Source: a bacterium (GTDB lineage Bacteria > Krumholzibacteriota > Krumholzibacteriia > LZORAL124-64-63). From it: DNA of 47,533 nucleotides. Of the stretch, positions 1-47,533 are shown one piece after another. The DNA lies in assembly GCA_024223715.1 (NCBI GenBank), contig JAAEOA010000277.1:1-47533 (forward strand). Reading direction: 5' to 3'. The notes under the pieces are model-generated. The model searched no databases and had not been told where the DNA came from. It worked only from the letters and a program-made list of their open reading frames with translations. Each line of letters opens with the position of its first letter. Position 1 is the first letter of the stretch. A program made the translations under genes and the position numbers.

Positions 1-463
1 CAGCCAGAACCAGATTCAGAGCCACCGCATAGGCCACCGAAAGGAGGGCCCCGTAAAGCCAGAAACGGCAAAAATCATACAGACTCAAAATCTGTGTATT
101 AAAAGCGTGCAAAAACAAAACCACCAAACCAATATCGAAGGCCAGGTAGGTGTAATGGAAAATGGTATTAATCAGGGGATTATATCGGCCATGGGCCCAT
201 TCCAACATGGTCAAATCTCCGGCCAGCAATTCATTCAAACCCCACCCAGAGGCCAGCAGGCTGCCAAAGAAAAACACTCCCCATAATAAAGGAATGCGCT
301 GAAAACGCCCCAGTCGAATAGCAGCACCGCCTGTTAGCATAAGAAAAAAGGCCAGAAAACCGGCCCCTTCATAAGCCTTGAGCGGAAAGCCTACAGGTAA
401 AGTTGCTGAATTTGTGAAAGCCAAAGTCAGCAGAATAAATTTTAAAAGCCCCGACAGCTTCAT
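1..463 (-). CDS. O-antigen ligase/polymerase-like membrane protein (5' part only)
   Basis: The gene runs off the left edge, so only about the first 154 codons are present. The ATG at 463-461 overlaps the TGA of the upstream Wzz-like gene by one base (TGATG), so the two are probably translationally coupled. The visible protein begins MKLSGLLKFILLTLAF and is a series of hydrophobic helices separated by short loops, with no soluble domain. Position after a Wzz-like gene and the hydrophobic pattern suggest a Wzy polymerase or WaaL/O-antigen ligase-family protein acting in the inner membrane on lipid-linked glycans. The diagnostic large periplasmic loop lies outside the window, so the family call is an inference. 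Confidence 0.6.
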   Translation of the reverse strand, partial: MKLSGLLKFILLTLAFTNSATLPVGFPLKAYEGAGFLAFFLMLTGGAAIRLGRFQRIPLLWGVFFFGSLLASGWGLNELLAGDLTMLEWAHGRYNPLINTIFHYTYLAFDIGLVVLFLHAFNTQILSLYDFCRFWLYGALLSVAYAVALNLVLA

Positions 464-1785
464 CAGCTGTTCTCTTCAAATGAGATCGCCTCTTTGTTCC
501 GCTGGTAATATTCCCAGGCAAAAACAACAAAAAGGGATCCCATAAAAGCTAGAAAAGTAAGGATAGAGCCTGCTCTCAGTTTCCGAGGCCGCACTGGATG
601 TTGACTGACAGTAACCCGACCAACCTGCTCAAGAGGAGTCAGCATATCCAACTGCACTTGATGGCCATGAAGGTCATCTTCCAACTCAGCTTTATCCTGA
701 ACCAGATCCACAGACTTTTTAATTTCCAGATCTATGATTCTAAGCTTCAAATTCTCTTTTTTCTGAACCATATCTACCAACATCGTCAATTCAATATTGG
801 CCATTTCCATATCAATTTCTTTGATGGAATCGTTCAGACTGTCGGCTCTAGTGGTGCTCTGGTAAATATAGGCACTCAGCTGATTCACTGTGCTGAGCAA
901 TTCGCCGGCAAGAGCTGCTTCATTTCGTTTTACCGTTTGCAAAAGAATTTCCGAAACGGCGTCACTGTCATTTGCTCTTCCGTTAGTGGTTATCGGCTCC
1001 GAAGCCATCAGGTTTTGCAACATCTTTTCCGCTTCAACAAGGCGTAACTGTCCAGCCTCAGCTTCAGCCTTTGAATTTGCGGCGGCATTGAGGCGCCACG
1101 TACGCCCCGATTCCAGACGGTCAAATTTTTTGGCCAATTTTTTATTGGAAGCATCCACTACCAAAATTTCTGCTTCCAATTTCTTTATTTCCAATTCAGC
1201 ACGCTGAACCTCACCATCAATCCGAGAAATATTATTCCGAATTTTGTCCATCCGCACCTCAACGCCACCCATGGTGAGTTGAAGGCTGCTTCTGCTGCTG
1301 TCCTGACTAGCCTGCCGATTGAAAGAGGCAATGGATCGCTTCAATGTATCAACGGCCAACAAGGGATCAGTGGCCAGATTAGTCAGGGTAATGACATCGC
1401 CCCCACGCATGTATTGCGGCCCGGAAGAAATAAAATCAGCCATAATAATCGGTGGGACTTTCATGCTGTCATAGGGTTTCACCTCATACATGTCATCCCA
1501 AAACAGGGCCTTGCGAAACCAACGAACAACATCCTTCAAGGCACCCTCACGAATGGGCGCGCCTTGCCCTGAGTAAGAGACAATCCCGGGCCGCACCTGA
1601 GCTGTTGCCCTGTATAAAGGTTTGGTGAATATTCCATAACCGATCCCAGCCAGCAATCCGACCAGGGTCAGATAAAAAATAACCCTCCGGCCACGATAAA
1701 GAATATTCAGGAGATTCGGAAGAGAGACACCAAATCCCTCTTCCACAATTTCCTGATTTTCGTTTGTCGATGCATTCTGTGACAA
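463..1785 (-). CDS. Wzz/GumC-type polysaccharide co-polymerase (chain-length determinant)
   Basis: A 440-residue inner-membrane protein with the polysaccharide co-polymerase layout: a short cytoplasmic N-terminus, a first membrane helix at about 34-53, a long periplasmic part rich in coiled coil (about 150-370), a proline-rich stretch (HPVRPRK) and a second helix at about 405-424. Such proteins set the chain length of O-antigen, capsule or exopolysaccharide made by Wzy. There is no C-terminal tyrosine-kinase domain. The start is TTG at 1785 because an AAGGAG lies six bases upstream. It follows the fumarase beta gene by 14 bases and overlaps the next gene by one base, so all four genes could share one transcript. 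Confidence 0.85.
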   Translation of the reverse strand: MSQNASTNENQEIVEEGFGVSLPNLLNILYRGRRVIFYLTLVGLLAGIGYGIFTKPLYRATAQVRPGIVSYSGQGAPIREGALKDVVRWFRKALFWDDMYEVKPYDSMKVPPIIMADFISSGPQYMRGGDVITLTNLATDPLLAVDTLKRSIASFNRQASQDSSRSSLQLTMGGVEVRMDKIRNNISRIDGEVQRAELEIKKLEAEILVVDASNKKLAKKFDRLESGRTWRLNAAANSKAEAEAGQLRLVEAEKMLQNLMASEPITTNGRANDSDAVSEILLQTVKRNEAALAGELLSTVNQLSAYIYQSTTRADSLNDSIKEIDMEMANIELTMLVDMVQKKENLKLRIIDLEIKKSVDLVQDKAELEDDLHGHQVQLDMLTPLEQVGRVTVSQHPVRPRKLRAGSILTFLAFMGSLFVVFAWEYYQRNKEAISFEENS

Positions 1786-1799
1786 ATCGATCTCCTTGG

Positions 1800-2369
1800 T
1801 TATTTTTCCATCAACTTTTTCAGCCGTTTCTGAGAATTGTCCATAATCTGGTCATGCAATGAATTCCCATGAGAATCCATAGTCACCACCACTGGAAATT
1901 TATCAACCTTAAATTCCCAAATGGCCTCCGGTGCACCGAATTTTTCCGCCATATGAACATCGGGCACTTCAATAACCCGTTCAGCCAGAACCTGAGCCGC
2001 CCCACCAATAGCATGGAAATAAACAGCCCCAACCTTCTGACAATATTTCAGGGTTTTGGGCCCCATGCCACCTTTGCCAATGACCGCCCGAATGCCATAT
2101 TGTTCCATCAAAGGACCCTGATAAGGTTCCTCGCGGATGCTGGTAGTCGGTCCAGCCGCCTTAACAACCCATTTACCTTTTTCTTTCACCACAACAGGTC
2201 CGCAGTGATACACAATGCTGTTGTTCAAATCCACGGGTGGCTTGCCACCGTCGTGCAAATATTTATGAACAGCATCCCGGCCGGTAAAAATGAGCCCGGT
2301 AATTTCAACTTTGTCGCCCACTTTCAGGGCACGGATTTTCTCTTCTGTAAAAGGTGCTTCAAGCAACAT
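1800..2369 (-). CDS. Class I fumarate hydratase, beta (C-terminal) subunit
   Basis: A 189-residue protein matching the C-terminal half of iron-sulfur class I fumarases and tartrate dehydratases, here a separate subunit as in many anaerobes and archaea. Family signatures include GKGGMGPKTL near residue 98 and FHAIGGAAQVLAERV after it, which help form the substrate pocket with the alpha subunit. With the alpha subunit it interconverts fumarate and malate in the cytoplasm. It starts 13 bases after the alpha stop, as expected for a two-gene operon. Tartrate dehydratase has the same architecture and cannot be fully excluded, but the full-length generalist sequence favours fumarase. Confidence 0.9.
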   Translation of the reverse strand: MLLEAPFTEEKIRALKVGDKVEITGLIFTGRDAVHKYLHDGGKPPVDLNNSIVYHCGPVVVKEKGKWVVKAAGPTTSIREEPYQGPLMEQYGIRAVIGKGGMGPKTLKYCQKVGAVYFHAIGGAAQVLAERVIEVPDVHMAEKFGAPEAIWEFKVDKFPVVVTMDSHGNSLHDQIMDNSQKRLKKLMEK

Positions 2370-2382
2370 ATCCGTTCCCTTT

Positions 2383-3273
2383 CTAGGAGTCGTAAAGCCA
2401 GCTGGTGATTTTTCCTTTTTCGCTCATGGTCACGCCGTTGCGCCGGAAAGCCCAGCACATATAGGCGACCGAAACAAAGAACGAAGCCGGTACACGGTTG
2501 CGATGAGTAATTTTCACACCCAGCAGGGTGGTTTCACCGCCAAAGCCCATGGGGCCAATGCCCAGACTGTTGGCCTCTTTCAGAATCTGCCGTTCCATTT
2601 TGGCCAGACGTTTGTCGTCGTTTTTATCGTCCAAGGTGCGGAAAAATTCTTCCTTCGCCGCTACAAAACTACTGCCCCGATCTCCACCAATGCAAACCCC
2701 GAGGATACCCGGCCCACATCCTTTCCCCTGGGCATTCAGAACTGCATCGAGCAGGCATTTGCGAACTCCAGCAAGATCACGACCGGCACCAATGCGGTTG
2801 TCGGGCAAACTGTACTGGGCGCTCATGTTTTCACTGCCGCCGCCCTTGAGCATCATTTTGACCGTCAGGGTTTTGCCTTTGGCAGGATGGAAATGATACG
2901 AAGGGTTGCCCGGGCCCAGATTTGTGCCTGAGTTTTCACCAGTAATGGAGTCTACGGAGTTTTGTCGTAAATAGCCCATTTTGGTGGCTTTGACGACCGC
3001 TTTTTCATATGCTTTTTTGAATGTTTTTTCGGCCATCCAAACGGGCAGATCAGCATAACAAATGATGGCACCGGTATCCTGACACAGGGGTTGGCTCTTA
3101 TCTTTAGCCATACCGATATTTTCACGAATGACTTCCAGGGCGTATTTCCCTGAAGAATCCTTCTTCTCTTTGCGCCATCCCTTGTCAATGACCCTCTTCA
3201 CATCTGTAGGCAGCTGGCTGCTGGTCCGGCGGATGAGTTCGAGGAGGTTTTGCTGCAGAATATTGGCATCCAT
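2383..3273 (-). CDS. Class I fumarate hydratase, alpha (N-terminal, Fe-S) subunit
   Basis: A 296-residue protein of the Fe-S hydro-lyase alpha family. Three cysteines are spaced as expected for ligands of the labile [4Fe-4S] cluster: C64 in QPLCQDTG, C186 in KGCGPGI and C273 in YMCWAF. The cluster binds and activates substrate for fumarate/malate interconversion, and it makes this enzyme class oxygen sensitive, consistent with an anaerobic lifestyle. The ATG at 3273 follows AGGAG with a five-base spacer. It is the first gene of a minus-strand set that continues with the beta subunit and the Wzz-like gene. Confidence 0.92.
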   Translation of the reverse strand: MDANILQQNLLELIRRTSSQLPTDVKRVIDKGWRKEKKDSSGKYALEVIRENIGMAKDKSQPLCQDTGAIICYADLPVWMAEKTFKKAYEKAVVKATKMGYLRQNSVDSITGENSGTNLGPGNPSYHFHPAKGKTLTVKMMLKGGGSENMSAQYSLPDNRIGAGRDLAGVRKCLLDAVLNAQGKGCGPGILGVCIGGDRGSSFVAAKEEFFRTLDDKNDDKRLAKMERQILKEANSLGIGPMGFGGETTLLGVKITHRNRVPASFFVSVAYMCWAFRRNGVTMSEKGKITSWLYDS

Positions 3274-3425
3274 GAGCGCTCCTGGGGGTTATTATGTTCG
3301 AGGGTTTTCAGTTCCCTTTTTATGAGTCTTGCCTGTCGATAGTAGCTGTCCTTGGTGAATCGGTCAAAGGGGTTTGTTCATTTTGAGCATTCTGTAAAAA
3401 AATTGATGCTGACCGGTGCCAGCTC

Positions 3426-3456
3426 ATTGGTTACTATGGTTCTATCAATAACCAAT
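3426..3456. repeat. Inverted repeat upstream of the saccharopine-dehydrogenase-like gene
   Basis: ATTGGTTA (3426-3433) and TAACCAAT (3449-3456) are perfect 8-base arms around 15 bases, ending 26 bases before the ATG at 3483. It lies in the 209-base divergent gap between the fumarase genes and the oxidoreductase. It could be an operator or a leader hairpin. There is no T-tract, so it is not a terminator. Confidence 0.35.
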
Positions 3457-3482
3457 GTCCCCATGCTCGGAGTTTCAAGCCC

Positions 3483-4652
3483 ATGAAATACCTCCTGTTA
3501 GGCGCCGGCCTCCAAGGCACTGCCATTGCCCACGACCTTCTCAACCAAGCCGAGGGCACCACCAGCCTGACCGTAGTCGATGGCAATACCGAATCTCTTG
3601 ATAATCTTCAAGCCCGCTTGGCCGACCCACGCCTTCACACTGCCAAAGGCGATGTCCGTGATTCAGAACTCATGAGTCCTTTAATGGCCGACGCCGATGT
3701 TGCCATCAGCGCGGTCAACTACTGGTTCAACGCCGACCTGGCCGCCATGGCTGTATCCGGAAAAACCCATTTCCTGGACCTCGGAGGCAATAACGACATC
3801 GTGGCCCGGGAATTCGAATTGAACGACGAAGCCACCGCCGCCGGTATCACCATTGTCCCCGATTGCGGTTTGGCCCCCGGTTTGGCCGGAATTCTGGGCT
3901 ATTGGTTAGCCGATAACCTCGAAAAAGTCGATTCTCTCAAGCTGCGCGTCGGTGGCCTTCCTGCCAAACCCCAGCCACCCATGAACTACAAAGTCGTCTT
4001 CTCAGTCCAGGGCCTGATCAACGAATACATCGAGCCCGCCGTTGTCATTCGTGGCGGGAAGCTGCAAACTGTCCCTTCCCTCAGTGAACTCGAAACCCTG
4101 GTTTTCCCCGCCCCCTTTGGCGAACTGGAAGCCTTTCAAACCAGCGGCGGAACCTCCACTTTACCGCGCACATTGGCTGGCCGCGTGCCCGATCTTGATT
4201 ACAAGACCATTCGTTATAAAGGCCATTGCGCTCAATTCAAACTCCTTTACGACCTCGGTTTGTGCGACTCCAAACTCCGCGAAGGAAAAAATGGCAGCAT
4301 GTCTCCCCGTGAAATGCTGGTCCAGTTGATGGATGAAAAGCTGGACCTGCCCGGCGAAGATGTCGTACTTTTGCAGGCAGAAGTTGTGGGTTATGAAAAA
4401 GGCGACCAAGCCATCCGTCGCACGGTGCGAATAATTGACCACCACGACCACACCCATAACATCACCGCCATGATGCGCATGACCGGATATCCGGCTGCCA
4501 TTATTGCTCAGCTGCTTGCCAGCGGAGAAATATGTGCTCCCGGAACCAAAGAACAGGAACTCATTGTACCCGGCGATCGTATGATTGAGTTGTTGCGTCA
4601 GCGTGGTGTGGAAATTGAAATTTTCGAAGGAAATCCTGGAGAACCGGCTTGA
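3483..4652 (+). CDS. Saccharopine dehydrogenase-family oxidoreductase (lysine 6-dehydrogenase-like)
   Basis: A 389-residue cytoplasmic enzyme with an N-terminal Rossmann fold: GAGLQGTAIAHDL at about 7-19 binds NAD(P), followed by VVDGNTESL and a saccharopine-reductase-type middle. The motif DLGGNNDIV and the segment PDCGLAPGLAGILG are typical of the lysine 6-dehydrogenase / saccharopine dehydrogenase subgroup, which oxidises or reduces amino-acid-derived imines. Substrate cannot be read from sequence; lysine or a related diamino acid is the family precedent. It overlaps the following glycosyltransferase-like gene by four bases (TTGA), so the two are likely co-translated although no obvious pathway joins them. 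Confidence 0.8.
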   Translation: MKYLLLGAGLQGTAIAHDLLNQAEGTTSLTVVDGNTESLDNLQARLADPRLHTAKGDVRDSELMSPLMADADVAISAVNYWFNADLAAMAVSGKTHFLDLGGNNDIVAREFELNDEATAAGITIVPDCGLAPGLAGILGYWLADNLEKVDSLKLRVGGLPAKPQPPMNYKVVFSVQGLINEYIEPAVVIRGGKLQTVPSLSELETLVFPAPFGELEAFQTSGGTSTLPRTLAGRVPDLDYKTIRYKGHCAQFKLLYDLGLCDSKLREGKNGSMSPREMLVQLMDEKLDLPGEDVVLLQAEVVGYEKGDQAIRRTVRIIDHHDHTHNITAMMRMTGYPAAIIAQLLASGEICAPGTKEQELIVPGDRMIELLRQRGVEIEIFEGNPGEPA

Positions 4653-6229
4653 ATCTGAATCCTAACGATAACATTTCCGGAGCCCGTGGGCCCTGGCTCA
4701 TGTGGACAGCGGCCGCCCTGGCCCTGATGCTGCTTCACGGCCTCAGCTTCCGCTTTGTTATTGACGACGCTTTCATCAGCTTCCGCTACGCCCAGAACCT
4801 GGTCGATGGCCACGGACTGGTTTTTAACCACGGTGAAAAAGTCGAAGGATACAGCAATCTGCTTTATGTCCTGTGGTCGGCCCTGGGCATAAAAATGGGA
4901 CTGGCGCCCTTGCTTTGGGGACGAATTGGAAGCACTCTGGCCATGGGCGGGTTGCTGGCCATGCTGCCGGGAATTGTACGGCTGCTGGCTCCTGAAGAAA
5001 ACGCCCACCGGCCTTTACCCGGCCAGGTGGCCCAGGTTCTCACCGCCATGAGCGGAGCAGTAGCCTGCTGGATGCTTGGTGGACTGGAGACTGCGTTTTT
5101 TGCCTTGTTCACCGTTTGGGCCTGGCGTGCAGCTCTGAAACGACAAACTCTTCTGACGGGTATTGCCGGTCTGCTCCTGATATTAACCCGACCCGAAGGT
5201 CCCGCGCTGGCTTTTATTTTTTCTGCCTGGTCACTTCTGCCTTCAGATCATTTGAGCACCGGACACTATGGAAAAAATCGCATCAAATGGGTGGGTCCCA
5301 TTCTTTTGGTAACAGGCCTGACCGCGTTTCTTCTCTGGCGACACAGCTACTTCGGCTGGTGGCTGCCCAATACTTATTATGCCAAAACCGGCGATCTTGC
5401 TGGTCAGTTAAAAACCGGTCTTCCTTATGGCTTGGGATTTTTGTCCTGGCAGGGAGCAGGAATTCTGCTTGTAGCTCTTGCTTCTGTTTTGCGGGGTGGC
5501 TTAGCCCTTATTCTGCGGCGAGATATGCTTGCAACTCTGGGTACCATTCTGATCTGGTCTGCCTATGTGATTTTTATTGGTGGCGACATGCTCGGCATGT
5601 ACCGCTTTTTTGTTCCCATTGTACCGCTTTTGCTGACATGGTTGACCGCCCTTTTATCGGGTACATCCTGGGTTTCCCGACCCCGGACGGCAATTATTAC
5701 CATCAGCATTATGGCTCTGTTGCTGCTACCTGCCTCTTTCAAGGGAAAAGAACGCCGTCTGGTATCTGTTCACATGACCGAAGCTAATCTTGGCGGCTGG
5801 TTCCTGGCCGGCGATGCCATGGCTGAAAACCTTCCTGCTGACGCAAGCATTGCTCTTGGACCCGCCGGGTACATACCTTTTGTCACTGGAATGAAAACTT
5901 ATGATTATTATGGCTTGGTTGTGCCACAGATTTCCCACAAAGAAGTTAAATTTGAACAGGGTTACGCCGGTCACGAAAAGCACGACGGGGCCTATCTCCT
6001 GTCTCAAAAACCCGACTTCATACTTATTGGGAATGTGGATATTACGCAAGGGCCCCGTCAGGGCCTGATTCCCATCCTGGAACGGGAGCGGGATATCGTC
6101 ACCAATCCCCTGTTTGCAGAGAACTACCAAATGGTCAGCCTGCCAGTGGGTGATGGCAAATACTTAAACATGTTCATGCGCAAAAATGAAGCCTCGCAAG
6201 GCACCCGACGGATTAATTCAAGGCAGTGA
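4649..6229 (+). CDS. GT-C-type membrane glycosyltransferase (AftB-like)
   Basis: A 526-residue polytopic membrane protein with many hydrophobic helices and a soluble C-terminal part from about residue 370. Near the N-terminus it carries DDAFISFRYAQNLVDG followed by HGEKVEGYSNLLY. The paired acidic residues in the first external loop are the expected catalytic or metal site of GT-C enzymes using polyprenyl-phosphate sugars, and this version resembles arabinofuranosyltransferase AftB-like families. The start is TTG at 4649: GGAG at 4638-4641 gives a seven-base spacer, and the TTG overlaps the preceding TGA. The 3' end overlaps the convergent signal peptidase gene by 17 bases. Acceptor and sugar are unknown. 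Confidence 0.75.
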   Translation: MNLNPNDNISGARGPWLMWTAAALALMLLHGLSFRFVIDDAFISFRYAQNLVDGHGLVFNHGEKVEGYSNLLYVLWSALGIKMGLAPLLWGRIGSTLAMGGLLAMLPGIVRLLAPEENAHRPLPGQVAQVLTAMSGAVACWMLGGLETAFFALFTVWAWRAALKRQTLLTGIAGLLLILTRPEGPALAFIFSAWSLLPSDHLSTGHYGKNRIKWVGPILLVTGLTAFLLWRHSYFGWWLPNTYYAKTGDLAGQLKTGLPYGLGFLSWQGAGILLVALASVLRGGLALILRRDMLATLGTILIWSAYVIFIGGDMLGMYRFFVPIVPLLLTWLTALLSGTSWVSRPRTAIITISIMALLLLPASFKGKERRLVSVHMTEANLGGWFLAGDAMAENLPADASIALGPAGYIPFVTGMKTYDYYGLVVPQISHKEVKFEQGYAGHEKHDGAYLLSQKPDFILIGNVDITQGPRQGLIPILERERDIVTNPLFAENYQMVSLPVGDGKYLNMFMRKNEASQGTRRINSRQ

Positions 6230-6896
6230 AAAACCTGTCTTTGCGTGGTAAATAATGATTGTCATGATCCAGTGAAAAAACCACTGAACTGACTTTTCCG
6301 CAAACAGCTGACCGATCCAGGAAACCAAAATACCGACTGTCGGCGCTGTTATCCCGGTTGTCCCCCATCAGAAAATATTTTCCTTTTTCAACAACAATAG
6401 GGGCAAAATCGCGAAGAGCTTTTTTTGCCGGATCATGGGCCACCATATGTCGGACACCCTCCAGGTTTTCGACATGGAAAACGCGCCCGACAACTGACTC
6501 AGAAGCCACTGCCTGGGTCGGTTCATAATCCATGACCTTCCCATTGAGGAACAAGCGCCCACCTTTCATGGCAACAGTATCGCCAGGTATGGCCACCACC
6601 CTTTTTACAAGACGGTCGCCATTTTTTGGTGACCAACAGGTGATGATGTCACCACGGGCCGGATCGTCCCAACGCGCCACCGCAATTTCGGTAAAAGGAA
6701 TTTTCAAATCATAAGCAAGTTTGTTTACGAAAATCCTGTCCCCGATCATGATCGTGGGCCGCATGGAACCAGTGGGAACATCGTTCCAGTCGGCAATGGC
6801 ACTGCGGAAGGAAAACACAACCAGAATCATGAGCAGAAGACTGAACAGTCCACTTTTTAAGAGACGAGACCAAATAACGGAACCTTGGATTTTCAT
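6213..6896 (-). CDS. lepB: Signal peptidase I
   Basis: A 227-residue type I signal peptidase that removes signal peptides from exported proteins at the outer face of the inner membrane. One N-terminal membrane helix (about 12-32) is followed by the Ser-Lys dyad: S44 in PTGSMRPT and K98 in RLVKRVVAIPGD. Box E is GDNRDNSADSRYFG. The start ATG is preceded by AAGGAA. The gene is single-copy in this window and convergent with the glycosyltransferase gene, overlapping its last 17 bases. It fits the many exported proteins encoded nearby. Confidence 0.95.
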   Translation of the reverse strand: MKIQGSVIWSRLLKSGLFSLLLMILVVFSFRSAIADWNDVPTGSMRPTIMIGDRIFVNKLAYDLKIPFTEIAVARWDDPARGDIITCWSPKNGDRLVKRVVAIPGDTVAMKGGRLFLNGKVMDYEPTQAVASESVVGRVFHVENLEGVRHMVAHDPAKKALRDFAPIVVEKGKYFLMGDNRDNSADSRYFGFLDRSAVCGKVSSVVFSLDHDNHYLPRKDRFFTALN

Positions 6897-7200
6897 GATT
6901 TCCTTCTTTAATAAAGGTGTTTTGAAGCCTGAGAGATCTATATACTATAAAACCTCTCAAATGTTCCGTTATTTTTTTAACCAATAACAAGCCAATCAGA
7001 AATCATTAATCGAAAGCGCACACACTCAACCAGCACCAGAGAGAGCCCTAACTAACTGCACCATCACAAGTTAAAATCCCAGCAAAAAGAATTAATTTTT
7101 ATCTTGCTTCTCAGCTTTTATTGATAATATTTTAACAACATAGAGGTCAGTTTAATTCAATTAACTGTCTGTTACATCAAAACCGCTTAAGGAGAGTATC
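6897..7200. promoter_or_regulatory. Divergent intergenic region between lepB and the hydrogenase operon
   Basis: No gene is seen in these 304 AT-rich bases. A possible plus-strand promoter is TTGCTT (7104-7109) with an extended -10-like TGATAATAT at 7122-7130, at a short spacing. Downstream lies an imperfect 20-base dyad with arms CAGTT (7148-7152) and AACTG (7163-7167), which could be an operator for the hydrogenase genes. A clear AAGGAGAG precedes the ATG at 7201. Confidence 0.3.
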
Positions 7201-7467
7201 ATGCAGGATCTAATCGTTTGTATTGGGGAAACCTGCCATCAAAGTGGTGCCGAACACGTGCTTAAGACTTTCATGGACTTGGTTGCCGCTCATAAATTGG
7301 AAAATGAAATCACCATAAAAGCCAGCTTCTGCATTGGCGGATGCTGCGAACAAAATGAAGTGAGCGCCCGTTTGGGCGATAGCCTGTTCCAGGTTTCTCC
7401 TGAAACCGCCGAACAGGTCTTCACAAAACAGGTTCACTCCTCTCCCACTTTAAACCCGGAGGTTTGA
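7201..7467 (+). CDS. Thioredoxin-like [2Fe-2S] ferredoxin subunit of the hydrogenase (HydC/NuoE-like)
   Basis: An 88-residue protein corresponding to the thioredoxin-fold [2Fe-2S] domain of NuoE/HydC, without the N-terminal helical domain of full-length NuoE (usually about 150 residues). The cluster ligands are C7 and C12 (C-x4-C) and C44 and C48 (C-x3-C), with an extra C49. It would pass electrons between the flavoprotein and the catalytic subunit of a soluble hydrogenase. AAGGAGAG lies just upstream of the ATG. The stop is two bases before the ATG of the next gene, whose Shine-Dalgarno sequence lies inside this gene. Confidence 0.8.
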   Translation: MQDLIVCIGETCHQSGAEHVLKTFMDLVAAHKLENEITIKASFCIGGCCEQNEVSARLGDSLFQVSPETAEQVFTKQVHSSPTLNPEV

Positions 7468-7469
7468 AA

Positions 7470-9455
7470 ATGGCTAAAGTAGTCATCGGCGCCTGGGACG
7501 ACCAAAAGGTCGACAACCGGGGCAAACGCTTTTTTGAAATCGATGAATTTGACGCTCTGGGCGACTTCAAGGAATTTGATCCGGGCAACCGCATAAAAGC
7601 CTTCCTTGGTGGAAAAGGATTTTTTGTATTCGACAAAGATGTCTCCATTATGAGCGCCATCCGGGATTATCTGGAACGGTCAGCCAACGAAAGTTGCGGT
7701 AAATGTACACCCTGCCGCACGGGAACCCGGATTCTCGTTGAAAAATTAAATGACGTTTGCGAGAACGGTACCTGTGATCGCAAAATGGAAGAAATTCATG
7801 AACTGGCCGAACATATCCAATCGAGCAGCCTCTGCGGATTGGGCCAGTCTGCAACCGTACCTCTGCTCCAGTTACTGGATAATTTCCCTGAAATTGCCGA
7901 AGAAGAACTGCGAAGCGGAGCCGCCGCCGTGGCGCAGCCCAGCCAAAGCTACGTGACTGCCCCCTGTATTGAAGAATGTCCCAGCAAAGTCGATGTGCCA
8001 AGATACATTGATTATTTAAAAGACGGGAAGTTCTCTCATTCGGTAGGCGTTGTACTGCAAAAATATCCGATGGCTGCCACCTGTGGCCGTGTTTGTGTTC
8101 GCTTTTGCGAAATGGCCTGTCGCCGCACCCAGGTTGACGACGCCGTGGGAATCAAAGTCCTTAAACGTTTTGTCGCTGACCAGGAAAAATACGCCAGCGA
8201 TCATTGGTTTAGCAAAGACCTGATTACCGATCCCAAACCCGATGACCTGAAGGTCGCCGTCATTGGCGCCGGACCGGCCGGTGTTTCCGCTGCCTACCAC
8301 TTGTTGCTCAAAGGCTACAAAGTGGAAGTTTTTGAAGCCATGACCGAACCTGGTGGCATGGCTGCCGTGGGTATACCGGAATACCGTCTGCCCAAAGAAG
8401 AAATTTTGCGCAAAGAAGTTTCCATCATTGAAGATCTCGGTGGAACCATTCACTACAACCAGCGCATGGGTAAACACTTCACTCTCGATACCCTCATTGA
8501 AGATGGCTTCAAATCTGTATTCCTGGGTGTGGGTGCTCACAAGGGAAAAGCCATGGGCGTACCCGGTGAAGAAACCTCCATTCAAGGTTACATCACCGGT
8601 GTAAAATTCCTGCTCTTCATTAATCATTACCACATTAACATGGGTGTGGAAATGGACCTTGGCGATAAAATGGTTGTTGTCGGTGGCGGCAATGTGGCCA
8701 TGGATTGTGTACGGTCCGCTTTACGCATGGGCGTCAAGGAAGTGCATTTGGTCTACCGTCGCACCCGCAAAGAGATGCCTGCCGATATTGAAGAAATTGA
8801 AGCTGCAGAACACGAAGGTGTCATCTTCCACTACCTGACGCACCCAACCAAAGTTATCAGCGAAGATGGAAAAGTCACCGGTTTGGAACTGATAAAAATG
8901 GAACTGGGCGAAGCTGACCAGAGTGGCAGAGCCAGAGTTATTCCCGTCGATGACAGTGAGTTCACCCTGGATACTGATTTTGTGGTTCCGGCCATTGGCC
9001 AGAAAGTAGACCACAGCTTCATAAGCCCTGAAGAAGGGGTTGAGTTCAACAACTGGGGCCTCATCCAGGCCGACGAGCAAACTCTGCGCACAACCCGTCG
9101 CGGAGTATTCGCCGGTGGCGATGCTGTGACCGGACCGGCCACCCTGATTGAGGCCATGGCCCAGGGTCAACAGGCAGCCGAAAGTATCGACGATTATTTA
9201 ACCCACGGCCGTTTGAAGTTCCGCCCCGAACGACGGTTCCAAAAGCTGCTTAAAGAGATGCGGTCACTGCATTCTGAAGATGTTGTGCAACCCATCCGCC
9301 ACTTGTACCGGGTCAAGGTCGATGAGTTGGACCCGGAAACCCGCAAAAGAAAATTCGAGGAAGTGGAAAAACCCATTTCCGTGGACGCGGCCTACCGCGA
9401 AGCCGAACGCTGCATGCGCTGCTACCGGGTCTACTCGGTAGTAACTGAGAAATAG
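7470..9455 (+). CDS. NuoF-tail/GltD-like flavoprotein subunit of the hydrogenase
   Basis: A 661-residue fusion. Residues about 55-140 match the C-terminal Fe-S domain of NuoF/HydB (SCGKCTPCRTG, C76/C79/C82 plus C122 in LCGLG). Residues about 160 onward match GltD/NfnB: cysteines at 166, 170, 205, 209, 213 and 217, the FAD motif GAGPAG at 266-271, a second dinucleotide motif VVVGGGNVAMDC and the FAD-closing motif GDAVTGPATLIEAMAQG. An extra CMRC lies at the C-terminus. The FMN/NADH Rossmann domain of normal NuoF is absent. The ATG at 7470 is chosen over the TTG at 7464 because GGAGG (7458-7462) is seven bases upstream. It probably exchanges electrons between NAD(P)H and the hydrogenase. Confidence 0.85.
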   Translation: MAKVVIGAWDDQKVDNRGKRFFEIDEFDALGDFKEFDPGNRIKAFLGGKGFFVFDKDVSIMSAIRDYLERSANESCGKCTPCRTGTRILVEKLNDVCENGTCDRKMEEIHELAEHIQSSSLCGLGQSATVPLLQLLDNFPEIAEEELRSGAAAVAQPSQSYVTAPCIEECPSKVDVPRYIDYLKDGKFSHSVGVVLQKYPMAATCGRVCVRFCEMACRRTQVDDAVGIKVLKRFVADQEKYASDHWFSKDLITDPKPDDLKVAVIGAGPAGVSAAYHLLLKGYKVEVFEAMTEPGGMAAVGIPEYRLPKEEILRKEVSIIEDLGGTIHYNQRMGKHFTLDTLIEDGFKSVFLGVGAHKGKAMGVPGEETSIQGYITGVKFLLFINHYHINMGVEMDLGDKMVVVGGGNVAMDCVRSALRMGVKEVHLVYRRTRKEMPADIEEIEAAEHEGVIFHYLTHPTKVISEDGKVTGLELIKMELGEADQSGRARVIPVDDSEFTLDTDFVVPAIGQKVDHSFISPEEGVEFNNWGLIQADEQTLRTTRRGVFAGGDAVTGPATLIEAMAQGQQAAESIDDYLTHGRLKFRPERRFQKLLKEMRSLHSEDVVQPIRHLYRVKVDELDPETRKRKFEEVEKPISVDAAYREAERCMRCYRVYSVVTEK

Positions 9456-9464
9456 GAGGCGATC

Positions 9465-11255
9465 ATGAACGCAACCATCAATGGCCGAAGCATAGAGTTC
9501 GCCACCGAGCAAACCATTTTGGAAGCCGCCCGCGCGGATGGACAATTTATTCCCACCCTTTGCGAATTGGCCGATATTGGCCACACACCTGGAACTTGCC
9601 GTATGTGCATTGTGGAAGTCAGCCGGCCAGGCCAGAAAAAAGCCCAGCTCCTGACTGCCTGCGATACACCCGTGGAAGAGGGTATGGTTATTCGCACCCG
9701 CACCACGGAAGTTCGTCAGCATCAGCGTCTGCAAATGGAACTCCTGCTGGCTGATCACAATCAGGATTGTGCGTCCTGTGTTCGCCACGGGGATTGTGAA
9801 CTGCAGGACACCGCTCAATTTGTAGGCCTGCAGGGAACCCGTTACACCAACCCGGAATACCATGCCGGACGTTGCGTGGATCGCACCAGCATTGCCATCG
9901 AACGCGACATGACAAAATGTGTGCGTTGTCAGCGCTGCCTCGCAGTATGCCGTGATGTGCAAGGCACCGACGTATTGGTTTTTTCAGGAACTGGTTTGAA
10001 CGCCGAAATCGGGATACGCGACAGCATCGCCATGGGCGATAGCGATTGCGTCAGTTGTGGACAATGCACATTGGTTTGTCCCGTTGGAGCCTTGGCCGAA
10101 AAAGATGACACCGAAAAAGTTATCGACTATTTCTACGATGAAGATATTTTCACCGTCATTCAAATTGCCCCCGCCACCCGTATTGCCCTCGGTGAAGAGT
10201 TTAATATGGGCTACGGAGAAAACGTTGAAGGCAAATTGATCAGCGCCTTTGAACAACTGGGAGCCGATGTTGTTCTGGATACAAACTTCACCGCTGACCT
10301 GGTGATTATGGAAGAAGGCAACGAACTGCTGAGCCGCATTCAGAACGGCGGCACCTTGCCTATGTTCACCAGCTGCTCTCCCGGTTGGGTTAACTGGCTG
10401 GAAAAGAATCATCCCGAATTGAGGGACAATCTTTCCACGGTCAAATCGCCTCAGCAGTGCTTTGGGGCCGTGGCCAAAACATATCTGGCAGACCGTATGA
10501 ACATTGATCCTGCAAAAATGCGGGTCATCAGCATTATGCCCTGTACGGCCAAAAAAGAAGAAGCGGCCCGGCCCGAGTTCACCATGGATGGACGCCCGGA
10601 TGTAGACGTTGTGTTAACCACTCGCGAATGCGCTCGACTGCTGAAGCGCGAAGGTGTTTGGCTGCCCGGTCTTGCCGAAGGAAAATTCAACAACGAGTGG
10701 ATGGGGCTGTACTCCGGTGCGGCTGAAATATTTGGCACCACCGGTGGAGTGACCGAAGCTGCTGTTCGAACCGTGCACTATGCGGTGACCGGTAACGAAC
10801 TGCCCGCCATCGACTATGAGGCCATTCGCGGCTACGAACACATGCGCGAAGCTGAAGTTGATCTGGGTGAGAAAGGCACAGTTAAAGTTGGGGTGGCCCA
10901 CGGTCTGGCAGCTGCCAAAAAAATGATTGAAAGAGTGCAAAGCGGTGACGCCGACTACACCTTTATTGAGTTCATGGGTTGCCCCGGCGGCTGCATGGGC
11001 GGAGGCGGCCAACCACGCATTAAGAAGAACTACCAGAGCTTCTGGCATGAACGTCAGCAAGCAATCTATAAAATTGACAAGGAAGCGCCAATTCGGCAGT
11101 CTCACAACAACCCGTGCATTCAGAAAATCTATGATGAATTTCTGGGTGAACCACTGGGCAAGAAGTCGCATGAATTGCTGCATACTCACTACCTCGACCG
11201 TAAGGTGGACGTGAAGCATGACATGAAGACCATTTGGGATGAAATTCGGGGTTAA
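9465..11255 (+). CDS. hydA: [FeFe]-hydrogenase catalytic subunit (HydA, M3-type domain layout)
   Basis: A 596-residue group A [FeFe]-hydrogenase. In order: a plant-type [2Fe-2S] domain (C33, C44, C47, C66), a His-Cys3 [4Fe-4S] site (H98, C102, C105, C111), two ferredoxin clusters (C152/155/158/162 and C195/198/201/205), then the H-cluster domain. H-cluster motifs are TSCSPGW (C304), MPCTAKKEE (C360) and EFMGCPGGCMGGGGQP (C506, C510). It catalyses reversible proton reduction to hydrogen. With the two genes before it, it forms a soluble three-subunit enzyme like bifurcating or NAD(P)-linked hydrogenases. The residue after C304 is Ser instead of the usual proton-relay Cys. No maturases (HydEFG) are in the window. 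Confidence 0.96.
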   Translation: MNATINGRSIEFATEQTILEAARADGQFIPTLCELADIGHTPGTCRMCIVEVSRPGQKKAQLLTACDTPVEEGMVIRTRTTEVRQHQRLQMELLLADHNQDCASCVRHGDCELQDTAQFVGLQGTRYTNPEYHAGRCVDRTSIAIERDMTKCVRCQRCLAVCRDVQGTDVLVFSGTGLNAEIGIRDSIAMGDSDCVSCGQCTLVCPVGALAEKDDTEKVIDYFYDEDIFTVIQIAPATRIALGEEFNMGYGENVEGKLISAFEQLGADVVLDTNFTADLVIMEEGNELLSRIQNGGTLPMFTSCSPGWVNWLEKNHPELRDNLSTVKSPQQCFGAVAKTYLADRMNIDPAKMRVISIMPCTAKKEEAARPEFTMDGRPDVDVVLTTRECARLLKREGVWLPGLAEGKFNNEWMGLYSGAAEIFGTTGGVTEAAVRTVHYAVTGNELPAIDYEAIRGYEHMREAEVDLGEKGTVKVGVAHGLAAAKKMIERVQSGDADYTFIEFMGCPGGCMGGGGQPRIKKNYQSFWHERQQAIYKIDKEAPIRQSHNNPCIQKIYDEFLGEPLGKKSHELLHTHYLDRKVDVKHDMKTIWDEIRG

Positions 11256-11274
11256 GAGATATTCCAATGACCAA

Positions 11275-11310
11275 ATAAAACGGAGGAGCCAAAAGGCTCC
11301 TCCGTTTTAT
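11275..11310. terminator. Bidirectional terminator between hydA and the C1 peptidase gene
   Basis: A perfect 16-base-pair stem: ATAAAACGGAGGAGCC (11275-11290), a four-base AAAA loop, and GGCTCCTCCGTTTTAT (11295-11310). The A-rich and T-rich stem ends provide a short U-run on either strand, so it can serve both convergent genes. Confidence 0.85.
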
Positions 11311-11333
11311 CAGAACAAGGAAATCAATGAAAT

Positions 11334-12605
11334 TTAGTTCAACAGCCCTTCCAACCGATCCTTATGTACCGTAAAGCTGAGCATTTTCAGTTTAATGTAA
11401 TCACCCGACCAGAAGTAATAACCCTTGAATTCACCAAGCCTGGAACTGCGGTTACTATCCTTGATTAAAAACCAATCCTGTCCCCCAAACCGTTTGAATC
11501 CAACCACGTGCACACCATGATCATCACCGGTAGTGCCGTTGGCAATACGGAATTCCCGGCTCGCCTGGTTGATATATTTTGAAGGAATGTCCCACTCCGG
11601 CACCATGGCCGTATCGAACTTTCCATCCATACCGGCTTCGCTGTTGTCGCCGCCAATGCTGACGGTGTAACCATCTTTTACAGCCTTCTTGATAACTTCA
11701 TAAAAGTCATGCAATGGCAAATTCACGTAATCATCTTTGCGACGCCAATTATCAGTCACATCCAGCAGGACACGTGTATAAAACGGGGTGTCCATTCTGG
11801 AAACACATCCCACATAATCGTCAAGATTCAGGTTCAAAACATCGCTGAGAAATCCCTGAGGGCTATAGGTTTTGCCATCATAAGTTACGTCAACCGGTGG
11901 GGCACCAAGATGCTTGTCCAGAATTGCACGAACATAAACCATGTTCTGCTCTTCGTCCCAGGTTTTGCTTTCGATGACCCAGTCGAGATAGCCTTTCAAT
12001 TCATTCATCAGAGGCGTATGGTCGTGACAGGTTCCCGGCACAGCCACACCCGAATAATCTTCTTGGGTCATGGCTCCGTATTTTCGGAAAACCTCAAGAG
12101 TGCCATGATCCTGGCTACCCTGTGACAAGGGCGTGCGGCCAAAGCTGTTCAAATAGGCCCGGCTTTTTTCCACATATTCCCAATAAGCCACCCACATTTC
12201 GGAGAGCTTTACTTCCGGGCCACCGAGGCGTTGGCTCTCGCTTTCCATGTAACTGACCGAGCAAAAAGCCCAGCAGGTTCCGGTATAAAACTGAGGGGTG
12301 GGCGGCAGATGCCAGATCTGATCAAATTCATCGGGTGTGCCTGGAGATTTTACTTTGGACCAATCAATGCGCAGATCTTTTCCAGCTTTTGATTTTTCCG
12401 ATGACTCATCGGCATATTGGTCTTCCACCAACTTCTGAAGACTGTCGCGTTCTGCTGCATTGGCCTCACGCAGTTCAACAATTTCATCCAGCTTGGGATA
12501 CTTGTTTTTCTCACGATACACCGGGTCGGCAGCCAGCGCGCTGCAGGCAAAAAAAGTAAGCAGCAAAGCGGTGCAAACCATCAGTGTTGTCTTTCGGGTT
12601 GTCAT
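11334..12605 (-). CDS. Exported papain-family (C1) cysteine peptidase
   Basis: A 423-residue protein with an N-terminal signal peptide (about 1-26, LLLTFFACSALAA). The C1 peptidase domain has its nucleophile C111 in TGTCWAFCSVSY and the catalytic His at about 363 in DDHGVHVVGF. The motif equivalent to the papain Asn segment reads WFLIKDSNRSS, so the usual IKNS Asn is an Asp (about 383). GGAG precedes the ATG. It resembles bacterial bleomycin-hydrolase/C1 families, probably acting in the periplasm or outside the cell. The Yip1-like gene starts upstream, ten bases before this one, so they likely form an operon. Substrate unknown. Confidence 0.85.
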   Translation of the reverse strand: MTTRKTTLMVCTALLLTFFACSALAADPVYREKNKYPKLDEIVELREANAAERDSLQKLVEDQYADESSEKSKAGKDLRIDWSKVKSPGTPDEFDQIWHLPPTPQFYTGTCWAFCSVSYMESESQRLGGPEVKLSEMWVAYWEYVEKSRAYLNSFGRTPLSQGSQDHGTLEVFRKYGAMTQEDYSGVAVPGTCHDHTPLMNELKGYLDWVIESKTWDEEQNMVYVRAILDKHLGAPPVDVTYDGKTYSPQGFLSDVLNLNLDDYVGCVSRMDTPFYTRVLLDVTDNWRRKDDYVNLPLHDFYEVIKKAVKDGYTVSIGGDNSEAGMDGKFDTAMVPEWDIPSKYINQASREFRIANGTTGDDHGVHVVGFKRFGGQDWFLIKDSNRSSRLGEFKGYYFWSGDYIKLKMLSFTVHKDRLEGLLN

Positions 12606-12615
12606 TTTTTCTCCA

Positions 12616-13152
12616 TTAGAAAGCCAGCATTAAAGCGCCGGTTAAGCCAAGTAAAACAAAGAGGCCTGCAACAGCACCCTTCACGATCCAACCAATGATT
12701 ACCACCATTATGGCCTTGCCGTTACCATCAAAATTCATGACGACACGAATGGCCACTACAAAAGCAGCCAATTGCCACAAACTGGCCACAACTCCCACCA
12801 GCCAGCCAAAACCAGGCACAATACCCACAACTGCCAACACACCAGGTGCGGTGGCAAATCCGGTGACTCGCAGAACAGCCGTTAAATCACAACGGGTATC
12901 GGGATCAGGAATGAGTTTGGTACCCACCACGTAAGCCAGGGCAGCTTGAAGCACCCATCCCAGAAGAGCCATCACGGCCCCTCCAATAAGACCAGCAGGT
13001 CCAGCCAGGGCGGCACCAATTCCAGCGGCAGCACTGACAATAACCACGACCGTAACAGCTGCGCCCATCGAGTCTTCATTCTGGGCAATTTCGTTGTAAA
13101 AACCGGGCTCGAGTTTAGCAGCACGGATCATGTTGTCGACAATGTTTGCCAT
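12616..13152 (-). CDS. Yip1-family membrane protein
   Basis: A 178-residue integral membrane protein with about five hydrophobic helices and a cytoplasmic N-terminus. The order of a first helix pair, the segment LRVTGFATAPGVLAVVG, and two final helices is that of Yip1 domains, a broad family of membrane proteins with no settled bacterial function. AAGGAAAGATC precedes the ATG. It is immediately upstream of the C1 peptidase gene and probably co-transcribed with it. Confidence 0.7.
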   Translation of the reverse strand: MANIVDNMIRAAKLEPGFYNEIAQNEDSMGAAVTVVVIVSAAAGIGAALAGPAGLIGGAVMALLGWVLQAALAYVVGTKLIPDPDTRCDLTAVLRVTGFATAPGVLAVVGIVPGFGWLVGVVASLWQLAAFVVAIRVVMNFDGNGKAIMVVIIGWIVKGAVAGLFVLLGLTGALMLAF

Positions 13153-13476
13153 GATCTTTCCTTTCTGATGGTATCAATAAGCCGGGGAGCTTTTTTGCAC
13201 CTGACGAATATACCCGTTCAATAGGGGGTGTGGCAAGTTTGGAGTGGGTGGAATTGCCAATTGCACTCAGAATGTTGTTAAGCCCACGATTAAAGGTGTA
13301 TTGGGCATGCTAATCCTATAAATGTCCCCCTGACGCGCATTCAATTTAATCAGAATTTAGTACGAGGTCGCCAGAATTTCTTTGGCTACATTCTTCGCGG
13401 CACAACCACATCTTTCGCCAAAGCCCAGCAGATGTTATCTTGCCCCCAAACAATCACCCTTGTAGGAGGTAGCGCC
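13153..13476. other. Intergenic region between the Yip1-like gene and hutU
   Basis: 324 bases with no supported gene. The last part is open in frame with hutU up to an ATG at 13432, but that ATG has no ribosome site. I see no convincing hairpin or conserved promoter pair; a TATAAA-like hexamer near 13316 has no good -35. Confidence 0.4.
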
Positions 13477-15522
13477 GTGAGCGCCCAGAATACTAACATT
13501 TCCGACCTGAATTCCTTCCAGCAGCAAATTCGCCAGGGCATTCCCGCCACCATTCCCGCCCAACCGGTGGACAACCCGGCCATTAGCCGCGCTCCCGAAC
13601 GCCCCATGCTGCTTTCCGATGACGAAAAACGTCTGGCCCTGGCCAATGCTTTGCGCTATTTCCCCCCGGAAATGCACACCGAACTGGCCCCGGAATTTGC
13701 TCAGGAACTGGCCACTTACGGGCGCATTTACATGTTGCGCTTCCGCCCAATCTACGAAATGCACGCCCGGCCCATTGAAGAGTATCCCGCTCAATGCGCC
13801 CAGGCAGCCGGCATCATGCTGATGATTCAAAACAACCTCGACCCGGTTGTGGCCCAGCATCCATACGAACTGGTTACTTATGGAGGCAACGGCACCGTCT
13901 TCCAAAACTGGGCCCAATACCTGCTTACAATGAAATACCTCTCGGAAATGACCGAAGATCAAACCCTGGCTCTTTATTCCGGCCATCCCATGGGCCTCTT
14001 CCCCAGTCATAAAGACGCTCCCCGGGTGGTGGTCACCAATGGCATGGTCATCCCCAACTACAGCAGTGGCGACGACTACACCCGCATGAGCGCCCTCGGT
14101 GTGACCAGCTACGGTCAAATGACAGCCGGCAGCTTTATGTACATTGGCCCACAGGGGATTGTGCACGGAACCACCATCAGCATTCTGGGAGCAGGACGGC
14201 TTTATCTGGAGGGTGAAAACCCTCTTGCCGGAGCTCTTTATTTGTCCAGTGGTCTCGGTGGCATGAGTGGTGCACAAGGCAAAGCTGCGGTCATTGCCGG
14301 TTGTGTGGGTCTGCTCGCTGAAATCAATCCCGACGCCGTTAAAAAACGCCACGAACAAGGTTGGGTCGATGAAGTGTTCACCGATCTGCCCGAATTGCTG
14401 GAACGGGTCCGGGTTGCCAAAGCCAGCAAAGAGGCCGTTGCCTTGGCCTATCAGGGAAATATTGTCGATCTGTGGGAGGCTCTTGTTGATAGCGATATTG
14501 CCGTGGAACTGGCCAGCGACCAGACCAGCCTGCACATCCCCTACACCGGCGGCTACTATCCCGCCGACATGAGCTACGATGAAAGCAACCAGATGATGGC
14601 TGCCGATCCTGCAGCTTTTAAGGTAAAAGTTCAGGCTACGTTGTTGCGTCACATTGAAGCGGTCAACGCTTTGGTAGCGCGCGGAACCAAATTCTGGGAT
14701 TACGGCAACGCCTTCCTTTTGGAATGCAGCCGCGCCGGAGCCGACATCGCCAAACCCGACGGTCGGTTCATTTACCCCAGCTATGTGGAAGACATCATGG
14801 GCCCCATGTGTTTCGACTTCGGATTTGGTCCCTTCCGTTGGGTTTGTACCAGTGGCTTGGCCAAAGACCTGGAAACCACCGACCGAATCGCGGGCGATGT
14901 GATGGAAAAACTGGCTGCCGTGGCCCCGGAACAAACCCGCCAGCAGTATCTGGACAACCTGCGCTGGATCCGCCAGGCCGGAGCCAACAAAATGGTTGTC
15001 GGCAGTCAGGCCAGAATATTGTACAGTGATGCTGAAGGCCGCCGGGCTATCGCCGCTGCCTTCAATGAAGCCATCAAACGTGGCGAGATTTCCGCGCCTG
15101 TAGTTCTGGGCCGCGATCATCACGATGTATCCGGAACCGACAGTCCTTACCGCGAGACCAGCAACATTTACGACGGCAGCATGTTCACCGCCGACATGGC
15201 CGTGCAAAATTGCATTGGCGACAGCTTCCGCGGTGCCACCTGGGTCAGCCTGCATAACGGCGGCGGCGTGGGTTGGGGCGAAGTGGTCAATGGTGGCTTT
15301 GGCATGCTGCTCGACGGTGGCGACGATTGCGCCCGCCGTCTGCGATCCATGCTGCACTGGGATGTGAACAACGGTGTCGCACGCCGGGCCTGGGCCCGCA
15401 ACGAAGGTGCCGAGTTCGCCATCAACAAAGCCATGGAACTGGAACCAAAATTGAAAATTACCGTGGCACAACACGCCGACAATAATCTTGTCGATGCCGC
15501 CATTAGCAAATCATTCGAATAA
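13477..15522 (+). CDS. hutU: Urocanate hydratase
   Basis: A 681-residue cytoplasmic urocanase, the second step of histidine degradation (urocanate to imidazolonepropionate) using tightly bound NAD+. Family landmarks include YGGNGTVFQNWAQY, SGHPMGLFPSH, GPQGIVHGTTI, the NAD-binding GLGGMSGAQGKAA and, near the end, SLHNGGGVGWGE. It is of the longer (about 680-residue) type. The start is GTG at 13477: AGGAGG (13464-13469) is seven bases upstream, whereas the in-frame ATG at 13432 lacks a ribosome site. No other hut gene is nearby; the next gene, 13 bases on, is thyX. Confidence 0.93.
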   Translation: MSAQNTNISDLNSFQQQIRQGIPATIPAQPVDNPAISRAPERPMLLSDDEKRLALANALRYFPPEMHTELAPEFAQELATYGRIYMLRFRPIYEMHARPIEEYPAQCAQAAGIMLMIQNNLDPVVAQHPYELVTYGGNGTVFQNWAQYLLTMKYLSEMTEDQTLALYSGHPMGLFPSHKDAPRVVVTNGMVIPNYSSGDDYTRMSALGVTSYGQMTAGSFMYIGPQGIVHGTTISILGAGRLYLEGENPLAGALYLSSGLGGMSGAQGKAAVIAGCVGLLAEINPDAVKKRHEQGWVDEVFTDLPELLERVRVAKASKEAVALAYQGNIVDLWEALVDSDIAVELASDQTSLHIPYTGGYYPADMSYDESNQMMAADPAAFKVKVQATLLRHIEAVNALVARGTKFWDYGNAFLLECSRAGADIAKPDGRFIYPSYVEDIMGPMCFDFGFGPFRWVCTSGLAKDLETTDRIAGDVMEKLAAVAPEQTRQQYLDNLRWIRQAGANKMVVGSQARILYSDAEGRRAIAAAFNEAIKRGEISAPVVLGRDHHDVSGTDSPYRETSNIYDGSMFTADMAVQNCIGDSFRGATWVSLHNGGGVGWGEVVNGGFGMLLDGGDDCARRLRSMLHWDVNNGVARRAWARNEGAEFAINKAMELEPKLKITVAQHADNNLVDAAISKSFE

Positions 15523-15534
15523 GCAGGAGAAACA

Positions 15535-16461
15535 ATGGACCAGCGTGCAGAAAAACTAAACCGCCCTTCGGTACCCGCTCTTGATGACATTCTGGGTGTG
15601 CCTTTTAAAGTCCTGGACGATGGCCTGATCAGAGTTGTCGACTACATGGGCGACGACCCGGCCATTGTGCAAGCCGCTCGGGTTTCTTATGGCGACGGCA
15701 CCAAAAAGACCAGCGACGACCGGGGCCTCATTCGCTACCTCTTGCGTCATCGGCACACGACCCCGTTTGAAATGTGCAGCCTGAAACTTCACATTCGGGT
15801 TCCCATGGATGCCTGGCGGCAGTGGATTCGGCACCGGACTGCCTCAGTCAATGAAACGAGCACAAGGTATTCCATTGCAATAAGTTCAAGCCAAACAACT
15901 CAACCCGACCAGTGGCGAATCCAAGCCACCGACAACAAACAGGGTAGCAGTGGCTGGCTCGATTCAAATGCTGGCGCAGAACTGACCCAGGCCGAAACTG
16001 ACTTCCACAACACAGCCCGTGAAGTTTACGACCAGCGCCTGGAAAATGGCGTGGCCCGCGAACAGGCCCGTAAAGATTTGCCACTGTGCACGTACACCGA
16101 AGCCTATTGGAAAATGGACCTGCACAACTTGCTGCACTTCCTGGCTTTGCGCATGGACCCCCACGCTCAAAAGGAAATCCGCGACTACGCCACTATTATT
16201 GGCGAAGAAATTGTCTCACGTTGGGTACCCAAAACCTGGGAAGCTTTTCAGGACTACCGTCTCGGGGCTGTGCATTATTCTCGCATTGAACATGAAATCA
16301 TGGCTGCGGTGGGAGCGCAAAATCTGGACCAGGCCAACGCTATTGCCACGGAGGCCGGCTGGCTTAAACCATCCAAAAAAGGTGGCCTGCTGCGCAACCG
16401 TGAGCGCGATGAATTGACTGCCAAATTGAAGTCCTTAAGTCTCGCTGTTCCCTGGGAGTAA
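15535..16461 (+). CDS. thyX: FAD-dependent thymidylate synthase ThyX
   Basis: A 308-residue flavin-dependent thymidylate synthase that makes dTMP from dUMP with methylene-tetrahydrofolate and NADPH. The ThyX signature is complete: RHRTASVNETSTRY at 99-112. RHRHTTPFEM at about 71-80 is the other conserved segment. It is longer than the common 220-250 residues because of N- and C-terminal extensions. AGGAG precedes the ATG. It lies between hutU and a PgeF-like gene on the same strand with very short gaps, suggesting an operon. A PgeF-like neighbour fits a loose nucleotide-metabolism theme. Confidence 0.95.
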   Translation: MDQRAEKLNRPSVPALDDILGVPFKVLDDGLIRVVDYMGDDPAIVQAARVSYGDGTKKTSDDRGLIRYLLRHRHTTPFEMCSLKLHIRVPMDAWRQWIRHRTASVNETSTRYSIAISSSQTTQPDQWRIQATDNKQGSSGWLDSNAGAELTQAETDFHNTAREVYDQRLENGVAREQARKDLPLCTYTEAYWKMDLHNLLHFLALRMDPHAQKEIRDYATIIGEEIVSRWVPKTWEAFQDYRLGAVHYSRIEHEIMAAVGAQNLDQANAIATEAGWLKPSKKGGLLRNRERDELTAKLKSLSLAVPWE

Positions 16462-16464
16462 TTT

Positions 16465-17220
16465 TTGGAGATTGTGAACAACAGCAGTTCAGCGCCGTTC
16501 ATCTACTTTAATAACCTCGCAGAGGTTGATGGCATTACTCATGCCGTTAGCACCCGTCAGGGCCCAGCTTTTGGACAAGTGGGAACCGATGCAGCCACGG
16601 CTCAAGCTGCTGCTGAATGTGCCCGCGTTTTGAAAATGTCGGGTACCGCCTGGGCCCATCAGGTTCACGGAAAGACTATCCTGAAAGTTTCAGCCCCCGG
16701 GTTAGCAGGCCAGGCCGACGCTTTAATTTCCAATACTCCAGGCCTCTTGCTTGCGGGTCGCAGTGCCGACTGTCCCATTGTTCTGGTTTCTGGTCACGAC
16801 ACTGCGGGCAAACCTGCGGTGGGTTTTGCCCATGCGTCCTGGCGATCCACGGTTCAAAACATCACCCAACTTTTGATTGCCAAACTCACCGACAGTTTCT
16901 CCTGTCAGACCGAAAGCTTTCAGGCAGCCATCGCCCCATCGGCCGGGCCCTGCTGTTATGAAGTTGGCCAAGAGGTACGGGATCAAGCCTTAAAAGAACT
17001 TGGGCCTATTGCCGCCAAGTTTTTTAAGGTCCATCAAGACCGCTGGATTTTCGATTTGTGGTCAGCCAATGTGTGGCAACTTTTGCAATCCGGTGTTTCC
17101 GAAAAAAGAATTGAATGCACTTGCATTTGCACCATGTGCCAGGGTGATAATTTTTGGAGCTGGCGTCGGCAAGGTCCCCGGGCCGGGCGTTTTGCTGGAC
17201 TCATTGGGGTCACTTTGTAA
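16465..17220 (+). CDS. PgeF/YfiH-family protein (laccase-domain purine/peptidoglycan-editing enzyme)
   Basis: A 251-residue protein of the YfiH/DUF152 family. Members have been reported as zinc-dependent adenosine/inosine-acting enzymes and, in E. coli, as a peptidoglycan-editing factor. Conserved parts are WAHQVHG, QADALIS, GRSADCPIVLV, GFAHASWRST (commonly AHAGWRG) and GPCCYEVG, which carry the metal-binding His and Cys residues. The Gly-to-Ser and Gly-to-Ser/Thr changes in the AHAGWRG loop are mild oddities. The start is most likely TTG at 16465, with GGAG seven bases upstream inside the end of thyX; a GTG at 16474 is an alternative. Confidence 0.85.
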   Translation: MEIVNNSSSAPFIYFNNLAEVDGITHAVSTRQGPAFGQVGTDAATAQAAAECARVLKMSGTAWAHQVHGKTILKVSAPGLAGQADALISNTPGLLLAGRSADCPIVLVSGHDTAGKPAVGFAHASWRSTVQNITQLLIAKLTDSFSCQTESFQAAIAPSAGPCCYEVGQEVRDQALKELGPIAAKFFKVHQDRWIFDLWSANVWQLLQSGVSEKRIECTCICTMCQGDNFWSWRRQGPRAGRFAGLIGVTL

Positions 17221-17328
17221 CTCCGCTGGAAAAACTAATCCCTCCCCGGGGAGCACTTGCCAAATCTCTCAACTCAGTTAAGATGAGTACAACTTAATCC
17301 GGTAACCAAAATCTGAAAGGAGCCGGTC

Positions 17329-17673
17329 ATGGCCAAACGCGCCGACTGGTACTACTACCGCAACGGCTGAACCAGCTGCAAACGCTCGCAGGAGTATCTT
17401 GCGAATCATGAATTTACCTTCAAATCCGAAACCAATGCCAGTGCTAAACTGGGTGCCGACAAAGCCCGGGAACTCATTGCCGCTTCATCTAAAATTGTGG
17501 TCATGAAGGGTAAAAAAATTGTCGAATTCAAAATGAAGGACAAACCTTCTGAAGAAGAAATGCTGAAGGTCATGCTGGGCACGACCGGCAATCTTCGCGC
17601 CCCTACCATTCAACGGGGAAAGACACTTCTGGTGGGTTTTAATGCCGATAAATTCGATGAAATACTTGGCTAG
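17329..17673 (+). CDS. ArsC-fold selenoprotein with in-frame TGA (UxxC redox motif)
   Basis: The frame from ATG 17329 (AAGGAG at 17317-17322, six-base spacer) to TAG 17671-17673 encodes 114 residues with one in-frame TGA at codon 14 (17368-17370). The start reads ADWYYYRNG, then TGA, then TSCKRSQEYL. The TGA therefore sits exactly where the first cysteine of an ArsC/Spx-like CxxC site belongs, giving U14-T-S-C17. The C-terminal part (GNLRAPTIQRGKTLLVGF) matches a small ArsC-like family in which I recall Cys- and Sec-containing members. A bacterial SECIS-like hairpin follows the TGA. Expected role: a cytoplasmic thiol/selenol oxidoreductase; substrate unknown. A gene caller would miss it or start it late. 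Confidence 0.85.
17386..17404 (+). promoter_or_regulatory. Bacterial SECIS element
   Basis: Eight-base-pair stem TCGCAGGA / TCTTGCGA (one G-U pair) closed by a three-base loop GTA at 17394-17396. The loop begins with G, and 23 bases separate the TGA from the loop. These match the published bacterial SECIS rules (apical loop of 3-14 nt, G in the first two loop positions, 16-37 nt from UGA). SelB would bind here. Confidence 0.75.
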
Positions 17674-17701
17674 ATAGTATTTTTGGAGGTCATTCCGGTG
17701 A

Positions 17702-18667
17702 CTACGGTTTGACCTTCAAAACCACTGGCAAATGATCACTCATATCGCTGTCGTACTGACTCCAGCCACCAGCTAAATAAGCCTGAAGAGTCATAACTCT
17801 GACTTCTGCATCGGGACGATCCGCCGCCTCAAACAGCGGTTCGTTAATGATGATATGATCGAGATGACTGGGCCAACCTGGAAAAGACCATCCCAGGGAA
17901 CTGTCCTCAGCAATTACCATGTCGGCAGCTCGCCACTGAGCCGGGTCCATAATAAAATTAGTAAATACATTGTCAGATGAAGAATCAGTCAGTGAATCGT
18001 TAAAATCGCCAATGATGAACACACGGTAGTCACTTAAGTTTTCCAGGGCATATTCTTCAAGCAAAAGGCAGGCGTCTCGCCGGCGGGTTTCTTCGTCCCA
18101 GGAGTCATTTTCGTCAATTTCACCATCGCCACAGCATTTTAAATGATTGTTAATCACCGCAATGGGCAGGCCATCAAAGCTGCCCAGCAAAAGCAGAGGG
18201 TTGCGGGGAAATGGGCCGTTGTAGCCAGTCAGAATTTCCTGAATGGAATCCACCTGAAGCCGATCGCTTTGGCGATAAATAAAAGCAAGGTTAATCCCAT
18301 ACCCCGCACTGCTGCTTTTGTAGCCGTCCCAACCGTCAAGTCCTTCAACAACCTGCTCAAAATAGACCCGGCTCTCAATTTCCTGCAATCCAATGATGTC
18401 AACATCAAGGCCGGAAATAGCCTGCGTCACCAAGTCGGAGGTCACGTTGCCGCTTTTGGCGAAATGCTCAATGTTCCAGGTCATTACTTCCAAGGTCGTA
18501 TCGGTGCCCACTTTGGCCATCTCAAAAGGGTTTTCCGGGACTGGAGGAAGGATGCTTTTTGTGGAATTTCCACAGCCGAAAATACCCGGCAACAGGAACA
18601 GGGCCAACATGATTAACAAGTTGTTTCTTAACGACTTGTTCAGCAATATTCTCAGCAATCGAGTCAT
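17702..18667 (-). CDS. Endonuclease/exonuclease/phosphatase-family lipoprotein
   Basis: A 321-residue EEP-superfamily phosphodiesterase with an N-terminal export signal ending in a lipobox-like GIFGC (C32), so probably a lipoprotein. Catalytic motifs are present: TWNIEHF (N65), LQEIE (E96), NNHLKCCG, GDFND (D221, N223), WPSHLDHI and the terminal SDHLPV (D311, H312). Relatives cleave DNA, phospholipids or sugar phosphates; an exported member may scavenge phosphate or nucleic acid. It converges on the selenoprotein gene, leaving only 28 bases between stops. Confidence 0.85.
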   Translation of the reverse strand: MTRLLRILLNKSLRNNLLIMLALFLLPGIFGCGNSTKSILPPVPENPFEMAKVGTDTTLEVMTWNIEHFAKSGNVTSDLVTQAISGLDVDIIGLQEIESRVYFEQVVEGLDGWDGYKSSSAGYGINLAFIYRQSDRLQVDSIQEILTGYNGPFPRNPLLLLGSFDGLPIAVINNHLKCCGDGEIDENDSWDEETRRRDACLLLEEYALENLSDYRVFIIGDFNDSLTDSSSDNVFTNFIMDPAQWRAADMVIAEDSSLGWSFPGWPSHLDHIIINEPLFEAADRPDAEVRVMTLQAYLAGGWSQYDSDMSDHLPVVLKVKP

Positions 18668-18753
18668 CGGCGCGTTCCTCAGGTCAGGTCGAAATAGAGC
18701 ATTACCTCTATAAAATGTACCTCGAAGCGCAAAAGCGCCAGTTCTCTGCGTAA

Positions 18754-19938
18754 TTATCTATCGGCAGAAGTGGGTGGAACCTCAATCTTCAAACAAACAA
18801 AGAAACCAACCACCGCCACCGCAGATGCCAACAGGAATACATATTCATGCCCGTATCGTTCCCAAATAAAACCGGACAAAACCGGCAATGTCATGGCCAC
18901 AACGTGGTCAATGGTGATGCCCAGACTAATCGTCGGTGTGATATCGGCCGGATCGACGGCAATTTTTTTCAAATAAGTTGTGCGGGCCACACGCAGAGCG
19001 AAAAGAATGTGGTCCAAAATATAAGCTCCGTACAACAGGTATAAATCATAGGGTTTGGGTAAAATCCGGGAGGCAAAAGCATAAACCATGCACACCACAA
19101 TGAGCATGACTTCATCTGTAGCCAAAACCCGCTTTTCTCCCAGCCAGTCAATAACATCGCCCAACAGCGGACGCAGAATCACACCCAGCAAAGAAGCCAG
19201 AAAATATAGCAGAGCAATGGTTGAAACCGGTACCCCGTGAAGATCGACCAAGACCCAGGATCCAAATACCAAAAAAATCTGTTTGCGAATTCCAAACAAC
19301 GCGCTAATGGCATAAAAAACATGATATTCCTTGCGGTAAACCAACCTTCGGGAAGGAGGATCCTGTTTCCCGAGAGAGAGTTTCCAATACAAAAGACCGG
19401 CAGTTGTGGCGCAAATGGCTGCCACTGCATAAAACAAATCGTATCGATCACCCATGTAACGGGCCAGTAGCCAGACAGCCGAGACTCCTAAAATGACGCC
19501 CATATTGCGCGCGCCGCCCAATTGTCCCAGGCGCCTTCCTTCGGCCCCGCGTTTGGCCAGCTTCAAACCAATTGGGCCTTCAACAGCAAAAATTATGTGA
19601 TCGCCCAGGGACCAGATCACAATCCAGACAACTAGGAGAATGGTCCCGGGAGACAGAAATCCCAATCCCAAAGCCCCGGCTGCGGTGGCCACCATGGCCA
19701 GAGCGGCAATGCGACTTTCCCTGAAACGGGTTAAAAGCAGCCCAACAACAATAAAAATGAAAAAGCCCGGCAATTCACGAGGGAATTCCAGCCAACCACG
19801 ATTACCGGCATCAAATCCGTGAACTCCGGAGAGGTAGTTGTTTAGAGTGGAAAGGAAAATTCCGCTGGTGGCACCAAAAAACATGGTGGCGAACAGTAGG
19901 CGCCGGAAATCGCCGGTCACTTTTCGCAGAGGATTCAA
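18754..19938 (-). CDS. MFS transporter
   Basis: A 394-residue major facilitator superfamily protein with about twelve hydrophobic helices and short polar loops. The segment DVIDWLGEKRVL between two helices resembles the MFS loop motif. It starts at TTG 19938, overlapping the TGA of malQ by four bases (TTGA), which points to translational coupling. Close linkage to a glucanotransferase suggests a sugar or maltodextrin substrate, but sequence alone does not show this. Confidence 0.75.
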   Translation of the reverse strand: MNPLRKVTGDFRRLLFATMFFGATSGIFLSTLNNYLSGVHGFDAGNRGWLEFPRELPGFFIFIVVGLLLTRFRESRIAALAMVATAAGALGLGFLSPGTILLVVWIVIWSLGDHIIFAVEGPIGLKLAKRGAEGRRLGQLGGARNMGVILGVSAVWLLARYMGDRYDLFYAVAAICATTAGLLYWKLSLGKQDPPSRRLVYRKEYHVFYAISALFGIRKQIFLVFGSWVLVDLHGVPVSTIALLYFLASLLGVILRPLLGDVIDWLGEKRVLATDEVMLIVVCMVYAFASRILPKPYDLYLLYGAYILDHILFALRVARTTYLKKIAVDPADITPTISLGITIDHVVAMTLPVLSGFIWERYGHEYVFLLASAVAVVGFFVCLKIEVPPTSADR

Positions 19939-21509
19939 GAGGTTTCTTTCGGTGTTGTGAGGGTGAACTCGGGTTCGCTGGGGGCAGATAATTTCTGATC
20001 CGGCTTGCGTCGGGCCAGCCAGGTCAATTGAGCCAGACGTTCTCCTGCCGGATGAATAAACGCATCGGCAGGCATGCGCCAGTTCCAGTTTCCTTTTCCT
20101 TCACCGGGTAAATTCATGCGGGCTTCCCGGCCCAAACCAAGCACATCCTGCATGGTGGCAATAAAGGTATGGGCACAACTGAGCATTCCCATGCGCAGTA
20201 AGGTCCAGTTAGGCTCTTCAACTGGATGTCCGTTATAGCGTGCTACTAAATCCCGGCAGGTGGCATCGGTTAAGTGATTCCACCAACCCATGGTCGGGTC
20301 GTTGTCGTGGGTGCCGCTGTAGACCACACAATTGGGCTGATACTCATGAGGAAGAAAAACATTTTCCGGACCACTGAAAGCAAACTGCAGAACCTTCATT
20401 CCTGGCAGATTAAATTGGTCACGCAGCTTTACCACATCGGAAGTAATCACGCCTAGATCTTCGGCAATAACCGGCAAGTTCTTGCCAAAGGCTTCCTGCA
20501 GGGCCTCAAAAAAGGAAGCCCCAGGCCCTTGTTTCCAAACCCCATTTACAGCTGTTTTTTCATCGGCAGGAATTTCCCAGTAGCCTGCAAATCCGCGAAA
20601 ATGATCGATGCGAACCACATCGCACTGCTCAAGACAACCTCGGAGACGGGCAATCCACCAACGGTAGCTGTCTTGTTCCAAGGCCGACCAGTCATAAAGG
20701 GGATTGCCCCATAGTTGACCGGTTTTGCTGAAATAATCTGGTGGTACACCGGCAACATGAGTGGGACGACCATCGTCGGCCAATTGAAAATACTGCGGAT
20801 TAGCCCAAACGTCGCTACTGTCGTAAGCCACAAAAATGGGAAGGTCCCCAACCAGACGCACCGCTTTGGCGGCGGCATAGGAGCGCAACTGTTGCCATTG
20901 TTCATGAAAAAGCCACTGCACAAAAACGAAAGATGCAATGGGATTGCTCAGCCTGAGTCGGGCCTCGTCCAAAGCCAGAGACTCCCGAATTACCAAAGAA
21001 GAGTCCCATTGATTCCAGGGTTTTCCATCGAAATCATTTTTCAGAGCCATGAAGAGAGCAAAATCTTCCAGCCATTCACTGTTTTGCTGACGGTAGTCTT
21101 CAAGACGAGCCCGGTCTGAAGCGGCAGCCGTTTCCTGAAATACCAGCCAGGCTTTTTTCAGAGCTGCAAATTTCCACTCAATGACCGGTCCAAACTCCAC
21201 ACGGTCATCATCAAAATCTGGACGATCTGCCAAAAAATCAACGCTCAACCAGCCATCATCAACCAATTTTTCCAAACTGATGAGCAAAGGATTCCCGGCA
21301 AAAGCACTGAGAGTTTGATAAGGACTGTCGCCAAAACTGGTCGGCCCCAAGGGCAAAACCTGCCACAAGCTCTGGCCATGCTGGTTCAACCAATCCACAA
21401 AGCGAAAAGCCCCTTGCCCCAGGTCACCAATGCCATCGGCGCCAGGTAAACAGGTGGGGTGCAGTAATACGCCGCTGGATCGTTCGAATTTAAACTCTTT
21501 TGTCGGCAT
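19935..21509 (-). CDS. malQ: 4-alpha-glucanotransferase
   Basis: A 524-residue GH77 amylomaltase that transfers glucan chains between maltodextrins in the cytoplasm. Family motifs: GIGDLGQGAFRFVDWL near the N-terminus, VRIDHFRGFAGYWEIP with the nucleophile Asp, VIAEDLGVI with the acid/base Glu, and SGTHDNDPTMGW. I place the start at ATG 21509, where GGAG has a six-base spacer; an ATG twelve bases upstream lacks one. The start overlaps the end of the O-antigen ligase gene by 20 bases, and the end overlaps the MFS gene by four, so the three genes form one compact minus-strand unit. Confidence 0.95.
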   Translation of the reverse strand: MPTKEFKFERSSGVLLHPTCLPGADGIGDLGQGAFRFVDWLNQHGQSLWQVLPLGPTSFGDSPYQTLSAFAGNPLLISLEKLVDDGWLSVDFLADRPDFDDDRVEFGPVIEWKFAALKKAWLVFQETAAASDRARLEDYRQQNSEWLEDFALFMALKNDFDGKPWNQWDSSLVIRESLALDEARLRLSNPIASFVFVQWLFHEQWQQLRSYAAAKAVRLVGDLPIFVAYDSSDVWANPQYFQLADDGRPTHVAGVPPDYFSKTGQLWGNPLYDWSALEQDSYRWWIARLRGCLEQCDVVRIDHFRGFAGYWEIPADEKTAVNGVWKQGPGASFFEALQEAFGKNLPVIAEDLGVITSDVVKLRDQFNLPGMKVLQFAFSGPENVFLPHEYQPNCVVYSGTHDNDPTMGWWNHLTDATCRDLVARYNGHPVEEPNWTLLRMGMLSCAHTFIATMQDVLGLGREARMNLPGEGKGNWNWRMPADAFIHPAGERLAQLTWLARRKPDQKLSAPSEPEFTLTTPKETS

Positions 21510-22830
21510 CGACTTCTCCATTAGTTGCCAAGGCAGCGCCCATTATTCCCAGATATAACAATATGCTCTCTGCATCACCAAAATACCATTCGGTCAAACC
21601 GGCCACAAAAAATCCCATCCACACACCCATTCCGGCAAGGACCCAGCCACGTTGCCAAAGCTCGGGAGCCTGTTTGGGGTTTCGCCAGCGTCGCCACATA
21701 AGAACCAGCTGCTGCCCCTGGAAGAAAGCCACAAGCAAAAGACCGGGAATACCCCAAATAACAGCCAGCATGACCGGATTGCTGTGTAAATGCCCGTAAT
21801 AATCTGTTTCCGGGCCACCGTAGTATTCAGGAGCCAGGGAAGTCAGATCTCGGTCTCCAACCCCGGTCAAAGGATTCGATTTAACCATTTGCCAACCCCC
21901 GAGCCACATTTCCTGGCGTTCGGTACTGCTGCGACTGGAGAGCACTTCTGAGATTGAGAACCGTTCAGCAACACCTTCGGACATATACTTCTCAGAGACT
22001 TGTGAAATAACAAAAAATCCAGCCACGATCACAGCCAGAAAAATGCCTGTCAATTTAGGTCGTACCAGAGCCAGAATAGTGATGCCGCCAGCCAGCATCC
22101 CCAACCAGGCACTTCGTGTCAGGGTTTGCACCAGGGCCAGAGTCACTGGCAGAGCAGAAATCAACAACAAAGCCCGCACTCGAGGCCGCAATCCCGGAGT
22201 AAAAATAAAACCACCAATCACCAGAAGTGACATCATCAGAAGACACCCGCTGGTCATTGGGTTGGACATTGCCCCCAGCCTTGTTTGAAACAGAGCCCCG
22301 GTTTCCATATATATATGAATCAAACCATAAGTACTGATGCTCACAGACCCAACGACAACGGCAATTAACAGGTACTTTCGCCACTGTTCCCGGTCGCTGA
22401 CAGTGGCGACAACCCAGAGGGTGGAAAAAAGAAAAAACCGTTCGAAATAATGTGCCGATTGACCAGGGTCAGAGGAAAAGGGAATCATCAGTAAAGCCCA
22501 TAGAACCACCGCCAGTGCCGATTTTTCCAATCCGGTGCGACCCAGGATTAACCTTCCGGTGGCGCGCCCCACAAGAAGCAATAACAAAGCCACTCCCAGG
22601 CTCAACTGGCTAAGAGCAATGGAAATGTTGGAAAGCAGCAAAAGCAACAACACAAAAGGAAGCATCAATTGGGTAATAGAACGATTTTTTGAGAGTACTT
22701 GAATCACGGAACTGACGGAGCCTTCCTGTGCAAAATTGTTGGCGACCACCAATTTAGCGGGACAGACGGGCCAACGCCATGGAAAACTGGTTTGGGACAG
22801 ACTAATAACTCGTAAATCAGATTTCTCCAC
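21490..22830 (-). CDS. O-antigen ligase/polymerase (Wzy_C family) membrane protein
   Basis: A 446-residue inner-membrane protein with about ten to twelve helices. It has the large periplasmic loop typical of the O-antigen ligase family, containing WLGGWQMVKSNPLTGVG and, after a Tyr-rich stretch, HLHSNPVML. It would join or polymerise glycans from undecaprenyl-diphosphate carriers at the periplasmic face. The first 45 residues are polar and poorly family-like, so translation may start later than the ATG at 22830. It is the first gene of the unit that continues with malQ and the MFS transporter. Confidence 0.85.
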   Translation of the reverse strand: MEKSDLRVISLSQTSFPWRWPVCPAKLVVANNFAQEGSVSSVIQVLSKNRSITQLMLPFVLLLLLLSNISIALSQLSLGVALLLLLVGRATGRLILGRTGLEKSALAVVLWALLMIPFSSDPGQSAHYFERFFLFSTLWVVATVSDREQWRKYLLIAVVVGSVSISTYGLIHIYMETGALFQTRLGAMSNPMTSGCLLMMSLLVIGGFIFTPGLRPRVRALLLISALPVTLALVQTLTRSAWLGMLAGGITILALVRPKLTGIFLAVIVAGFFVISQVSEKYMSEGVAERFSISEVLSSRSSTERQEMWLGGWQMVKSNPLTGVGDRDLTSLAPEYYGGPETDYYGHLHSNPVMLAVIWGIPGLLLVAFFQGQQLVLMWRRWRNPKQAPELWQRGWVLAGMGVWMGFFVAGLTEWYFGDAESILLYLGIMGAALATNGEVDADKRV

Positions 22831-22899
22831 AGTAATGCTCTGTTGTGTGGTACGATTACTTATGGGGTTTCAATTTTATTTTTTAATGGAGGTTATTTC

Positions 22900-23640
22900 C
22901 TGCGGAACTTTATTTTTTATTCGATGCTTTGCCTAATAACTGCTGTTGCTGGATATTCCTCAGCCCTGGACGGTGCGGCCCATGTTGAAGTGGAGAATGG
23001 GTTGCATACAGTTACCCTTTCAGGTAGTTATTTCGAAGAATTCGATGGAGAAATTTCCGGCCTGGTTTTCAAATGCGAAGCCATTGGAATTTGTGAATCC
23101 AGTTTCTTTTCCCCCGATGAACCACTTCCATTTGAACCCCATTGGGAGTCCGGAGAACCCTTGCCTGTCTACGAGGCCACAGCTGAAATAACGCCACCCC
23201 ACGAGGGTGTCATTTACCGCTACCAACCCTACGCCATTCGTCCTGATGGCTCCAGGTTTTCCATTCACCCTTCGTGTTCCGATAGTCGTGGTTATGCTTT
23301 GACCAGTGACGAAGGCGTTCCTTTCCTGCGCGGAACCCTTGAATTATCCGGTTCCAACGGTGATGACTATTTCTTCCACATTGAACCCTGTCCTGACGAT
23401 TGTTGGACCGAAGAATTTTTTGATCAGCTGGATCAGAATATTTTGCAGGATCTTTCGGGTGAATCCTGGACCAACTTGCTCGGTCAGGTAGTCAACCTTT
23501 ACGGCGAGCGAACCTACTGCACTATGCCTGGTGGGAATTATTATAACTTGTCGCAAATTGATCTTATGGATGGTGGGAATTGCGGGCCCGTGCCTTTGGA
23601 TAATGTTTCCTGGAGTAATTTGAAGGCGTATTACCGGTAA
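22900..23640 (+). CDS. Exported protein of unknown function with C-terminal SWxxLKxYYR ending
   Basis: I do not recognise the main domain. An ideal GGAGG (22888-22892) stands seven bases before CTG 22900, which would give RNFIFYSMLCLITAVAGYSSA, a clean signal peptide. The upstream ATG 22843 and downstream ATG 22924 lack such a site, so CTG initiation is a real possibility. The mature protein (about 225 residues) is acidic, has several cysteines (KCEAIGIC, PCPDDCW) and looks beta-rich. The C-terminus NCGPVPLDNVSWSNLKAYYR matches that of the beta-helix protein at 35947-36720. Confidence 0.6.
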   Translation: MRNFIFYSMLCLITAVAGYSSALDGAAHVEVENGLHTVTLSGSYFEEFDGEISGLVFKCEAIGICESSFFSPDEPLPFEPHWESGEPLPVYEATAEITPPHEGVIYRYQPYAIRPDGSRFSIHPSCSDSRGYALTSDEGVPFLRGTLELSGSNGDDYFFHIEPCPDDCWTEEFFDQLDQNILQDLSGESWTNLLGQVVNLYGERTYCTMPGGNYYNLSQIDLMDGGNCGPVPLDNVSWSNLKAYYR

Positions 23641-23690
23641 AGGCCGCTGGTAATTTTTGCCACTACCTTAACCGCCACCGTGGCGTTGGA

Positions 23691-25439
23691 CTATGTGCTG
23701 GAGTTTTCAACTCCCGGTAAATTGTCATTAATTGGCTCCAGCACCCGCTTTAATTCCACAAAACCAGCACCCAAAGAACCGGGTCCTGCCCCGTTTTGTT
23801 TGGCTAATTCTTCCAAAACAGAGTTTAGATTGGTAAGGGCTGCGGGAATGTGCCCCAGAAAATGTTTTTTTCCTTTCACTATACCTAGAAAACCATAAGC
23901 ACCCAGAGCCTGCATTAGCCTTTGCAGGCCGGCGGTCAAGGCCATGGTGCGGGCTTCCTTTTCAGAGACAGAACATCCTATGGAGAACTGCCCCAAGAGC
24001 GAAAGACGGACATTTTCCGACAAACCAACATACGGATCCATTACCAGAGACATTATATCGTATCCCAACGGCCCAAGCCGCATTCCCTGAACATCAACCA
24101 GACGGACCCGAGATTTTTTAAAGTGAATATTCTGCGACTGGAAATCGCGGTGCAACAGTACCAGTGGCTGGTTGCTGACCATATTTGCGAGGGCTGTGAA
24201 TACCGAACTCAAGCCCGTCAGCAGTTCCGGCTGAATTCCACAATAGCCCACCAGAAAGTGCTCCTGAAAGTATCGAGTTTCCCACAATAGAGTATCCCTA
24301 TCCAAGCACCGATCCACCGCCAGCGGACACTCTTTTTTGGCCGTTTCAGTGAAGGCCTGCAAACGCAGCAGGTGGTCGACAACCTGATGGTAAAGCATCG
24401 TCACTTTTTCCGGTGGAGAATGTTGGGCCAACGCAAAGAGGCTTTCCGAGCCCAGGTCTTCCATCAAAAGAGTCTTGCCAATAGTATCTTCAGAGAGAAT
24501 TTCTGCCGCCCCCAACCCGTGATTTCGCAAGAAAGACGTGATGGCCAACTGGCGTTCAAATTCCTCATCTTCAGGATGGCTTCGCATAGCCACGGCCGAC
24601 CAGGCTACAGCCTTTATTCGCCAAAAACAACGGTCGGAACCATGGCCGGTAATGCGCTCCACTTGCAAAGGGCCTTTGTTTGCAGCCTCCAGCCAGGCAA
24701 AGTTCTCTGGCTTTTGTTCGGCCTCCTGGGTAACTGAAAGAAACCGGGTCAAAGTGCCAAGATCATCCCATCGCAGATTATCCGGAGCATAACCATGAAC
24801 ACTGTGCGGATTTACTTTCAGAGCTTCCACAAGAGGTGTGATCAATGAAGAAAAACCCGGCTCCATTCGCTCCAATAGTTGCGAAGAAAAAACACCTATT
24901 CCACAGTAGGTCAAGGCCCGGCACTCGTCTGGAATTCTGTTATCCGAAAGGGGGCCAGCACCTTCAATATGAACGATTTCCTGATGAGGCCCAAGGTGCA
25001 CCGTATTGACATCCGGATGATCAACCAACAACAGCGTAGCCAGACCGCCGTGTTGTTTATGAGCGTCCAACAGATCGGCCAAATTCACATCACACAAAAC
25101 ATCGCCGTTAAAAACCACAAACAAATCGGATTTTGAAAGAAATTCCCGGGCCCCATACAAACCTCCGCCGGTACCCAGAATTTCTTCTTCATTAAAGACT
25201 TCAAACCGGGAAGAGTCTTTTCGGGCGGCAATGTGTTCGACAATCTGATTTCCCAAATGATGACCGTTCACTGCAATATCTGAAATCTCCGCTTTATCAA
25301 AAGCCGAGATGGCATGATCCAGCAACGTTGCGCCTTTCAAGGGCAGCAAAGGCTTGCAAACATGATCAGTGACCGGGGCCAGGCGAGTGCCAAAGCCGGC
25401 CGCCAAAATGAAACCGCGAACTTTTGTATCAACCGCCAT
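23691..25439 (-). CDS. MurU-AmgK fusion: sugar-1-phosphate nucleotidyltransferase plus sugar kinase
   Basis: A 582-residue bifunctional protein. Residues 1-about 240 are an NTP-transferase domain: LAAGFGTRLAPVTDHVCKP, EEEILGTGGGLYGA and FNGDVLCDVN. Residues about 260-560 are an aminoglycoside-phosphotransferase-like kinase, with LLHRDFQSQNIHF as the catalytic loop and DVQGMRLGPLGYD as the metal-binding segment. This pairing matches AmgK (MurNAc/GlcNAc anomeric kinase) and MurU (MurNAc-1-P uridylyltransferase), separate proteins in Pseudomonas that recycle cell-wall sugars to UDP-MurNAc. The start overlaps the end of the NamZ-like gene by 11 bases, which strengthens the salvage assignment. Confidence 0.85.
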   Translation of the reverse strand: MAVDTKVRGFILAAGFGTRLAPVTDHVCKPLLPLKGATLLDHAISAFDKAEISDIAVNGHHLGNQIVEHIAARKDSSRFEVFNEEEILGTGGGLYGAREFLSKSDLFVVFNGDVLCDVNLADLLDAHKQHGGLATLLLVDHPDVNTVHLGPHQEIVHIEGAGPLSDNRIPDECRALTYCGIGVFSSQLLERMEPGFSSLITPLVEALKVNPHSVHGYAPDNLRWDDLGTLTRFLSVTQEAEQKPENFAWLEAANKGPLQVERITGHGSDRCFWRIKAVAWSAVAMRSHPEDEEFERQLAITSFLRNHGLGAAEILSEDTIGKTLLMEDLGSESLFALAQHSPPEKVTMLYHQVVDHLLRLQAFTETAKKECPLAVDRCLDRDTLLWETRYFQEHFLVGYCGIQPELLTGLSSVFTALANMVSNQPLVLLHRDFQSQNIHFKKSRVRLVDVQGMRLGPLGYDIMSLVMDPYVGLSENVRLSLLGQFSIGCSVSEKEARTMALTAGLQRLMQALGAYGFLGIVKGKKHFLGHIPAALTNLNSVLEELAKQNGAGPGSLGAGFVELKRVLEPINDNLPGVENSST

Positions 25440-26601
25440 ATTGCCGGAACCCTTCAGTCAAAATTCCGAACGGAAGCAGCTTGCTGTCCCATTCTTTTTT
25501 CATGGCCCAAGGGTCACGCCCCGCTTCAACATCCTGACGCCAAGACTGGCCACCGGCCAGAATATCGATGGGCAATTTGACGGTTTCGTACTCATAAGGA
25601 GGTTCTTTCCAGGCAAACTCATCGGGCCACATTTGCCGGATGAAGGAAATGGCCGCCGTATAAACAAGCACCGATTCAAATTTCAATCGATCCTGCACAT
25701 GAACCTGAATGCCCCCACAAACCTGCCCTGCAAATTTGTGAAAAGTGGGTTCAAATTCCAAAGGACGATAAGTGGCCCCAGGCAATTTTAACGATGTAAG
25801 GTGATCGGCTAATGCCCGGCCATCAACATACGGAGCACCAAAAATTTCGAACGGTCGGGTCGTGCCCCGGCCTTCAGATAATTGTGTTCCCTCAAGCAGA
25901 CAACCACCTGGATAAACAAAAGCTGTGTCCAGGGTTGGCATATTTGGAGAAGGAAAAACCCAAGGCAAACCGTTGGTGGCGAAGCTGCTGCGACGATGCA
26001 AATTTTTGCAGGTCACCACTTCCAACTCCACCTCCAGTTCAGCCCAGTGCCGGAAAAACAATGCCATCTCGCCAATGGTCAAACTGTGACGCATAGGTAT
26101 GGGTGCCAATCCCACAAAAGATTTGTATTCCAGATCCAGAACATTGCCTTCTGTCATGACGCCACCCAGAGGGTTGGGCCGATCCAGAACCATAACCGCG
26201 ACACCGGCCTCGGCACAGGCTTCCATGCACAGGAGCATCGTCCAGATAAATGTATAGTAACGGGCCCCCACATCCTGCAGGTCCACCACCAGAACATCCA
26301 GACCGGCCAGCATTTCGGCTGTGGGTTTGCGATGTTCGCCATAAAGGGAATGGATAGGGATGCCGGTTCCTGTTTCCTGCCCACCTTCCCACTCAATCAT
26401 GTTATCCTGTGTCTGGCCCATCAGACCATGTTGAGGACCAAACAGTGTGCAAACGTTCACCTCTGCTTCCAGGAAAACATCCCGGGCATGACGCAAACGG
26501 GAATCCACCGAAGCAGGATGCACCAGAAGGCCAACTTTTTGGTTTTTCAGGGACTGGAAATTATCAGCAACCAGGCGATCCAGACCGGTCATTGTTTTCA
26601 C
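25429..26601 (-). CDS. namZ: DUF1343/NamZ exo-N-acetylmuramidase
   Basis: A 390-residue DUF1343 protein. The founding member, NamZ of Bacillus subtilis, releases MurNAc from the non-reducing ends of peptidoglycan fragments. Conserved segments include GLLVHPASVDS, FGPQHGLMG, DLQDVGARYYTFIWTM, LDRPNPLGG and EGTQLSEGRGTTRPFE. I see no convincing signal peptide: the N-terminus (KTMTGLDRLVADNFQSL) is polar. The enzyme may therefore work in the cytoplasm, feeding MurNAc directly to the kinase encoded by the overlapping downstream gene. Start is GTG 26601, or ATG 26592. Confidence 0.88.
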   Translation of the reverse strand: MKTMTGLDRLVADNFQSLKNQKVGLLVHPASVDSRLRHARDVFLEAEVNVCTLFGPQHGLMGQTQDNMIEWEGGQETGTGIPIHSLYGEHRKPTAEMLAGLDVLVVDLQDVGARYYTFIWTMLLCMEACAEAGVAVMVLDRPNPLGGVMTEGNVLDLEYKSFVGLAPIPMRHSLTIGEMALFFRHWAELEVELEVVTCKNLHRRSSFATNGLPWVFPSPNMPTLDTAFVYPGGCLLEGTQLSEGRGTTRPFEIFGAPYVDGRALADHLTSLKLPGATYRPLEFEPTFHKFAGQVCGGIQVHVQDRLKFESVLVYTAAISFIRQMWPDEFAWKEPPYEYETVKLPIDILAGGQSWRQDVEAGRDPWAMKKEWDSKLLPFGILTEGFRQYGG

Positions 26602-26802
26602 TGGGGGGTCTCACTCTCAGATAGTTTGTCAATGTACCTTTTGCCCGGAGTTTAATCGGACAGAACTACTAATGCAACCAACATGGAGGCCCGGCGTTTT
26701 GAGACCTTTTAAATTAATTTTTGAATACTCACAATCAGATGTGTCCTGTTGGTAAGGCTTGCACATAAGCGAATCTCGATTACCAATCACGGGGGAAAAT
26801 TC

Positions 26803-29800
26803 ATGATTTCACGTCATAGCCTGATTTTAGTCGCCATTCTTATGGTCCTCTTTTCGGTCTCTGCACCAGCCAGAACACCCACCCTTTTCCAAACCAATGA
26901 AATAGACAATCCCGTTGCCAGTAAAGGAATTAACCCGGCAAAAACCCAAATTGACTCCACAGTTATTATGGGCCCCTGGGGCAGTAACACCTCCTTCAAT
27001 GGCCAATTCCAAACCCCAACCGGTGCACCCAACTGGAACGAATGGACTCACCGCGACCTGACTTTGCCAGAAGGCGGAAACCATTGGCATGTTGACTCTT
27101 ACCACGCTGCCAATCTTGCGGGTCACGGACCGGGAAATCTGGCTGCCTGGTGTGGCTCCCTCGACTTTCCCGCCTGCTCAGAAACTGATCCCGAAGGCGG
27201 TTACGGCAACAATTATGACGATGCTCTGGCCTGGACTGTTGAAATTGAAATCCCAAACCAGCCAAGCGTTGTCACCCTTGATGCATGGCTGAACCTCGAT
27301 TTGGAGCCCGGTTACGATTATTTGAAATTGCTGCTCCTTGGACCAGACCCTGAAAACGATTTCCAGGTCATTTCTGAATATGATGGCCTCATGAGCAACC
27401 AACACCTCAGCTGGGAAATCACCATTCCGGCTGGAGAATACTCAGGAATCGAAGGCAACGAAATTGAGTTGCGTTTCCAGGTCACTTCCGACGGAGCCTG
27501 GTCCGACGAAGACTGCTTATTCAGCAGTGCCGGAGCTTGCCAGATTGATGATGTATCAGTTCAGGTTGACAACGGAAACATAAGTACTTTTGACGACTTC
27601 CAGTCTGGTCAGCTTGGCAACTGGATTGCTTGCGACCCTTCGGGGCGTGGCGATTTCAGCCAAATCAGAACCCATCTGGTTGAAATTGACGAATGCCAGG
27701 ACAATTTTTCTCCTCAGGTTTGTTTCATCGATGACGGAATTGTCGTTCCCGGCACGGGTGGCTCTCAATGCATCGACTGGTGTTACGGCCCCGGCGGATT
27801 CATTGTCAACCCCATGGGTGGCCTGCTGCCTATTCAGGGAACAGGCGACGGTTTGCATAATGCTGTTGAATCGCCCATAATGCCCTGGCCGGAAAATGCT
27901 GTTGGAGGCGTTTTGGAATTCGATGTTTATGCTCATGAAACTCTGGACTTCGACTCCCCCTCCATCTTCTTTAACTGGGCTGTTCGGTCCACGGCAAGCA
28001 ACAACCCCGATGATATTTCACAGGGCTCCTGGCAAAATGCCAATTTTGTTTATTATGGTGGACCAGGCTACCGCCGGCCCCTTCATGACCTGAGCCCATA
28101 CCTTGAAGACTCAGCCACTTTTGTTCAGGTGCGTCTGGAAATGGTCCAAATTGTGGGATGGTTCTGGCCAGGAGAAAACGGCACTCCCGCTCCTTACTTT
28201 GACAACGTCAGAGTGACTGCCATCCATACTGAGGGCCCCAGGATTGAAGTTTATTCCCGCGACCTGGCCGGTGATTCTTTTCCCGCCTCCGGAGAACTGG
28301 ATTCGGAAAATCTGGCAAACAACAGTGTGCGCTTCGATTCTCATCGGGAAAAAACAAGTGGCAACCCCATTTTTGAACCTCGTGATGCCCTCGAGATATC
28401 AGCCTTCATTCGCGGTGACGGCGTCACTTTGAATACACCCAGAATTCACTACCGGCTTATACCCAATCCGGTTTTTGATTCGGTGCGGAATTCAGGTTTA
28501 CCCAATGTCGGCTCCGTTGAAGGAGTGGCTGTTTCCAGTCAAGGCTATTTCAATTTGGATCTACCCGATACCGGATTCTTCTTTCCCGGAGATATCATTC
28601 ACTATTATTTCTCTGCCACCCAAAGCACAGCCAATGGTGGCCTGGAAACGTCAATCGTTCCCGCCGATACAACTGGTTTTTCCGAAAATCCCTGGGGAGC
28701 CAACTCCCAACAGCCAGGCCTTGAAACCTACAACGAAAATTTCATTGTGCGGGCCTTGCCCAGTTTATCGGAAAACTTTAATCACCCCAAAATTCTGGTG
28801 TGGGAAGATTCCGGTCAAATCGATGTTGTTCAAACCCTGCGCCACGATTTAAACCAGGCCCAGTCCTGGAACCTGCACCGTGGATTCGATTTATACCGAC
28901 GCCCATACCAAAACAGCAAACGCACTCTTTCAGCAGACGCGACGGCTGAAATATTGTCTGGCTACGATGCCATTTTCTACTTCAGTGGCAATACCCAGAG
29001 TCGCATTTTGGGCTCATCCTACACAGAGAGTCTCGACGTTCTGACCCAATGGTTGCAACAGAACAACAACCGTGGACTCTTCATCAGTGGCGACCAGGTC
29101 CTCACTTCATTGAACTCCACTGCTGAAGGCACGGCTCTTCTTACTGACTACCTTGGTGTGGAATTTGTTTCCAGCGACCTGCGTCCGCTCATCGACAACA
29201 TTCGTTACCCTGAGGTCCTGATCGATTCCACGCAACCGAACTACTTCGGCAATATCGATTCCTGGCGCCTTCATGGTTTTTGCCCAAGCCCCGGCATTAT
29301 GGACGCGGTGCAAACAGTCTCTGGAGCCACCCGAATTGGGGAGTTTGCCGATAACAATGGCCATGGCGGATATTTCCCTTACTCGGCTGTTTCCATGCAC
29401 ACTGGACCCAACCAGACCCTCACCTTCAGCATGCCTTATGACTTTCAGAGAATAATGCCGACCGCACAGTGGACCAACAATGGCATATCCCTGAGGGCGG
29501 AGATTTTAAGGCACCTGGCCGCCCCCTATGTTGGTGACGGTTTACCATTTGTGGACTTGAGCCCCGTCCCTGAGCATTTGAAGCTGTCAGCCAGGGCTTA
29601 TCCCAATCCATTCAACCCGGCCACAACCATCAGCTTTCATTTGCCTTTCAAAGGTCATTTGAGTCTGGAAATATTCAACCTGCGCGGCCAGTTGGTCAAC
29701 ACCCTTGTTGACGAAGAACGACCTGCTGGACCAGGCCAGGTTCTTTGGAACGGGAACAATATGAACGGCAGTGCGGTAGCCTCTGGAGTTTACTTCTACC

Positions 29801-29853
29801 GGTTGCGGCATAAGGATGAAGTGATTTCGGAAAAACTGATGATGATCAAATAA
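26803..29853 (+). CDS. Large exported protein with FlgD/type-A-like C-terminal domain
   Basis: A 1016-residue secreted protein. I start it at ATG 26803 (GGGGGA upstream), which gives the signal peptide ISRHSLILVAILMVLFSVSA. The body has beta-rich jelly-roll-like segments with acidic and aromatic residues, and a Rossmann-like stretch near 690-860 (ILVWEDSGQIDVVQTL, GLFISGDQVLTSL). The last 85 residues are an Ig-like FlgD/type-A domain: AYPNPFNPATTISFHLP, IFNLRGQLVNTLVD and ASGVYFYRL. Such domains end many exported FCB proteins and often act in secretion or surface attachment. Function of the body is unknown. Confidence 0.75.
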   Translation: MISRHSLILVAILMVLFSVSAPARTPTLFQTNEIDNPVASKGINPAKTQIDSTVIMGPWGSNTSFNGQFQTPTGAPNWNEWTHRDLTLPEGGNHWHVDSYHAANLAGHGPGNLAAWCGSLDFPACSETDPEGGYGNNYDDALAWTVEIEIPNQPSVVTLDAWLNLDLEPGYDYLKLLLLGPDPENDFQVISEYDGLMSNQHLSWEITIPAGEYSGIEGNEIELRFQVTSDGAWSDEDCLFSSAGACQIDDVSVQVDNGNISTFDDFQSGQLGNWIACDPSGRGDFSQIRTHLVEIDECQDNFSPQVCFIDDGIVVPGTGGSQCIDWCYGPGGFIVNPMGGLLPIQGTGDGLHNAVESPIMPWPENAVGGVLEFDVYAHETLDFDSPSIFFNWAVRSTASNNPDDISQGSWQNANFVYYGGPGYRRPLHDLSPYLEDSATFVQVRLEMVQIVGWFWPGENGTPAPYFDNVRVTAIHTEGPRIEVYSRDLAGDSFPASGELDSENLANNSVRFDSHREKTSGNPIFEPRDALEISAFIRGDGVTLNTPRIHYRLIPNPVFDSVRNSGLPNVGSVEGVAVSSQGYFNLDLPDTGFFFPGDIIHYYFSATQSTANGGLETSIVPADTTGFSENPWGANSQQPGLETYNENFIVRALPSLSENFNHPKILVWEDSGQIDVVQTLRHDLNQAQSWNLHRGFDLYRRPYQNSKRTLSADATAEILSGYDAIFYFSGNTQSRILGSSYTESLDVLTQWLQQNNNRGLFISGDQVLTSLNSTAEGTALLTDYLGVEFVSSDLRPLIDNIRYPEVLIDSTQPNYFGNIDSWRLHGFCPSPGIMDAVQTVSGATRIGEFADNNGHGGYFPYSAVSMHTGPNQTLTFSMPYDFQRIMPTAQWTNNGISLRAEILRHLAAPYVGDGLPFVDLSPVPEHLKLSARAYPNPFNPATTISFHLPFKGHLSLEIFNLRGQLVNTLVDEERPAGPGQVLWNGNNMNGSAVASGVYFYRLRHKDEVISEKLMMIK

Positions 29854-29873
29854 TTCCAGAAAAATTCTGAAAC

Positions 29874-29911
29874 AAAAACCCCGGACAGGATTAGCTGTCC
29901 GGGGTTTTTTT
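29874..29911 (+). terminator. Rho-independent terminator after the large exported protein
   Basis: CCCCGGACAG (29879-29888), a six-base loop, and CTGTCCGGGG (29895-29904), followed by seven T. Flanking A and T runs extend the stem. The reverse strand would also offer a U-run for the convergent anti-sigma gene. Confidence 0.9.
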
Positions 29912-29932
29912 GTACACAAAATAAAGAGAAAT

Positions 29933-30712
29933 TTATTTCATCAATTGATTTTTTCTACCAGCCTGGAACCCCAAAGCCAAAAGAGAAAAACCAAACAACC
30001 CAAGTAACGACAACCACAGCGGAGCCTTCTGCAGACGATCTTTCATAACATCCGAATAGTTTCCGGTACCAAAAGAAACACTGATGCTGCCTGGACTGAC
30101 AAGATCCGCTGGTATGGTTTGTAAAATAGCCCGATACTGTTGTCCTTCACTCTGGACACTCAAATCGGGCAATTCAATTTCAGTCTTGTTCGTGGTACCA
30201 GACCAGGTGAACGATCCATCGCTGTCCGAAACCTGAATCTGATACTGGCCCGCTTCCCGAATGGGAGTCCAGGAGAGTTTTGATCCGCTGGACAAAACGA
30301 TTTCGCCTTCCACCGGTCGTTGAAAAGTAGATTTTGAATCTGCATTACGAGGAACAATGCCATCTCCATCGGCAGCTGGAGGCAGCACAAACAACAAGGC
30401 CAGGCTGGCCGCAATCAGGGACATGCCCGCCGCCGAGGTCTTAACCGGGTGTTGCCACCAGGAGCGATGTCGTCGATCCACAACCGAAGAACCCGGCAAA
30501 TTCAAACGACCGCCTGCAAGCCCTGAACTGACAGTTTTTTCCACAACCTGATCCAGCCGGCAAGCATCGCACAAGTCGAGATGAGCTAGCAACGGAACTC
30601 GTTGATTTTCTGCAAGATCAGGCCGCTCCAGTTGCCAGACATTTTGTCCGACCTTTGGATCGATGCATTCCCACGAGTCATTCAGGAATGTGCCTTCAGG
30701 ATTATTTGGCAT
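29933..30712 (-). CDS. Membrane anti-sigma factor with zinc-finger-like N-terminus and periplasmic domain
   Basis: A 259-residue protein directly downstream of, and overlapping by 11 bases, an ECF sigma gene. The cytoplasmic N-terminus carries H44-x3-C48-x2-C51 (HLDLCDAC), the pattern of zinc-binding anti-sigma domains. A membrane helix follows at about 95-115, then a roughly 110-residue periplasmic beta-sandwich (KLSWTPIREAGQYQIQVSD), a second helix near the end and a short basic tail. Two helices place the C-terminus back in the cytoplasm. The start is ATG 30712 with AAAGG upstream. It should hold the sigma factor inactive until an envelope signal arrives. Confidence 0.75.
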   Translation of the reverse strand: MPNNPEGTFLNDSWECIDPKVGQNVWQLERPDLAENQRVPLLAHLDLCDACRLDQVVEKTVSSGLAGGRLNLPGSSVVDRRHRSWWQHPVKTSAAGMSLIAASLALLFVLPPAADGDGIVPRNADSKSTFQRPVEGEIVLSSGSKLSWTPIREAGQYQIQVSDSDGSFTWSGTTNKTEIELPDLSVQSEGQQYRAILQTIPADLVSPGSISVSFGTGNYSDVMKDRLQKAPLWLSLLGLFGFSLLALGFQAGRKNQLMK

Positions 30713-31352
30713 CTTTAGTACCTTTATTCTCAGAAATTCGGTGCGAACTTGTCTTAACAAGATCTGGACAACTGGGGCCAAGATTATTAAAAAACTTTTT
30801 TAAAGACCCCAAACACTGGTTTCGACGGTAATACACAGCCTGAACCGATGTCAATTCCAATTGGTCCTTCATCTGATCCATTGTGCGGTGTTCCAGGTAA
30901 ATGGCCCGCAGCAATTCAGAGCAGGCAGCCCCCAAACTGTCCAGACCTTCTTGAATCAAGTTCAGGGTTTCATCCTTGACCAGTAAATCCAACGGACTAC
31001 GGCTGTCCGAAGCATACCAATGCTGCATATCGTCCAGATTCTCATGAGGACGAACTTTACGCCAGCGATACAAATTCCGGCATCGGTTACGAATAATGGT
31101 CGTGGCAAAAGAAATGGGATTGTCCGGGATCTGGCCGCCGTTTTTAAGATATTGGGACAAGGCCAGGAAAGAGTCCTGCATCAAGTCATCGATGTCGGCA
31201 TCCTGGCTGCCCAGAAAACCGATAATGGTTTTCCGCATTTCAGGTTCCAGAACTGAATACAACTCATCCCCAACCGAATCGGCTCCCCGGCGATATTCAT
31301 GCATCAGGTTGATGATTCGTTTTATTTCTTGGTTGTATGTTGGTTCTGCCAT
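30702..31352 (-). CDS. ECF-type RNA polymerase sigma factor
   Basis: A 216-residue sigma-70 family factor of the extracytoplasmic type. The region 2 segment reads QDADIDDLMQDSFLALSQYL followed by FATTIIRNRCRNLYRWRK. Region 4 is CSELLRAIYLEHRTMDQMKDQLE with a helix-turn-helix ending YYRRNQCLGSLKKFF. It directs RNA polymerase to a specific promoter set when released by the overlapping anti-sigma factor. Start may be ATG 31352 or TTG 31361; neither has a strong ribosome site. The neighbouring exported-protein genes are candidate targets. Confidence 0.9.
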   Translation of the reverse strand: MAEPTYNQEIKRIINLMHEYRRGADSVGDELYSVLEPEMRKTIIGFLGSQDADIDDLMQDSFLALSQYLKNGGQIPDNPISFATTIIRNRCRNLYRWRKVRPHENLDDMQHWYASDSRSPLDLLVKDETLNLIQEGLDSLGAACSELLRAIYLEHRTMDQMKDQLELTSVQAVYYRRNQCLGSLKKFFNNLGPSCPDLVKTSSHRISENKGTKDAK

Positions 31353-31581
31353 GGCTTCCAAGGATCCAAGGGTGGCGAATTGATGATTCCATATACTGAG
31401 ATTAATGCTTTTGTTTCAATTCTCAAAACTTTTTTCACAAATAGAATCGAGAAAAGGGTTCCATGTTGGAAATATCATTTTGAAAATTTTCTTTTTATAA
31501 CCACAACAATAAATTAGTTGAATGATTTTAGATTCTCGGCCGTTGAATCGCGAATTCTTTGATGAGATTGGAAAAATTGAG

Positions 31582-32486
31582 CTAATTGTTGTCTGCAAAC
31601 CAGGTTGACGATTGGTTGTAAGAAACAAGCGGTGAAAAAACAACTCGGTAGAGGTCGTAATCGCTGGAGTCTGGAAAACGTTCGTCCAGCCAACGTTTCA
31701 TCTCGGGAACATCGGCGGTATCGGTATAATAGGAAATGTAGTTGGCGTAAATTTGGGCGTTTTCACGATAGAAGGATCGAAAATCGACAGCATCGGAAAA
31801 TGATTGCATAAGTTGTAAATAAGGACGCAATCGGTTGGATCGATCTTGACTGAATCCAGTGCGGTCGTAATCGGGCTCGATATGATCTTGTCATTTTCAT
31901 CAAAAACAAAAGCGTTGCCATTCATTTTTAATCGGGGGTAGCGGCCACTGTTTCCCGCCAGCAAAGAGTCCAGAGTAGTTACAAATGGATGGTCGAGATG
32001 GGCTGCAAAGTGGTCCAACACCTTGGTGTAATAAGGTGAATCGTGGTAAATGAAGTTTCGGTTTTCCTGACCGAAAGATGTCAGGGCGATAGCTACGTTG
32101 ACCAGTTCATAGACTTCGGGAATTTCGACCAGGATTTTACCACGATTTTTGGCCTCGAAGTAGGAATCAAAAACGGCCGCGGGCACGAAGGCCTGTCCCG
32201 TTAGGCGCGTAAAGCAAATCTGATCGTCCCACACGATGTTGAAGTCATAACTTTTACCTATCTCGACTTCAAAGCTTTTTGAATCAACATCGGTAAGGAA
32301 AGTAACGGTGTGAGATTTGCCGCCCATCAAATCGACCAGATAAACATCTGGTTTGGCCTCCGGGGCCAGGGTCCAGGAATTGTTTTTCATTTTTGAGCCA
32401 TCGCGGACGCTGATCGTTGGAATGGTTATACCAAATAGCAGGAAAATCTTCTGATCTGTTAAACCGATAGTAAAAAATTGAAGGTG
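31582..32486 (-). pseudogene. Decayed DUF4932-like gene with frameshift
   Basis: Two overlapping minus frames make one protein. From 32486 down, the frame gives TIPTISVRDGSKMKNNSW, PDVYLVDL and SYDFNIVWDDQ, then PEVYELVNVAIALTSFGQ. Near 31840 the family-like sequence moves to another frame (LRPYLQLMQSFSDAVDFRSFY, then SPLVSYNQSSTWFADNN) and stops at 31582. The layout resembles DUF4932 proteins, whose N-terminal domain is common in Bacteroidota. No start codon precedes the conserved N-terminus in its frame, and the C-terminus ends early. At least one single-base frameshift is needed. Decay is likelier than one assembly error, but an error is possible. Confidence 0.6.
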
Positions 32487-32762
32487 TTAGTGCTTTAATA
32501 ATTGGACCAACTGTCTCGAAATGATGAGTATCAGGCCCATGATCTTTCGATTCAAAAAATATTATACCCAAGCTTTAATAACTAGTCGTGAATCCGGGGA
32601 GCAGTGTTTTCAAGAACCAGGGATTACCGGGTTTTGAACCAGGAAAACAGGAAATTCTTAAGGGGATTTTGGGAAAATAGGCATTTGATTTTAGTATTCC
32701 CTGATTTGAATTCCTATTAATTTGCGGCTTTTTTTAAAAAATTACATTTTATCAAATAATGC

Positions 32763-32790
32763 TTGTTATTCCGACAAAGTGTGCTAAAAT
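32763..32790 (+). promoter_or_regulatory. Candidate sigma-70 promoter for the exported protein at 32866
   Basis: TTGTTA (32763-32768) and TAAAAT (32785-32790) with a 16-base spacer, about 75 bases before the start codon. The rest of the gap from 32487 to 32865 is AT-rich, and I see nothing else in it. Confidence 0.4.
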
Positions 32791-32865
32791 CTGGGTACTA
32801 GCATGGCAATGGTGGGTTAATCCGTTGTCTAGCCATATTCTGGCAGATCAAAAAAGGAGAGAACA

Positions 32866-34593
32866 TTGTCTAAATCGCTCATGAAAATAATAGCTCTGGC
32901 CTTACTAATCGTTGGAGTTGGGGTTGCCTCAGCAGAAGCAAGTCCGTCAATTACCGAAATTAGCAAGTATCTGGTTATCTCAATGGGTGACGATGCTGAT
33001 AACGGCAGAGCTTTCCAAATGTCCAATTCGGAGATCGGAGCAGACCGAAAGGTCCTCTCCACGCCCTCCGATCAGGGTTTCCCAACCAATGGATCCTTCC
33101 CTAATCTCTTTGATGTATTCGAGGAGCGCAGTACTGGCGGGAGTAATCCTCGTTGGGATACTAACGCCGACCCGAATGTCGTCTCCGTTTCCGGCGAGGG
33201 CTTGGTAAGTCCCATAGAAAGTATTGATTGGTCCGGAGAAGTGGCCTTGACATCCAATGGAGGCCGAGCCGACCTCTCCAACTCTCTGGTTTTTGCAGAG
33301 ACAGGTATTCAGGGTGTTGTAAGTAACCCATTGCAGGGTTCCTCCAACAGTAAATACCTCAATGTTGGAGAAACCAGCCCAGGCGAGGCATCCGCACTCG
33401 CCCTTAATAATGGAGCCACCGGCAACAATAACTTCTCCTCTTTGCTGAGTGAACTCGGCAATTGGAAAAGCTTCATTCAAGGTCTTTCGGCTGATAAAAC
33501 AATCACCAACCTAAATGCTTACCAAAATAACGAGGCAAATAATGGTTTCATTCAGGGCACGTCGGGCAACGGGCTCATAACAACCTTTGGCAGTTCTGAT
33601 GATACCAATGGCGATGGCATTGTTATTATCGATATCAATCCGAACGATGAGTTTGGCGATTTTAATCTGACTAACTTAGATTGGGCGATTATTGTCAATG
33701 ATGATGTCCTCCCCATATTCAGGTTGCGCGAAGGCAGCAACATGATCATGAACAATGTCAGCATTTTAGTCAACAACGGCTGCTGTGGTGACATTAGGGC
33801 CATCTTCTATTCTGGCTACGAAGGCGATAGTGGTGATACTGTATTCAACGGTGGCTCGAACGTTATTCTCAATGGCATCGGCCTGTGGGACCTGAATGCT
33901 GTTGGAGAAGGCGGCGGTGACGTCAAAACCAATATCAATATCAATAATGCTCAAGGTTGTGCCCAGTTCATTAGCCAGAAGGTCAACTTTCAGAACAATC
34001 GTTGGAATCGCTGTAATGATGATGGCACCGTGGCGAACTTTCTCCAGTTCCACGAGTCGGGCTGGGTGGACGGCGGCGTGGAGTTAAGCTGGCGTCTCAG
34101 CGAGATCTCTCCCGCTTTCCAGTTCTCCCTGCAACGTCAGATGGAGAACGGACACTTTGTGACTTTGGATGACGCCGTCCTTCACGAGAACGGAATGGAG
34201 TTTATCTTCCGTGATCTCACGGCCGAAGCCGGGCAGGAATATATCTACCGGGTGGTCCTTGACTCGGAAACGGGACCAAATGTGCTGTTCGAGACGATGG
34301 TCACCACGCTTGTGGGTAAATTCGCTCTGCATCCCAACTGGCCCAACCCATTCAACCCGTCGACAAAGTTGGCGTTTGAGTTGGCGACTCCTGCGCGTGT
34401 GCGGCTGAATATCTTTGATACTGCTGGTCGCCTGGTTTCCACTCTGTTGGATGAACAACGAGGAGCAGGACGGCATGAGCTTGTCTGGAACGGACAAAAC
34501 GATGCCGGCCAGCCTGTTGCTTCGGGTGTGTATCTGTACCGGTTTGAAGCCGGTGATGTGGTGCAAACCAAGCGGATGATGATGTTGAAATAA
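32866..34593 (+). CDS. Exported protein with FlgD/type-A-like C-terminal domain
   Basis: A 575-residue secreted protein. Start is TTG 32866, because AAGGAG (32854-32859) is six bases upstream; the ATG at 32881 is an alternative. The signal peptide (KIIALALLIVGVGVASAEA) is followed by about 430 residues rich in Asn, Asp, Gly and Ser, with the beta-strand rhythm of a beta-solenoid or choice-of-anchor domain (NMIMNNVSILVNNG, NVILNGIGLWDLNAVG). The C-terminus carries an Ig-like spacer and a type-A-like domain: NWPNPFNPSTKLAFEL, IFDTAGRLVSTLLDEQ and ASGVYLYRFEAG. Probably cell-surface or released; specific role unknown. Confidence 0.75.
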   Translation: MSKSLMKIIALALLIVGVGVASAEASPSITEISKYLVISMGDDADNGRAFQMSNSEIGADRKVLSTPSDQGFPTNGSFPNLFDVFEERSTGGSNPRWDTNADPNVVSVSGEGLVSPIESIDWSGEVALTSNGGRADLSNSLVFAETGIQGVVSNPLQGSSNSKYLNVGETSPGEASALALNNGATGNNNFSSLLSELGNWKSFIQGLSADKTITNLNAYQNNEANNGFIQGTSGNGLITTFGSSDDTNGDGIVIIDINPNDEFGDFNLTNLDWAIIVNDDVLPIFRLREGSNMIMNNVSILVNNGCCGDIRAIFYSGYEGDSGDTVFNGGSNVILNGIGLWDLNAVGEGGGDVKTNININNAQGCAQFISQKVNFQNNRWNRCNDDGTVANFLQFHESGWVDGGVELSWRLSEISPAFQFSLQRQMENGHFVTLDDAVLHENGMEFIFRDLTAEAGQEYIYRVVLDSETGPNVLFETMVTTLVGKFALHPNWPNPFNPSTKLAFELATPARVRLNIFDTAGRLVSTLLDEQRGAGRHELVWNGQNDAGQPVASGVYLYRFEAGDVVQTKRMMMLK

Positions 34594-34600
34594 GTTCTTT

Positions 34601-34639
34601 GGGGTTGGCTGGAACAGGAATCCAGCCAGCCCCTTTTTT
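34601..34639 (+). terminator. Rho-independent terminator
   Basis: GGGGTTGGCTGGA (34601-34613) pairs with TCCAGCCAGCCCC (34621-34633) through 13 pairs with one wobble and a seven-base loop, followed by six T. It ends the exported-protein gene. Confidence 0.88.
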
Positions 34640-34741
34640 CTCAGAATATAGTTCCTATTCCCGAATCAAGAATAGGCATTATTGGACTTCCCCCAGTATA
34701 CAAAACACTTCTTAGATTATTATTATCAGTATTTCTAAAAA

Positions 34742-35215
34742 CTACTGTGCAATTTTACAAACCTGGAAGTGGGTATAAAAATGATACTGCGTGGTTGCAA
34801 CGGGTGAAATATAGTCAAATGCCTCTTCCGGGACCCCCTCCATGCCTCCTGTTTCATAGCCGAAACAACTAAATTCAGTGCCAATAGGAGGGATTTCCGT
34901 GGATTCCCAGGCAAATACCCTGACCGGGATAATGACCGGCTGGGGCAATGGCTGGTTGTTTACATACTCGATTTGCAGCAGCTGTTTATCAGAATCACTT
35001 CTCATGCGCCGTGTATCAGGATCCACTACGGTACCGGTCGCTGTGATCAGCTGTCCTATTGGTTTACCTAACAGGCCGGTAATCGTAACAGGACCGCCAA
35101 TTTGAGAGTGGTCGATAGTATTACTCATATTACTATCCTTTTTTCCATTTATTAAAAAGATTACCGTAATTGGAATTAATAGAGCCGGTATTATTCTGCT
35201 TAGTTTATACCTCAT
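34742..35215 (-). CDS. Small exported or membrane-anchored hypothetical protein
   Basis: A 157-residue protein that I do not recognise. I choose ATG 35215 because GGAAGG lies eight bases upstream; the open frame extends further but is low-complexity and AT-rich. The N-terminus has a hydrophobic segment (IIPALLIPITVIFLI) after basic residues, a signal peptide or anchor. The rest is beta-strand-like (GGPVTITGLLGKPIGQL, ATGTVVDPDTRR) and could be an OB-like barrel, with three widely spaced residues of Cys/Tyr interest near the C-terminus (FSCFGYETGG). A terminator-less tail faces the T-rich end of the upstream exported gene. Confidence 0.55.
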   Translation of the reverse strand: MRYKLSRIIPALLIPITVIFLINGKKDSNMSNTIDHSQIGGPVTITGLLGKPIGQLITATGTVVDPDTRRMRSDSDKQLLQIEYVNNQPLPQPVIIPVRVFAWESTEIPPIGTEFSCFGYETGGMEGVPEEAFDYISPVATTQYHFYTHFQVCKIAQ

Positions 35216-35254
35216 GGCAGTACCTTCCTGAGAAGCCGCAACTATGTTGCTATA

Positions 35255-35268
35255 ATTGTAGTTACAAT
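35255..35268. repeat. Palindrome upstream of the hypothetical gene
   Basis: ATTGTA-GT-TACAAT is a perfect dyad. AATTGTAGT also recurs 15 bases on (35254-35262 and 35269-35277). It lies 40 bases before the ATG at 35215 on the minus strand, where an operator would be expected. Confidence 0.3.
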
Positions 35269-35474
35269 AATTGTAGTAATTTTGCCGAAAAATACAAGAA
35301 GATGGTTTTGAGTTATGAGAAATGAGTTGGATAAGAAGAGGGGAAAAAATATTGTAAAATTTTATTCCCTGTTTCAAGACTCTTGCCGCTGGAATTTTGA
35401 GGAGAACAGCCGAACAGTCGTTTTGGGGTGGTTCAACAGATGGATTACCTCATTGGTTTTTTCAGGGAGAAAGC

Positions 35475-35624
35475 ATGAGAAATTCATTAGCTTTTATTTT
35501 TGGCTTGCTACTTGTCGGGATCTTCTTAACGGCTGGTTGTGCGTCGTTGGGCATCGACGAAGCAATCATCGAGCTTAAGAGTGCAGTAAATAAAGACGGG
35601 CTCTATTATTTAAATTCGAATTGA
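35475..35624 (+). CDS. Small lipoprotein (hypothetical)
   Basis: A 49-residue frame from ATG 35475 with GGGAGA upstream. It encodes RNSLAFIFGLLLVGIFLTAGC, a textbook lipoprotein signal with lipobox LTAGC (Cys about 22), and then a short tail. Such a short mature part is suspicious: the stop at 35622-35624 is followed at once by a second open frame that may be its continuation after a one-base shift. Confidence 0.5.
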   Translation: MRNSLAFIFGLLLVGIFLTAGCASLGIDEAIIELKSAVNKDGLYYLNSN

Positions 35625-35881
35625 TAAAAGGCGGTTTAGTTCAGGGTAAATTCGGCCCGGCAACGCTGTTTATTGATTCGCTATTGGGGGATGTCGGCAC
35701 AGGATTCTGCAATGGCGCCAAACATCTTGACCCCAGCACTTGGTGGTATCCAATACATGTCGGTTGGAATTCCAATTGCTTCAATGGAGCGGATAATCAG
35801 CGACCAAGGTTAATCAGAGAATTTCGCGGTGATTTGAATGTGGATGCCCAGATATGGTATACTATTCTAGCGCAACTGTAA
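35621..35881 (+). CDS. Hypothetical protein, possibly the shifted 3' part of the lipoprotein gene
   Basis: An 86-residue frame opening at TTG 35621, which overlaps the preceding TGA (TTGA), but without a ribosome site. It reads IKGGLVQGKFGPATLFIDSL, then STWWYPIHVGWNSNCFNGAD and ends WYTILAQL. No family is recognised. Upstream in the same frame the sequence stays protein-like (LLFKFEL), which favours a frameshifted single lipoprotein gene over two genes; TTGA coupling is the alternative. Confidence 0.4.
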   Translation: MIKGGLVQGKFGPATLFIDSLLGDVGTGFCNGAKHLDPSTWWYPIHVGWNSNCFNGADNQRPRLIREFRGDLNVDAQIWYTILAQL

Positions 35882-35946
35882 TGGAGACAAGGTAGCAGAC
35901 TTTTTAGTATGTACAGGTGTTACTAAATGAGATGAAAGTGGAATAT

Positions 35947-36720
35947 ATGAAGAAGCTCTTGTGGACCTTTCTTTGCTTATGTGGCTTCGTCGGCCAGGCA
36001 GAGGCTCGAACCTGGTTTCTTCAACCCGACGGCACCGGAGACGCTCCCACCATTTCGGCTGCTATCGATTCGTCGGTTTATGGCGATGTGATTGAACTGA
36101 CATGCGGGGAATATTTCGAAGAAGGGATTTATTTAAAATCCGGAGTTACTATCAGAAGTGAATCAGGCACGCCCGAATGTGCGGTTGTTCAGGGACGGCA
36201 GCCCACGGCAACGCCAGGAGGGATTTTTATTGCTCATGGCGTGGATGAAACCACTCTTCTCGAAGGAATAACCATCACTGGAGGCTGGGCCACTTCCCAT
36301 TACTTTGGCTATTCCGGGGGTGGAATTGCCATTTTCTCCAATTCTGCTCTCACCGTAAGACGGTGCCAGATCAGCGGCAATTTTGCCCAAAGGGGCGGTG
36401 GAGTGGAAATCTCTAGTGACAGTCATCCCTTATTTGAAGAGTGCATGATTTTTGACAACGAAGCCATACTTTCGGCCGGTGGAGTTTCGGTTATCCTGGG
36501 AAGTTTCCGGGCCGTCGATTCGATGGTCTCAGGAAATTTGTCAGAATCAGGTCCTGCTGACGGATTGGTTGGCATCAACGGAGAAGCCTATTTTAATTGT
36601 TGCGAATTTACACCAGAACAGTGGCAGTTTGATGGTTCTTTAGAGGTGGATGATACCAACTGTGGACAGGTGGAAACAGAAAAGCAAAGTTGGGGATCTA
36701 TTAAATCTTTTTACCGCTAG
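35947..36720 (+). CDS. Exported right-handed beta-helix protein with C-terminal SWxxIKxFYR ending
   Basis: A 257-residue protein starting at ATG 35947 with signal peptide KKLLWTFLCLCGFVGQAEA. The body has the pectate-lyase/parallel-beta-helix repeat pattern: GTGDAPTISAAIDSS, LKSGVTIRSESG, TLLEGITITGGWA, GGGIAIFSNSALTVRRCQI and RGGGVEISSDS. Such proteins often bind or cleave polysaccharides, but no catalytic motif is obvious and the solenoid is short. The last 20 residues (NCGQVETEKQSWGSIKSFYR) closely match the end of the otherwise unrelated exported protein at 22900-23640. Confidence 0.75.
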   Translation: MKKLLWTFLCLCGFVGQAEARTWFLQPDGTGDAPTISAAIDSSVYGDVIELTCGEYFEEGIYLKSGVTIRSESGTPECAVVQGRQPTATPGGIFIAHGVDETTLLEGITITGGWATSHYFGYSGGGIAIFSNSALTVRRCQISGNFAQRGGGVEISSDSHPLFEECMIFDNEAILSAGGVSVILGSFRAVDSMVSGNLSESGPADGLVGINGEAYFNCCEFTPEQWQFDGSLEVDDTNCGQVETEKQSWGSIKSFYR

Positions 36721-37121
36721 GTTGAAAAGGGTTTTCACTTTCACGTTCTCCATCGTTGGCTCCCGGAGCCAGCAAAGGCCGGAGCGCCTCAATGTTAGTA
36801 TCTGTTATCAGAACGGAGTATTGGATATGGAAATTTAGATATCCACCGAAGCGATGGACAAATGCAACCGCACCAAATCTGATTTGGTTTTCATGTGCCA
36901 TCTGACCCGTGGCACCGACCAAACCCATTGGCGAAACTGAAAACGAGGCCAGACATCATTCACGCGTCTGAACAAAGAACTTCACGACCCACCACCATCA
37001 GCTTTGTTGAATCGAAAAATTGATTAAATAGCTAAGTTGTTCCTTGATTTATATTTAAAAGTTTGAATTTTTTTTATTTAAAAATATTGCAAAAATTTAA
37101 CAGTAGTTTATACTTAATGAC
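36721..37121 (+). promoter_or_regulatory. Intergenic region with promoter for the winged-helix regulator
   Basis: Upstream of 37030 I see no supported gene. The AT-rich end holds TTGCAA (37087-37092), a 16-base spacer and TATACT (37109-37114). The ATG is at 37122, only eight bases after the -10, and there is no Shine-Dalgarno sequence, so the transcript should be leaderless or nearly so. Confidence 0.5.
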
Positions 37122-37736
37122 ATGAAAAAAACAAAACAAAATTCCGTATTAGTCAGTGGTTCCGAAAAAAGGACTGCACTGGCTTCGCCCTTGAGACTGG
37201 AAATCATGGGCCTGTTCACAAGTCCTGATCCATTGGCCATTGCAGACATGGCTCGCCTCATGGGTCGGTCGGCAGGGTCGCTTTACCATCATGTTGGTCT
37301 GCTTGAAAAAGCTGGTCTGCTAAAGCGGACAGGAACCCGTCCCAAAGGCAAACGTCACGAGGCGCTCTTTCTACCGGTTGCCAAACGCATTGAGTTGGAT
37401 GCTTCCTCTGGTGGAGAAGAGGCCGTTAATCACGCTGTCAAAACCATTGCTGCTGCCTTTAGAATGGTGGAGAGAGATCTGGCTGCTGCCCTGATCAGCG
37501 ATAAGAGCGTGCTTAAAGGGCCACAGCGTAATGTGTTTGCCACCCGTATGCACATGCTCACCACTCCCAAAACCCTGGCCCAAATCAACAAGCATATTAA
37601 GGCCATCGAAGATTTAGTGAGCAAAGAAGTCTCCCAAATGCCCTTACCAACTTCGAAAGACCAACACATTTCCCTGACCCTGGCCTTGTTACCACTCAAG
37701 GGGCGTGGACAGAACTTCCCAACCAAAGGTGAATGA
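37122..37736 (+). CDS. ArsR-like winged-helix transcriptional regulator
   Basis: A 204-residue cytoplasmic regulator. The N-terminal 85 residues form a winged helix-turn-helix of the ArsR/helix_turn_helix_12 kind: LASPLRLEIMGLF, PLAIADMARLMG, SAGSLYHHVGLLEKAGLL, then a basic wing (RTGTRPKGKRHEALFL). The C-terminal part is helical and unassigned, without obvious metal-binding cysteines. It overlaps functionally with the next gene: its stop is one base before the ATG of the CPBP protease, so it may control that gene and itself. Confidence 0.8.
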   Translation: MKKTKQNSVLVSGSEKRTALASPLRLEIMGLFTSPDPLAIADMARLMGRSAGSLYHHVGLLEKAGLLKRTGTRPKGKRHEALFLPVAKRIELDASSGGEEAVNHAVKTIAAAFRMVERDLAAALISDKSVLKGPQRNVFATRMHMLTTPKTLAQINKHIKAIEDLVSKEVSQMPLPTSKDQHISLTLALLPLKGRGQNFPTKGE

Positions 37737-37737
37737 A

Positions 37738-38487
37738 ATGAACAGCACCCCTTTTGACCTCTATTCTCTCGTTGTCCTATTAGTCCTGGCAGTTATTCTG
37801 CCGTTGATTGGAATCTGGGATTTTCAGCGCCTTAAGGCTTCGGTGGCCGCAGGTAAGGCGAATGCCCGAACAAAAGCCTACAAATGGACCCTGGTATGGC
37901 AATGGGGACTGATGTTGGGACTTGGAGGCTGGTGGATCCAGGCTGGTCGTGGCCTGGCTCCCCTGGGCCTTTTGCCAGTTGCTTCAGGATGGCAATGGTT
38001 AGCCATTTGTCTGGGAATGGTGGCTGTTATTTTACAGATCTGGCAAATGGTCTCTACTGTTGGTGATTCAGAAAAGTTGGAGAAAGCCCGAAGTGAAATT
38101 GGGGAACTGAGAGATTTGGGCCCTCAAACTGAAAACGAGTTTCGCCTGTTTTCCGCATTGTCAATTACCGCAGGTGTGTGCGAAGAAATTCTCTACCGTG
38201 GTTTGCTTATGGCGACCATTGCACCTCTGACAGGCACCTGGATGGCGGTGGTCCTGACCTCGATAATCTTTGGCCTCGGGCACGCTTATCAAGGCATGGC
38301 AGGTATTGGTAAAACTGCATTGGTGGGGTTGATTATGGCATTGTTGACGGTTTTCAGTGGGTCTATTTTTGTGGCTATTTTGCTGCATGTGGTTGTTGAT
38401 TTTACCGTAGGCCGCATAATGTTTGCAGCCAGGGAAGACGAATTGAGTGGTCGGCTTCCCCATTCTTCAAATTGTGAACAAACCTGA
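37738..38487 (+). CDS. CPBP-family intramembrane metalloprotease
   Basis: A 249-residue polytopic membrane protein of the CAAX-protease/bacteriocin-processing (CPBP, Abi) family. The three active-site motifs are present: CEEILYRG (EExxxR), FGLGHAYQGMAG (FxxxH) and HVVVDFTVG (HxxxD/N). Members cleave prenylated or small membrane proteins, some give bacteriocin self-immunity. AAAGGTG precedes ATG 37738, just after the regulator stop. After its TGA the frame stays open to about 38679 with protein-like sequence. Confidence 0.85.
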   Translation: MNSTPFDLYSLVVLLVLAVILPLIGIWDFQRLKASVAAGKANARTKAYKWTLVWQWGLMLGLGGWWIQAGRGLAPLGLLPVASGWQWLAICLGMVAVILQIWQMVSTVGDSEKLEKARSEIGELRDLGPQTENEFRLFSALSITAGVCEEILYRGLLMATIAPLTGTWMAVVLTSIIFGLGHAYQGMAGIGKTALVGLIMALLTVFSGSIFVAILLHVVVDFTVGRIMFAAREDELSGRLPHSSNCEQT

Positions 38488-38679
38488 CCTGGGTCTACGT
38501 TTCGCCCGTTGCCTCGGCCGCTTGATCCATGTCTGGCCAATCGTTCCCTGGTCAACTTGGGCGACCTGGAAAAATCCATCTCCGCCTGGGACGGAGATCT
38601 GGCTGGTAGCACTGCTGGAGGTTCCATTGGCTCCCCCATTTTTGTATCTTCTCCACCACCACAGGCAGCTCCATGATGA
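38488..38679 (+). other. Open, protein-like stretch after the CPBP gene stop
   Basis: In frame with the CPBP gene, the sequence after its TGA codes for about 63 residues (STFRPLPRPLDP, NLGDLEKSISAWDGD, GSIGSPIFVSSPPPQ) before a TGA at about 38677. It has no start or ribosome site of its own. It may be a lost C-terminal extension of the protease or the remnant of another gene. Another plus frame and a minus frame are also open here. Confidence 0.25.
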
Positions 38680-38741
38680 ACACGATTAAATTCCGATGTA
38701 TGTATATCCGAGATGGAGTAATCAATTGAAATCTGAAAAAA

Positions 38742-38773
38742 ACCTCCCTTGGTTGTAATACACCAAGGGAGGT
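38742..38773 (-). terminator. Terminator of the chemoreceptor gene
   Basis: ACCTCCCTTGGT (38742-38753) and ACCAAGGGAGGT (38762-38773) form a perfect 12-base-pair stem with an eight-base loop. On the minus strand it is followed by a run of T, ending the gene at 38806. Confidence 0.88.
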
Positions 38774-38805
38774 CTGAAAATAGTCAGGTGATTTATTTTA
38801 GTCAC

Positions 38806-40644
38806 CTACTGGAGAATATTTTCTTTTTTGGGCATGGCATTCTTCTCTTGGCCGTTAATCAGATCTGCTAAATCATCCACCATTTCCTGCAAATCAGTGG
38901 ATTGAGTTGATAACTCCTCGCTTGCCGAAGCAGACTGTTCTGCACCCGAAGCATTGCTCTGAGTCAATTGATCCAATTCTGAAATGGCTTGATTAACCAT
39001 ATCGATACCTGTGGTTTGTTCTCCGGTGGCATTGGACACTTCACTCATCAGTTGAGTCATGGATTTGACTCCATCGACAATAGTCTCCAGGATTTCACGA
39101 ACTTCCACAGTTACCGTCACACCATGATCTGAATTCTGTTTGGAGTCTTCAATCAAGTGGGCGGTAGTTTTGGCTGCGTTGGCGCTTCGCTGGGCAAGAT
39201 TTCGCACCTCTTCAGCCACTACTGCAAAACCCTTACCCGCATCTCCGGCACGGGCGGCCTCCACTGCAGCATTCAAGGCCAATAGATTGGTTTGAAAGGC
39301 AATTTCATCAATTGTTTTGAGAATTTTTGCTGTTTCATCTGAAGAGGCTTTAATCTTTTCAATTGCACTGACCATACGCAACATGGCCTCACTACCTTTT
39401 TCAGCTGACTTGAGAATGCCAACTGAACTGGTGTTGGCCTGGCTGGTATTTTTTGAGTTCTGCTTGGTCATGTTGGAAGTTTCTTCAAGGGAGGCTGAAA
39501 TTTCTTCCAATCGAGCCGCTTGTTGACTGGCTCCAAGTGCCAGATTTTGACTTGATTTGGAGACCTGGGTGGCGGCCGTAGAAACTTGTGATGAGGCTGA
39601 ATTTAAACCCAATACTGCTCGGTTTATGGATTTCACAATAGAGTGGAAAGTGAAGTATCCAAAAATAACCGTGCTCAAGGTTAGGAACAAAGCCAGAACT
39701 CCAAAAGAGATGAACGATCTCTGGGCGGCCTTCTGCACTTTATCAGTAAGCTCAAACAGATCAGAGGACAAATTTATTTCCACTTCTCTGAGTAAATTGA
39801 TTTCAGCAGTTTTTCTGGCAAACCAAATGTCAGGATTGACTCCGAATTCGCCTTCAATACTCTTGGAATCCGCAATCTTGCGCATGGCAATTACGTCATC
39901 GAGAACTTTTCCTTTGATGATGTTGTCGGCATGTCCTTTGGCTTTGTCAGAAGCCAGAGTCTGAAAGACATCCAGATATGTTTCCTGCTTCGTGACCAGA
40001 GAGATGAATTTTTTATACATGCCCGGGTTAAACTTACCCTGGCTAAAGGTATTGGTCATGATGGCTCGTTCAATGCCCGCCCTTTCTTTTGATTTTAAAA
40101 AATTTACGTAGGCCGCAATTTCATTGGAGACCAACCCATTATCACTGAAGAGCACCATTTGCCCTGCCAAATCCAGGAAAGATGCGTTTAATTCGGTGTA
40201 AAAGGCAATCGCTTTGGAGGGCGCGATATTTTGGGAGGATACTGATTTTCGGATTTGTGGAAGTTGTTTTAATTTCCCCATAACCTGATTTAAATCCGAA
40301 CTGAAAACAGGCCCAAATCTATCCGAATCGAAATTTTGGACGAAAGCAGTCAGTTCACCCAATTTAATATCCGTTTGCCCAAGTTGGGCATTTAGCTCAC
40401 GACCAAATTTTGACCCTTTGCTGCCAAGGAATCCTGCGGTCATTCCACGTTCTTTTTGGGTTTCATGAATCAGAGTACTGATGCTCACAGTCAAATTTGA
40501 AAGTTCCTTGAGTTTCGCCATTTCCTGGTTCACGGTGTTTCTCTCAAGAATCCCTTGAACTCCGAAAAATAGCAATCCCGCCAAAGGGATGGCGAGCAGG
40601 AGAATCAATTTTGAGCGTAGGCTGTTGTTTCTTTGAATGGACAC
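38806..40644 (-). CDS. Methyl-accepting chemotaxis protein with NIT sensor domain
   Basis: A 612-residue chemoreceptor. I start it at GTG 40644, where AAGGAG is five bases upstream, over a TTG at 40689. A membrane helix at about 12-32 is followed by a periplasmic NIT (nitrate/nitrite-sensing-type) domain, with the signature [19 protein letters not shown] second helix lies near 315-335, then the cytoplasmic signalling coiled coil with the hairpin tip [20 protein letters not shown] and methylation-type helices. A HAMP domain is not obvious. No CheR-binding pentapeptide is seen at the C-terminus. No other chemotaxis gene is in the window. The ligand may be nitrate or nitrite, by family inference. 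Confidence 0.9.
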
Positions 40645-41094
40645 GGTGGCTCCTTCGGGTGAGGACCTGTTTGATTTAACCGACTTCAATCCCGTTTTAC
40701 ACTACAGCCGTCGGAAAAGTAGCGAGGCTCATAATTTTATTAGCATTAAATAACTCACCATTAACTTAGCTAAAGAAGTTTATCGACAACCAATAAAGTA
40801 GACTTTAGGGATTTAAAAGAGTTTTTAGGTGTTTTTGGGGGTGTGCATACAGTTAATTCCGTCCTGTACCTACCGGATATTCCGTAAGGCTTGAGAACTA
40901 ACAACTTTGCCTATTTGGACGATACGTCCCATAATGCTAAAGCCCTTCCTGAATTTCCTACTTTCCTCCTTCAAAACCCGCCAATCCCTGGTTCTTTTAA
41001 ACACTGCCCTTGGCCATCAACCATACGTCCTGCAGCAAAAGGGCAATGGGTTCAGTCAGATCGACCATCGTTGGGGTATCTTCCCTACAAAAAT
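40645..41094. other. Intergenic region upstream of the chemoreceptor
   Basis: About 450 bases, AT-rich near 40730-40860. I find no supported gene, RNA or convincing promoter pair. Plus-strand open frames here continue antisense into the next gene and are not credible. Confidence 0.4.
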
Positions 41095-41120
41095 GGCCCC
41101 GGACAATTACGTCCGGGGCC
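41095..41120 (-). terminator. Terminator of the duplicated carbohydrate-binding-like gene
   Basis: GGCCCCGGAC (41095-41104) and GTCCGGGGCC (41111-41120) form a perfect ten-base-pair stem with a six-base loop. On the minus strand the stem is followed by ATTTTTG. Confidence 0.85.
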
Positions 41121-41149
41121 AACACGAAGGCTTAACCAGCCGTTCCGTA

Positions 41150-42769
41150 TCACTTCAGCAGGACCATGTTTCGTGCAACCATGCCATTAGCAGTCTTCAT
41201 AACGTAGACATACTGACCGGAAGAAGCGGAAGAACCATTTCTATTGGTACCATTCCAGGTCACGAAGTGATCGCCGGCAGACATATTCTCGCTCACAAGG
41301 TTGGTCACCAGGCGACCGGCAATATCATAAACCGCAAGACTGACGAATCCCGGTTTATCCAGGGAGAAGTCGATACGAGTCATTGGATTGAAGGGGTTCG
41401 GGTAATTCTGGCCCAATTCAGCACCAAGCAACGCTGTATTGTTGGGCACTGCGGTAACATCGTCCTCGCTGAGAATCACGTTGTCGTAAATAATTGCCGA
41501 AGGATGGTAGCCCGTAGCAGAACTCGAAAAACCGAACTGGAAGAACTGGCCAACAAGACCGGCATCGATAGCCAGGCTCAGAGAGTATCCGCTCCATTCG
41601 CTGTTGATGTTGGACATGTCGACACTGACAAAGTTGGTCATGTCGAAGTTGCTGTTGGGATCGATGGTCTTGACGAATGCCAAAGCCGTTGCTGGCGGAA
41701 TAACTCCACCGTTAGCCGGCATTTTGGCCTGAAACTCGAAAACCCAGGTCTTGCCGATATCGTCGGGGCCAATGATTTGTTCCTGGAAGACATTGGCTTC
41801 GATAAGATCACCGTTGGTTTGGGCATCGGCGTTCTCATAATCGCTGAACACGGATATCTGCTGGACACCTTGTTCATCGCCACCTTCGCCTGTGACGATG
41901 GTGCAGAATGCCGGAGCGGAAGGGTTATTGGGAGCGGAGAACGGGCCATAGCCGTACGCAAATTCGCCGGTAACTGCGTCAAAGACGTTAGCAAAGATCA
42001 ACCAGTCATCATCACCCAGAGCGTCAACATCGGCCGCATTCAGGGCCTCGAAGTCCTGGCTGTAAGCAACCATTCCATTAGGGCCGCTGCCACCGTCAGT
42101 GGTCAGAACCAGGTTGTCATAAATGATGCTTGAGCCGGCATACAAGGCACAATCGTTGGAGAAACCGACTTGGAAGATATGGCCAATCTGACTTGCGTCG
42201 ATGGTCAGAGTCAAAGAAGATCCATCCCAATCGGCAGGAGTAGCTGTCATGTCCTTACTGTCTTCGGCTGATGTGGAATAGCCTGCACTGGGATCCAATG
42301 TTTTAATCCAGGCCATGGCTGTGGAAGGCGCAACAAGGGTACCCATCTTGGCCTGGAATGAGAAAGTACAAACCTTGCCAACGTCAGCGGCAGTCACGTT
42401 GAACTCTTTGAAGAAGCTGGAAACAATAAGATGGCCAGCCGCGTGGTCACCGTTTTCATAATCGCTGAAGACGGAAAGCTGCTGGGAACCCTGCTCGACG
42501 CCACCTTCACCAACGACGATGTTACTGAAGGCAGGAGCTGCGGGGTTGTTTGGGGCTGGGTTTGTACCGTAGCCATAAAGCCAGTTGCCGGAGTCGCCAT
42601 CGAAGACGGTGCCATAAACAACCCAGCCGTCGTCCCCCAGTGCGGCCATGTCGGCAGCGTTCAGACCTTCAAAGTTCTGGCTGAAATCCGAAATCGTTGC
42701 GAAAGCCGCTACGGGTACCAAGCAAATCAACGCGACAATTGCGATCATGGCTTTTGATTGAAAATTCAT
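41150..42769 (-). CDS. Exported protein with two tandem jelly-roll-like repeats and FlgD/type-A-like C-terminus
   Basis: A 539-residue secreted protein; the ATG at 42769 has AGAGAGG upstream and gives signal peptide MIAIVALICLVPVAAFA. Two repeats of about 205 residues follow. Each begins FSQNFEGLNAADMAALGDDG or YSQDFEALNAADVDALGDDD and shares YGYG, APNNP, VGEGG/TGEGG, QLSVFSDYEN/QISVFSDYEN, FQAKM and a final SIIYDNLVL/AIIYDNVIL. This resembles carbohydrate-binding jelly-roll modules. The C-terminus has NYPNPFNPMTRIDFSLD, VYDIAGRLVTNLV and SSGQYVYVMK. It is transcribed divergently from the glycosidase-barrel gene, behind a long structured leader. Confidence 0.8.
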   Translation of the reverse strand: MNFQSKAMIAIVALICLVPVAAFATISDFSQNFEGLNAADMAALGDDGWVVYGTVFDGDSGNWLYGYGTNPAPNNPAAPAFSNIVVGEGGVEQGSQQLSVFSDYENGDHAAGHLIVSSFFKEFNVTAADVGKVCTFSFQAKMGTLVAPSTAMAWIKTLDPSAGYSTSAEDSKDMTATPADWDGSSLTLTIDASQIGHIFQVGFSNDCALYAGSSIIYDNLVLTTDGGSGPNGMVAYSQDFEALNAADVDALGDDDWLIFANVFDAVTGEFAYGYGPFSAPNNPSAPAFCTIVTGEGGDEQGVQQISVFSDYENADAQTNGDLIEANVFQEQIIGPDDIGKTWVFEFQAKMPANGGVIPPATALAFVKTIDPNSNFDMTNFVSVDMSNINSEWSGYSLSLAIDAGLVGQFFQFGFSSSATGYHPSAIIYDNVILSEDDVTAVPNNTALLGAELGQNYPNPFNPMTRIDFSLDKPGFVSLAVYDIAGRLVTNLVSENMSAGDHFVTWNGTNRNGSSASSGQYVYVMKTANGMVARNMVLLK

Positions 42770-42777
42770 GATAGAAA

Positions 42778-43082
42778 CCTCTCTAGCCTGCATGGTTCTG
42801 ATCACTTTGCCTTTTGGGTTAGGCAATCAGAACTTTGCAGGCTGACAGTTAAGGGACGGTTTCCCGTCTGGGCATTTTGCCCAAGGTTATTCTTGGGCGC
42901 TTCGTTTTCCAAGCGTGTCAGCAACGGAATAGCAAGTAAAAGCGGCATCCGTTTTTGTCCCTGGGAAGTCCCTGGCCTCTCGCCGGGTGTCAAGTAAGGA
43001 ATTAGCGGGAAGCAGTTGCCGGTTAGAAACCCTCCGCCACAGAGGGTCGAGGACCGGAAAAGCCGGGTTATCCTTCAGGACA
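42778..43082 (-). promoter_or_regulatory. Structured 5' leader RNA (candidate cis-regulatory RNA)
   Basis: About 300 bases between a clear promoter and the ATG at 42769, with no gene. Next to the Shine-Dalgarno sequence (42778-42784) is a long hairpin, 42785-42843: arms AGCCTGCA/TGCAGGCT, then GTTCTGAT/ATCAGAAC, then TGCC/GGCA. Before it, GCTGACA (42841-42847) pairs with TGTCAGC (42916-42922) around several hairpins, including one that reads GACGG-GAAA-CCGTC on the minus strand (GNRA loop, 42855-42868) and CGCTT/AAGCG (42898-42915). CCC at 42880-42882 can pair with GGG at 42870-42872 or 42895-42897, so two folds compete. Further hairpins lie at 42923-42953 and 43029-43047. I cannot assign a known riboswitch class. 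Confidence 0.6.
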
Positions 43083-43088
43083 AAAAAC

Positions 43089-43117
43089 ATTATACACTAA
43101 ATTCGGACTCCGAACAA
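43089..43117 (-). promoter_or_regulatory. Sigma-70 promoter of the leader RNA
   Basis: On the minus strand, TTGTTC (43117-43112), a 17-base spacer and a perfect TATAAT (43094-43089). Transcription would start near 43082, at the 5' edge of the structured leader. The -35 overlaps a palindrome (43102-43114). Confidence 0.65.
43102..43114. repeat. Operator-like palindrome 1
   Basis: TTCGGA-C-TCCGAA, followed on the plus strand by CAAAGATT. It overlaps the spacer and -35 of the minus-strand promoter, a position suited to repression. Confidence 0.5.
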
Positions 43118-43219
43118 AGATTTTTTTACTAATTCACCAATTTTTTCTTTAGGCCCCACAATATTTGTTTGTTTTTGGTATCCGCCGTTATAATTGCCAG
43201 AATTTAGGTGAATGTTGGC

Positions 43220-43248
43220 TTGACACGGGTCATCGAATAATGCACTAT
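43220..43248 (+). promoter_or_regulatory. Candidate promoter of the glycosidase-barrel gene
   Basis: A perfect TTGACA (43220-43225), a 17-base spacer and CACTAT (43243-43248) as a weak -10. The expected start lies in palindrome 2, about 90 bases before the GTG at 43346. Confidence 0.45.
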
Positions 43249-43263
43249 GTTCGGGAGCCGAAC
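43249..43263. repeat. Operator-like palindrome 2
   Basis: GTTCGG-GAG-CCGAAC, again followed by AAAGATT. It shares TTCGGnnnCCGAA and the flank CAAAGATT with palindrome 1, centred about 148 bases away, and sits just after the -10 of the plus-strand promoter. Confidence 0.5.
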
Positions 43264-43345
43264 AAAGATTGCCAACTTGCCCACTAATGGCTGGTTTGGT
43301 ATTCTGTCCTGCCAGAGACCGATACTACCCCAAAAGGAGGGCCTC

Positions 43346-46300
43346 GTGTTTCCTAGTCGAAAGAGCCAAAGCCATCAAGTGGCGCTGAAAGTATTTAGTG
43401 CCATTGCCATCCTGCTTTTCACAGTGGCAGGAATTTCCGCCCCGGCCTCGGCTGCTCCAGAGAGCGCCGTCGAACAGGTCACAGTGGTGAAAGATGCCAA
43501 CGGCATGAAACTCCAGGTTGAAGGCCGGGACTTCATGGTCTTCGGTATGAACTGGGGTTACATGCCCATCGGCGAAAACTACTCCTACGACTTCTGGGGC
43601 AAGCCCGACGATTTCATCGAGACCGTCCTGGCTGGTGAGATGTCGCTGTTGCAGAACATGGGCGTCAACAGCATCCGCCAGTATGTCGGTATCCCTCCCC
43701 GCTGGGTTGAGTACATCTGGAAGAATTACGGTATCTACACCATACTCAATGACCCTGTAGCTCGCTGGGGTTACACCATCGATGGTGTCTGGAACCCGGA
43801 AACCGACTATTCGAACCCCAAACTGCGCGAAGCAGTCAAAAGGGATATTTTTGCTACCGTCGAACAATTCAAGGACACTCCCGGTGTTCTGATGTGGTTG
43901 CTGGGTAACGAGAACAATTATGGCATCTGGTGGAGCTCGTTCGAAATCGAAGCTCTTCCCAAGGGTGATCAGAACTCCCACCGTGCCCGTTTCCTCTACT
44001 CGCTGATGGGCGAGATTATTGATGGAATCAAGGAAATTGACACCAAGCGGCCCGTCAGCATGGCCAACGGTGATATCCAATACCTCGATATTATTGCTGA
44101 GGAATGCCAAGGCCTCGACATCTTCGGTACGAATCAGTACCGGGGTATCTCCGTGGGCGACATGAACCAGCGCGTCAAGGATGCAATGAACATCCCCCTG
44201 TGCTACACCGAGTTCGGGTCCGACGCCTTCAACGCCAAAACCATGACCGAAGACCAGGGCATGCAGGCCAAATTCCTGATTGGTCAGTGGCAGGAAATTT
44301 ATGAGCGCTCCTACGGCAAAGGCCAGGAAGGCAACCACATCGGTGGTATGATCTTCCAATGGTCAGACGGTTGGTGGAAGTTCCGTCAGGACCAGCGCCT
44401 GAATATTCATGATACCAACGCCTCGTGGCCCAACGGTGCCTATCCCGATGACTACGTGCAAGGCGAGAACAATATGAACGAGGAATGGTGGGGCATCTGT
44501 GCCAAAGGCACCAATAACTCCGGCGGGTTCTATGAATTGTACCCCCGCGCTGCCTACTATGCCCTGGCCAGGGCCTTCACGCTGGACCCCTACGCGGCTG
44601 ACACTGACATTGACAAGATCAGGAACCACTTTGCAGGCGTGACCCCGGGCCAGGCCAAACTCGAGGCCAAAGGCGACCGCGCGGCCCTGCTGGCAGGCGC
44701 TCAGTCCAAACTTCGCGTATCCAGTATGCGAATGGAATTGGAAACCTTCAGTACTGGCGGTACGATTAACACCACCGGTGAATCTTCTGAAGATACCGAA
44801 GGCTACCCTTCCTTCATGGGATTCGACAACATGGAATCCTACTATGTCGGGTTCGAGGCCAAACCCAGCGAAAACGTACTGGTCAATCTGGACTTGAACA
44901 TCCTGGGTAACGTCGCCGACAACCCCATCGACGAAATCTTCTACGAAAACCGTGGCCGCAAACGCGAAATTACAGCCGACGGAGAACCCTACACCTACGA
45001 GGGTTTCGATCGGCTCAAAGTCTATCAGGCATCGTTCAGCTGGGACGAAAAGTGGTTTGAGATGCAGGGCTTCTACCGTACCGGCCACCTGCACTGGGGT
45101 CACGAGGGCGACTTCTTCGGATTGTACCGTAACGCCTTCTACGGTGAGAATATAGACATTTTCGGAGGCATCGCTCCCTCCGGAGTTGAAGTCTCCGGTA
45201 AGAAATCCCTCACCGGCCTGAAAGCAGCCTTCGGTCCCCAGCTCTGGTGGGGTGCCAACCCAGCGGTCTTCCTGAAGTATCAGCGCAATGTTGGGCGATT
45301 CGCCGTGACCGGTATCGTCCATGAGGATATTGCTGCTGGTAAGGGATCCGTCACTTCCAGCGTCCAGCCCACTTCCGAAACCCGCAAGGTCTCGCTGCAA
45401 GCTTCGACCAGCAAGGGAAAATGGAATATCGAAGGCGGAGCTCTCTGGTCCGGTAGCAAGAACGTTGGCGACGAATTCATGCTTTATGATGATGAGACCG
45501 GTTCCGAGATCGTGATTAGGGAAGACACCATCAAGGACGAGGATGCCTTTGGTTTCAAAGGCAAAATCTCCACCGAGAGAGGTTCCTTCCGCTGGTACGC
45601 ACAAGGAGCCTACATGGGTCTGGTGGCCGACGCCGGCCCCACCGAAGTCATTACCTTCACCGACTGGAAGCTGAAGGATTCGGGGTCCGGCAACCAGAAG
45701 AATGTCATCTCCGGCTTCACTTTCAACCAAGGTAACTGGCAGATCGGCCCCAACTTCCTGTGGCAGAAACCTATCGTCGGACCAATCCCAGGCGACTCTC
45801 CGGATCCGGGATCGCCACGGAACCTTCTTTATGACCCGAGCACCGGAAAGACCACCGACCCCTTCGCAGTTCTTGGCAACAGGGAAATGAAGGCTGCAGA
45901 ATTGCTGCTGACCTACGACCCCCACCCTGCCACCTGGTTCTACGCATGGGATAACAACCGGCATGAGGGCGCCCGTTTCGCCTTCAACCTGGGATTCGTC
46001 TTCAAGGATATGCCAACCACCCGGGATGCCTACGTTTTCTATCACACCGATGGAATCACCCGTTATGCTTTCGGTGGCGCGGCTCCTGGCCACACCGAAT
46101 GGGAAATCTACTCCCGGGTTACCGGAAAGCTGGGACAACAGACTCGCATCGTAGCCAACATCTATGGTGGCATGATCGAGCCCAATGGCTGGGTTAACTA
46201 TGGCCAGGAGGCCTCAGAACTTGAGATCGAAGACCGGAAGGTAAATTCCCAGGTCAACCGTCTCATCCACCGCTACGGTGCCGATGCACGCCTGATACAC

Positions 46301-46621
46301 AAGTCCGTGGCCCTGACCGGTATGATCAAGTTTAACGACTGGGGCATTTACGACTACCATCGCGACTGGAACCTCACTTTCCCGTTGCAGCTGATGGGTG
46401 AAGTGTCCTGGTCCCTGGGTTCACCTCAGTGGTTTGGTGAGCCGGAGACCCGCATTGGTTTCCGTGGCCTTTACCGCACCCTTGACAAGAACTCCAACCG
46501 GTACCATTTACCGGACGATTGGGAGAATTCGCCAAGTTGGGATTCTTTTATGGAGGACGTGGAACGTAATGGGGATGGAACCGAGTGGGAATTCCGAACT
46601 TTCATCCATTTCTCCATATAA
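43346..46621 (+). CDS. Glycoside hydrolase (GH2/GH5-like TIM barrel) fused to a predicted outer-membrane beta-barrel
   Basis: A 1091-residue exported protein. Start is GTG 43346 because AAGGAGG (43334-43340) is five bases upstream. The signal peptide is VALKVFSAIAILLFTVAGIS plus an AxA site near 38. Residues about 45-440 are a clan A (GH2-type) TIM barrel: acid/base candidate E189 in WLLGNENN and nucleophile candidate E289 in CYTEFGSDAF, plus FQWSDGWWKF. From about 470 to the end are many amphipathic strands with alternating aromatics and short turns, finishing EWEFRTFIHFSI, the terminal-aromatic pattern of outer-membrane barrels. The enzyme would sit on the cell surface, held by its own barrel. 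Substrate unknown. Confidence 0.8.
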   Translation: MFPSRKSQSHQVALKVFSAIAILLFTVAGISAPASAAPESAVEQVTVVKDANGMKLQVEGRDFMVFGMNWGYMPIGENYSYDFWGKPDDFIETVLAGEMSLLQNMGVNSIRQYVGIPPRWVEYIWKNYGIYTILNDPVARWGYTIDGVWNPETDYSNPKLREAVKRDIFATVEQFKDTPGVLMWLLGNENNYGIWWSSFEIEALPKGDQNSHRARFLYSLMGEIIDGIKEIDTKRPVSMANGDIQYLDIIAEECQGLDIFGTNQYRGISVGDMNQRVKDAMNIPLCYTEFGSDAFNAKTMTEDQGMQAKFLIGQWQEIYERSYGKGQEGNHIGGMIFQWSDGWWKFRQDQRLNIHDTNASWPNGAYPDDYVQGENNMNEEWWGICAKGTNNSGGFYELYPRAAYYALARAFTLDPYAADTDIDKIRNHFAGVTPGQAKLEAKGDRAALLAGAQSKLRVSSMRMELETFSTGGTINTTGESSEDTEGYPSFMGFDNMESYYVGFEAKPSENVLVNLDLNILGNVADNPIDEIFYENRGRKREITADGEPYTYEGFDRLKVYQASFSWDEKWFEMQGFYRTGHLHWGHEGDFFGLYRNAFYGENIDIFGGIAPSGVEVSGKKSLTGLKAAFGPQLWWGANPAVFLKYQRNVGRFAVTGIVHEDIAAGKGSVTSSVQPTSETRKVSLQASTSKGKWNIEGGALWSGSKNVGDEFMLYDDETGSEIVIREDTIKDEDAFGFKGKISTERGSFRWYAQGAYMGLVADAGPTEVITFTDWKLKDSGSGNQKNVISGFTFNQGNWQIGPNFLWQKPIVGPIPGDSPDPGSPRNLLYDPSTGKTTDPFAVLGNREMKAAELLLTYDPHPATWFYAWDNNRHEGARFAFNLGFVFKDMPTTRDAYVFYHTDGITRYAFGGAAPGHTEWEIYSRVTGKLGQQTRIVANIYGGMIEPNGWVNYGQEASELEIEDRKVNSQVNRLIHRYGADARLIHKSVALTGMIKFNDWGIYDYHRDWNLTFPLQLMGEVSWSLGSPQWFGEPETRIGFRGLYRTLDKNSNRYHLPDDWENSPSWDSFMEDVERNGDGTEWEFRTFIHFSI

Positions 46622-46648
46622 GTTTTACCTCTGAAATTGTGTTCAACC

Positions 46649-46685
46649 CAACCCCCTTTGCCCTCACCGGCAAAGGGGGTTGTTT
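46649..46685 (+). terminator. Rho-independent terminator after the glycosidase-barrel gene
   Basis: CAACCCCCTTTGCC (46649-46662), six-base loop, GGCAAAGGGGGTTG (46669-46682), then TTT. A perfect 14-base-pair stem. Confidence 0.85.
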
Positions 46686-46824
46686 AGCGCCCACACTTCA
46701 ACTTATTCTTTCGCCCCCTCTTTCCTGCCCTCATCTTTTAACTTGTCTGTCGTAACAAATCCCCCCAGCTCGTAAGTTGTGCCCTTAAGATTGTCGCTGG
46801 CCTCCGTATTGCAATTGCCAATGT

Positions 46825-47533
46825 ATGCAATACCTACAAAAAATACCCAAAGGCTGGCAACCACCACACTGCCCAAATCCTAACGGTCAATTCCAGAACC
46901 CATTACCCGATGGATTCCCCTTCAAGGAAGATGGAACCTACCTCAGAAAGAGTGACAACAGAAGGATACAGAGGTTCCTTTGCAGATCATGCAAAAGATC
47001 CTTCAGCACTCAAACTTTCAGTGTTTCCTATTGGTTAAAAAAACCTAATCTAATAAGCAAAGTGTTCATGAAAACTGTCGGCTGCATGGCCAACAGACAG
47101 ATCGCCAGAGACTTAAACGTAAATCCAGCAACTGTGGACAGAATTATCTCCCGTATGGCAAGACATTGTCTTCTCTTTCATTCCAGAAACATGATCAATG
47201 CAAAAGCACCGCAATCTATCGTTGTCGATGGCTTCGTATCATTTGAGAACAGTCAATACTACCCATTTCACCACCACAATGCTGTAGAGAAAGACACAGA
47301 TTTCTTCCTGTATTTTACCGACAGTGAAGTTCGCAGATCCGGAACCATGACAGCGAACCAGCAGGCGAAGCGCCAGGAACTTGAAGGTCTCTTGGGCAAA
47401 CCAGATCCTCAGTCAGTACGAAAAGACATGGCTCATTTGCTTGATGTTACACTGCAAGGTCAAACGTCAGCTGTGGTTTACAGTGACGCACATCAGTCCT
47501 ATCCCCGTGCTATCAGGGAAACGGGTATTGATG
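46825..47533 (+). CDS. Transposase-like protein (3' end beyond the window)
   Basis: An open frame of 236 codons from ATG 46825, still open at the window edge. It has an N-terminal zinc-ribbon-like region (HCPNPNG, then FLCRSCKRSFSTQTFS), a helix-turn-helix stretch (ANRQIARDLNVNPATVDRII) and the beginning of an RNase-H-like core: IVVDGFVSFENSQY with a candidate first Asp, then FHHHNAVEKDTDFFLYFTD, and VVYSDAHQSYPRA with a candidate second Asp. This is the layout of IS1-like DDE transposases. One usual zinc ligand is missing: CPNPNG where CPNPxC is expected. No terminal inverted repeat was found in the 140 bases upstream. Confidence 0.7.
   Translation, partial: MQYLQKIPKGWQPPHCPNPNGQFQNPLPDGFPFKEDGTYLRKSDNRRIQRFLCRSCKRSFSTQTFSVSYWLKKPNLISKVFMKTVGCMANRQIARDLNVNPATVDRIISRMARHCLLFHSRNMINAKAPQSIVVDGFVSFENSQYYPFHHHNAVEKDTDFFLYFTDSEVRRSGTMTANQQAKRQELEGLLGKPDPQSVRKDMAHLLDVTLQGQTSAVVYSDAHQSYPRAIRETGID

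Follow-up and report, generated by a model that had tools for sequence, protein, structure and literature searches.

A predicted selenocysteine-containing member of the ArsC-related family NF041106 in a Krumholzibacteriota genome

Introduction

ArsC-related proteins carrying selenocysteine (Sec) have already been catalogued. The closest described group is the NCBIfam family NF041106 (ArsC_rel_Se_1, 'ArsC family (seleno)protein'), which a 2026 review, in the part of it accessible to us, lists as UxxC (PMC13188914). The same part of the review gives the arsenate reductase TIGR00014 as UxxS. In the accessible part of the 2008 survey of the Global Ocean Sampling set, 'Arsenate reductase 2' (cd03032) is a UxxC selenoprotein and ArsC 1 (pfam03960) is UxxS (PMC2398784). 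Since the reference that the review attaches to NF041106 (61) seems to be this survey, 'Arsenate reductase 2' is probably the NF041106 family, the two being compared here by description alone. According to these partial sources, ArsC 1 and TIGR00014 are UxxS in another ArsC branch, unlike NF041106, so the UxxS motif itself has precedent among ArsC-type selenoproteins.

No experimentally tested function for the NF041106 family was met in the accessible text of the literature searched, and within the same limits the combination of Krumholzibacteri and selenocysteine led only to a bioreactor study. UxxS or UxxA forms of the NF041106 family found no mention in the literature searched, outside which lie Haft and Gwadz 2023 and Haft and Tolstoy 2025.

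Here we describe a gene of this type on a 47,533-nucleotide stretch of DNA, analyzed as a whole and called the window below. To judge from its sequence, the gene is a member of the already catalogued family NF041106, and we found nothing that sets it apart from that family: the Sec site and the UxxC motif are alike, and the UxxC is shared with 'Arsenate reductase 2' as far as that set is described. What is possibly new is the phylum, a UxxS/UxxA branch of the family and a link to thyX.

Results

The window encodes an NF041106 protein with a single in-frame TGA

The draft genome that holds the window has a size of 4.6 Mb, a completeness of 90% and a contamination of 6.65%. The original prediction had placed a ribosome site, an ATG and a 114-codon frame at this locus, and all the coordinates checked are exact (Table 1). 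The TGA at codon 14 is the sole stop inside the frame, and the Cys predicted three residues further on is present at codon 17. The protein scores 118.5 bits against NF041106 (cut-off 85) over residues 6-109, and in a six-frame search of the genome the same model gives the gene 110.9 bits. Against Pfam ArsC (PF03960) the score is 23.7 bits for a gathering cut-off of 24, and many of the homologues retrieved in a protein search are tagged PF03960.

Table 1 Features of the selenoprotein locus in the window
Feature	Position	Strand	Basis
thyX, flavin-dependent thymidylate synthase	15535..16461	+	Pfam; upstream neighbor in relatives too
Gene with PgeF/YfiH-like multicopper oxidoreductase domain, between thyX and the selenoprotein gene	16465..17220	+	Pfam, over cut-off
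Ribosome binding site AAAGGAG	17316..17322	+	read directly
Gene for predicted Sec-containing ArsC-like protein	17329..17673	+	114 codons plus TAG; NF041106 118.5 bits
In-frame TGA, codon 14, predicted Sec	17368..17370	+	TGA/Cys in relatives; selB co-occurrence
Codon 17, second (resolving) Cys of the UxxC site	17377..17379	+	translation
SECIS-like hairpin, 8 bp, loop GUA (17394-17396)	17386..17404	+	fold; relatives
TAG stop of the ArsC-like gene	17671-17673	+	read directly

The window was scanned with loose criteria for a TGA that is preceded by a start having a ribosome-site-like sequence and followed by at least 80 open codons; seven candidates emerged, this gene among them. No Rfam family reached its gathering threshold in the window. 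Genome G000 contains one more, weak match (C364:7805-7975), with 39% identity over 57 residues and four stops, which was judged to be chance.

The host genome carries the genes for Sec decoding

It had been predicted that the organism makes Sec, with selA, selB, selC and selD as the genes to look for. The window's genome indeed carries a tRNA-Sec with anticodon UCA (69.5 bits, cut-off 47), selB (331 bits, cut-off 242), selA (438.5 bits) and selD (367 bits), the last with an internal TGA of its own within a GUAAK stretch. As selB is present in 36 of the 38 genomes of the window's family, a test of co-occurrence between the TGA and selB is powerless in this lineage.

TGA alternates with Cys, and the TGA form goes with selB

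Within the window's family, 17 of the 38 genomes, the window's own included, hold the gene, each with one TGA. Across the phylum, the NF041106 model gave 19 matches over the cut-off, 19 of the 80 Krumholzibacteriota genomes searched holding a selenoprotein of this type, and every match has exactly one TGA. Among the best 80 of 561 relatives (the named loci), the closest named carriers are Candidatus Krumholzibacteriota / Krumholzibacteriia, and codon 14 is TGA in 77 and TGC in 3. The larger sample consists of 392 genomes from the phylum of G080, which is the genome of a planctomycete relative (locus L072, a Phycisphaerae record). In 80 of these the cut-off of the family model was exceeded, giving 81 rows, 70 with the TGA and 11 without it; nine of these 11 were read, and all have Cys at codon 14. 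The alternation of Cys and TGA foreseen at this codon is thus borne out in both sets, and in the alignment conservation continues downstream of the TGA, as had also been expected.

In the 392-genome sample, selB (E 1e-65 or better) was found in 235 genomes. It accompanies 68 of the 70 TGA-form genomes, versus 2 of the 10 with only the TGA-free form (9 of the 10 read, Cys) and 165 of the 312 without the family gene; a genome carrying both forms was assigned to the TGA group. When 30 of the 80 named loci were searched, 28 genomes had selB over the cut-off, including all three with the Cys form (L103, L107, L114), which shows that Cys-form genes occur in Sec-decoding genomes as well. Two TGA-form genomes lacked selB in each search (2 of 70 in the larger sample; L076 and L119 among the named loci), and since the genomes sampled are mostly drafts, such absence proves little.

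Single records in these sets also deserve mention. In G153, from the planctomycete sample, a TGA-free form and a TGA form occur in one genome, on contigs C12 and C5. The planctomycete record L134 has a second in-frame stop, a TAG five codons after the TGA, where the others have Arg or Lys; it is either a sequencing error or a decayed copy.

The TGA might instead be a true stop, a sequencing error or the mark of a pseudogene, with nothing made past codon 13 from this start. TGA is a usual stop in the window, as the original prediction had said, ending 7 of the 27 main ORFs listed, and most entries from public gene callers comprise nothing but the part after the TGA: of 120 homologues listed (294 were found), about 100 have a length of 75-101 aa. 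Gene callers thus tend to list only this part of NF041106-type genes. However, the TGA is retained in 17 of 17 family carriers and 77 of 80 named loci, spread over several phyla, the protein is conserved on both sides of it, and in the larger sample the TGA form is tracked by selB; we regard all three as very improbable. It is scarcely credible, moreover, that a code change or a suppressor causes the TGA to be read as Trp or another residue. The deposited sequence of the metagenome homologue P0066, known from its protein record alone, has Trp where the others have Sec or Cys; a gene caller using code 4 may have translated a TGA in this way. Against such a change, TGA terminates other genes of the window, all 12 TGA-free genes read encode Cys at this codon, and the genome has a complete Sec system. 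Decoding of the in-frame UGA as Sec by the genome's own SelA, SelB, SelD and tRNA-Sec is, on this comparative evidence, very likely, which points to a Sec reading of UGA in the little-studied phylum Krumholzibacteriota.

A SECIS-like hairpin follows the TGA

The hairpin of eight base pairs with a GTA loop that had been proposed downstream of the TGA was recovered, beginning 15 nt after it (Table 1). The 66-nt stretch around it has a z of -2.35 versus shuffles. All 19 phylum copies have G-U at nt 27-28, counted from the T of the TGA, and 17 of them share one stem type. At this position the remaining two, L048 and L053, from a second family within the class, form a stem very unlike the first, and a type similar to theirs is seen in several proteobacterial loci.

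We then compared 111 distinct genes, 99 TGA forms and 12 Cys forms. The loop of the longest local stem contains GU in 90 of the 99 TGA forms versus none of the 12 Cys forms, and GU stands at nt 27-28 in 92 of 99 versus 1 of 12. The median longest stem is 7 bp in the TGA forms versus 4 bp in the Cys forms (p 1.4e-6). The TGA forms are themselves uneven: the longest uninterrupted stem falls below 6 bp in 17 of the 99, and nine have a loop without GU. With synonymous-codon shuffles, the TGA and Cys genes differ weakly (p 0.085). Covariation among the 19 closest sequences is modest, two of seven pairs changing on both sides, a result reached by 95 of 500 shuffles, and the score rises slightly when the register is shifted by -2 (0.184 vs 0.172).

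The second Cys is lost in some Krumholzibacteriota copies

The original prediction of an ArsC-type selenoprotein with a UxxC site holds for the window gene itself, but UxxC is not universal in its phylum: in 6 of the 19 phylum copies the second Cys is replaced, by Ser in L024, L025, L026, L028 and L031 and by Ala in L029. These Krumholzibacteriota members thus differ from the UxxC form given for NF041106 in the accessible part of the 2026 review (PMC13188914). The six copies contain no other Cys, so if they are expressed, their Sec has to work without a partner Cys and with an outside thiol; they offer a natural test of a lone selenol in this branch of the ArsC fold. Two metagenome fragments, P0003 and P0004, also appear to have Ser at this position.

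All 12 Cys-form genes read keep the second Cys. With losses in 6 of the 99 Sec forms versus none of the 12 Cys forms, the numbers are too small to establish a difference by themselves. On a tree of the family there are at least eight changes between Sec and Cys and at least two changes for loss of the second Cys, but the tree is weak, with few columns and 48 of 108 forks open, and a tree with one loss is statistically acceptable (p-AU 0.704).

thyX lies upstream in the window and in relatives

When ORFs around 81 loci were clustered (the window plus the 80 named loci, many of which have short flanks), 12 loci had thyX upstream in the same orientation. These are the window, ten loci of its family (L059, L060, L062, L063, L066-L071) and L074, a Planctomycetaceae record and the only such locus outside the window's family. 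Five of the 12 thyX genes were confirmed as Thy1 by Pfam, and the identity of the rest comes from BLAST clustering. Counting the stop codon, 24-30 nt separate the two genes in six loci (L063, L067, L068, L069, L070, L071) and 90 nt in L074. In the other five the gap measures about 770-1260 nt; among them is the window, in which it holds the PgeF-like gene, whose product scores 122.7 against the NCBIfam PgeF model, under the cut-off of 141.15. The adjacency gives a hint of a shared transcript and of a role near dNTP supply. Other neighbor clusters around the 81 loci were set aside, some being confined to close relatives and many consisting of spurious reverse-strand ORFs.

Elsewhere in the window, positions 7464-11255 encode a NuoF-like Fe-S/flavin subunit beside an [FeFe]-hydrogenase large subunit, judged by sequence to be a probable NAD(P)-linked hydrogenase. 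Long ORFs at 26749-29853, 32866-34593 and 41150-42826 (-) have FlgD-like or Por_Secre_tail C-terminal domains, and their products are probably secreted.

Discussion

We consider it probable that the window gene is an intact NF041106 member whose UGA is read as Sec by the cell's own machinery, and that its product, 114 residues long with a predicted thioredoxin fold, works as a glutaredoxin-like thiol-disulfide reductase. The reductase step is our best guess, drawn from the fold and the motif, and the predicted-fold scores are middling. The presence of the Sec machinery and of the hairpin suggests a model in which SelB would bind the hairpin past the UGA and bring Sec-tRNA. The selenolate of Sec14, which the structure prediction puts at the start of the first helix, would attack an oxidised substrate, after which Cys17 would form a selenenylsulfide, to be opened by a cellular thiol. 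Where relatives have Ser or Ala at position 17, resolving the intermediate would fall to an outside thiol, either thioredoxin or a low-molecular-weight thiol. The protein differs from glutaredoxin and NrdH-redoxin in having extra residues between the core parts, as in ArsC, and it matches the NrdH profile weakly (21.5 bits, cut-off 85.75).

Two other functions were considered. The protein could be a Sec-containing regulator like Spx of Bacillus subtilis, in which a Sec-Cys bond would switch RNA polymerase binding. Of the solved structures, Spx matches best in sequence (E 3.5e-10), and it is also one of the top folds. The UxxC sits at the position of the Spx C10-C13 switch, with Sec in place of Cys10, and Arg90 aligns with the region of Spx R92. 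Yet the score against the Spx/MgsR model TIGR01617 is 36.5 bits, under the cut-off of 75.05, and the family profile alignment has a gap opposite Spx residues 49-52. That segment includes G52, which the accessible part of one study describes as a contact to the RNA polymerase alpha C-terminal domain (PMC2801614). The six copies without the second Cys also speak against this function, because no internal switch of the Spx type is possible in them, and we find such a regulator quite improbable. The protein may also be a true arsenate reductase with a catalytic Sec, which we hold to be unlikely. It is ArsC-like, with the Pfam ArsC score given above, Arg90 is invariant in the 30 aligned rows, and three papers, as far as they were accessible, include selenium-containing arsenate reductases. 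Nevertheless, no arsenate reductase model, TIGR00014 included, matches at E 1e-3 or better, and none of the window genes scanned with Pfam is an ars gene. In the ArsC motif HX3CX3R, an Arg follows the catalytic Cys by four residues; this Arg is absent here, where the window protein has Lys18, and only 1 of 111 rows has Arg. As judged from sequence, the protein fails the tests both as an Spx regulator and as a classical arsenate reductase.

A bolder reading is speculative, and we give it an outside chance. In Krumholzibacteriota, the selenoprotein would be an NrdH-like redoxin of deoxynucleotide supply, co-transcribed with thyX, with one branch working as a lone selenol. In this branch, Sec would make the second Cys dispensable, the Cys would then be lost, and the UxxS and UxxA forms that have no other Cys would be working single-selenol redoxins.

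The window's class may hold further proteins of this kind. At about 1470-1800 of locus L054 (G033) there is a different, ArsC/YffB-like gene with an in-frame TGA at a CxxC-type site; with 32.1 bits it stays below the NF041106 cut-off, and its sequence makes it likely to be another ArsC-type selenoprotein in the same class as the window.
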